Below are positions 1-64,000 of a stretch of DNA of 64,000 nucleotides, one piece after another. The DNA comes from Liolophura sinensis. Lineage: Eukaryota > Mollusca > Polyplacophora > Chitonida > Chitonidae. How positions within the stretch are numbered: position 1 is the first letter of the stretch; each line of letters begins with the position of its first letter. The notes below the pieces were generated by a model that was given only the letters and a program-made list of their open reading frames with translations, made no database searches and had not been told where the DNA came from. A program made the translations under genes and the position numbers. The stretch spans positions 930,001 to 994,000 of the forward strand of contig NC_088304.1 in assembly GCF_032854445.1 (NCBI RefSeq), in the 5' to 3' direction.

Positions 1-183
1 CCTTGAGGTAATTATCACAAAGACAAAGTTTGTTACTGACCCAGTTTTACCCCATGCATCCAACCTCCTACCAAATATGATCAACACCATGAATGAAATA
101 AAGTTGAGCAGTCTTTATTAAAGCTACTATCAGTGAAACAAACACTGCTGCTTGTGAAATATTGAAAATCTGTTTTCACACAG

Positions 184-3100
184 ACAGAAGAAGAGTATAG
201 GCAAATGGAGTTCCGAGCAAGAGAAGCCGAAATGATCGCCATGCAACTGCGACAAGAAGCCGAGAGGAGGTAAGGTTTCAACTCCACCATTAAAAGACAC
301 CAGAAGTATAATAAAAATCACCCTGGTAGAACTAGAAGCTTTGTTGTAATCACATACTACAGTTTGGTTCAAATTCAGTGCTTTAGTTTAGCTGGCTTGC
401 CTTTTCCATTGTGCTTCTTAGCTGGGTGTGACATTTGATAGTGGCTCGCTATTATGTAGATGTACACGTAGATGTAGATTTAGAGACACATATCTGCAGT
501 ACATGTGTATGTAACTTCAGGTCAGCGGTTACGTTTATGTGCTGTAATCTGTAAACCTCACCACAGTCATGAAATCTTCTTGGGCAGAGTTAGAGACACA
601 TATCTGCAGTACATGTATATGTAACTTCACGTCAGCCGTTACGTTTATGTGCTGTAATCTGTAAACCTCACCACAGTCATGAAATCTCCTTGGGCAGAGT
701 TAGAGACACATATCTGCAGTACATGTGTATGTAACTTCATGTCAGCCGTTACATTTATATGCTGTAATCTGTAAACCTTACCAGTCATGAAATCTTCTTG
801 GGCAGAGTTAGAGACACATATCTGCAGTACATGTATATGTAACTTCACGTCAGCCGTTACATTTATGTGCTGTAATCTGTAAACCTTACCAGTCATGAAA
901 TCTTCTTGGGCAGAGTTAGAGACACATATCTGCAGTACATGTACATGTAACTTCACGTCAGCCGTTACATTTATATGCTGTAATCTGTAAACCTTACCAG
1001 TCATGAAATCTTTTTGGGCAGAGTTAGAGACACATATCTGCAGTACATGTGTATGTAACTTCACGTCAGCCGTTACATTTATATGCTGTAATCTGTAAAC
1101 CTCACCACAGTCATGAAATCTTCTTGGACAGAGTTAGAGACACATATCTGCAGTACATGTGTATGTAACTTCACGTCAGCTGTTACATTTATATGCTGTA
1201 ATCTGTAAACCTTACCAGTCATGAAATCTTCTTGGGCAGAGTTAGAGACACATATCTGCAGTACATGTACATGTAACTTCACGTCAGCTGTTACATTTAT
1301 GTGCTGTAATCTGTAAACCTCACCACAGTCATGAAATCTTCTTGGGCGGAGTTAGAGACACATATCTGCAGTACATGTGTATGTAACTTCATGTCAGCCG
1401 TTACATTTATATGCTGTAATCTGTAAACCTTACCAGTCATGAAATCTTCTTGGGCAGAGTTAGAGACACATATCTGCAGTACATGTGTATGTAACTTCAT
1501 GTCAGCCGTTACATTTATATGCTGTAATCTGTAAACCTTACCAGTCATGAAATCTTCTTGGGCAGAGTTAGAGACACATATCTGCAGTACATGTACATGT
1601 AACTTCACGTCAGCCGTTACGTTTATGTGCTGTAATCTGTAAACCTCACCAGTCATGAAATCTTCTTGGGCAGATTTAGAGACACATATCTGCAGTACAT
1701 GTGTATGTAACTTCACGTCAGCCGTTACATTTATATGCTGTAATCTGTAAACCTTACCAGTCATGAAATCTTCTTGGGCAGAGTTAGAGACACATATCTG
1801 CAGTACATGTGTATGTAACTTCACGTCAGCCGTTACATTTATATGCTGTAATCTGTAAACCTTACCAGTCATGAAATCTTCTTGGGCAGAGTTAGAGACA
1901 CATATCTGCAGTACATGTACATGTAACTTCACGTCAGCCGTTACATTTATATGCTGTAATCTGTAAACCTCACCACAGTCATGAAATCTTCTTGGGCAGA
2001 GTTAGAGACACATATCTGCAGTACATGTGTATGTAACTTCACGTCAGCCGTTACATTTATATGCTGTAATCTGTAAACCTTACCAGTCATGAAATCTTCT
2101 TGGGCAGAGTTAGAGACACATATCTGCAGTACATGTATATGTAACTTCACGTCAGCCGTTACGTTTATGTGCTGTAATCTGTAAACCTCACTAGTCATGA
2201 AATCTTCTTGGGCGGAGTTAGAGACACATATCTGCAGTACATGTACATGTAACTTCACGTCAGCCGTTACATTTATATGCTGTAATCTGTAAACCTTACC
2301 AGTCATGAAATCTTTTTGGGCAGAGTTAGAGACACATATCTGCAGTACATGTACATGTAACTTCACGTCAGCCGTTACGTTTATGTGCTGTAATCTGTAA
2401 ACCTCACCAGTCATGAAATCTTCTTGGGCAGAGTTAGAGACACATATCTGCAGTACATGTGTATGTAACTTCACGTCAGCCGTTACATTTATATGCTGTA
2501 ATCTGTAAACCTTACCAGTCATGAAATCTTCTTGGGCAGAGTTAGAGACACATATCTGCAGTACATGTACATGTAACTTCACGTCAGCTGTTACGTTTAT
2601 GTGCTGTAATCTGTAAACCTCACCAGTCATGAAATCTTCTTGGGCAGATTTAGAGACACATATCTGCAGTACATGTGTATGTAACTTCAGGTCAGCCGTT
2701 ACATTTATATGCTGTAATCTGTAAACCTTACCAGTCATGAAATCTTCTTTGGCAGAGTTAGAGACACATATCTGCAGTACATGTGTATGTAACTTCACGT
2801 CAGCCGTTACGTTTATGTGCTGTAATCTGTAAACCTCACCAGTCATGAAATCTTCTTGGGCAGAGTTAGAGACACATATCTGCAGTACATGTACATGTAA
2901 CTTCACGTCAGCCGTTACATTTATGTGCTGTAATCTGTAAACCTCACCACAGTCATGAAATCTTTTTGGGCATGAGTTTCAACACCGACGTAAATAAATT
3001 GGTATGCTGTTTGATAGCAGGTCATAAGGAGTTTCATTCTGAACTTATCTGTAAGTGAAAAAATGGTAACACTGATACAGGTGAAATTGTTTGCTTTGTT

Positions 3101-6100
3101 GGGGTGTGTAGAAATCACTCCCACACTGAATCTGCACAGAAAAGTCTTGAAAAATGAAAACTAGTTTGTATTGTATTGTACATGATAAAGCTCAATGTGT
3201 GGGACTTTCAGTTGCTGATTTTTAGGAAGAAACAAACATTCAAACAATACCAAGGCGACAGTATCAGTAAATTATGTACAGGTGAAAATGTATTCTTCCT
3301 TCTTATGATAAATATTGACAATTTTTCCTCATCACAAAAAGGTGTGTTGTTGATGTTTAATATTATCAGTTTGTTTGACCTTTTTTTTAAAAGTTAAAAT
3401 AAACATTTTGATTTACTTTTTCAACAAAGCGCATGGATTTAGACAGCTTGTAGTGCACCGTTACAGATTCTTTCTCATTAATGTTTTATTTTCTGGGGTC
3501 TTCGGACCTCACTGCTGTTGTTTGCTGCGCCCCCTCTTTCCCCCAAAACCCATCTATTGTTAGCGCCAATGCTTTTCCCTCGCTCCATCCCGGTGTGCTT
3601 TTGTGACCCGCGCATGCTGTCATCTCTCTTACTCTACTTCCCCTTTGTTTTTGTTCGACAGCGATTTGCCGTAAGTATTCTGGGAAAATGTGGGCCATTG
3701 GAGATGTATTGTTTTTTGACTAAACGCATGTAACACGTGTTTATATTATGTGAATGTGTTTAACAGTAGGGATGTGTTTAAGGCAGAAGTGTATTGTGTG
3801 TTACAAACATTACAGAAGCGTAAGGTCAGTATGGTAATTTGTTTGTTAAAGTCGACTATGGGTATTAAATTAACTGTTGAAACAAAAAAGATGTGATTGA
3901 ACCTCATGAATCGACTGTTAACATGGTTTGAATCCTTCACTCCACAATACACGTACACTTTTATTATTATGGCATGGTTCGGTCAGCTGGTCAGCTGGGT
4001 TACCATTTTGTACTGCGTAATTCACACAAAGTTTCCAGTTTGTTTGCCCGTACATGTACGGTATATTATAACAGTCACATTCCCCAGACATCCGCTGTTG
4101 CCGTGGAAGTAAATTATTGGTAGATGGCACTCCTCTGTAGTCTGACATGAAGTTTGATAGAGGGTGCAGGCTTTCCTCCAAATGTACATGTTTGTGGAAA
4201 CGTTTGCTCGTAAACAGTCCAGACATCAGTCATGTCCTCCAACCATAAAACTGGCTACCATGGCATAGGCAAAACATGAATCGGCTTGCCAAATGAAACA
4301 AATAGGTGTAATTGAAATACATGTCCTTGGTTCGTGACTCTTAATAGTGGTTTCTTGGGGGTGAAAAATAACTTATTAGTACAATGTACATGCATGATCT
4401 TGATAGGAACATTGACACCTGGACCAGGTGTGGCTGGTTCGTGCCTCATCATCAGCTGGACCAGGTGTGGCTGGTGCTTGCCTCATCAGCTGGACCAGGT
4501 GTGGCTGGTGCATGCCTCATCATCAGCTGGACCAGGTGTGGCTGGTGCATGACTCGTCAGCTGGACCAGGTGTGGCTGGTTCATGCCTCATCATCAGCTG
4601 GACCAGGTGTGGCTGGTGCATGCCTCAACATCAGCCGTACCAGGTGTGGCTGGTGCTTGCCTTGTCAGCTAGACCAGGTGTGGCTGGTGCATGCCTCATC
4701 ATCAGCTGGACCAGGTGTGGCTGGTGCATGACTCATCAGCTGGACCAGGTGTGGCTGGTGCATGACTCATCAGCTGGACCAGGTGTGGCTGGTCCATGCC
4801 TCAACATCAGCTGGACCAGGTGTGGCTGGTCCATGCCTCAACATCAGCTGGGCCAGGTGTGGCTGGTCCATGCCTCAACATCAGCTGGGCCAGGTGTGGC
4901 TGGTGCATGACTCATCAGCTGGACCAGGTGTGGCTGGTGCATGACTCATCAGCTGGACCAGGTGTGGCTGGTCCATGCCTCAACATCAGCTGGACCAGGT
5001 GTGGCTGGTGCATGCCTCAACATCAGCTGGGCCAGGTGTGGCTGGTGCATACCTCAACATCAGCTGTACCAGGTGTGGCTGGTGCTTGCCTCGTGCACCA
5101 ACATCAGCTTGACCAGGTGTGGCTGGTCAACATCAGCTGGACCAGGTGTGGCTGGTGCATGCCTCAACATCACACTGTTTATATGGCCATCTTCAGGCTT
5201 TGGTTGATGGTGCATGCCTCAACATCACACTGTTTATATGGCCATCTTCAGGCTTTGGTTGAGGGTGCATGCCTCAACATCACACTGTTTATATGGCCAT
5301 CTTCAGGCTTTGGTTGAGGGTGTGGTTTGTGTTTGATGGGATATGTTATGTGGGAATTGACCAATGAATGATCAGAGAGCTATTTACACGAGTATGCTAG
5401 CCAGTCGAAAACCTGGAATGTTTTCTGTATGTACATTGATTATCTTTGCCAAAAACAAATTTTTTTGTAATTTGAACATTAACAGATCATTTTTAGCTGT
5501 ATTTCTATTTTTGATAAAGAAAATTCCCTTACCAATCATTCAGTACTGTTTGAGTGAAAGGAGCAACGACATAAACACCATCTGAATCACTTTGAAATAC
5601 AGTTTAAAAACAATTAAAATTTGCATTGTCATGTAGGTGTGCCTTCAGTAATTTGACGTGCTCACTAACCAACACAACTGTATGGAGACATATCATTGTT
5701 AAAAAGTGTTTCATCAACATTCTTATTATTGTGTTTTTAGGGCCTCCGTAGCTCAGTCGTTTAGCGTGCTAGCGCAGCGTTATGACCCAGGAGTCTCTCA
5801 CCAGCTCATGCTGGCTTCCTCTCCGGCCATACGTGGGAAGCGGATGGTCGTGGGTTTCCCCGGGCTCTTCCCGGTTTCCTCCCACCATAATGCTGGCCGC
5901 CGTCGTGCAAGTGAACGATTCTTGAGTACGGCATAAAACACCAATCAAATAAATAAATAAATAAATATTATTGTGTTTTTAGTTAATCTGCTTGAATGTT
6001 AAAATGGTTTAACCTGTTTGTTAGTAACTGAATGATTGGTCGTGTCATAATGTCACATTTGCAACATTGTGAAGGGATATTTTTTAAACCAGGAATCAGT

Positions 6101-9100
6101 AATTCATTCAAGAAGAAAAAATGTCAGAGATGGCTTGTATGTATTATAAAGAAGCCATGGAAAACTTTAGTGGCAGAATTAAGATGTACAATGTAGCTTG
6201 AATGTGTAGAAATAATATTAGATAGCCAGATTGGAGGGAATTGAAGAGGAGATGAAATTAGACAATTTAAAAAGAAATTTATAAGTAAATGGCCAGGATT
6301 ATTTTGTGGGGCACGTCTTTTGTTCAAGGCCATGTCAACAGTGATTCATGGCAGTTTATTCTCATTTTAAGAAAAGTTGTCAAGACTTGTTGCACTGAAA
6401 GTTAAAAATGATCTCCAACACCATCAGATATGAGCTCTATTTAACAGTTTCAGAAAAATATATTTAAAACTACCTTTACTTTTACATGTTTTGGGGATTT
6501 TTTATAGATTTTTGAGAGACTTCCTCTTTTCTGAATTCAGTGCAATAAAACGCTTGAATTCTGCAGTGATCTTTATGGTCTGTATTGATAATTTTACTCA
6601 CTAGTGATTTTATAATGAGGGATTTCTTACTTTTATTTTCACCTTTGACAGAAATTGGGATCAAGTTTACTAGTGCAGTGTCTGCAGCAGTTTAGATATT
6701 TCAACAAAAGTCGTAGCTTTAGGGAAAAAACTTCAGGCATCACAAAATGTGTCATTTTTTGAATTTAGTATTTTTGGTTAAGATACACACACATGGCAGG
6801 GCAACTTTATAAATTTAATTTTGTATTCCTAGTCTAAATACATGTACAGCCAGATAAGCATCCTTAACAAATAGATGATTATAAAACACAGTATTAATTT
6901 GAGCAGGAAATGTGAATCCATTAAATTCACCCTTAATTATCTCCCTGGAAGGTTAAAGGACGAGGAACAGTTGAAGGAGGACTTGATTCGTGCGAAGCTG
7001 GCTGAGAAGGAGGCTAAGGACAAGCTGTTGGCAGCGACAATGGCCCAGCGTTTGCCCGCGTACGCCGTGGACGGAGGAGTGTATGGAGACGGTCCGCTAC
7101 CGCCACTCGGTTTTCAGTCAGATCTCCCACAGAACGGCTCCTCGGTAGGCTTGACTTTAAAGCGTACATAGTTCCCACTTGTCCTTGAAGTTTTTGAAAG
7201 TACCCAGACTTAAATTTTAATGAAAAGTTTTCAAGACTATTTCAAGTTCATGAAAAAGAGCTCATTTTTGTACAAGTCCTTAATTTTACAATAGTAAATA
7301 TTTTTCAGTTCTTATGTTCGAAATAAGACGGATAGATGTAGTACCAAAATCCCCACCTGAAGTTTTGTACGTAAACTGAAAGGTCCTTGAAAGTGCTGGA
7401 AAACATAGGATATTAGGTCTTTCAAAATTCTGTTAAAACATTCATTTTTTTTTAGGGTGGGAACCCAAAGTGTAATGAAATAGCTTGATATTGATATCTG
7501 GGAAACTAATGATAATCTTTTGATGATTGGCCATCATTCTAATCCTTTCATGATTGGTTGTAATCCATAATCCTAATGTAATCCTTCCAAGATTGGTCAT
7601 GATAGTAATCCTGCAATGATTGGTCATCATGATTATCCCTCCAGAATTGGTCGTCATCATGATCCTGCAATGATTGGTCATCATCCCAATCCGTCCTTTT
7701 ACAGAGGAATGGCAGATATGAATTTATTTCAATGGGCACTGCACAAGTAACTTCAAAAGGCCCTAATCTCTTACAGAATCCACCATCTGAACATCAATTT
7801 TTCTCACTTTATTGACCACCACAAATGCTAAATCAGTTTAAACAATCTTAAGGTTGTCAGTGTTACCTAAGATTGTAACTCATCCTGATGTTGTGTTTAC
7901 AGACAGGCTATGCCTTCTCTGGCCTGACCTCTGACTTCAGCGACCTCAAGCTTGACCCCAACCTTGACCCCAACCTGCCTCAGAATGACACCGAGGTCAG
8001 TTGTGAGCTGATGACTGGCCCAGACATGAATCAGCTGTCCTTGGAGATAGAGAAGGAGAGGTGGGTAAACTACCAATCATGTACCTGGATTTGTGTACTG
8101 TATTTCAAATTTTCCAAAATTTAAATTTTTATGTTTGTTTTGTTTTGAAATACTACTGAAAAAAAGTTTCACCTTCAAAAGTAATGTTTTGTGACCTTGA
8201 CTTGTCATTAAACATTTACAAATTTTGCACAATTTGTTAGGGCCGGCTCAGAGGGTTTTGACCATAAAGTTGTCCAGTAGCAAGTTTTCAGGCAAATGAG
8301 TTGTACACAGAATGATGTGCTGTTATAAGATGGTGTCACAGTTTTATGGCATAGTAAAGTTGACTATTCCTTAATATGGCAGGTTTCATTTCAGATGATG
8401 ATAGGAGATTTTTTTTTATTTAATTGGTTAGTATTGAACATGGTACTGATCAATTGAGCATGGTACTGATATTTTGATGGCAGTCAGATTTTATTACACT
8501 TGAGTTGATCATGACTTTTTGTCCAATGGCGAACAGGATCTGTCATTTCTCATATCAAATTTAAAACCAGCCAAATCTGTGTATGGGTGGTGTGCAGTAA
8601 GCGATTTCCTTCTTTCTGATTGGCCTCTGGATTCTTTATTATAATTGCTTCAAGTATTGTCCAATATTGATGATATTTTGCGTGCAGAAAACTAGCTTGA
8701 TCCTTGTCTTTTTGTATAATATAATGAAAGACATACAGCACAGAGAGTAAAACCAGAGTAGCGACGACAGTGTGATGGACATACGGCACATAGAGTAAAA
8801 CCAGAGCAGTGACGACGGTGTGATAGATGTACAGCACAGAGAGCAAAACCAGAGCAGCGACAACAGTGTGATGGACATACGGCACATAGAGTAAAACCAG
8901 AGTAGCAACGACAGTGTGATGGACATACGACACATAGAGTAAAACCAGAGCAGTGACGACAGTGTGATAGACGTACAGCACAGAGAGTAAAACCAGAGTA
9001 GCGACGACAGTGTGATGGACATACGGCACATAGAGTAAAAACCAGAGCAGTGACGACAGTGTGATAGACATACAGCACAGAGAGTAAAACCAGAGCAGGG

Positions 9101-10790
9101 ACGACAGTGTGATAGACGTACAGCATAGAGAGTAAAACCAGAGCAGTGACGTCAATGTGATAGACGTACAGCACAGAGAGCAAAACCAGAGCAGTGACGA
9201 CAGTGTGATAGACGTACAGCATAGAGAGTAAAACCAGAGTAGCGACGACAGTGTGATAGACGTACAGCATAGAGAGTAAAACCAGAGCAGTGACGTCAGT
9301 GTGATAGGCGTACAGCACAGAGAGTAAAACCAGAGCAGTGACGTCAGTGTGATAGACGTACAGCACAGAGAGTAAAACCAGAGCAGTGACGTCAGTGTGA
9401 TAGACGTACAGCATAGAGAATAAAACCAGAGCAGTGACGTCAGTGTGATAGATGTACAGCACAGAGAGTAAAACCAGAGCAGTGACGTCAGTGTGATAGA
9501 CGTACAGCACAGAGAGTAAAACCAGAGCAGTGACGTCAGTGTGATAGACGTACAGCATAGAGAATAAAACCAGAGCAGTGATGTCAGTGTGATAGACGTA
9601 CAGCACAGAGAGTAAAACCAGAGCAGTGACGTCAGTGTGATAGACGTACAGCATAGAGAATAAAACCAGAGCAGTGACGTCAGTGTGATAGACCTACAGC
9701 ACAGAGAGTAAAACCAGAGCAGTGACGTCAGTGTGATAGACGTACAGCACAGAGAGTAAAACCAGAGCAGTGACGTCAGTGTGATAGATGTACAGCATAG
9801 AGAATAAAACCAGAGCAATGACGTCAGTGTGATAGATGTACTGCACAGAGAGCAAAACCAGAGCAGTGACGTCAATAATGTTAATGGCAATTTATGTGAC
9901 GTCACTTGTCTAGAATTACTCAAAATGCTGTGTTGTCATCACATTTAACAGATCATAACATTAAGAAATGCAAAAGGAAAATAACAATAAACAATGCAAA
10001 GTAAGTCCTACATACTGAGCATAGGAGATAAAATTTCTTTGTTTAACAATTGTTTTCAGGGTGGACTATATGGAGAAGAGTAAACATCTGCAGGAGCAGC
10101 TGAAGGAGCTGAAGACAGAGATAGAGGTGCTGAAAGTGGAGGAGAAACAGACAGACATGGACAGGCTTCATGATGAGAACGTGGAGAAAGGAGAATCTAA
10201 GTACTCCACACTGAGACGGGTAAGTCGGCACACTGGATCCTCCATAATAATATCTGTAATTGTGTGTATAATGTCACTGAGTACATGATAAGCACATGGA
10301 GAAAGGAGAAACCAAATACTCCACACTGAGACGGGTAAGTTGGCATGCTGGATTCTCCACAAGAATACCCATAATGCGTGCATACTGTCACTGAGTACAT
10401 GATGAGAACGTGGAGAAAGGAGAATCCAAGTTCTCCACACTGAGACGGGTAAGTGGGCACGCTGGATTCTCCTTATTCTCCATAAGAATATGTGTAAAGT
10501 GGGTAATGTCCTTGAGAAAGTTTCAACAGTGTAAACATTGTGTAAGTGAACATGTTTTTGTTGGAGTGAAAATGTTTCAAAAGTGCTCATAACATCCACC
10601 AGAATGGGCGAGTATGACAAAGTAGATATGTTAAAATGGTGAACCTGTGATGACATCTGTAAACTGTTATACTGCCGCTCCACTACTTTTGTGTAAAGTA
10701 TACCAAATATAAGTACAGTATTATTGATTTTGGTTGCAGATTCGCCTAGGAACCACAAGATCGAGGGTGTCGTTCTTTGAGGAGCTCTGA
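184..10790 (+). CDS. NF2: Merlin (neurofibromin 2), 3' five coding exons
   Basis: Membrane-cytoskeleton scaffold of the ERM family and a tumour suppressor upstream of Hippo signalling. Visible exons are 184-269, 6952-7144, 7903-8060, 10060-10219 and 10740-10790, all with AG/GT borders and matching phases (2, 0, 2, 0). They encode the end of the alpha-helical region (TEEEYRQMEFRAREAEM; LKDEEQLKEDLIRAKLAEKE), a variable linker (TGYAFSGLTSDFSDLK), then the C-terminal block with MNQLSLEIEKER, VDYMEKSKHLQEQLKELKTE and the terminal SRVSFFEEL. Human merlin has the matching segments LSMEIEKEK, EYMEKSKHLQEQL and SRVAFFEEL, so merlin fits better than ezrin/radixin/moesin, which end in a different actin-binding tail. 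The FERM exons lie beyond the left edge. Introns hold large minisatellites, and the fourth visible exon's donor region is triplicated. Confidence 0.95.
540..2985. repeat. 108-bp minisatellite, about 22 copies, in an NF2 intron
   Basis: Tandem copies of a unit containing GTTAGAGACACATATCTGCAG, AACTTCACGTCAGCCGTTAC and CAGTCATGAAATCTTC. Most units are 108 bp. A few carry CCACAG in place of CCAG (+2 bp), which breaks the otherwise long minus-strand reading frames. Copies differ by only a few substitutions (GTGTATG / GTACATG / GTATATG; TATATGC / TATGTGC), implying recent amplification or homogenisation. It lies between the NF2 exons at 184-269 and 6952-7144. The 36-residue periodic antisense frames follow from the unit being a multiple of three and are not evidence of a gene. 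Confidence 0.97.
2986..4400. other. NF2 intron sequence, no gene seen
   Basis: AT-rich intronic DNA with no recognisable coding signal. A conspicuously more GC- and pyrimidine-rich patch lies at about 3490-3700; short open frames there on both strands match no family I know. Confidence 0.5.
4405..5160. repeat. 34-37 bp minisatellite, about 20 copies
   Basis: Repeats of CAGCTGGACCAGGTGTGGCT followed by GGTGCATGCCTCA and a short variable end (CATCAT, ACAT or CAT), giving unit lengths of 34-37 bp. GC-richer than the surrounding NF2 intron. Each unit carries the hexamer CAGGTG. Confidence 0.96.
5155..5320. repeat. About 55-bp tandem triplication
   Basis: Three nearly identical copies of a block running from TGCATGCCTCAACATCACAC through GGCCATCTTCAGGC to GGTTGA. 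It directly abuts the previous array and shares its TGCATGCCTCAACATCA edge, so it seems to have grown from the array's last unit plus unique flank. Confidence 0.93.
5741..5965 (+). mobile_element. tRNA-derived SINE, full length with target-site duplication
   Basis: The 5' end GGCCTCCGTAGCTCAGTCG is a tRNA-like head with an A-box. A degenerate B-box-like stretch follows, then a conserved body (GGTTTCCTCCCACCATAATG), the tail motif CTTGAGTACGGC and an (AAAT)n end. The element is flanked by a perfect 17-bp duplication, TATTATTGTGTTTTTAG, at 5724-5740 and 5966-5982, diagnostic of LINE-mediated insertion and indicating a fairly young copy. It sits in an NF2 intron. The tail resembles metazoan SINE families seen in molluscs; the exact family is inference. 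Confidence 0.92.
5985..6950. other. NF2 intron, no further feature
   Basis: Unique AT-rich intronic sequence ending at the acceptor CTCCCTGGAAG before exon 6952-7144. Nothing recognised. Confidence 0.5.
7490..7690. repeat. Degenerate roughly 35-bp tandem repeat
   Basis: Five to six diverged copies built around CAATGATTGGTCATCAT and AATCCT in the NF2 intron 7145-7902. Older looking than the other arrays because copies differ in both length and sequence. Confidence 0.8.
8735..9872. repeat. 48-bp minisatellite, about 23 copies
   Basis: Tandem units containing GAGTAAAACCAGAGCAGTGA, CGTCAGTGTGATAGACG and TACAGCACAGA, each 48 bp. Two zones are visible: CGACAGTGTGATGGACATACG variants at the left (8735-9250) and the homogeneous CGTCAGTGTGATAGACGTAC type at the right. 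Because 48 is a multiple of three the minus strand stays open for 457 codons, but this is a periodicity artefact. A diverged unit plus the right-hand flank recurs at 58676-58985, so the array arose inside a dispersed sequence. Confidence 0.96.
9870..9965. repeat. Dispersed segment flanking the 48-bp array
   Basis: The stretch with AATGTTAATGGCAATTTAT and GAATTACTCAAAATGCTGTG, then TTGTCATCACA, recurs with few differences at about 58885-58952. It marks this locus as part of an interspersed element rather than a purely local repeat. Confidence 0.8.
10168..10460 (+). repeat. Triplicated 3' end and splice donor of the penultimate NF2 exon
   Basis: A roughly 114-bp segment is present three times, starting near 10168, 10284 and 10398. 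Each copy contains the coding end of the exon (GGAGAAAGGAGAA, then CTCCACACTGAGACGG) followed by the donor GTAAGT and early intron sequence. Copy 1 is the donor of exon 10060-10219; copies 2 and 3 lie in the intron and keep identical ACTGAGACGG|GTAAGT donors at about 10336 and 10450. Reading on from copy 1 in frame meets a stop at 10286-10288, so use of a downstream donor would replace the FFEEL tail. Confidence 0.93.
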
Positions 10791-10952
10791 TTAGGAATTC
10801 GTTTCTACCCAGTTTTTTTTAGTCATCTTCTGTAACATACTCATGTTTTTGAAAGCTTTAAAACATAGCCATTGGGTGACATATATTTCCATATATTCTT
10901 GTAAACTATATGTTTTTATGTGGATTTTCACCAGGGCTTCCGCATGTGTGAT

Positions 10953-11325
10953 TGAATAAGTTTTGAGTTCAAGCTCTTTTATCGCTAAAGGTAAAAAAGT
11001 TCTGCTGTATCATGTGACCTGTCAGAAATGTTAGGCAACTATTATTGATCACATTTACTATAGCATGGGCATCGGAAAAAAAAGTTTCACAAAAAGTTAT
11101 TTAGGGTAGACGAATGATAGAGAAAACTGAGGGGGTGAACATTTGTGAACTTGAAAGGTTTCTTAAGGAATAGAGGTCATTTGGGCATCTGGAACATGGT
11201 GAGATAAGTGATCGGTAAATTATGTCAACAAAGCTTGCCTAACATTTTTCACAAGTAACATAATACAGTAGAACTGTTTTTACCTTAAATGACAAAAGAG
11301 CTCGAACTTGAAACTCCCATATTAT
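10953..11325. mobile_element. Inverted-repeat non-autonomous DNA element, copy A
   Basis: The left arm (TTTTGAGTTCAAGCTCTTTT, then GTAAAAAAGTTCTGCTGTAT and AATGTTAGGCAAC) is repeated inverted at the right (GCCTAACATTTTTCAC, ACAGTAGAACTGTTTTTACC, GAGCTCGAACTTGAAACTC). The reverse complement of 41850-42149 aligns along the whole element. Two copies in opposite orientation with shared terminal inverted repeats indicate a MITE-like family. No coding capacity; superfamily uncertain. Confidence 0.8.
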
Positions 11326-11950
11326 GTTAAATCATCACCTGTTGATTCTATTCTAAATGCAATGTCATCTACGCCCATCCTTCTCCAATCAAAAGGGTGT
11401 CATTTAGAAACAATGATCTGATTTTTGACACATACTTTCATCTTCTCGCCAAAGGAATATTTGGGCATGTGTGGTTTAATAATTTTCTAGATGGTATAAA
11501 ACAAGATGCTTGGCTGGAGGCTGTATATTTTGAATGGCCTGTATTGCGTAAATGTAATGTATATTTATATTAATTTCAAATTCCCTGATTCTTCAGACAG
11601 GCACTATTAAATTACACATAAATGTAACTTGTGAGACTGTCTTAACTGGGTAAAGAGCATTAAAACATGTGGCAGTTTAGTGCAACATGTTCCAGTTTAT
11701 TGTTGTAATATACAACAGTGTTGTACATTATGGCTCCTGTTTCTTATCTTAATGTTCACGCATGATTAGTTGTGTACAGTATGTATATATACCAATGTAC
11801 ATGGGTTTGTAAATGGTGGTTGGAAGAGGAATGTAAGGGAGGTAATCATGTACAGCAAGTATTACAGGCTTTACTGTGAATAAGAGTTCCATGTTCATCA
11901 CACTACCCCCAAGCCCCCCCCCCGTACAATATTCCTTGTAAATGTGTTCA
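11326..11950. other. Downstream of NF2, no gene seen
   Basis: AT-rich sequence, probably NF2 3' UTR and/or intergenic DNA; a C-rich run lies at about 11910-11922. No coding signal recognised. Confidence 0.4.
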
Positions 11951-11954
11951 TTAT

Positions 11955-12262
11955 TTAGGGTGTACAATGTATCATGAAGCAGCATCAGGGTGTACAATGT
12001 ATCATGAAGCAGCATCAGGGTGTACAATGTATCCTGAAGCAGCATCCGGGTGTACAGTGTATCATGAAGCAGTATCAGAGTGTACAATGTATCATGAAGC
12101 AGCATCCGGGTGTACAATGTATCATGAAGCAGCATCAGGGTGTACAATGTATCATGAAGCAGCATCAGGGTGTACAATGTATCCTGAAGCAGCATCCGGG
12201 TGTACAATGTATCATGAAGCAGCATCAGAGTGTACAATGTATCATGAAGCAGCATCACAGCA
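11955..12262. repeat. 30-bp minisatellite, about 10 copies
   Basis: Units of GGGTGTACAATGTATC plus ATGAAGCAGCATCA, with CCTGAAG and CATCCGG variants. Exactly 30 bp, hence open frames on both strands that should not be taken for proteins. Confidence 0.96.
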
Positions 12263-12744
12263 TGCATTCACGTACACATATATCTATACATGCCTGAGAA
12301 TATTATGCTTGACATGGCCAAGCTGGCACCAAAAAAAACAAAAATGAAATATAAGACTAAAATTCAAAGAAAAGGAAAATTCACCTTTTCACTTTGGCCT
12401 ATCTTGATATTTTCCCCCATTTTCCAAGGCTTTCCTATCATGTAAATGTGCCTTCAACAGTACAGACTTGCAGGGACAGTTCACATTTCCCACAAATTAC
12501 ATAATTTTTAAATTTTATTTTTATTTTTATACCCTCCTTCGACATTTGAAAAAAGGTTTATTGTGCTCATATACAACAATTTAAATTGGTCTGGCCTTAC
12601 GCATGAAAAAATGTAATAAACATTTTTACATGCAACATTATTACCATCATTAATTGTGTGTTAGACTGAATGGATGGGGAAAGTGTTGTGCTGGAAAACT
12701 GGTGTGAGGAAGATGTTCTACGGGGGAAATATTCACGGGAAACA

Positions 12745-14935
12745 TGTGGGCAAGTTATATGGCTGTAGACTTCATGGTGAACGTATACAGACAGTTCTGT
12801 TATATGGCTGTGCTTAACAATGAGCCTGTAGACTTTATGGTGAACGTATACAGAGACAGTTCTGTTATATGGCTGTACTTAACAATGAGCCTGTAGACTT
12901 CATGGTGAACGTATACAGAGACAGTTCTGTTATATGGCTGTGCTTAACAAAGAGCCTGTAGACTTCATGGTGAACGTATACAGAGACAGTTCTGTTATAT
13001 GGCTGTGCTTAACAGTGAGCCTGTAGACTTCATGGTGAACGTATACAGAGACAGTTCTGTTATATGGCTGTGCTTAACAGTGAGCCTGTAGACTTCATGG
13101 TGAACGTATACAGAGACAGTTCTGTTATATGGCTGTGCTTAACAAAGAGCCTGTCGACTTCATGGTGAACGTATACAGAGACAGTTCTGTTATATGGCTG
13201 TACTTAACAGTGAGCCTGTAGACTTCATGGTGAACGTATACAGAGACAGTTCTGTTATATGGCTGTGCTTAACAATGAGCCTGTAGACTTCATGGTGAAC
13301 GTATACAGAGACAGTTCTGTTATATGGCTGTGCTTAACAATGAGCCTGTAGACTTCATGGTGAACGTATACACAGTTCTGTTATATGGCTGTACTTAACA
13401 AAGAGCCTGTAGACTTCATGGTGAACGTATACAGAGACAGTTCTGTTATATGGCTGTGCTTAACAGTGAGCCTGTAGACTTCATGGTGAACGTATACAGA
13501 GACAGTTCTGTTATATGGCTGTGCTTAACAGTGAGCCTGTAGACTTCATGGTGAACGTATACAGAGACAGTTCTGTTATATGGCTGTGCTTAACAATGAG
13601 CCTGTAGACTTCATGGTGAACGTATACAGAGACAGTTCTGTTATATGGCTGTGCTTAACAATGAGCCTGTAGACTTCATGGTGAACGTATACACAGTTCT
13701 GTTATATGGCTGTACTTAACAAAGAGCCTGTAGACTTCATGGTGAATGTATACAGAGACAGTTCTGTTATATGGCTGTGCTTAACAATGAGCCTGTAGAC
13801 TTCATGGTGAACGTATACAGACAGTTCTGTTATATGGCTGTGCTTAACAATGAGCCTGTAGACTTCATGGTGAACGTATACAGAGACAGTTCTGTTATAT
13901 GGCTGTGCTTAACAGTGAGCCTGTAGACTTCATGGTGAACGTATACAGAGACAGTTCTGTTATATGGCTGTGCTTAACAGTGAGCCTGTAGACTTCATGG
14001 TGAACGTATACAGAGACAGTTCTGTTATATGGCTGTGCTTAACAATGAGCCTGTAGACTTCATGGTGAACGTATACAGAGACAGTTCTGTTATATGGCTG
14101 TGCTTAACAATGAGCCTGTAGACTTCATGGTGAACGTATACACAGTTCTGTTATATGGCTGTACTTAACAAAGAGCCTGTAGACTTCATGGTGAATGTAT
14201 ACAGAGACAGTTCTGTTATATGGCTGTGCTTAACAATGAGCCTGTAGACTTCATGGTGAACGTATACAGACAGTTCTGTTATATGGCTGTGCTTAACAAT
14301 GAGCCTGTAGACTTCATGGTGAACGTATACAGAGACAGTTCTGTTATATGGCTGTGCTTAACAGTGAGCCTGTAGACTTCATGGTGAACGTATACAGAGA
14401 CAGTTCTGTTATATGGCTGTGCTTAACAGTGAGCCTGTAGACTTCATGGTGAACGTATACAGAGACAGTTCTGTTATATGGCTGTGCTTAACAATGAGCC
14501 TGTAGACTTCATGGTGAACGTATACAGAGACAGTTCTGTTATATGGCTGTGCTTAACAGTGAGCCTGTAGACTTCATGGTGAACGTATACAGAGACAGTT
14601 CTGTTATATGGCTGTGCTTAACAGTGAGCCTGTAGACTTTATGGTGAACGTATACAGAGACAGTTCTGTTATATGGCTGTGCTTAACAATGAGCCTGTAG
14701 ACTTCATGGTGAACGTATACAGAGACAGTTCTGTTATATGGCTGTGATTAACAGTGAGCCTGTAGACTTCATGGTGAACGTATACAGAGACAGTTCTGTT
14801 ATATGGCTGTACTTAACAATGAGCCTGTAGACTTCATGGTGAACGTATACACAGTTCTGTTATATGGCTGTGCTTAACAAAGAGCCTGTCGACTTCATGG
14901 TGAATGTATACAGAGACAGTTCTGTTAAGGGAAAG
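12745..14935. repeat. 65-bp minisatellite with higher-order structure, about 34 copies
   Basis: Units contain AGAGACAGTTCTGTTATATG, GCTGTGCTTAAC and AGCCTGTAGACTTCATGG. Copies are nearly identical but marked by variants (AATGAG / AGTGAG / AAAGAG; GTGC / GTAC; AGAGACAG / AGACAG / ACACAG). Marker order shows a seven-unit block at 13691-14138 repeated at 14139 onward, and a related five-unit block at 13369-13690. The block structure points to unequal exchange of multi-unit segments. Confidence 0.97.
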
Positions 14936-15337
14936 AACAATCGACAGTAATTACCAATTTTCTGTGTTCACACGCAATATTTCATAGCATGCTACTAAAT
15001 CTTTGTAATGTGTAACAAAGATATGCTGTATTTCACCTAAAGTTTGGTATGTAAAAACGAATGCATGCACAGGCCTTAAAATGGTACTTATGAAAACATG
15101 TAAGTTTTTCTGATAAATCAAACTTCACAGAAAACTCTCAATAGGTCCTCTCATGTTCATGAAGTAATCAGAATCAAGAAAAATCTCTCTCTGGAAAATG
15201 CTTAACTTTAGGTGAAATACAATTAGGTGAAAGCTGCAAGTTGATTTTTGATATCCACATCTACAAATTCTACATGAAAGTAAATGCAGCTTCGTAGTGG
15301 AGTTGAATTTAACAGCATAAACAACCAAGTCTGTCTT

Positions 15338-15478
15338 GATGACTTGCTTGCAGTGTTTTACAAATAAGTAGAAATATTGAAGGTTAGATGACTTGCTCGC
15401 AGTGTTTTACAAATAAGTAGAAATATTGAAGGTTAGATGACTTGCTCGCAGTGTTTTACAAATAAGTTGTAATATTGA
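15338..15478. repeat. 49-bp tandem triplication
   Basis: Three copies of a unit starting GATGACTTGCTCGCAGTG and including TTACAAATAAGTAGAAATAT. The first two copies are almost identical; the third decays at its end. Confidence 0.92.
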
Positions 15479-15506
15479 GTACTTGGGAATGTCTGTCAGC
15501 AACCTG

Positions 15507-15625
15507 TGGATGGTCATGGTTTTCCCCAGGCTCTTCCCGGTTTCCACCCACCATAATGTTGGCCGCCGTCATATAAGTAAAGTATTCTTGAGTATGGCGT
15601 AAAACAACAATCAAATAAATAAATC
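15507..15625 (+). mobile_element. 5'-truncated SINE
   Basis: The body and tail of the same SINE family as 5741-5965: GGTTTTCCCCAGGCTCTTCC, CACCCACCATAATGTTGG, CTTGAGTATGGCGTAAAAC and (AAAT)n. The tRNA head is missing, as expected for incomplete reverse transcription. Confidence 0.88.
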
Positions 15626-15839
15626 AGATAGAAATATTGATGGTCAGATAGTGTCGGATGTTTCTTAGTAGTCACCATATGATTATTATATGAACATTTC
15701 TGTCTATTAAAACACCATTTGACCTAAAAAAAAAAAAAAATAAAATGGAATATGTGGATGTTGGTACTGATATGTATTGTTAAGTTGCTGCTGAGCAGGT
15801 ATACTTTTGTTTAAGTGTTTATTTTGTAAATGTACATCA

Positions 15840-16575
15840 GCATGAATGTACATGTGCTAGTATACATGTGTTAGTCTGCATTCAGTGTCTGTTGCTATAC
15901 AGTGTAATGTATGTTGCTGTACAGTGTAATGTGTGTTTTAATGTATGTGGCGGTATACTGTAAATGTATGTTGCAGTCCTGTCTAGAATGTTGTATTGCT
16001 TAACATTGTACTGTATGTTGCTGTACAGTGTATTGTATGTTGCTGTACAGTGTATTGTATGTTGCTGTACAGTGTATTGTATGTTGCTGTACAGTGTACT
16101 GTATATTGCTGTACAGTGTGTTGCAGTGCTGTGTTTTTAGAATGCTGTAGAGTGTACTGTATGTTGCTGTAGAGTGTACTGTATGTTGCTGTACTGTGTA
16201 ATGTGTTACTGTAAAGTGTACTGTATATTGCTGTACAAGGTAATGTGTGTTGCAGTGCTGTGTTTAATGTTGCAATGCTGTACATTGTACTGTACTTTGC
16301 TGAACATTGTACTGCATGTTGCTGTACAGTGTAATGTATGTTGTTTTACAGGTTTTGTTGCTGTACAGTGTAATCTTACTGTACATTGTACGGTATATTG
16401 CTGAACATTTTACTGCATGTTGCTGTACAGTGTAACGTGTGTTGCTTTACAGGTTTTGTTGCTGTACAGTGTAATCCTATGTTGCATTACTGTGTAATTT
16501 ATGTTGCTGTATATGGTATTGTATCTTACTGTATATGGTATTGTATCTTCCTGTAGAGTGTATTTCACTGCATTC
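15840..16575. repeat. About 20-bp degenerate minisatellite
   Basis: Repeats of TGTATGTTGCTGTACAGTG with many variants (TGTTGCAGTGCTGTG, TTTACAGGTTTTG). Most regular at 16010-16130, degenerate toward both ends. Encodes nothing credible. Confidence 0.92.
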
Positions 16576-19540
16576 GACAGCAGTGTGCTGTTAATACATG
16601 TATAATCAGCCAATATCCCCGGCCTTGGTCAAGGTGCTGTAGTCCGTAAATCAAAGTGTGATAGGGCAGTTGTATGTTCTACATGCAGATGCGCTTTTCT
16701 ACTTCTGTGACTATCCACTGAATGATCACCATCCTAGAACAGGACACGAAACATGAAAACTGTAACATTATGTAAGCATATACTTCTCTTTACAGACTTC
16801 AACTTGTTGCTAGTAATCCAGTTGTGGAAAAAGAATTGTGGATTTGCAAGTACATGTATCCTGAATGTATTCATTCACATTATTTGCTGCTGTAAAATAT
16901 TGGTTGTAAGATAATATTTAATTGTTGTTGTTGCAGTAGGCTTATGAGAGGCTATCCCGCAGATTTTTGGTGATATATGCAAATCCAGTCAAACTTTTGC
17001 TGTTATTTTAGAATAGCCCAAATAATTACACTTCACAAACTGTCAGCCTGGTCTGTGTGCAGTTACTGTTAAAAACTGGTCTTAAAATTTATAAACCTGG
17101 TCACATTATCACTTTCTAAAACTTTAGAATTATTTTCAGAGTATTATTAGTACAGGTACTAGTCTAGAAGGAAATAATTTGGGCTATTGTTGTCAAATAC
17201 AGAAAGTTTGATTTCATGTAGTAAATATGGATTTTTTGCCAAAATAGAAAATCTGGGGTATAGCCTTTGTAAATGTTTAACTGGAATAGATGGAAACTCG
17301 TTCATGAAGTATGAAATCGTAGTCCTTGGTCAAAGTTATGATGGTCAAAGAGACTGCCAGAGTTTTCATATCTGCTTCATGAGAAATCTGTTCCGCTCTG
17401 AGTTGAGGAGGACTGGAATAAGTGATTTTTATACTTTCTGTACCTAAATTATCATATGCATGCATTTCAAATTTGCTATAAAATGTGTAGTTCATAATTT
17501 GTGTTTCCGTACTATTTGTACTTTGTGACAAATTTGCCATTTTGCAGTTTACTTTGAGAATGTTAGATGAAAACTAGTTGATGAAAAGAGCATGTCTGCT
17601 GTTGAGTATACGTGTAATCAGAGTTTAGCTGGAGATCACATGATCGGCCTAGCCTGGCTGAAAACAAAATGGCCACCGCATGTTGAAGCATAGGGAAAAA
17701 AGCTCATGTTTGCTACGCCATCACTGAAAAGTAAACCCTGGTTATATAAAAACACATCACGTCAGGTGTACAGGAATACCCAGCCAATCTGGAAAGCTGA
17801 AAATCATACAAATCCAGTGAATATACTAGTTATCACTGACAGCAATTCAAAAATAGGCATTTTGCTATGCTTTAACATTATGGGGACATTATTTCCCTCA
17901 GGCCGTCTGTTTAAGGAGGTGATGTGGTCTCCGAGTTCCAGGAGGTCTTACAGAATACTTGTGTGCTCAGAGCTGACTCTAACATTGTACATACCAATAC
18001 ATGTACAGGTATATCATGCCATTGGATCTGTGTTATTGAGGCTGTGTTTAACTGTAGTTATACACCCACTCCTCTTCACCTGATTAATTAGCAAGAGATG
18101 CTTATAGTACATTTACTTGGACCTGTAACTCTTGGAATATGCATAGTAGTCTCCCTTACGTATGGAACTCTCCCATTTGTTATGTTTTTTTCTGATTGTA
18201 TCGTTGACGAGGATGAATGCCTAGGTATGTGTATAACTGAGCATAATTGTTACTTGTTTTATTATATCATCAGAATGAAGGTTATAGATCTATGCCAAAG
18301 TGCAATACCACTTGTGTTTTTATCTAGGGTTAAAGGTCAGTTGTTGCCAGGCATGCGTCGTCATGGGTTACTGTTACTATGCAATGGCTGTATGGTGTAT
18401 TTTATACTGATTAAACTGCATGACATCCTTATTCTTTTCTACATGATTTTGTTCCTTGTCTTTTCTTCACACGTAATGCTACACTAGTAGGGGAGACAAA
18501 TTGCCTGGTTCTCTCCCCTGACGAGCCAAGGCGCAGTAATGCTCAAAAAGCTCATGGAAGTTTTCACCAGATAACTGCCCAACTGACATCTTTTCGTTGC
18601 ATCCCCACACAAAAGTAAATATCTATATTTAATATTTAAACATTCCCGTGTCCACCACTTATATTATTTGAGATAAAAGTAGTTAGTATTCAGTTGACAA
18701 AGATGGCAGCAAGAGGATAGAAAGTGAGAAATCTGCCACATTTACATTGTGATGCCTTGACTACTTCTTTATTGTGTTTAAATCATGTTTAATACTTAGA
18801 CATGTCAAAACTTATATTGTGGCATAAGGCCTAACATAGTGTAGTGGGAAACTGGGATGTTAGAATGACTGCTGATTGGCTGACAGGGACATACATGTAG
18901 GTTTTTCTGCAGCCTTTGTGACGCTTGAAGAAATCTGCCATGCCTAATATTCAGCCCACTGATTCTGTTTCCCTTTAAATACAGATAACATAAACTGCAG
19001 TTTTTTTTCTATACAATGTCTTTCTGTACTTTGCCTAAAGTTCTATGCACACACACTGCTACCGCACGACACAATTGTGAAGTCCACAGTTCAAATTATA
19101 CTACACACAGTTCCAATATCAGAGGCTTAGAGTCATCTGTAAGATCTGATACATGTTGTAAGGGGCGATGAACAGTTATGCAAGAATAATGTTCAATATG
19201 TAGTACTTCAACAGGTTAGATCAAGGAGTTCCCCCATTAAATCACAAATGTGATTGGCTGAACTGCCAGACAATCACCACGTTCCAAGACAATAAACATG
19301 ATTGGTGGAAGCACACAGCATGCTAGTTCTGGGACATGATACATGTAACAAAAAGTAAAATACCTAAATATTTGACCAACACTGTGCACTTTAAAAGGCA
19401 AATAAATGTCATACAGTGTCACTTTTGGTGCTGAAACTTCCAAACTAACCACAATTAATCTTTTTAAGACCAACAAATTTAAGATGTGCAACATTGTTAT
19501 GGGCGAAATTTTAGGTCTTTTATTTTTGTTCATAAACTCC
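16576..19540. other. Intergenic sequence between convergent NF2 and MRPL50
   Basis: No homology recognised. Adjacent plus-strand open frames at 17706-18083 and 18098-18487 encode hydrophobic, low-information peptides with no motif I recognise; I treat them as chance. A possible MRPL50 polyadenylation signal (AATAAA on the minus strand) lies at 19518-19523, close behind its stop codon. Confidence 0.45.
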
Positions 19541-22500
19541 TTAGTCATCCAAATGCTGATCTCGCCAGTACTGGGCAATATTCGTCCCTTTGTACTTCTT
19601 TTTGGCCCTTAAGCCTGTTACTATGGTAGGTCTCCCTGGAAATGCATTCACACCCCCAAACATGGGGTCATTGTCGGGGTCAAACCTGAGATAGTCCAGC
19701 TGAATGTGAAGGTTACGAGGCAGGTCAAGGTTGGCTAAATCCTCATAGGAATTTCTATCGTGAACTGGTGTGCTGTAGAAGTTAATCACATCAGCGTTGG
19801 TGTTTATGTCAGAAAGTTCTGGATTTGGGATGTCATGATCAAATTCTTTGATACACCTTGTGAGAATCTGTAACAGAAGAACAAATACACCTCATGAGAA
19901 TATGTAGCAAGAAAACGAATACAGATTGTGAGAATCTGTAACCCAGAGAACAAATACACCTTGTGAGAATCTGTAGCAAGGAAACGAATACAGCTTGTGA
20001 GAATCTTCAACCCAGAGAACAAATACACCTTGTGAGAATACGTAGCAAGAAAACGAATGCAGCTTGTGAGAATCTGTAACCCAGAGAACAAATACACCTT
20101 GTGAGAATCTGTAGCAAGAAAACAAATACACCTTGTGAGAATCTGCAACCAGAGAACAAATACACCTCATGAGAATCTGTAGCAAGAAAACAAATACACC
20201 TTGTGAGAATCTGCAACAAGAGAACAAAAAAAACAAATACACCTTGTGAGAATCTGCAACCAGAGAACAAATACACCTTGTGAGAATCTGCAACCCAAAG
20301 AACAAATACACCTTGTGAGAATCTGTAGCAAGAAAACAAATACACCTTGTGAGAATCTGCAACCAGAGAACAAATACACCTCATGAGAATCTGTAGCAAG
20401 AAAACAAATACACCTTGTGAGAATCTGCAACAAGAGAACAAAAAAAACAAATACACCTTGTGAGAATCTGCAACCAGAGAACAAATACAGCTTGTGAGAA
20501 TCTGCAACCCAAAGAACAAATACACCTTGTGAGAATCTGTAGCAAGAAAACGAATACAGCTTGTGAGAATCTGCAACCAGAGTACAAATACACCTTGTGA
20601 GAACCTGTAGCAAGAAAACAAATACACCTTGTGAGAATCTGCAACCCAAAGAACAAATACACCTCATGAGAATCTGTAGCAAGAAAACAAATACACCTTG
20701 TGAGAATCTGCAACCAGAGAAAAAATACACCTTGTGAGAACCTGTAGCAAGAAAACAAATACACCTCACGAGAATCTGTAGCAAGAAAACAAATACAGCT
20801 TGTGAGAATCTGCAACCAGAGAACAAATACACCTTGTGAGAACCTGTAGCAAGAAAACAAATACACCTCATGAGAATCTGTAGCAAGAAAACAAATACAC
20901 CTTGTGAGAATCTGCAACCAAAGAACAAATACGCCTTATGAGAATCTGCAACCCAGAGAACAAATACACCTTGTGAGAATCTGCAGCAAGAAAACGAATA
21001 CAGCTTGTGACAATCTGCAACCAGAGAACAAATACACCTCATGACAGCCTGTAGCAAGAAAACAAATACACCTCATGAGAATCTGTAGCAAGAAAACAAA
21101 TACACCTTGTGAGAATCTGCAACCAGAGAACAAATACACCTCATGAGAATCTGTAGCAAGAAAACAAATACAGCTTGTGAGAATCTGCAACCAGAGAACA
21201 AATACACCTTGTGAGAATCTGCAACCAGAAAACAAATACACCTTGAGAGAATCTGCAACCAGAAAACAAATACACCTCATGAGAATCTGTAGCAAGAAAA
21301 CAAATACACCTTGTGAGAATCTGCAACCAGAGAACAAATACACCTCATGAGAATCTGTAGCAAGAAAACAAATACACCTTGTGAGAATCTGCAACAAGAG
21401 AACAAAAAAAACAAATACACCTTGTGAGAATTTGCAACCAGAGAACAAATACAGCTTGTGAGAATCTGCAACCAGAGAACAAATACGCCTTGTGAGAATC
21501 TGCAAAAAGAGAACAAATACACCTTGTGAGAATCTGCAACCAGAGAACAAATACACCTTGCGAGAATCTGCAACCAGAGAACTCCTTGTGAGAATACCTT
21601 GTGAGAATCGGCAACCCAAAGAACACACCTCATGAGAATCTCAGACAAGAGAGCAAATACTCCTCATGAGAATCTGTACCAAGAGAAAGACATCTTGCAA
21701 GAATTTTCTGCAACCACAGAACAAATAACAAATCTCCTGAGAATTTTTGGCACCAGTGGACAAATACACCCCATGTGAATCTGCAACCAAAGAACAAATA
21801 CGCCTAGTGAGAATCTGCAACAAATAACCCTTGACAACCTGCTGCCAGCTAACAATTAAACCACACAAGAAGCCAGTAAAAGATAATTCCTACAGGTAAC
21901 AATACACAGGTTTGGAGACATGACGCTACAACAAGAGAATGACACCCTTTGTGATTATACGTCGTCCCTGTACGGCACGGTAGGGTCAATCTTAGTTTTA
22001 ACATGGGGTAGTATATAGAATTTAGAACACTAATTAAAAAGGGTTAGATTAAACCGAATTATGTTCTATCAGAATTATTACCTTAGACTGTTGAGGTGTC
22101 AGATGTCTGAAAGAACTAGCTCACTAAAAGCCCTACATATTACACCTTTAAAATATCCATCATACAGTATATTTTTACCGATCCATGTACAGGACAGGAT
22201 GCATATGAGGGGAAATAAATACTGCAAGTGATTCCTTACATCTTCAACTTAAAACATTCCCGGGCTGACACAAATGAACATGAGTTATCTCCCTTCCATT
22301 AGGATACATGTATGTCTAGAAAATCTGACATGTACAAAAAACAGCCCTAGAATGTCTCCCCACCACCCCGCCCCACTCCAGCTGCCCTGCATATTACTGA
22401 TTTTGGTACACAACTTAAAACAATAAACAGATAAACAAGCCTGAAAATAAAACTTTCATTGATGATTCTAATCACAAGTTCTTTGAGAACTATGTGTTTT

Positions 22501-25500
22501 GCTGTTTGTTCTGTTGTACTGCACAGAAGGTTCACATTACTGTACAGTAACCGCACAGTGCTATGTGGCTGAAGAGCTGTACAGTGTATCCCACAACTGC
22601 AGAGCACTCTACACACAGAACTGAGAGGCTGTTATGTTGTACTGTAAGGTACAGCCACTCATTGTGCGGTACCCATATGAAACTGCCACACAGTACTGTG
22701 AGGCTGTTGTGTTGTACTGTAAGGTGCAGCCACTGGCTGTGCGGTACCCAAATGAAAGTGCCACACAGTACTGTGAGGCTGCTGTGTTGTACTGTAAAGT
22801 GCAGCCACTGGCTGTGCGGTACCCAAATGAAAGTGCCACAGTGCTGTGAGGCTGTTGTTTTGTACTGTAAGTGCAGCCACTGACTGCAGTACCCAAATGA
22901 CACTGCCATACAGTGCTGTGAGGCTGTTGTGTTGTACTGTAAGATACAGTCACTGACAGTGCAGTACCCATATGAAACTGCCACACAGTACTGAGAGGCT
23001 GTTATGTTGTACTGTAACGTGCAGCCACTGACTGTGCAGTACCCATATGAAACTACCACACAGTACTGTGAGGCTGTTGTTTTGTACTGTAAGGTGCAGC
23101 CACTGACTGTGCAGTACCCATATGAAACTACCACACAGTACTGTGAGGCTGTTGTTTTGTACTGTAAGGTGCAGCCACTGACTGTGCGGTACCCATATGA
23201 AACTACCACACAGTACTGTGAGGCTGTTGTTTTGTACTGTAAGGTGCAGCCACTGACTGTGCAGTACCCATATGAAACTACCACACAGTACTGTGAGGCT
23301 GTTGTTTTGTATTGTAAGGTGCAGCCACTGACTGTGCGGTACCCAAATGAAATACAGTAGTGTGATGCTGTTGTGCTGTACTGTAAGGCTGTTGTGTCAT
23401 TCGGTCACTGATTGTGTAGTACGGATATAAAACTGGTCCACAGTACTGAGCATGCACTGCAAAGGACTGTCCAGTATGTGGACCTTTCTGTGCATTATTG
23501 TACGGCTCAAAACCACACGGTATCGTGAGGTCACAGCATTTTGTATGGTTGTTTGGAGTTAAATGATACCTTCATCATTATTTCAGTCAAATTATGAGTA
23601 CCTTAAATTTGACCGTCCTATCCTCTAAGGACTGTGTTCTCCACTCAGGGGTGTTGCCACATACTTCCTCTGTTATTCTCTGGATTCTCTCTTCAACATC
23701 ATTGGGTGGAGAATAGCCCTGAGATGATTGTAAGCTGTCAACAACAACACTCAGTAATTAGGCCAGGTAAATTTAGAGCAATACAAACTGAATTGTTAAA
23801 TATGCACCTTTCCTAAATATTTGTTCCTCCTGAACAAATACTTAAACTCAAGACCTACTCTATTTCCTCAACCTTTTTGCATGGGAAGGAGCAACTTTCA
23901 TTGCAATCTATGCACATTTAAAAAACTACACTGGTCGGATTGGCCAATTTTAGGACTTCACAAAAGGTATAATTTTATCACAGAATATGGCTGAAAAAAC
24001 ATGCGAAAGGTTGAAGAATTACGGTAGTTGTACCACCTGTAGCTGAACCACCTGTAAATGTACCACCTGTAGCTGAACCACCTGTAGATGTACACCTGTA
24101 GATGTACCACCTGTAGTTGTACCACCTGTAGTCGTACCACCTGTAAATGTACACCTGTAGATGTACCACCCGAAGATGTACCACCTGTAAATGTACACAT
24201 GTAGATGTACCACCTGTAGCTGAACCACCTGTAAATGTACCACCTGTAGATGCACACCTGTAGATGTACATGTAGATGTACACATGTAGATGCACACCTG
24301 TAGATGTACACCTGCAGATGTACCACCTGTAGATGTACCCCCTGTAGACATACACCTGTTTATGTACAGCCTGTTGATGTAGCACCTGTAGATGTACAAC
24401 CTGTAGATGGACCACCTATTAATGTAGCACGTGTAGATGTACCACATGTAGATGCACACCTGTAGATGTACCACCTGTAGATGTACCACCTGTAGATGTA
24501 CCACCTGTCGATGTACCACCTGAAGATGCACACCTGCCATAAGCAATTCAAGGACTGCACATACCAAATTTGAAAGCAGCTTGAAAAATAAGGGCAGAGA
24601 TAAATGTGCAGAAAGGTGAATTTGACTAAATATACAGAATGGTAATGCTGACGGATCATTAATTTATTTATCTGATTGTGTTATACGCCGGACTCAAGAT
24701 TATTTCACTTATACAAAGGCGGCCAGCATTATGGTGGGAGGATACTGGGCATAGCCCGGGGGTAACCCACGACCATCCGCAGATTCCTGGCAGACCTTCC
24801 CACATGTAACCAGAGAGGAAGCCAGCATGTGCCCTGCTGGAACACTAACCACTAGAGCTTGGAGGCCCCTGGTGGCACACTAACCACTAGACCTCGGAGG
24901 CCACTGGTGGCACACTAGCCACTAGACCTCAGAGGCCCCTGGTGGAACACTAACCACTTGACCTCGGAGGCCACTGGTGGCACAATAGCCACTAGACCTC
25001 GGAGGCCCCTGGTGGAACACTAGCCACTAAACCTCGGAGGCCCCTGGCAGCACACTAACCACTAGACCTCGGAGGCCCCTGGTGGCACACTAACCACTAG
25101 ACCTCGGAGGTCCCTGGTGGTACACTAACCACCTCAGAGGCCCATGGCGGCACACTGACCACTAGACCTCAGAGGCCCCGGATGGCACACTAACCAGTGG
25201 AACTCGGAGGCCCCTGGTTATGGACTGGTTGGATTTGATGTCAACAAAACAAAACAAAACAAAACTCTTCAATCAATTTCAACACTACATCTAATAATAA
25301 CACTGCAATTGTTATCTGGTAGGGAAAACAAAGGAAAACAAAGATTCATACCAAGGCAGCATCATAACTGGTTAAGGTTTTTATTTTAATTAGCATATCA
25401 CTAGCTCACCGTGAGCACAACACTATCATACCACTAGCTCACCGTGAGCACACCACTTGCTTGCCATGAGCACACCACCAGTACACCACTTGCTCACCCT

Positions 25501-28172
25501 GAGTACACTACTAGCTCACCACGAGCACACCACTATCATACCACTAGCACATCACCAGCTCACTACTAGCATACCACTAGCTCTCAAAGAGGACACCACT
25601 AGCTCACCATGAGCACACCACTATCATACCACTAGCTCACTGTGAGCACACCACTAGCTCATCGTGAGCACACCACTTGCTTGCCACAAGCACACCACTA
25701 ACTCACCACAGGCGCACCACTAGCACACCACTTGCTCACCCCGATCACACCACTATCATACCACTAGCACACCACTATCATACCACTAGCATATCACGAG
25801 CACACCGCTATCATACCACTTGCTCATCCCAAGCACACCATTAGCTGACCACGAGCACACCAATAGCACACCACTATCACAACACTAGCACACCACCAGC
25901 TCACCACAAGTATACCACTTGCTCACCCCCAGCACACCACTAGCACACTTGTAGCTGGCTTGTTTTTCAAGCATTTGATTACTATGCACCCGGTCATCAC
26001 TTGACAGTGTCAATATCATGAACCTGGCCATCACTTGACGGTGTCATTACCATGCACCCGTCCATCACTCAACAATGTCATTACCATGCACCTGGCCATC
26101 ACTTGACGATGTCATTACCATGCACCTGGTCATCACTTGATGGTGTCAGTACCATGCACCTGGCCATCACTTGATGGTGTCATTACCATGCACCCGGCCG
26201 CAACTTGACGCTGTCATTACCATGCACCTGGCCATCACCTGACAATTTCATTACCATGCACCTGGCCATCACCTGACGCTGTTATTACCATGCACCTGGC
26301 CATAACTTGACAATTTCATTAACATGCACACGGCCATCACTTGACGGTGTCATTACCGTGCACCTGGTCATCACTTGACAATGTCATTACTGTGCACCTA
26401 GCCATCACCTGACGATGTCATTACCGTGCACCTGACCATCACTTGACGATGTCATTACCATGCACCCAGCCATCACTTTACGGTGTCATTACCATGCACC
26501 TGACCATCACTTGATGGTATCATTACCATGCACCCGGCCATCACTTGATGCTGTCATTACCATGCACCTGGTCATCACTTGACGATGTCATTACCATGGA
26601 CCCGACCATCACTTGACGGTGTCATTACCATGCACCTGGCTTACCACTGTGAGTATTCTTTATGTAAAGACACTATATAGGATGTTTTTGGTAAAAAATT
26701 GTTATTCAAATCAAATTTACCAAGAACAGCCAAAATTATTGTCTTTCAATAAGTATCAAATTCTAAACAATGCTAAAAATGCACAATATATTGTCTTAAA
26801 TTGATTCTAAAATTTAAGAGGAGGTAAATATGTAACATGCTTCATAAAGTTATGAACTTTATCAATGATTTTGAACGGTAACCTGTGCGCAGAGGAGGCT
26901 GATATATCCGGATTAGGGTTTATGACCAAAATACCATAGCATTGTCCTATTTCAAACTCTTGAGTGAAGCATTGTGTTTACAGTACATGAAAATATATCA
27001 CAAAAAGGGCATAACTGTAAATTTTAAACTGTTAAAAATTAAAGCTGTGATTCATTTTCAATAAGCTTTGAATAATAACAATAAATTATATGATACTACA
27101 TTAAGCCAATTTGTAGATACAGTAAAAATCTTCAATCTTTTCTACCAGTAAAGCACTTGAGTACGGCGTAAAACACTGATCAAATCAAATCTAAACTACT
27201 TGTTTCAGTGGAATTTACGCACACATTTATTTTGAAAATGCTCCAAAAAATGACTTGTTTGCATTACTAAAGATGCAAGCTTCATAAAACTGTGCAGATT
27301 TTTTCTCTACAATCCATAGTTCTCTCAGAATGTTTCAAAATATTGATTTGCTGAGATGGTCGAAAATGTCAAACGTTTAGGGTATGCCAAAATATGACAA
27401 TATGAAAACAAATCAATGTTTCTGACAATAGGTGTGAAATGTTAATTCATTCGTATACATGTACCTTCGCTTTTCAAGTGACTGAAACCTTTCTTCGACT
27501 GATGGACCATCAAATTTTGTGTTCCTCTTTCTCGGTTCATTCCCTGTGGCATCCAACTTAGGATCATCTGCCTTTCGCTTGAAGAAAGCAGACCTGGTAG
27601 ATGTCTAAGTAACAACAAGGAAACCTATGACAAATCAGTAATTGGTATGTATGTATGTATGTTTGTATGTAAGTATGTTTTGGGTTTTACTGGTGTCATG
27701 CCGCAGACACTAGACATAACACTTCACCCAGTCACATCATACTGACACCCGGCCAACCAGTCCTGTGGGGTATAATGCGACTGGGTGGGGTGTAATGTCT
27801 GGTGTCTTTGGCGTGATACTACAGTGGTGGCAGAACTTAGGCGGCATGAACTCCTTCGCCAAAAGAAGACCGTAAAATTATTTGGTGCGACATAAAGCCC
27901 CATGCATACATACATGCATGTACTGTAGCTTGCTTGTGTTAATTGGGTCACTTTCAGGCCTTCGCTACATCTGAAATAGCACGTCTGACAGGCCTGCTAC
28001 TGTTGACTGCGTTGTTGTTGTTTTTCAACATAAAAGTTTAAACTGATGTGAAATGCAACGTTACTCCACTGTTAGCACTTCTAAGTACATTTAACTATAC
28101 AACAACGATTTCAAAACTTATTACCCGAAACACCTGACCAGGATTTCGACACATATGTCGTACAACTATCAT
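19541..28172 (-). CDS. MRPL50: Mitochondrial large-subunit ribosomal protein mL50
   Basis: Component of the mitochondrial 39S ribosomal subunit. Four exons join in phase: 28172-28125 (MIVVRHMCRNPGQVFR, an Arg-rich mitochondrial presequence), 27604-27465 (TSTRSAFFKRKADDPKLD onward), 23734-23602 (GYSPPNDVEERIQRITEEV; NTPEWRTQSLEDRTVKFK) and 19867-19541 (ILTRCIKEFDHDIPNPELSD; DVINFYSTPVHD; LDLPRNLHIQLDY). Human mL50 has YTPPEDLQSRLES, SLEDSRLKF, VLDFYNVPIQD and NLPPNLKI at matching places. The predicted protein is 215 aa against about 158 in human, with a C-terminal extension of roughly 50 residues (FGGVNAFPGRPTIVTGL). The first exon rests on its start codon, donor and phase only. Introns are packed with minisatellites; intron 3 holds a splice-acceptor array. 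Confidence 0.9.
19868..21650 (-). repeat. Splice-acceptor minisatellite: intron-3 acceptor plus exon-4 start of MRPL50, about 50 copies of 34 bp
   Basis: Read on the minus strand, each 34-35 bp unit is ATTCTCACAAGGTGTAT, then a pyrimidine-rich TTGTTTTCTTGCTACAG or TTGTTCTCTGGTTGCAG. The 17-nt ATTCTCACAAGGTGTAT is exactly the first 17 nt of MRPL50 exon 4 (19867-19851), and the preceding tract ends in CAG like the genuine acceptor TTCTTCTGTTACAG. The array therefore consists of repeated copies of an intron/exon boundary directly upstream of the real one. Units alternate between CTACAG and GGTTGCAG types, and some positions carry TCATGAGG in place of TCACAAGG. Diverged copies continue to about 21835. 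Confidence 0.95.
22615..23370. repeat. 75-bp minisatellite, about 10 copies, in MRPL50 intron 3
   Basis: Units contain CAGTACTGTGAGGCTGTTGT, GTACTGTAAGGTGCAGCCAC and GGTACCCATATGAAACT. Period 75, so both strands stay open over long stretches. Right-hand copies (23000-23340) are nearly identical; left-hand copies are shorter and diverged. Confidence 0.95.
24025..24540. repeat. 15-16 bp minisatellite, about 33 copies, in MRPL50 intron 2
   Basis: Repeats of CACCTGTAGATGTAC with or without an extra C, with variants (AGCTGAAC, GTAGTTGTAC, CATGTAGATG). Each consensus unit contains the E-box hexamer CACCTG. Confidence 0.94.
24659..24868 (-). mobile_element. Full-length SINE, reverse orientation
   Basis: On the minus strand: head GCCTCCAAGCTCTAGTGGTT, body GGATGGTCGTGGGTTACC and CTCCCACCATAATGCTGG, tail CTTGAGTCCGGCGTATAAC and an AAATAAATTAA end. 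Same family as 5741-5965 with a clearer A-box (CTAGTGGTTAGTG, as in tRNA-Glu). Its head end runs straight into the array at 24861-25215. Confidence 0.9.
24861..25215 (-). repeat. 34-35 bp minisatellite grown from the SINE tRNA-like head, about 10 copies
   Basis: On the minus strand every unit reads GGCCTCCGAGGTCTAGTGG, TTAGTGTGCCACCAGG, i.e. the first 30-odd bases of the adjoining SINE including its pol III A-box (GGTCTAGTGGTTAG). The SINE lies immediately downstream in the same orientation, so the locus is a string of partial tRNA-like heads followed by one complete element. A short (CAAAA)n run follows at about 25240-25266. Confidence 0.93.
25400..25955. repeat. Degenerate minisatellite of CACCACTAGCTCACC type
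   Basis: Irregular repeats of CCACTAGCTCACCGTGAGCA with inserted CACTATCATAC modules. Some units include the near-palindrome GCTCACCGTGAGC. Unit length varies, suggesting an older composite array in MRPL50 intron 2. Confidence 0.9.
25975..26640. repeat. 34-bp minisatellite, about 19 copies, in MRPL50 intron 2
   Basis: Units contain CATTACCATGCACCTGG and CCATCACTTGACGGTGT, with substitutions at CpG-like positions (CACCCGG / CACCTGG; GACGGTG / GATGGTG), a pattern compatible with CpG decay. The last unit ends abruptly at 26640. Confidence 0.95.
26641..27464. other. MRPL50 intron 2, unique part
   Basis: AT-rich sequence with one SINE tail fragment near 27148-27192 (CACTTGAGTACGGCGTAAAAC). Otherwise nothing recognised. 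Confidence 0.6.
27640..27915. repeat. Probable interspersed repeat bounded by tetranucleotide runs
   Basis: A block with GCCGCAGACACTAGACAT, GACTGGGTGGGGTGTAATG and GCGACATAAAGCCCCATG lies between (GTAT)n at the left and CATGCATACATACATGCAT at the right, in MRPL50 intron 1. The block structure suggests a mobile repeat but no second copy is present here, so classification is open. Confidence 0.45.
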
Positions 28173-28747
28173 AATTCCACCTAAGTTTATGCACGTTTGT
28201 CAATCCATGGGCGCAGACATGACAATTCGAAAACGAGGCTGACTCGAGTGCATGTGGGTTGTTTGTCAGATTTTCCGCTTGTTTTGAAAAAGCGGGCGTT
28301 TGTTGCTGTTTTCCTGTTAGCAATGAAGTCATCTGACTGGGATGTCAGGAGATGGAAATCATCTCTAGAGTCAGATCTTACTGAAATTTCCAGCTAAGGT
28401 GTTGATCGAGTTAAGCGTGGAAATCTGTCACAGCTCAGCTGCAGTACTCAGCCATTAGTTTAGCGTGCTGTGGACGTGTGGTGGTGTTGTTGTATCCCAT
28501 ATTTTCCTTCTATCCCAGTTATCTCACTTGAGCTGAAGTGATCAAAGCTGAAATCCCGTCCTGTTTGGAAAGAAAATGGAAAGTAACGAAACAGAAAATG
28601 CGTTGCTAGGATGTGAAATTATGTTTGTGTGTGTGTGTGTATCGGCAGGTAAAATATTGTAGTTTTCCAGGGCAGCAATAGCGGTTTTTATGCCGTTTTT
28701 AGGGTACATAAAAAAAGGCAGCACAGACTGAAAGTCAAGGAGCCAAT
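28173..28747. promoter_or_regulatory. Shared head-to-head promoter region of MRPL50 and TUBD1
   Basis: Only about 575 bp separates the MRPL50 start codon (minus, 28172) from the TUBD1 start codon (plus, 28748). It must hold both 5' UTRs and both promoters unless 5' non-coding exons lie elsewhere. It contains a short (GT)n at about 28622-28640. No TATA box is obvious. Bidirectional control is inferred from spacing only. Confidence 0.6.
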
Positions 28748-31125
28748 ATGTCTGTTGTTACCCTGCAAGTAGGTCAGTGTGGAAATCAAGTCGGCGGTCA
28801 AATGTTTGGGACCTTATTGGACGATGCCTTCGCTAAGCCTTCCACGACTCATGTGAGTGCTACAAAAAATGAGGAATATATACAGGAAGTGTGTAGTCGG
28901 TTTTTCAGTGAGGATTCTGGGAAAAGGTCAGAAGAGGAACATGATCTGAAAGCGCGTGCAGTAATGGTGGACATGGAGCCAAAAGTGATCGCACAGACCT
29001 GTGCAGATGCACGGAGAACTGGATTATGGGCTTACCCAAGTAAACAGCAGTTCTGTCAGAAACGTGGATCAGGGAACAACTGGGCACATGGCTACAGTCT
29101 CCATGGCAACAGGGTGTCGGAGCAGATTTTGAGCATGGTCCAGCGTGAAGCAGAAAAGTGTGATTATATTGGTGGGTTTTTGGCGCTGATGAGTTTAGCG
29201 GGCGGTACCGGGTCAGGCTTGGGCGCTCATCTCACACAGAGTTTGAGGGATGAATTCCCCCACTCCTTCATTGTCAACCAAGTTGTGTGGCCGTACAATA
29301 CAGGGGAGGTAATTGTGCAAAATTACAATGCCCTCTTGACTCTGTCGCATTTGTATCAAACAGCAGATGCCATCCTGGTGTTGGAAAATGATGACCTCCA
29401 TCGTGTCTGCTCCCAGCTGATGAATCTCAAGAAAATTTCCTTCAGAGATATTAATTGGGTGATTTCTATGAAGATGGCCGGTTTCCTTCAACCAGTGTTT
29501 GCCGGAAGGTCATGTGACCGGCTGGTTACCAATCATTTAGGTTTGTATCCTGAACAACTTTTTAGGAAAGGATGACACCAGTAAGTCGATAAATCTGCTA
29601 TTCTTCATAACTAGTAGAATAGTAGGCCTAATACCCTTGGGTGCAGGAAAAATTCTGTTGGGGCTATCGGGGACTGTTGAGGTCCTTTTATTGTGTTAAA
29701 GCCACAACAATTCAAATGTTTGATTTACAGGTAGAATTCATCTTTTCAGCATGCTATTGTAAACCATTCGGACACAGACACTAATATTATGTAACACATT
29801 ATAATCTGTTTGAACTAGGTGACCTACTGGAGCACCTGGTACCCCATCCAGACTACAAACTGCTCACAGTGAAGAACATTCCTCAGATGTCTGACCAGGC
29901 TGTAGAGTTCAGCACATACCAGTGGCCAGGTCTCCTCAAACATCTCCGTCAGATGCTCATTGCCAATGCTGCCATGGAGGAAGGTGAGAGAAAGAGCATA
30001 TAACTTCAGTAAACATCTTAAACTTTCGCCCATCTGAGTAGTCTGCTGAAGGAGCCCAGTGGTCACATTCCACAGAGTTGCTTCCCTTGTTGTCATAATA
30101 TATTGTGATATCTGAAAACATAGTCATTAGGATTTCATTTCCATCCTGACATTAGCCATTTGTTGCTGGGGTTGTTAAGCAGTTCCAAGCTGTGTAAATC
30201 ACATCATTTGCTGTTATGCTGCAGTGTTTGTGGACAACTTATTGGATTTATGAGCAAAACTACACTGACATATTACAGAAAGCAATAAAAGAGCAAGCAG
30301 CTGAGGCCTAATTGTTTTAGTCCAGCAATGTTCCCTATCTGTTGTGTAGTATTTCTTCTGATATTGCTTCAGTTTGTTGCTGATCTCCATTACCTCAACT
30401 TGTTTCATTACCTCCCCTTGTTTTATTACCTCCCCTTGTTTTATTATCTCCCCTTGGATGTTCCGTTAGCCTGGATGTAATATTAAATGAGCTATTTGAT
30501 AATAATTAGGAGTACTTTATTTAAAGTCTTGTAAAGAGAATTACATATGAGGTTGAAACTGAATTTTTTCAATTAGGATATCATCCTACATTCCAAACAA
30601 ATCTGAAAACAGCTTTCTGAGATCAATACAACCAGGTATTACCCAAAGTGGGTAACTTAGTCACTAAGGCAATTTTGTGTGAGATACACAAGTGTAGTAA
30701 AACTGAATTTAATGATTGCAGGTATAAACTGGCAAGTTACCGTTGGCGACCAGACTCCGAGGGGCACAATCAAGCACAACCGATGTCTAGCTAATCTTCT
30801 GACACTAAGGGGAAGGGACCTGGCAACAGCTGATTCATCTCCTTTCTCGGAGCCCAGACTCTATGCCAGCTGGATGCCTGCAGATTGTACCCTGAAAGAG
30901 TGGGCTCAGCCAAGGGCCTTTAGCAGATACGAGAAGTGTGGAACTCTGCTGAGCAACAGCAGGTCTGCCATTGGTCCTCTGGATCATGTGATCGGCAAGG
31001 CCTGGAGGATGTTTTCTGCTCGTGCGTACGTCCACCAGTATGTCAAGCATGGACTCACAGAAGATGACTTTTTAGACAGTTTTGCTACCTTGGAACAGAT
31101 TCTAGACAATTATAGGACCTTGTGA
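28748..31125 (+). CDS. TUBD1: Delta-tubulin
   Basis: Delta-tubulin supports centriole triplet microtubules and hence centrioles and cilia. Three exons, 28748-29540, 29819-29983 and 30722-31125, join as HLG|DLLEHL and MEEG|INW into 453 codons, the length of the human protein. Visible motifs: N-terminal [13 protein letters not shown], the tubulin GTPase signature [34 protein letters not shown]-type segment [29 protein letters not shown] and C-terminal [19 protein letters not shown]. Human TUBD1 has [28 protein letters not shown] and YIHQYTKFGIEEEDFLDSF, which separates it from alpha, beta, gamma and epsilon tubulins. No frame break seen. The ATG at 28748 is chosen because it gives the conserved MSVVTLQ start. 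Confidence 0.97.
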
Positions 31126-31429
31126 CACAGTACTGGGAACTAATTGGTTTATGCTGAAATAAGGAGACATCCAGTATGAGTTTATTTGTCCTTTGACAAG
31201 AAATTATTTTTCCATTTTATTTCTCAGTGATTCCACTTGTGAACTTGTACATTTTTAGCTTTGCTGTATGAAGTACAGATGTGGCTTATGTCTTATCCTG
31301 AGCATTCGAGTCAGTGTTATTTAATAACAGTGTTAAACAACAGGGAAAGCAATATGAAACAAAATGTTGGGGATGGTACATGGATCTAAACAAACACTGC
31401 ATGTATTGAACTCAGGTTTTGCGCACATG
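31126..31429. other. TUBD1 3' flank
   Basis: AT-rich, presumably 3' UTR and downstream sequence; no canonical signal that I would assign firmly. Confidence 0.4.
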
Positions 31430-32223
31430 TAGAGCACAGGGGCAGTCTCATCAGTATGCCAGGGTTCAACTCATGTGTTGTACAGGGGCAGTCTCACCAG
31501 TATCCCACGATTAACCTCATCTGTTGTACAGGGTCAGTCTCACCAGTATACCAGGGTTCAACTCATCTGTTGTACAGGGGCAGTCTCATAAGTATGCCAG
31601 GGTTCAACTCATCTGTTGTACAGGGGCAGTCTCACCAGTATTCCAGGGTTCAACTCATCTGTTGTACAGGGGCAGTCTCACCAGTATCCCACGATTAACC
31701 TCATCTGTTGTACAGGGTCAGTCTCACCAGTATACCAGGGTTCAACTCATCTGTTGTACAGGGGCAGTCTTACCAGTATACCAGGGTTCAACTCATCTGT
31801 TGTACAGGGGCAGTCTCATCAGTATACAACAATTAACCTCATCTGTTGTACAGGGTCAGTCTCACCAGTATACCAGGGTTCAACTCATCTGTTGTACAGG
31901 GTCAGTGTCACCAGTATACATCAATTAACCTCATCTGTTGTACAGGGTCAGTCTCACCAGTATACCAGGGTTCAACTCATCTGTTGTACAGGGTCAGTCT
32001 CACCAGTATACAACAATTAACCTCATCTGTTGTACAGGGTCAGTCTCACCAGTATACCAGGGTTCAACTCATCTGTTGTACATTGTCTGTCTCACCAGTA
32101 TACCACGATTAACCTCATCTGTTGTACATTGTCTGTCTCAACAGTATACCAGGGTTCAACTCGTCTGTTGTACAGGGTCAGTCTCACCAGTATACCAGGG
32201 TTCAACTCATCTGGTGTACAAGG
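31430..32223. repeat. 46-bp satellite, left arm, about 17 copies
   Basis: Units run CAGTCTCACCAGTATACC, AGGGTTCAACTCATC, TGTTGTACAGGGT. Three interleaved unit types occur: one with CAGGGTTCAACTC, one with CACGATTAACCTC, and one with ACATTGTCTGTCTC. The array resumes in register at 36485 after the transposon. Since 46 is 1 mod 3, open frames recur with a three-unit (46-residue) period; these are not genes. Confidence 0.97.
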
Positions 32224-33956
32224 CAGAGATGCCAACACATACGAATTTTTCGTATTTTATACGAATTTTCCATTTGAAAACAACACTACGACCAGTTACC
32301 ATGAAACTACGAAAAAAATATATTATGCTACTACGAAAATGTCGAAAGTACAAAAAATATATTTTTCGGATGTTGAAATCCGTATTTTCACACAACCCTT
32401 TCCCAGTCTCCATGCAAGGCCTTGTTGCTTCCAAAACTGCCGATCCTGGGAGAATGAACCTTGTCAGTGCGTGTAACGCGAATGTTGATTGGTTGGATTT
32501 TCACGCTTTTTCGGACACCTGGCCAATGAGTAAACTGGATGCATAAGTTCTTGTTCCTAGGTGTGTTAGGTTTTCCGCCATGACCGAAGCCAGAAGGAAG
32601 ATGGAACGCGTTCAGCAACTTCAGGGAAAGAATAATCAACGGTTCAATGATAAATATACATCCATGTGGCCCTGTATTCGGCCATCGAGGAAGGGAGTGC
32701 ATTACGCGACGTGTACAGTTTGCAATAGTGACATTTCGGTCCGACACAGTGGCCAGTACGATATAAAACTCACATCGCTTCGCCGAAACACAGAGACAAC
32801 ATCAACACAGCAAGTTCGACCCATTCGATCGAGAACTTCATCACAGTCACACGGTCGAGTGGCTCTGACAACTCTGTTATCAAGGCAGAATGTCTGATGA
32901 CTAGTTTTCTAGTTGAATGCAACGTACCTGTCGCCACTGCTGACAAACTTTCGCCACTAATGTATAAGATGTTTCCAGACAGCAAAATCGCCAAGTCATT
33001 CGCTTGTAAACGAACCAAAACTACTCACATCATTCATGAGATGTCTAAGGATTGTGTTCAAAAATTGTCACAAGTGATTGTGGACAATGTCTTTGGCATC
33101 GCTACTGATGGTAGCAATGATAGAGGGTATTCTAATCAAATATACCCAGTTGTCATTAGATACTATGATCCAGCTGTCAGTAGAGTATTGACTGGACTTT
33201 TAAGCCTCCCAGCATGTGACGGGCGTAGTACAGGTGAAAATATTTTCAAACTATTGGATAATGAAGTGAAGGAACACTCAGAATGGAGAAAGTGTGTGGC
33301 TTTTTGTAGTGACAATGCAAATGTGATGATGGGACGAAATAAAGGTGTGGCAGGGTTTGTCATTCAGGAGCATCCAGATATCTTTGTGACTGGTTGTGCA
33401 TGTCATCTGTGCCACCTTGCTGCATCCAAAGCAGCCAGTGAGATCAATCATGTATCAAACATTGAGGAGTTGCTTGTTGATGTATACTTCTACATTGAGA
33501 AAAGCTCCAACAGAACCAAGAGCTTGATGGAGTTTCAAGAACAATGTGGAAGTGACACTTTAAGAATTCTAAAGCATACAAACACTCGTTGGCTGTCACC
33601 AGCCGCTTCAATTGACAGGCTGTTGAAGATGTGGGAGCCACTTTCTCAGTTCTTTGAGCAGGAGTGTGCTACTTCAGTGAAAACCGGTCGCAAACGGAAG
33701 CTTACTGAGGTAATCTGTTACATAAAGCTGTAGTTCAGTTGCAAATCAATAATATGAAATTCATATTTTTTATATTTAGTAACCACAATTGTTTTCTGTA
33801 GCTTCTTAAATATACAGACTCCATAAAGTTTGCAAACAGCTTTCCTGCCCTCTAACATGTCTAAAGTTATGAGGAATAGGTGATTGGTATGTTTTTTTAT
33901 CCCATCAACAATAAAGAAACATAGTGTTAATGGCTTTCATAATTTTCATACATGTT

Positions 33957-34142
33957 TGGGGAGACAATTTGCTAAGGGAAAGATACCTCTATCTCCCATG
34001 TTGGCCTAATGTATGTAGAAAAAAATAACAACACGTATTCAGATATGTGATTCCTTATAATTTATTTACATATATGATATGTGTATTAATTTAGGCCAAC
34101 ATGGGCGATGGAGGTATCTTTCCCTTAACAAATTGTCCCCCC
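33957..34142. mobile_element. Foldback MITE in the transposase intron
   Basis: Long inverted repeat: GGGGAGACAATTTGCTAAGG, GAAAGATACCTCTATC and CCCATGTTGGCCTAA at the left, matched inverted by TTAGGCCAACATGGG, GGTATCTTTCCC and AACAAATTGTCCCC at the right. Arms of about 50 bp surround an AT-rich centre of about 75 bp. No clear target duplication. Confidence 0.85.
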
Positions 34143-34150
34143 TAACATGT

Positions 34151-34199
34151 ATTGAAGTGGAGGAATGTACATATGATACGAACATTCCTCCGCTTCAAT
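34151..34199. repeat. 18-bp-stem perfect-looking hairpin
   Basis: ATTGAAGTGGAGGAATGT is followed after 13 bases by ACATTCCTCCGCTTCAAT, an inverted repeat with one mismatch in 18. It lies just 3' of the foldback MITE in the same intron and may be a second small insertion or a structured RNA segment. Confidence 0.8.
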
Positions 34200-35199
34200 A
34201 AAAAAAGCAATTGTTAATGTTTAGAGTAGATATGTATTGTACATGTATATGAAAAATACTGTCACACACAGTAATGTACAGCCCTCAATGATGCATTAGT
34301 TGTGCACAGTGGATAGGACATTAGACACCCAAGCAACCATATCACCACTGTTTAATATAAATTATTTATGCTTTTTATTTGTTTTTAAACCAATTTTCTT
34401 TTCTTTTACAATTGCAGAAAGACACTTCCAGTGGCAACTTCAAGTCAAGACCTGAGAGAGTTCTGCATGCCTTGACAGATCCAAACACCAAGCTCTACTG
34501 CCTTTTCCTACAAGCAGCTATTCCAACATTCAACACCATGAACCTAGTGCTACAGAGAGAGGAACCCATGATCCACTTGGTTCACTCTAAGTGTGTCACA
34601 TTTCTAACCAAGTTGCTGGTTAGGTTTATTACTCCAGATGCCATCACCAAAGCTGAAAACTTGCAGACTCTTGACTTCCATGAGAGAAAATTGCAGAAGT
34701 CCAGAGAAGATATCGTCATCGGACAAAATGCCAGGTGTTACATGGAGCAGTGCAAGGAACAGGGCCTGATGACCCCTAAGGACAGAAGCCTGTTCTTTGA
34801 CAGTGTGAGGAAATACTATGCAACTGCTGCCACTTACATCACTCAAAAATTCCCTCTCAATGACCCTGTGCTACAAAACGCCAATGTTGTTAATATCCAG
34901 AGGAGAACAGAGGCAAAGTTCTCTGACCTACTATACTTTGTACATAGGTTTCCCTGTATAATGCCAGATGATGCCACAGAAGATGACTTGCAGATGGAGT
35001 TTCTTATGTACCAGGTAGATCCTCTGCCTTCAGTGGACTCAGACATGAGAATTGACCAGTCTTGGCATTTGTTAGGACAGTTAAAGCAACTGGATACCAC
35101 ACAGCCAAAGTACAAAGTGTTGTCACATGTGATGTTGGGAATACTGGTAATCCCTCACAGCAATGCTGATTCTGAGAGAATTTTCTCCACTGTGCCTAA

Positions 35200-35917
35200 A
35201 GCCGCGTTTAGACTACAGCCGGGCCGGGCCCATTTTAGCAGGGTCGCGCTTGATCAGGGCCGAGCCCCCTTGACAAGTACCGTTTACATTACACGCCTCG
35301 CTGGCGGGCCAAATCCATTATCACAAACAGGAACGACAACTCAGGTTGAGTTGGGCTATTTATTTGTGGCACTCTTCAGACATTGGAGGTACAAACACTT
35401 TATTCAGCTGCGAAAATGGCGCTGCCAGTAGTTGTAAGGCAAAGATACAGACGGCCTTTTCGAAACTCATATACATCCACCTGTATGATGTTCTCGTTGT
35501 GACGAGCGCTCTCAAGTTGCGCCTGCACGTTTTCCTCGCCCCAAATAGCTAATAGCTGTTCTGTCTCCTCTTTTGTCCAATTAGCGCCACGATTTGTTGA
35601 CATATTTAAATTCTTATTGTTCGAAAAAAAGTGCGCCAACTGAAAAGCTGGAAGTGGAAGGTCAGAGGAAGTTGCCTTTAAGCATGCGCAGTTAAGTCCT
35701 CTGAGCGGGCCAGGCACGGTGACGCGTTTACACTACACGTTTAGCTAACCGAGCCGAGCTTCAGCTGGGCCGAGCCTACCTCTCGTTGAGGGGTTCGGCC
35801 CGGTCAAATCTGGCACGGTGCCGAGTACGCTTAACCCGTTTAGACTACCCAATTTTTTGCCGGGCCGTGCCCCATCAGGGCCGAGCCCGGTTGAAAAGCG
35901 GTAGTGTAAACGGGGCT
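35200..35917. mobile_element. PIF/Harbinger-type non-autonomous element nested in the hAT transposase
   Basis: Flanked by TAA at 35197-35199 and 35918-35920, the three-base TWA duplication typical of PIF/Harbinger. Imperfect terminal repeats AGCCGCGTTTAGACTAC and AGCCCCGTTTACACTAC. The ends are GC-rich and contain further copies of the CGTTTAnACTAC core near 35282, 35724 and 35838. The minus strand holds a short Myb/SANT-like stretch (GANWTKEETEQLLAIWGEEN, about 35600-35490), as in the second protein of Harbinger elements. No transposase remains, so it would depend on another copy. Confidence 0.83.
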
Positions 35918-36484
35918 TAAGAACCAGACAGAATTCCGTCCCAGTATGGGTGTTCCCCTGCTTCAGAGTCTAATGATCACAAAAACTGACATGCAAGCCA
36001 GAGACAAACCCTGTTTTCAACAAGAGTTTACTGCAGACTTTTTATCAATGGCCAAGAGTGCCACTTACAGGGGTCTTAATTCAATTGAATAGAGACAGTC
36101 ACAGTGTTGGATACTAATTGTTAATATCTTAAGTTTTCCAGTAGTGTTAATCTTCAAGGCGATACAACACAAATACACACATGACAGAAGTCTACGGAAA
36201 GTGTTTTTGTGGCAAAGGACTTCTTTTTGTATTGGAAAAATAAAGCTTGAAGCATTAAAGAAATTGCTTTGATTGTTTATTTATTTTTCACTTCCTCCAG
36301 AGTTGGCATATCCACTCACCCCCATGCTGTCCGTGTCGGACTGTCGTCATGACTGAAATACTGTTAAACACGACGTGAAACATCAGTCACTCGCCCACTC
36401 CCATTATGTGGGTGTTAATGACAGTAAACTACAGATTTTGTTTTCCAGACTACAAATTGGCTTAAGTTGAGGTTGGCATCTCTG

Positions 36485-38455
36485 ACAAGGGCAGTCTCAC
36501 CAGTATACCACGATTAACCTCATCTGTTGTACAGGGTCAGTCTCACCAGTATACCAGGGTTCAACTCATCTGTTGTACAGGGGCAGTCTCACCAGTATAC
36601 CAGGGTTCAACTCATCTGTTGTACAGGGGCAGTCTCACCAGTATACCAGGGTTCAACTCATCTGTTGTACATTGTCTGTGTCACCAGTATACCAGGGTTC
36701 AACTCATCTGTTGTACAGGGTCAGTCTCACCAGTATACCAGGGTTCAACTCATCTGTTGTACAGGGGCAGTCTCACCAGTATACCAGGGTTCAACTCATC
36801 TGTTGTACAGGGGCAGTCTCACCGGTATACCACGATTAACCTCATATGTTGTACAGGGTCAGTCTCACCAGTATACCAGGGCTCAGTTCATCTGTTGTAC
36901 AGGGGCAGTCTCACCAGTATACCAGGGCTCAACTCATCTGTTGTACAGGGGCAGTCTCACCAGTATACCACGATTAACCTCATCTATTGTACAGGGTCAG
37001 TCTCACCAGTATACCAGGGTTCAACTCATTTGTTGTACAGGGTCAGTCTCACCAGTATACCAGGGTTCAACTCATCTGTTGTACAGGGTCAGTCTCACCA
37101 GTATACCAGGGTTCAACTCATCTGTTGTACAGGGTCAGTCTCACCAGTATACCAGGTTTCAACTCATCTGTTGTACAGGGTCAGTCTCACCAGTATACCA
37201 TGATTAACCTCATCTGTTGTACAGGGTCAGTCTCACCAGTATACCAGGGCTCAACTCATCTGTTGTACAGGGGCAGTCTAACCAGTATACCACAATTAAC
37301 CTTATCTGTTGTACAGGGTCAGTCTCACAAGTATACCAGGGTTCAACTCATCTGTTGTACATTGTCTGTCTCACCAGTATACCACGATTAACCTCATCTG
37401 TTGTACAGGGGCAGTTTCACCAGTATATAACAATTAACCTCATATGTTGTACAGGGTCAGTCTCACCAGTATACCACGATTAACCTCATCTGTTGTACAT
37501 TGTCTGTCTCAGTAGTATACCACGATTAAACTCATATGTTGTACAGGGTCAGTCTCACCAGTATACCAGGGTTCAATTCATCTGTTGTGCAGGGGCAGCC
37601 TCACCAGTATACCAGAGTTCAACTCGTCTGTTGTACATTGTCTGTCTCACCAGTATACCACGATTAAACTCATCTGTTGTATAGGGTCAGTCTCACCAGT
37701 ATACCAGGGTTCAACTCATCTGTTGTACAGGGTCAGTCTCACCAGTATACCAGGGTTCAACTCATCTGTTGTACAGGGTCAGTCTCACCAGTATACCAGG
37801 GCTCAACTCATCTGTTGTACAGGGTCAGTCTCACCAGTATACCAAGGGTCAGTTCATCTGTTGTACAGGGGCAGTCTCACCAGTATACCAGGGTTCAACT
37901 CATCTGTTGTACAGGGTCAGTCTCACCAGTATACCAGGGTTCAACTCGTCTGTTGTACAGGGTCAGTCTCACCAGTATACAACAATTAACCTCATCTGTT
38001 GTATAGGGTCAGTCTCACCAGTATACCAGGATTCAACTCATCTGTTGTACAGGGTCTGTCTCACCAGTATACCAGAGTTCAACTCATCTGTTGTACAGGG
38101 TCAGTCTCACCAGTATACCAGGGTTCAACTCATCTGTTGTACAGGGTCAGTCTCACCAGTATACCAGAGTTCAACTCATCTGTTGTACAGGGGCAGTCTC
38201 ACCAGTATACCAGGGTTCAACTCATCTGTTGTACAGGGTCAGTCTCACCAGTATACCAGGGCTCAGTTCATCTGTTGTACAGGGTCAGTCTCACCAGTAT
38301 ACCAGGGTTCAACTCATCTGTTGTACAGGGCAGTCTCACCAGTATACCAGTGTTCAACTCATCTGTTGTACAGGGTCAGTCTCACCAGTATTCCAGGGTT
38401 CAACTCATCTGTTGTACAGGGTCAGTCTCACCAGTATACCATGATTAACCTCATC
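36485..38455. repeat. 46-bp satellite, right arm, about 43 copies
   Basis: Same unit types as 31430-32223, dominated by the ATACCAGGGTTCAACTCATC unit, with occasional CACGATTAACCTC and ACATTGTCTGTCTC units. Several neighbouring units are identical, which argues for continuing turnover. Confidence 0.97.
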
Positions 38456-40322
38456 TGTATCAAGGGATCAGTGTTAACAGTATGCCATGATTAACCTCAT
38501 CTGTATCAAGGGATCAGTGTTAACAGTATACTAGGGTTAAACTGACCTGTATTAAGGAATCAGTCTCATCAGTATACCAGGGTTAGCTTCACCTGTATTA
38601 TAGGATCTGTCTCAGAACTGTACTAGGGTTAGCCTCACCTGTATTAAGAGATCTGTCTCAGCACTGTACTAGGGTTGGCCTCACCTGTATTAAGGGATCA
38701 GTCTCAGCACTGTACTAGGGTTAGCCTCATCTGTGTTAAGGGATCTGTCTCAGCACTGAACAAGGGTTAACCTCACCTGTAGTAAAGGATTAGTATCAGC
38801 ACTGCACTAGGGTTAGACTCACTTGTGTTAAGGGGTCATTCTCAGCACTGTACTAGGGTTAGCCTCACCTGTGTTAAGGGATCTGTCTCAGCACTGAACA
38901 AGGGTTAACCTCACCTGTAGTAAAGGATTAGTATCAGCACTGCACTAGGGTTAGACTCACTTGTGCTAAGGGGTCATTCTCAGCATTGTACTAGGGTTAG
39001 CCTCACCTGTGTTAAGGGATCTGCCTCAGCACTGAACAAGGGTTAACCTCACCTGTAGTAAAGGATTAGTATCAGCACTGCACTAGGGTTAGACTCACTT
39101 GTGTTAAGGGATCATTCTCAGCACTGTACAAGGGTTAGTCTCACCTGTATTAAGGGATCATTCTCAGCACTACTAGGGTTAGCTTCACCTGTATTAAGGG
39201 ATCAGTCTCAGCACTGTACTAGGGTTAGCCTCACCTGTATTAAGGGATCTGCCTCAGCACTGAACAAGGGTTAACCTCACCTGTAGTAAAGGATTAGTAT
39301 CAGCACTGCACTAGGGTTAGACACACCTGTGTTAAGGGATCTGTATCAGCACTGAACAAGGGTTAACCTCACCTGTAGTAAAGGATTAGTATCAGCACTG
39401 CACTAGGGTTAGACACACCTGTGTTAAGGGATCATTCTCAGCACTGTACAAGGGTTAGTCTCACCTGTATTAAGAGATCTGTCTCAGCACTGTACTAGGG
39501 TTGGCCTCACCTGTATTAAGGGATCATTCTCAGCACTGTACTAGGGTTAGCCTCACCTTATTAAGAGATCTGTCACAGTACTGCACAAGGTTTAGCCTCA
39601 TCTGTACTAGGGTTAGCCTCGCCTGAATTAAGGGATCTGTCTCAGCACTGTACTAGGGTTAGCCTCACCTGTATTAAGGGATCTGTCTCAGCAGTGTACT
39701 AGGTTTAGCCTCGCCTGTATTAAGGGATCTGCCTCAGCACTGTACTAGGGTTAGCCTCACCTGTATTAAGGGATCAGTCTCTGCACTGTACAAGGGTTAG
39801 CCTCACCTGTATTCAGGGATCATTCTCAGCCCTGTATTAGGGTTAGCCCCACCTGTATTAAGGGATTATTCTCAGCACTGTACTAGTGTTAGCCTCACCT
39901 GGGATCTGTCTCAGCACTTTACTAGGGTTAGCCTCACCTGTATTAAGGAATTTGTCTCAGCAGCATATTTGAGTTAGCCTCACCTGTATTAAGGGATCAG
40001 TCTCAGCCCTGTACTAGGGTTAGCCACACCTGTATTAAGGGATCATTCTCAGCCCTCTAGTAGGGTTAGCCACACCTGTATTAAGGGGTCATTCTCAGCA
40101 CTGTACTAGGGTTAGCCTCACCTGTATTAAGGGATCTGTTTCAGCACTGTACTAGGGTTAGCCTTACCTGTATTAAGGGATCTGTCTCAGCACTGTACAA
40201 GGGTTAGCCTCACCTGTATTAAGGGATCAGTCTCAGCACTATACTAGGGTTAGCCTCACCTGAATTAAGGGATCTGTCTCAGCACTGTACTAGGGTTAGC
40301 CTCACCTGTATTAAGGGATCAA
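38456..40322. repeat. Diverged subfamily of the 46-bp satellite, about 40 copies
   Basis: Units run TCTCAGCACTGTACTAGGG, TTAGCCTCACCTGTATT, AAGGGATC. They align position by position with the 46-bp satellite to the left. Transitional units fill 38456-38640 (e.g. TCAGTGTTAACAGTATAC). A local higher-order block (GAACAAGGGTTAACCTC, GTAGTAAAGGATTAGTATC, GCACTAGGGTTAGAC) recurs at about 38755, 38890, 39030, 39265 and 39355. Confidence 0.94.
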
Positions 40323-41646
40323 AGTATCAGCTTCGTCTGATTAGTCTTAGCATGTTGACGCGCGTGGTTGATGGATCTCAATGTGATCTACCGGTAGTCA
40401 AAACGATGTTAAAGCCTCTGTGAAGTTTGAAGAGACTAACTGTGTGATTGATAGATAAAATATGCCTTAACAAAACTTGCATGAATGTATGATATAAGTT
40501 TGATATATATCTCATATGTATGATATAAGTTTGATATATATCTCATATTGCCTATCCTGTATTACCATACTATTGTGCCTGTGCAAAACATCTACGAAAC
40601 CAGTGTGATTAGTCGATTTATTTAATTAGTGCTTAACGCTGTACTCTGGAATTTTACTTGCTGATCAGTTATGGGTAGCTAGACTGCCTGGAGTAAAGTG
40701 CAGTCTTCTACCAGGTACCATGACTTGAAGCCGCAACAGAACCAGTTTTTGTGAAAAAACCCAAAGTCGCTTATCAAATCAACTTTCATTGATTACCAAG
40801 AATAGCTCAACTTGTTGCCTCTTAGTAATTTCAGACGCGTACATGTGTTTATAATGTTAAATAGATTGTAAAATGTTAATAACTTATAATGCAACCCGTT
40901 TTAAAACATTTAGGAACTTTATATGAATGGTAACTCATGAACATATGAGGCTTATATTTTATGAAAGGTATTTATTTGGGCTTTTCTAAAATAATAGATA
41001 ATAACAAAGCTTTGATTGGATTTGGGCTGATCAGTTTTGTGCCAAAACTCCATGGCTCCTTTAAGCGAGAGGCATATCGTAGTTACATATCACGTACTGG
41101 CTTTTTCATTGCACGTGAAGACACAGGTGTACGTGAGAATGAAGAGGCAGGGCTTTCCAGGGTATAGACCAGAAATAGAGGCGTGAGTTCGATAAATATT
41201 ACATTGATTTCCTGGTTATGTTCTACTGTACAATTAACAACTTAGGCTGGAAGTTTTTTATTAAAAAAAAACATCAGATATAATGCTTATTAGTTCTGTA
41301 TCAGTACCCAATCTACACCCTGTCTATCCATCCGTGGCAAAAGTTTGTGGCAACTTCATTTCAACACTCTAACGTTATGTCTTTGATTGACGTTCAATGC
41401 CATACTCCAGAATTTTTAGCTAAAAATCATTTGTAAATGTGAAGGAAACTGGAACATTATCCAGTAAACAGACTTGTGGCAAGTTGCTGACAAGCTTTTG
41501 ACCCCCGGCAGCAGGACCATGGCGTCATTTTATTGACGTCACATTAAAGGCAGTATGACGACGTTACAGTAGAAACAAATTCACTGTAACACTGTAGTCG
41601 TTGCTCTACAATGCTTTTGTTTTTTACATAATAATGGCTGAAGGCC
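40323..41646. other. Unique sequence right of the satellite
   Basis: No gene recognised. A direct repeat of ATGTATGATATAAGTTTGAT lies at about 40483-40545. The plus-strand open frame at 40961-41167 shows no motif. Confidence 0.45.
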
Positions 41647-41780
41647 CTGGGGCCGGTTTAATGAAGCTCACTTAGCTAAGTAAGCCCGCGATTATCATGG
41701 CAACGCATGTTGTAGAAATATAAAGTGCACATAGCTGAGGGCAACTTAACGCTAAGAAAACTTCATGAAACCGGCCCCTG
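41647..41780. mobile_element. Short foldback MITE
   Basis: Terminal inverted repeats CTGGGGCCGGTTTAATGAAG (left) and, inverted, CAGGGGCCGGTTTCATGAAG (right end), total about 134 bp, with GCTCACTTAGC-like inner arms. No clear target duplication and no coding capacity; superfamily not assigned. Confidence 0.78.
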
Positions 41781-41849
41781 CTTCACCTAAGCACCAACTT
41801 CCGAGATCAAAAATGAGCAGCCTCCTATCAGAATGGGTGTCCGGGGCGG

Positions 41850-42149
41850 AATAGGGGGAGTTTCAAGTTGGAACTCTTTAGTCATCCAAGGTAAAAACAG
41901 TCCTGCTCTGTCATGTGAATGGTGAAATATGTTAGGCAACTTTTGTTGACAATTTACTGATCAGCTGTCTCACCTTTTTAAAGAGGCACACGTGACACCT
42001 CTTTCCTTTAGGAACTTTTCACGTTCACAAACATTCAGATTCTCAATCTTCTCTATCATTCCTCCACTCTAAATGTCTTTTTATGACACTTTTTTCAGAC
42101 TCTTTCTACCTTCAACAATAAAAGAATTCGAACTCGAAACTCCCCTATT
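41850..42149. mobile_element. Inverted-repeat non-autonomous DNA element, copy B
   Basis: The reverse complement aligns with 10953-11325 along its whole length (e.g. AATGATAGAGAAGATTGAG, GTTGCCTAACAT). Ends are ATAGGGGGAGTTTCAAGTTG and its inverted partner GAACTCGAAACTCCCCTAT. The flanks share GTGTCCGG (left at about 41838, right at about 42150), compatible with an 8-bp duplication offset by a few bases, so hAT-like origin is possible. Confidence 0.8.
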
Positions 42150-45100
42150 GTGTCCGGAGGAATGAATGAAATATGAACAATCACAAACTACATTTGTATA
42201 CAAAGAAAAATTTATTTTGAGTTCACCATAACAAGCCAAATACATCGCGTCAACAAATTAAACAACGACCACAAATGCCGCTGTAAGCTGCATCGTCTGG
42301 ATTGGATGTGGCATGCTTATGTATTTTGTACTCCAGGAAAAAAAACTTTTGTTCTTCACATTTTCACGACTGCAGTTATTGAAAACCATAAATTACTCAA
42401 TTCATCGGATAAATTTAAAAAAAAAAATCTGACATGCATTGCTTGGTTGCAAGTAGGCTAGGCCTGTGTCGTCATTTTTTTTTTTTTTTTGGAAGCTGTG
42501 GCGTCATATACACTGGATTGTCTTCAGAAACGAGAACTTAATGACGTAAACTGGTCTAGCCGCCACAAATTCTTTCTAAATCCAGAGTCACAAAAATACA
42601 CATCACACCCCACTTCATGTCTGGCCAACAACTCCTACATTTCAATGGAAAAGAATGAGGGAAAGGCAATGCAATGTGCAATTGAAAATCGAAATTAAAC
42701 GGGATTTGGAAGAACTTTGTAACCATAATTTAACCCATACTGTTTTTGAATGAAATCTTTCTCAGACAACACATAAATGTCGTACATGCATGTCAAAGCA
42801 GCGAAAAAGGGACATATATATGCTACATAAACACTGAAACCATTCGTTCAGAATATCTGCTGAACATAGCAAACTGGAAGAACAAAGGGTCTGGGCTCGA
42901 TCGAGTCCATGTATGGAATAGGGGTGATAGTGATATTGTTGTGAATAACAGACTTGTGGTGATTCCTGTGACAAATAACTCGATTAGTCAAGTGGATCTT
43001 CGACAAAGTAAAATTCACTTAACCGATGAAACACGAGGCATGAAAAATGATAAATTACAAAAAACACAAAAATAAAGGAAGCCAATAACAAACTTATAAT
43101 TGACAACATATTTCATGCTTATTTCAAGAATTCAGGTGATAAAGATACAGAAATAAGTTATATCTACATTGTGTTTTTCTATTCAATACTATACCGAAAA
43201 CCTGAGTGTTCATCGAGTGCAGAAAATAAGAAACAGAATTAACCTTATACAGGATCCGCAGTATAATTCTAACCATGGTTGCTATCCTGTCTTGAGCAGA
43301 ACTTAACGGTATGCCATAATTTTACACTGAATAGGAAAATTACAGCATAATGCCATAATTTTACATCACGTTGGGACAATACAGAACACATGGGAACATT
43401 ACAGCGTAATGTCATAATTTTACACCATGTGGGAATATTACAGCGTAATGTCATAATTTTCACCACATGGGAAGATTCAAGCGTAATGCCATTATTTTAC
43501 ACCACATGGGAACATTACGGTGTAATGTTATAATATTACACGGAATGGGAACATTACAATGTTATGCCATAAACCATTATGCCATTTTAAACTGTACTGT
43601 AACAAAAAGTAATGCTGCAGAACTTTACACTATATGGCAATGACTCTCTATATATACTAATATATACTATGGGTGGTACAGATTAGCAAACGACCCAACA
43701 CTGGAAACAAATGGTGCAATAAATTACTTTATATATAAATATTGATTTTCTGACTCAGATGTGTGCTGAGAAATAAACTTACTTTGGCAGTGTATATATA
43801 ATGAATAGTGACAGACTACATTTAGACAAATATACAAGACAATACCGTACGTAACATAAAATACACTGAATAAGCCCGTAACCTTTTTTGTATGATAGCA
43901 TTGTACTGGCGAAAATAAAGTTTGAAAATACACATAAATACACAAACACATAAACTTCAACATACAATATATACCAGATGAGGGATTTCCGTACACAACC
44001 ATTCTTTTATCACTATAGTGCATGGTATTGATATATTTTTAAATTATTCTTTCGGATTTCTCTTGTATATTTGCTAAGATGTTTATACGACCTTTAGTTG
44101 CTTATGCATGTTGTACCCCATGAAAATTAACTGTTTGAAGCACGAACTAAAACTGTTTAAAGTTCTTCATAACGCCGCAAATTCATCACTGAAAATTGTC
44201 AGATATTTGGTTTGCTATTTTAAAAATTCAAACCCGAACCAGTTTATGAAAATAAAGAGGAAAGACAAAAAAAGCTTGCAATTTTTTTTGTTGTTGTTCT
44301 TGAACCAAAGCTCTGTTTCCAAGCTCAAGCCCAAGTAATTCGCTCTAAGTATAAATGTATGTTTGTAATCATCACTGGTGCTGTGCTTTGCTAAGACTAA
44401 CTCAGGAAGAATACACGAGCTCTCTTTCTCAAAGACTCATCAGTCGAATCTCTCAGAACCCGCGCAAGGCACATTTCTCACAAAGAGAGAAGACTATTTC
44501 CTTGGGACGTACAGCGTAATGAGAAATCAGTACCGCGTTGCAATCTCCTCGTCTTTGCACGTCATTCACTAAGGTGCAGTTATACGTGCAAAATAAAGCT
44601 AGGTGCAAAAATTTAGGTTCACATATTGTAACTTTGTCACCTGATTATATTCCACCCATACGTACGATTATCTGACATTTACAACCAAAGCTGGGTCATA
44701 TCACAACCCACATAAGTTCATAGCCACAAAGTATGGAGACTATATTCCTGATATCCCACAGAGCCGACCTACTATGATAAGCAGTGGATCATTCTTGTCA
44801 CATGTAACTCCCACCGAGTGATTAATGGGTAACCTTCTTATTGCTGTTTCTCTACCAAATTTCAGCCATAGGCTTCTCAGGAAATACTAGGCTTCCTGCT
44901 AAACATATCTCCCTAAATAAATATCAAAGGATGTGTGATACAACCGTGCATTAGTTTTACAAACATATAATATCATATGACATAATCTCATATTGGTAAG
45001 TTCTGAGTGTGAAAACAGACTGGAACACGTCTTCCATACAATCAGCAGTGATACAAATTTATAAAGAATAAAAATACCTTAAGATCTGAAGCCAGTGACA

Positions 45101-47091
45101 TCTTAAAGCAACCACGTATAACTTGTGACAGCATTACGGACTATATCATTCTGGGATACACTTGCACACTCATTTAAAAATCGTACACTTACACGCTGTA
45201 ATGTATAGAATTTTGACTTACACATTGCTTCTACGGTCTGTTGCGGATAAATCCACGCGCTTGGGGAGGACTGACAAAAATGTACATGTATAAGGATTCA
45301 CAATACCGTAAGTGTAAGAGTTAACGGCTGATGCCACACCCTCATAACGAATATAAATATAAGGTACTTAATTTTATCAAGCTCTCATTTGGCACTACTT
45401 TCTTGAGCTAGTGGGGAGGTTGAGTAGATAATGCGTGAATTCAACCTTATTTTGTATCGAATGGTATCATTGGATGAAACCTTCGCCCTGCGTTCATTGG
45501 CTTTTAACGGGCAACAAATATCAGTTTAGAAGACTGTCGCCCTGCATGGTGCTCTATGCACAACAACTAATCAGTCGCAAGGGAAATGAAATCTTTGCTT
45601 GCGATTTGTAATGAAACGCCATTTTAACTCGACAGTCTCTCTACTTCGGAGCAAAACTAACAATTGGACGCAACCGTTATTGTCTTTTTGTTGTTGTTGT
45701 TGGATGGCAGCTTTATCACATAAAAGGGACCATGTTTTTGATTGCAAAAGCAGAGCTAATGCATATAGAACGAATACATGTATCACGATGGAGTTGACAT
45801 CGGCAGCTATACATTCTCTGAGGTTGTCATTAATGCTGAAAATCACTGACGAGGGTAATAATGCTGAAAATCACCGAAGGGGTAATAATGCTGAAAAATC
45901 TCCGAGGAGGTAACAATGCCTGAAAATCGCTGAGTGTGAAAAATGTAAAATTCACCAATAACTGAGCTTGGGGTGGACGTCAGGAGTGAGATTATGTGCT
46001 TCATACAAAATGTCAAAGTTGCTTGAAAGCATAGCTTTCATGCACAATCTAAATAGGCCTACAGCCATGCATGGTGACGTCATTTACACGTGGACCAAGG
46101 CAACGTTTTCTTTATCACTGACTCATCCTTAGACGGTACTTGCCAGGCGGAAAGTTTAGGCCTAAACGAAATAATATGTCACGAGAATTCTGAAAAAATG
46201 TTTCGTCTATATGCATTTAAAATAAATACGGGTATGTCGACCTTTTCTGAACTCATTTTACACATGACATTCACACGCACTCAATTTTAAACAATATTTT
46301 TGCAATAATACATACTAAAATACATACTCTGAATTGTCAAGGAGTTATCTTCATGCAACTAAACGCACAGTATATATATTAAATATGATATAAAACACAA
46401 AGGTAAAAAAAATCTTGTATCAAACTGTATAATAATTTGGTCTCGTGAACAACTCAGTGGTAAACTTTATGATGGCGATAAACTCAGGGTTAATAAAGTC
46501 ATTGGTCAAATGGTGTCTACATGTGAGCTTTATGTGCCACGTCTTCAAAATGCACAAATGACTTTTGACAACCAATCATAACTATTTAGATGACAATGAT
46601 CTTGAATAAATTAAAAAGTACATATTTTGTTTACGTTCTTCGGATTGGTTCTGAGCAATCGTAATTTCTCGCCTGTAGATCACGTGATAATACATAGTGT
46701 TGTCACTTCCGCAGTTTGAGGATCAGCCTCACTCTGAAAATTAATTCTCAAATTTAAAAATAGGCTCATGTTTTTATGCCTACGGTGATTTTTTTTTCAA
46801 AATATACAATCTAGCACTTACAAAATGTACAAGAGCTTATACAAAACACCTTGCGAACATTGCAACTGGGAAGTATTTTAAAAAAATCTCAAGCTTCAAT
46901 ACCCTGCACGTGCAATACAACTTTCAGTGTTGGCAAACATTCAATTCCCCATCAATTACTTTCAAACGCAAGCTCAAGCTCTTTTGCAACTCCAAATATC
47001 TTTTTAAAGACTTTTCCAATTTAAATACATTTTGATTTGGCTCGCAGGCCTACATTATATCACCTTTGATTAATAATTGGGGAATCCTTCA
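42150..47091. other. Intergenic DNA left of the MMP gene
   Basis: No gene recognised. Two small tandem arrays: a 39-bp unit (CATAATTTTACACCACATGG, GAACATTACAGCGTAATG) about seven times at 43305-43590, and a roughly 28-bp unit (TAATGCTGAAAATCACTGA) about four times at 45828-45935. The open frame at 42746-43075 resembles no family I know. Confidence 0.5.
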
Positions 47092-53175
<6,084 letters not shown>

Positions 53176-56100
53176 CTGAAGCAGAAATGGAGAAAAGCGA
53201 CGATAAGAGAACTGCCATAAACACTTAATCGGCGATACATTCTGACTGGGTTAAATAGAGGCAAGGATATACTTTCGAACAAGATTCTATCTCACAGGAT
53301 TGTACAGAGATGAGAATTCTACAAAATCAGGCAAAACACAAAGAAAACAAGTTAACTTTAATGTTTAAATGTCACCCACCAAAAATGTTCCTACTATACT
53401 ATAAAATACTAGGTACTATAGGTACTATACTATAACACATACGAAGCCACACAGTATACAGAAACTTTACTGTCAAAGCACATGGCTGAAGATGGAATGG
53501 TCTCTCCGTATTTCTAAGTAAGAACTGACTGTAACTCACTACACCTTAATTTTACTGTCAGAAAATACAGTTCGATCTGTTTTTACATTGCGTTATAATA
53601 TACCGAAAAGAAATTTCATTTGATCAGTGTGCATGTTATTCCTAAACGATCTTGTATAATTTCTCAAGCACTATTCCGTCCCAGAACAAGCACAACATGT
53701 TTTGAAACGTCTGGAAAAAAGACATTTACATGGCTTCAATGTCTCACAGCTCTTATACTACAAGATAATTGACCCATCTGATCCAACCACTAAACAAACA
53801 CTCAACGGAAGACAAAAAGAGCGAGTTACGAGGACCAAAACGACGTTCAAAATTGCTGCTAATGTACTGCTAACGGGTTTTCACACGGGCTACAAGAGTG
53901 ACGCGCCGACGGAATACTGGGACAAATGGAGATCTCTTCGCTCAGACAAATCTGGAGGAATATGCTCGGCGTCATCTTATGACGTTGTGAAGATGGATTA
54001 AGGCTGATGTGGGACGGTCCGCTGGGGATTAGGACAACCCTGGGATATCGGCACGGAACCGAGACAGAATAACAGTGAGGGGAGGGGGCAGAAGCGGTTT
54101 GAGCCACAGTGGACAGGTGTTTATCAAGACAAATCGCGAAGACACGAACTGTTTCCAGATGAGATGCAAGGTTCCAATTTGATTTAGTAATATTATTAAT
54201 ATATTATGCTATGCAAGGTTCCATTGTAATATCACTGGCGTGGGATACAAGGTTCTAATGGGATACAGTAACATTATTAGGATGTGATTCAAGGTTCCGG
54301 TGATGGCAATGCATGGATCCAGCGTTATTCAGTAACATTACTTGGATACGATCCAAAGTTCCATAATAATACAGTAGCATTACTGGACAACTGGTGCATA
54401 GGGCTAGGGTGGCCATGACAACCCCGTAGCCCTATTCGTAACAAAATACAACGCATTTATGACCTAACTGGAAAAGTGAATGACCTAATTATGACCTAAT
54501 CTGAACTGTCAGTGACCTAATTATGACTTAATTTGAACTGTCAACCCATATTTGATATATGGGGTTATATTTCATCCATAAATAGATCAAGACGCAATAA
54601 GCTGGATGAAGCATTTCCATGTGCAAAACTGACGACATAAAGCAAAGGTTGGAGCGTTTCAAACATTTAATACATAACAACGACGTTAAAATCACCACAG
54701 AACATATTCTTTTGCTACAGGCTAGCGAAGTTATAACCTTGACATGGGTGAGTTTTACTGGGTACGGAAAAAGGAGCTCAACAACCACGAAGCCGCGTGA
54801 ACTTGTGACACAAACAGTTTAAAATCGGGATTCCAAAGAAAAACGACTGAGGATCGTAGAAAAGTGCTCCGAACACTCGACATTGTGTTTTCTCCTTCCG
54901 GGCACGGACATCTCTTCATGGCCGAGGATCAGAAATGGCAGCGTGGAGAATGAGTCATTTTTGTAGCAGTCAGCTGGGATTAGTTCATATTTTCATAAGT
55001 GCTTGGCACGTCGATTATTTCGAGAGGCCAACTCGGCCTAGAATTTGTAATTGGATGTAATAGCCTTAGCAGGCAATTTGTTTTAGGTGGCTAGATTCGC
55101 GACCCCATTGGCACTCCAATTCAGGTTCATCCCTCTCTGTCAGTCATACGGGCTGAATGATGGGACTTTATCGGCCGCAGTTTTCAGATTCTCGGGACGT
55201 GTTATGTGCTGGAAAGAGCGGGACGAAATGAAGGCTATAGGTCTGTCGAAAAACATGGTTACGAGCATTAGCCCAACAACCCGCACTTAACATTAGCTAG
55301 CTCTGTCACCCGGACCACGTGCAGAAATTCCCGCCATCTCTTCGCAGAAACCTACAGGCCGGCAAATGGTTCACGCAAAAAACATTATACCCATGTAAAA
55401 CTGGCTGATGCAAACTCTTGTTTAAATGCTTCCAGAAATTGTATACACTGGCGCATGCTATCAGTACAAGTCCTGAAGAGTACAGGGAAGGAAGCATTTC
55501 TCACTTGTCGAAATTCGTCCCGAAGTCACTATACTATGCCAGGAGAAATTCCACAGACAAACTTACATTTCGTAACATGGCTACCACACAGAGCTCGTCT
55601 GTGAGAGACACATGAACACCAAACTTCAGCTCAATACATAAAGTACTGAAGTCGTGAATTTGGTAATTTACGGTAATTTATATGCACATTCTTTGTATTT
55701 TATATGCATGTAAAACTTCCGCTTAATAACTTCTTTTTTTTTAACAAAAACCTGCAATACTTTTTGACATACCCCCCTCCCCCCCCCCCCACTCACATTT
55801 ACTTTTACACAACACTGGTTCTATCGCATAATACATGAATTTTGTATTTTATGGTATTTAATATGCACACAGCGAATCAACAATGGAACGTTCCCTTCGT
55901 GTTATCGCACTCTACATTTGTGCAAAACCTGAGCTCAATGCATGCAGTACTTTTTGAGATACCACTCCTAACATTTTGCTTAACATCGCTTTCTCTGTTA
56001 TTCGACGCAGACGCAGGGATACGGCACACCCAACGCCTGTACTTTGTAGGCTACAGATGAGCTGAAAATGAAGCATTCACAACCAGGTTTTCGTTTCCCT

Positions 56101-58675
56101 CAAAAGTAGCTAATCCGTATGTTTGAAGAAAACTAATCGGATTGACCAATATGTTCATTTGATGACATCAACGGAGTTGGATTTAATTAACGGATCAGTG
56201 ATACTTAAGACTTAGGAAGAGTAATCGACATTACCCGCCACATTTTATAAGGCTTACGAATCTTTGCTTATGTCGATAACATAGTTCTGTTTACATCGAA
56301 CGTCATCAGATATGACATTGTGAAAATTATCTGAACGTTTTTCACAGTCAGCTGTTTAATCCCTGGTAACGTACTCCTAAGTTATACCCAAGTTATTTGG
56401 AATTTAACAATACGTACACTTTCTATATTTCCGTCCTGAGCTGTAATCCTGACATACTGATGTAGCGCGTTGTCTAGAGTTTTACTACTAAAATACACGT
56501 GCCTGTGTTTTCTAACTTCCATCCCTAACACGAAGATAGCTCCGAACGGGTAACACGTAAGTCATCCCAGTAAAACATTGCATCGCCATCTGCTATGTGT
56601 TTGGGGGAGAACGTACTGATGCAAAGTACATGCACATGAGAGATTGAGGTGGAGATCGGGGGGTGGGGGTGGGGGGGATGGAGGGGGGATGGAGGGGGGG
56701 ATGGAAGGGTGGTGGTGTCGACTCCTCTAGCTACCCGCAAAATGTTGCGATGACCCTCTTCAGGACCAGGGTATTCCGGTGAGGGGTTCGGTGTATAGCA
56801 GTAGTGTGAGCAGAAGAGAAGGCTGTGGAGGTATCACAATGTACTGGCAGAATTGGAACATGGGGCTTTCGAGGACTTTTTTTCGAGCAAGGTTTTAAAG
56901 GTCAGTTGCGAGGATGCGGTGAAAGAGATATAGAGCGGGTCAGTGTGTTACAAGAGCGTTAAATTTCCTAGGGCTCCGATCGAGGGAAGGGGTGGGAGGA
57001 AATAGGTGAGGGTAATACTGAGTGTGCAAAAACACCTACACCTATATGCATCGTCCATGGATTCCACAACTGATCCGTTGAAAGCCGAACGCTGATTGCC
57101 TTCACTAAGTGCGTTGTACTCAGCTTAAATTATGATTCGAGTTTGAAGGACCCAGTTGAAGTTAATCCCTGCATAATTATGCAAAATAAAAAGTCGATTA
57201 CAATTCCGATGTGGATCAGTTTAATACCTGGCCTACTTTTGTGTAGTAATAGTAATGTTCTCAGACATTTCCGAGCGCTTAAAAAACTCTGAAAGTTTAA
57301 AAAAAAAGTTTAAAATCAATACCCTATGGCAATTTTTTGTCTTTGAAATCTGGTCTTGAGGCCAACATTTTGTCGCTTATACATAAATTCTTAAAACGGT
57401 GTTAAGGAGAATATGTAAACAATGATCATGTTTCAGTTGTACAGACTTGGATACATTACAAAGGTCACAAACTCTTGGCATTCGGTATACGTTTTTACAC
57501 TGGTGATTCCGCCGTTATAAAAGCCAGCATGTAAGGACAAGGTTTAACGGCTGCTTAATAACTTAGGCTTCATTGTGATTTTATTTAAATCGTAAGATAA
57601 TATTTCCATACAGATATGAACAACTTGTAACCGCCATGGCAACATCTGTGTATAGTGAAGAGATACGTCACTGGGGTAAATGCGATTGACGTAGCGTTGC
57701 GACAGCTTTGTAAAACGGGATTCAGTGCTACAAAGGCTTGGTGACTGCTGTAACACTGAGGCCCGACTGGGTTCAGCTATTGGCTGAGATTGAGCCAGAC
57801 ATCGGACAGTACTGGCTCTCGAACACGCGCTCGACTGACCGGGTCTCTCGCGCCTCGCCGAATCTGTTCTGAATAAACCAATCGATGAAGACTCGGGGGC
57901 TATTAAATTAGATCTGATCAACTCGATTAGTGTAAAAACCAACGATTTGCTTCACTCGATTGCTCAGAGGCTGTGGAACACGTTCCGGAGCTGAGACCAA
58001 ACAAACCCCTTTGCACAGCCAATTGCGGGCCACAATGACGTTTGGAAACTTCCCCACACTTAAGGAAATTAGCCTGAAGTGCTTTCACCGTCGTCTTCTG
58101 TCAAAAATTGAAACTGATACTAGAACGAGTGATTAGCTTGGCTGGGGATCAATTTTTCTGCTCTGTGGAAGATCGAGGGCCTCTTGATATCTCACCATGT
58201 CCATTCTTCAAAGCATGATCCATTCTCAAGCCGAGCGTGCTCCGAGATCCTTCCAGAAAGTATCTACATAGGTTCCGACACAAACTTCAGGTTTCACCAT
58301 TTTAGCATTTGTCTAAGGTGTCGGAGAGAACTCTGGGCCAAAGGTGAAGTCTCATTAGCTTAAGCAATATTGGAAAATTTAGCCCAAAGGTTATGATTGA
58401 AAGCGGGATTTTAGCATGGTCTGTGGATGAGCAATTCGTGAACTCATTCATGAATGATTCAGACTACTCTAGATTTTGAATGGTTAACGATAACCATTAA
58501 CCGTTAATTAACCGTTAATCTTTAAAACAGTACAGGCCTTTACAGTTATGTTACACTGGAAACGTTTCTGTCAACAATTGTATCAAACTGCGGTGAGGTA
58601 ATAACGGATACGAACTCACATCAACTCTCGTAAAGTGTACGAAAGCTGTTGAAAAGTGTAGTTAAAGAAATCCAG
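53176..58675. other. Upstream intron or flank of the MMP gene, no exons recognised
   Basis: I searched for a cysteine-switch exon (PRCG) on the minus strand and saw none. Open frames at 53702-54001 (+), 55087-55290 (+) and 57544-57942 (-) show no family motif. A degenerate roughly 52-bp repeat around CAAGGTTCCA and CAGTAACATTA lies at 54165-54385. A G-rich tract lies at 56655-56710. Confidence 0.5.
56655..56710 (+). other. G-rich tract, possible G-quadruplex
   Basis: Runs GGGGGG, GGGGG, GGGGGGG, GGGGGG and GGGGGGG separated by T, AT or ATGGA. This satisfies the simple four-run G-quadruplex rule on the plus strand. No nearby gene recognised. Confidence 0.7.
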
Positions 58676-58985
58676 CAGACAGAGCAAAACCAGAGTAGTG
58701 ACGATAGTGTGATAGCTGGCAAATGGTCACACTTAACAGGTGAAGTACGGCCTCTTGTCAATTTACCTCAGTCAGGGTTTTATTCTAATGTAAATGCATG
58801 TTAATGTAAATGCATACATATTAGCAAACTACACGCCCCCTATGTCCATGGCTTAAGCAGAATTAAGTAAAAAAAATTGCAGTGATGTTAATCGCAATTT
58901 ATTAGACGCCATTGTTGTAGAATTACTCAAAATGCTGTGTTGTCATCACAAAAACATAAAAACAATGCAAAGATACATCTTAAAG
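58676..58985 (+). repeat. Dispersed relative of the 48-bp array locus
   Basis: CAGAGCAAAACCAGAGTAGT, GACGATAGTGTGATAG at 58679-58716 is a single diverged unit of the 48-bp minisatellite at 8.7-9.9 kb. About 165 bp later, 58885-58952 (GATGTTAATCGCAATTTAT; GAATTACTCAAAATGCTGTG) matches the right flank of that array. The two loci share the same order, with one unit here and about 23 there. Confidence 0.85.
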
Positions 58986-59821
58986 AAACTTAAAAACAAA
59001 ACTAGTTAAAACGCCTAAAAAGTAACTCCCCTTCCAACACATGCTTAGTAAGGATGAATGGCTTTAGAAATGGATCTTGCGATTATCGGCTTGGAACGCT
59101 CCTTCATGGTTTACTGTAGTGAGGTTAAGTTTTCTTATGGTCTTAAATACTTGTCCATTTCTAGATCACGTGATCATAGTTTATTATTAGACATATGCCA
59201 TATCAGGTACAGCTCATACCAAAATTAGCGGTATGCCCTTGTACCATTTCTCAAAAGAGTTTACAGACGTCATCCCAGTAAGCGCAAGTGATCGAGATAT
59301 GAAAATCTGTGCATATACTGCTTGGTGCAGACAACATTTTTGATCGTGGTTTCTATGGGGGCGATATGTCAAAGCTCCTTTGGTTGTCTGTCTGGAAAAG
59401 TATTATCTAAGGGCGAAGCAAAGAAACAAGAGAATAGTCATGAAAAGACGTAGAAAATATGACATCCAGAAACTCTATCGTTTCATAATTATCGTTTTGT
59501 CTGGTTTCCGAAATTCGACTTCACAGCCCACTTAATTGTCGTGGCCAATGGACTGGTATCGAAAAACAGCCCGTCATATTTAACGACATCTCCGCATGTG
59601 GCGAGTATGACCTAGTCAGCGACAGGAAATGACAGCTGGGATTAATACACCCTCAGCGCCCAACTTCTTAAAGTATGAAATACATCTCTACAGCTACAAA
59701 AGCAGGAACGTTTTTCTTTCATGTCTGGAAAACTGTTGCTGAAGAAAGATTAATAATCAATTATATTTTTTGAAGGTTTGAAATTTTCGAAAAGGTTGCA
59801 TAGAGAGCTGATTAGTGAGTT

Positions 59822-59943
59822 CAGATAGGCTACAGCCTGTACTGGACGCTTGCTGTCTTGAAAAACAGATACGCTACAGCCTGTACTGGACGCTTGCTGT
59901 TTTGAAAAACAGATAGGCTACAGCCTGTAATGGACGCTTGCTT
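59822..59943. repeat. 44-bp tandem repeat, 2.7 copies
   Basis: Units CAGATAGGCTACAGCCTGTA, CTGGACGCTTGCTGT, TTGAAAAA, nearly identical. Confidence 0.93.
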
Positions 59944-61224
59944 TGCCCTCACAAGAGAAAAAAATTTGAAAAAAATTTACGTTATAAAGGACATTAAGTT
60001 GTAATTCAAACACGTAGGCACTTTACCCAGAACAGACCTTCCTGCAAAACCTTGCTATACCAGCAATAGCAATTAGATGAGATGCAGTAATACATGTTAC
60101 TCTCCAAGGTTTGAACGTGTATGATCAAATACAAATGGAAATTTTGAAGAACACCGATGTCCACATTTGTACTGAAGCCCGCAAAAGCAGCGCGTTTTGA
60201 GGGTTTAGAAAATAAACACAGTATATTGTTTTCAGTTCCTCTGATGGCTGACATCGTTGTCTTCCCAAAACCTGTAGCGCGACAGCAAAGAGCTAATCGG
60301 TTACCATCCGGTCGTCTTTTGCTGGGTCCGTTCCCGCTGGACCGATTACACCACTCCAGACGGGACAGCAGCTAATGAAAGAATCCTCAGTCAACGTTGA
60401 GGAAATAATATAATAAGCGTTTAGGGATTATTCTTTGCCTTCCATAAGTAGCCATCTCCCAAAGTCTGCTCATCACAGGCTAACCGCTGCTGAAGCAACT
60501 TAGGAGAGGACCACGTGATGCCACCAAATCGGCCCACCAACTGCTTATTACTGCTAGTCAGTCGGGGACAGATAACTATTGAGATTTGCTGACATTGACC
60601 GAGCAAACAATAGCAAACAGGCAAATTGCATGCTGTTTGGATTGCCCTGTAATCTCGCAGACAAACGCTAGTCCAAACACTCAAATATGAAAAATGGTGC
60701 GCTGGGCGCTTGTCGACCGTACGACGCAACCATTGGTTAATTTACCCGAATTCCGATCTCCTACGCAGAGTTAATGGCTCTAGATCACAGATTACTAGAA
60801 TAGGCCTGATTGGATTCTGCCATGGAGATGGATGGCTTTTGCTTGACCATCTTTGCTTAGACCGCTTCTGGCACTGTCACAATGTGATTTGCTCATCGCG
60901 CGATTGGAAACAGTTGTCTGTCCGTCTTTGATGTTTAACAGACGGACGTCTCTGATGTACTGACTAAACAGTCAATTTAGGTTCGCTCCCAAAAAAGCTT
61001 GCGATAGCCTTAATAAAGCAGCCCTCCTTAAATCAACTCCCATTTACTGCCACGTCAAAGAGATCGTCTCAACTTTTGCCAGCTATATTTCCACATCCAA
61101 TACTTCCAATCATTACCAAATCAAACTGTCTGCTGCCTGGTAAACCTAACCAGATTTCCACATTCACATTTCTCTTTCTTATAGCACAGACATTTATTTT
61201 CTACGCAAAGAACTTAATAACAAT

Positions 61225-61515
61225 CTTATTTCTTAATAAGTCGTAACAGACATAAACGTAATTTGACATTATAGACATAAGCGTAATTATTCGGCACGGA
61301 TATAGACGTAATTGGACGTAACAGACATAAGCATAAGTAATTAGTGCAGATATAGACGTAACTGGACGTTATAGACATAAATGCAATTAGTCTTTACAAA
61401 CATAAACGCAATTTGGCGTAATAAACATAAGCATAAGTAGTCGTTACAGAGATAAACGTAATTGAACGTTGTAGACATAAGCTTAATTAGTCGGTACAGG
61501 TATAAACATAATTAT
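61225..61515. repeat. About 54-bp tandem repeat, five diverged copies
   Basis: Built of alternating GACATAAACGTAATTGGACG and TTATAGACATAAGCGTAATTA half-units followed by GTCGGTACAGATAT, each half resembling the other. Probably a dimerised shorter repeat. Confidence 0.85.
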
Positions 61516-61634
61516 TTGTTACTGACATAATTCATATAAACCATTTTTCTGATTTCCATTTCTGTTTAGGTTTTCATCGACTGCGATGAATTTAAAAGCT
61601 GCTGATCGATCTGGAGTAAGAAAGCTCTTATTTA

Positions 61635-61965
61635 AATGATACTGTTTATAACTCACCAAATTATGCAATGTTACTGTATATAACTCACCAAAACATCAAA
61701 TGATATTGTATGTAACTCGCCAAAACATGCAATAATATTGTATATAACTCACCAAAACATCAAATGATAGGGTATATAACTTACAAAAGCGTGCAATAAT
61801 ATTGTATATAAGAGACCAAAACATCGAAATGATATTGTATATAACTCCCCTAGACATCAAATGATATTGTATATAACTCCCCTAGACATCAAATGATATT
61901 GTATATAACTCAATAAAAAATGAAATGATATTGTATATAATTCACCAAAACAATACTGTATAAAA
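61635..61965. repeat. About 32-bp AT-rich minisatellite, about 10 copies
   Basis: Units ATGATATTGTATATAACTC, ACCAAAACATCAA, with variants (GCGTGCAATA, CCCTAGACATCAA). Contains repeated TATATAA words, so TATA-box predictions here would be spurious. Confidence 0.92.
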
Positions 61966-64000
61966 CGTTCAGACGGGAAAAAACATGATAAATGTTTGCT
62001 TTGCCATAATGTAAGGTTTAATTATCACTAAAATCCAAAGAAAAGGAGATAAAATTGATTGGTTCTTGCAGCAAGGAATACTGGCGAATTCAAGGAAAAT
62101 CCCCTAGTTATGTCGTAAGATATGTCCGATACTGAGAAGACGATGTGCCAATTATCATTTTTTGTGGTAAACACAATAAGAGGATCGAGAAAGAAAATGG
62201 AATAAAGACTCTAAGGTAAAGCGGCTAGGTGAGCAACCTGCACCCTGTCCACGCACCTTCTCTCTCCGAGTAGCTATTTCATTACCGAAGAAGCCCAACA
62301 AGAAAATTACAGTCGAAAACATCCGACATGTCATGGAAAACCTCCCCTTTAAGACATGTGAATAAAAACTAAAAACAGCGGAAGCGGACCCGGCCGATGA
62401 ACGGCTTTAAGCTGCCACAACGCAGTTCCCTAGTTTTAATTGCCTTCACAGTTTCTGGATGCAAAAATTTCTTTTGCGTTTCACAAAGTGATTTATGCCC
62501 TCTATAGCAACGGCCAGCATCGAACAAGCAAAAGGAACACGTCCTTTCGGCGCAAACTGTATAAAAAATTTGTTTGTTTTCACTCATTTTATGTTGCATA
62601 GCGCAGTAAAAACACGCGCAGTGTAGTAAAACCAAATCAGTGCACCAGGCTGTAAAAGCCCACTCTAGGGTTTGCGTTATAACCGTAACTCTAATTGCAA
62701 AACCAAAATCGGACTGGCGTTATTAGCTTAAAGCATGGCCTTCATGAAGCCTGAGCAATGGATCCGACATCAAGGCTATAGCAAGAGATAGCATTTGAGA
62801 TAACGTACAAACTGCTCTCGCTACAAGCAATTTCTCCTCCAGTACAAAAGATCGTATCGTGTCAAAACCGCGTTCTCTCCCTCAACTTTGGGGTCAATTT
62901 TTCGTTCAATTTCCTGGAATATCCGGAGTTTTTCCAATTGGTTGGAATAAAAATTAATGGAGTTTTAACCTGAGACGTTTTGTAATTTGGACTATCTGAA
63001 ACAGTCTACACCAATCAGCGTCTTCAATGATCTTGCAGCCACCTCTGGTGGATGCATGAGGTCAAGAGGGTGAGACAATTCCCTAAATTAGAACCGAACC
63101 ACTAAGGGCATTTTATGGATGGACTTATAATATCCATTTTAACAACAAGTGTCGAAAGAATGCTCAGGAATCCAAGAGTGTATTGTTCGAAAACTTTAGA
63201 AAATGTTTTTTCTCTCATTCCATCATATGAGTTCCAGAACAGTCATTCACTACTGATAAAAATGAAACTTTTTAGAAATTGTATCCGATATTTTCAGTTA
63301 TTTTGACAGTGCTACTTTTTTCCAGTAAAGGATAATACAACGAATCCTAAGCAACTCACTGCAACCGGTTAAGTCGCTCCAGGACGAGCTTAGACGATTG
63401 TGTAAGTGTTTTTGGTAGTTTTGTACAAGTACATTATCAAACTCACTTGTTATGCGCTAAGCATGTACAATTGTCACCGACAAGGCACTATTTACTTAAC
63501 CATACCATTAAATTCATTCCTAGTCGGTGTAGTCAATGTCTGACCTCCAGTTCAAGGTCATCCGGCTTACAGAACTATGCAGTAAAAGTAGTGCAGTTAG
63601 TCTGGTGCTACGTTTCTGACAATATATCTATTTGATGCCACAGATTTCTTTGAGTTAGTATGTAGTCAGGGTGTTGCATGCTATTTATAAGAAGGTACTT
63701 CAAGTAGGTTTCCATTACAAGATACGAACAGCATCACATAAGCCGTTATGACAGATGACAGGGCAGGGGGAAGTTTTGGGGCGGAAGCGGGGTGGGGTGG
63801 GAGGGGGTAGGAGGTGCTGGTTCACAGGAGTCGGAGGGACCATTAATCCTTACCCGTGGTCAATCTATCAAGACAGCGGACGCTGTAACCCAATTAATGA
63901 GGGATGCTGTCAAGTTCCATTAGAGGCTCGGACAAATATTTACACCAGGCCAGCGCTAGAGACTTGAGTTTGCCGCGATCATTTTTGACGGTTTTGCTCT
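61966..64000. other. Right end of the window, no gene recognised
   Basis: Unique sequence without identifiable coding exons. A G-rich stretch at 63757-63825 has several runs of three to five G. The minus-strand frame 62635-62369 is Cys-rich (CACFYC, CSFCLFDAGRC) but fits no family I can name. Confidence 0.4.

Follow-up and report, generated by a model that had tools for sequence, protein, structure and literature searches.

The locus examined here raises a question of splice-site choice: intron 3 of MRPL50 ends in 51 similar AG-bearing acceptors, a natural experiment in whether an acceptor is selected by distance, by exon context or by terminal-exon definition. The gene lies within a 64,000-nt stretch of DNA, the whole of which was analysed and is referred to below as the window.

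The coding part of MRPL50 exon 4 occupies positions 19541..19867 of the minus strand (108 codons and a stop) and was delimited by phmmer and tblastn, together with the stop codon and an AATAAA motif. Its product opens with ILTRCIKEFDHDIPNPELSD (ILTRC…) and runs to the stop; the frame matches solved mL50 chains with a best E value of 1.6e-06 (phmmer), and a Pfam search of exon 4 gave no match up to E 0.001. Exon 3 (23602..23734, minus strand), placed by tblastn and the sequence itself, ends in the donor AAG|GTACTC and encodes LQSSQGYSPPNDVEERIQRITEEVCGNTPEWRTQSLEDRTVKFK, terminating in …VKFK. With human MRPL50 as the tblastn query, the E values were 5.4e-06 for exon 3 and 1.3e-08 for exon 4, and the same human sequence runs gapless across the predicted junction of the 2 exons (…LKFN|LLAH…). 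The initial annotation had exon 4 begin at 19867, and this alignment check, the mL50 match and the CAG directly before the exon (19870-19868) all point to the same position; because the human protein continues gapless from exon 3, the predicted start at 19867 is well supported. Exon 4 is probably the terminal exon, consistent with the AATAAA at 19524-19519, on its 3′ side. A probable exon 2, with an uncertain acceptor position, was recognized at 27465..27593 (minus strand) from an open frame and splice consensus, and exon 1 was not found. Intron 3 also holds a separate array of 75-bp repeats (22612..23388, minus strand; Tandem Repeats Finder [TRF]), no copy of which spans either junction of this intron in the junction test described below.

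Immediately upstream of the genuine junction at 19867, cyclic alignment resolved 56 head-to-tail units (21814-19868, minus strand), 41 of which are exactly 34 nt long, with the rest ranging from 31 to 43 nt. Each unit joins 17 nt from the start of exon 4 to 17 nt from the end of intron 3, so that the repeat spans the exon-intron boundary. The exon-derived half originates from the first 17 nt of exon 4 (19851..19867, minus strand), as judged from the sequence and the table of units, and its commonest form, ATTCTCACAAGGTGTAT, is identical to 19867-19851. TRF called 49.9 copies with a period of 34 at 19851-21582; the units outside this call lie at the far edge of the array and have decayed. Thus, the earlier description of a minisatellite of about 50 copies, with a 34-bp unit that carries the first 17 nt of exon 4 and is 1 mod 3 in length, was accurate, if slightly understated in copy number. 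Its location was also right, but the far end had been set at 21650, and the decayed copies reach approximately 160 bp further, to 21814. Chance is an inadequate account of the array: in a BLAST junction test, 50 other places span the MRPL50 intron 3/exon 4 junction, whereas for 26 of the 27 other junctions there was none and for the remaining one, a donor of NF2, there were 2. The array is therefore a 34-bp exon-boundary segment tandemly copied dozens of times.

Dozens of candidate 3′ splice sites had been proposed to result from this amplification, and indeed the AG is kept at 50 of the 56 upstream junctions, the genuine site being left out of this count. A YTNAY branch-point-like motif lies 15-45 nt upstream of 49 of the 56, and the exon-derived half contains a donor-like [AG]AG|GT in 40 of the 56 upstream units, so that AG and GT signals are present in many, but not all, units. 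The genuine acceptor has a single YTNAY motif in the 15-45 nt before it, an exon-derived CTCAC/T at 28 nt, which is only a candidate branch point, since a motif of this length often arises by chance. When the junctions were scored with a simple, crude matrix of generic acceptor frequencies, the acceptor at 19867 ranked ninth among the 51 AG-bearing junctions, with 8 scoring higher and others tied. Hence, primary sequence alone fails to single out the genuine site. RNA structure that would mask the copies was considered and rejected: 2 stretches of the array, folded and compared with shuffles, gave z values of +1.5 and +0.9 and are, if anything, less structured than the shuffles.

The consequences for the protein were assessed by translating from every upstream acceptor (56 in all) across the array and on into exon 4. 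Of these, 17 share the frame of exon 4, and every one of the 17 reads meets a stop inside the array; no upstream acceptor leaves the frame intact, and use of any of the 56 would either shift the frame or end in a stop. Across the array, the exon 4 frame contains four stops, at 21643, 20938, 20383 and 19894, as the first or last met by the 17 reads. The last of them, a TGA in the final upstream copy (19892..19894, minus strand) nine codons before exon 4, is common to all 17 and halts every in-frame upstream read. Thus, isoforms carrying ILTRCI insertions, which the initial annotation had envisaged, are rejected for this sequence as far as full-length products of a single upstream acceptor are concerned, even though long open stretches do exist (the longest spans 301 codons at 21072-20170, close to the approximately 296 reported earlier). 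A working protein obtained through a single acceptor requires the last copy, which in this sequence alone yields an intact product by itself. The lack of in-frame read-through, however, hangs on the one TGA at 19894-19892, and another allele could therefore differ.

The internal structure of the array records how it has evolved. The AG has been lost at upstream junctions 3, 4, 7, 12, 52 and 56 of 56 and at none of junctions 13-51. Exact internal repeats extend over 191 nt (shift 214), 152 nt (shifts 964 and 1178) and 116 nt (shift 204). Such a pattern is typical of homogenization that spares the edges, with concerted evolution inside the array and divergent units at its margins. The decoy AGs of the central units have not been removed, in keeping with copies that cause little harm.

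A second boundary array is present in the same window, on the donor side of an NF2 (merlin) exon. The exon (10060-10219, plus strand) was identified by tblastn with human NF2 (E 1.0e-17), and its last 51 nt, together with the donor CGG|GTAAGT, form part of a 114/115-bp repeat (10169..10472, plus strand; TRF, tblastn, donor analysis and junction test). The three tandem copies, in all of which CGG|GTAAGT is intact, place donors at 10220, 10335 and 10449; splicing from the second or third would lead to a stop after …MSLST and would alter and truncate the merlin C-terminus. Another NF2 coding exon contains a 12-bp tandem repeat (7942-7976, plus strand) that encodes DPNLDPNL. One window of 64 kb thus holds 2 genes with boundary arrays, on the acceptor side in MRPL50 and on the donor side in NF2. 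The window as a whole carries a heavy minisatellite load, with tandem arrays, merged by hand from the TRF output into 34 intervals, making up 30.5% of the 64,000 nt. One of them, a 46-bp minisatellite (31436-32220 and 36488-40331), is split by a transposase-like element (32224-36484), which we take to be ZBED/hAT-like; inverted sequences, CAGAGATGCCAAC/GTTGGCATCTCTG, form the ends of the element, and ACAAGG is repeated as a 6-bp flank. An Rfam scan of the window gave no match at gathering scores. Amplification affects 2 of the 28 junctions, set by homology and splice consensus, in four genes: NF2, MRPL50, TUBD1 and what is presumably a metalloproteinase, named and placed by motifs alone. Circular shifts of the arrays relative to the junctions place a mean of 8.3 junctions inside arrays, and 2 or fewer in 2% of shifts, so that nothing points to splice sites as preferred targets of array formation; they are, rather, avoided. 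Given this repeat load and a count below that of chance placement, amplification targeted to splice sites need not be invoked.

The explanation that we favor, and consider likely as a whole, is a near-neutral minisatellite spliced at its last copy. A 34-bp segment across the MRPL50 intron 3/exon 4 boundary would have been tandemly duplicated and then expanded and homogenized by slippage or unequal exchange, giving rise to an array of the type described in amphioxus as mirages, that is, tandem duplications of exon-intron boundaries (PMC3087553). The array would now belong to intron 3. Splicing would normally take place at the last copy, which alone is contiguous with the real exon and its poly(A) signal, and those upstream would be removed along with the intron. 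We infer splicing at 19867, little effect of the upstream copies on fitness and a mutational process of this kind. Three observations count against this explanation: the ninth rank of the genuine acceptor among 51 by the crude matrix, the folding result without masking and the small number of stops on which the read-through block rests.

These observations bear on 3 other readings. In the first, the upstream acceptors would be used appreciably, the frameshifted or stopped transcripts would be degraded, and array length would tune MRPL50 output through unproductive splicing. The AG and YTNAY motifs present in the copies (50/56 and 49/56), the 8 upstream junctions that outscore the genuine acceptor, with others tied, and the frameshift or stop predicted for all 56 would suit such a role; nevertheless, retention of AG in the middle of the array is explained by homogenization alone, and Ebner et al. 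state that Adh3 data and their own RT-PCR suggest regular splicing undisturbed by mirages (PMC3087553); we regard this reading as unlikely. In the second reading, an acceptor in one unit would pair with the donor-like AAG|GTGTAT of a later one, to form pseudoexons that would represent an intermediate of exon or intron birth, as in the model of Ebner et al. (2010). Since acceptor, branch-point-like and often donor-like motifs all fit in a single 34-bp unit, small in-frame pseudoexons may be possible: besides the donor-like motif in 40 of the 56 units, pairing 50 acceptors with 43 donor-like sites gave 102 in-frame, stop-free combinations, 32 of which are 45 nt long. However, 45-nt exons would presumably be weak with donors of this sort, and the insertion would land within a region conserved with human MRPL50. 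The lancelet PGBD5 gene offers a parallel that cuts both ways: in its gene model, repeat copies are treated as an exon that ESTs do not support, and the authors omitted the repeat-derived exon (PMC3902484); overall, pseudoexons seem very unlikely here. The broader notion that the array works as a splice-site multiplexer, its internal copies serving in some MRPL50 transcripts either as unproductive acceptors, with output lowered to a degree set by the length of the allele, or as in-frame pseudoexons of 45 nt, is unlikely; if true, it would mean that an intermediate of exon or intron birth has been caught with dozens of copies. An assembly artefact that inflated or collapsed the copy number is extremely improbable: exact repeats as long as 191 and 152 nt within the array are hard to assemble, but the 37 distinct forms among the 56 units and the decayed edges resemble a real array, and an error could alter the count but could not create the unit.

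Minisatellites built from an exon boundary have precedents, and the initial claim that no such class had been described was wrong. Amphioxus mirages are found in Adh3 and the globin genes BflGb6 and BflGb9 (PMC3087553), as well as in PGBD5, with Adh and TnC cited (PMC3902484); AG/GT signals occur in many but not all units, and units at the cluster edges are excluded from homogenization (PMC3087553, PMC3902484). Ebner et al. note that the name had been coined earlier for Adh3, describe two haplotypes with 6 and 3 units and propose that introns can be gained from such repeats (PMC3087553). The MRPL50 array is of this known kind. The Adh3 units are given as 10-72 bp. BflGb6 has 3-6 units of 150-160 bp, compared with which the 56 upstream copies of a 34-bp unit in MRPL50 are a high number. 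Copy number and the packing of acceptor, branch-point-like and often donor-like motifs into one unit are its unusual features, and among the matches listed in our literature search, in which MRPL50 was not a query, no title concerned an acceptor array of such size. The human IFI6 (6-16) minisatellite, with its multiple splice donors (Turri et al. 1995, as cited in PMC4526556), is likewise an exon-boundary repeat that multiplies splice sites; unlike the MRPL50 array, it concerns the donor side, and two of its downstream units reportedly serve as donors. Intron gain through tandem duplication of sequences containing splice sites, as in the Rogers model and in human internal tandem repeats (PMC2812944), is similar in that the copies supply potential acceptors and donors; the MRPL50 array differs in sitting within an existing intron, and its size shows that arrays over exon boundaries can grow past 50 units.
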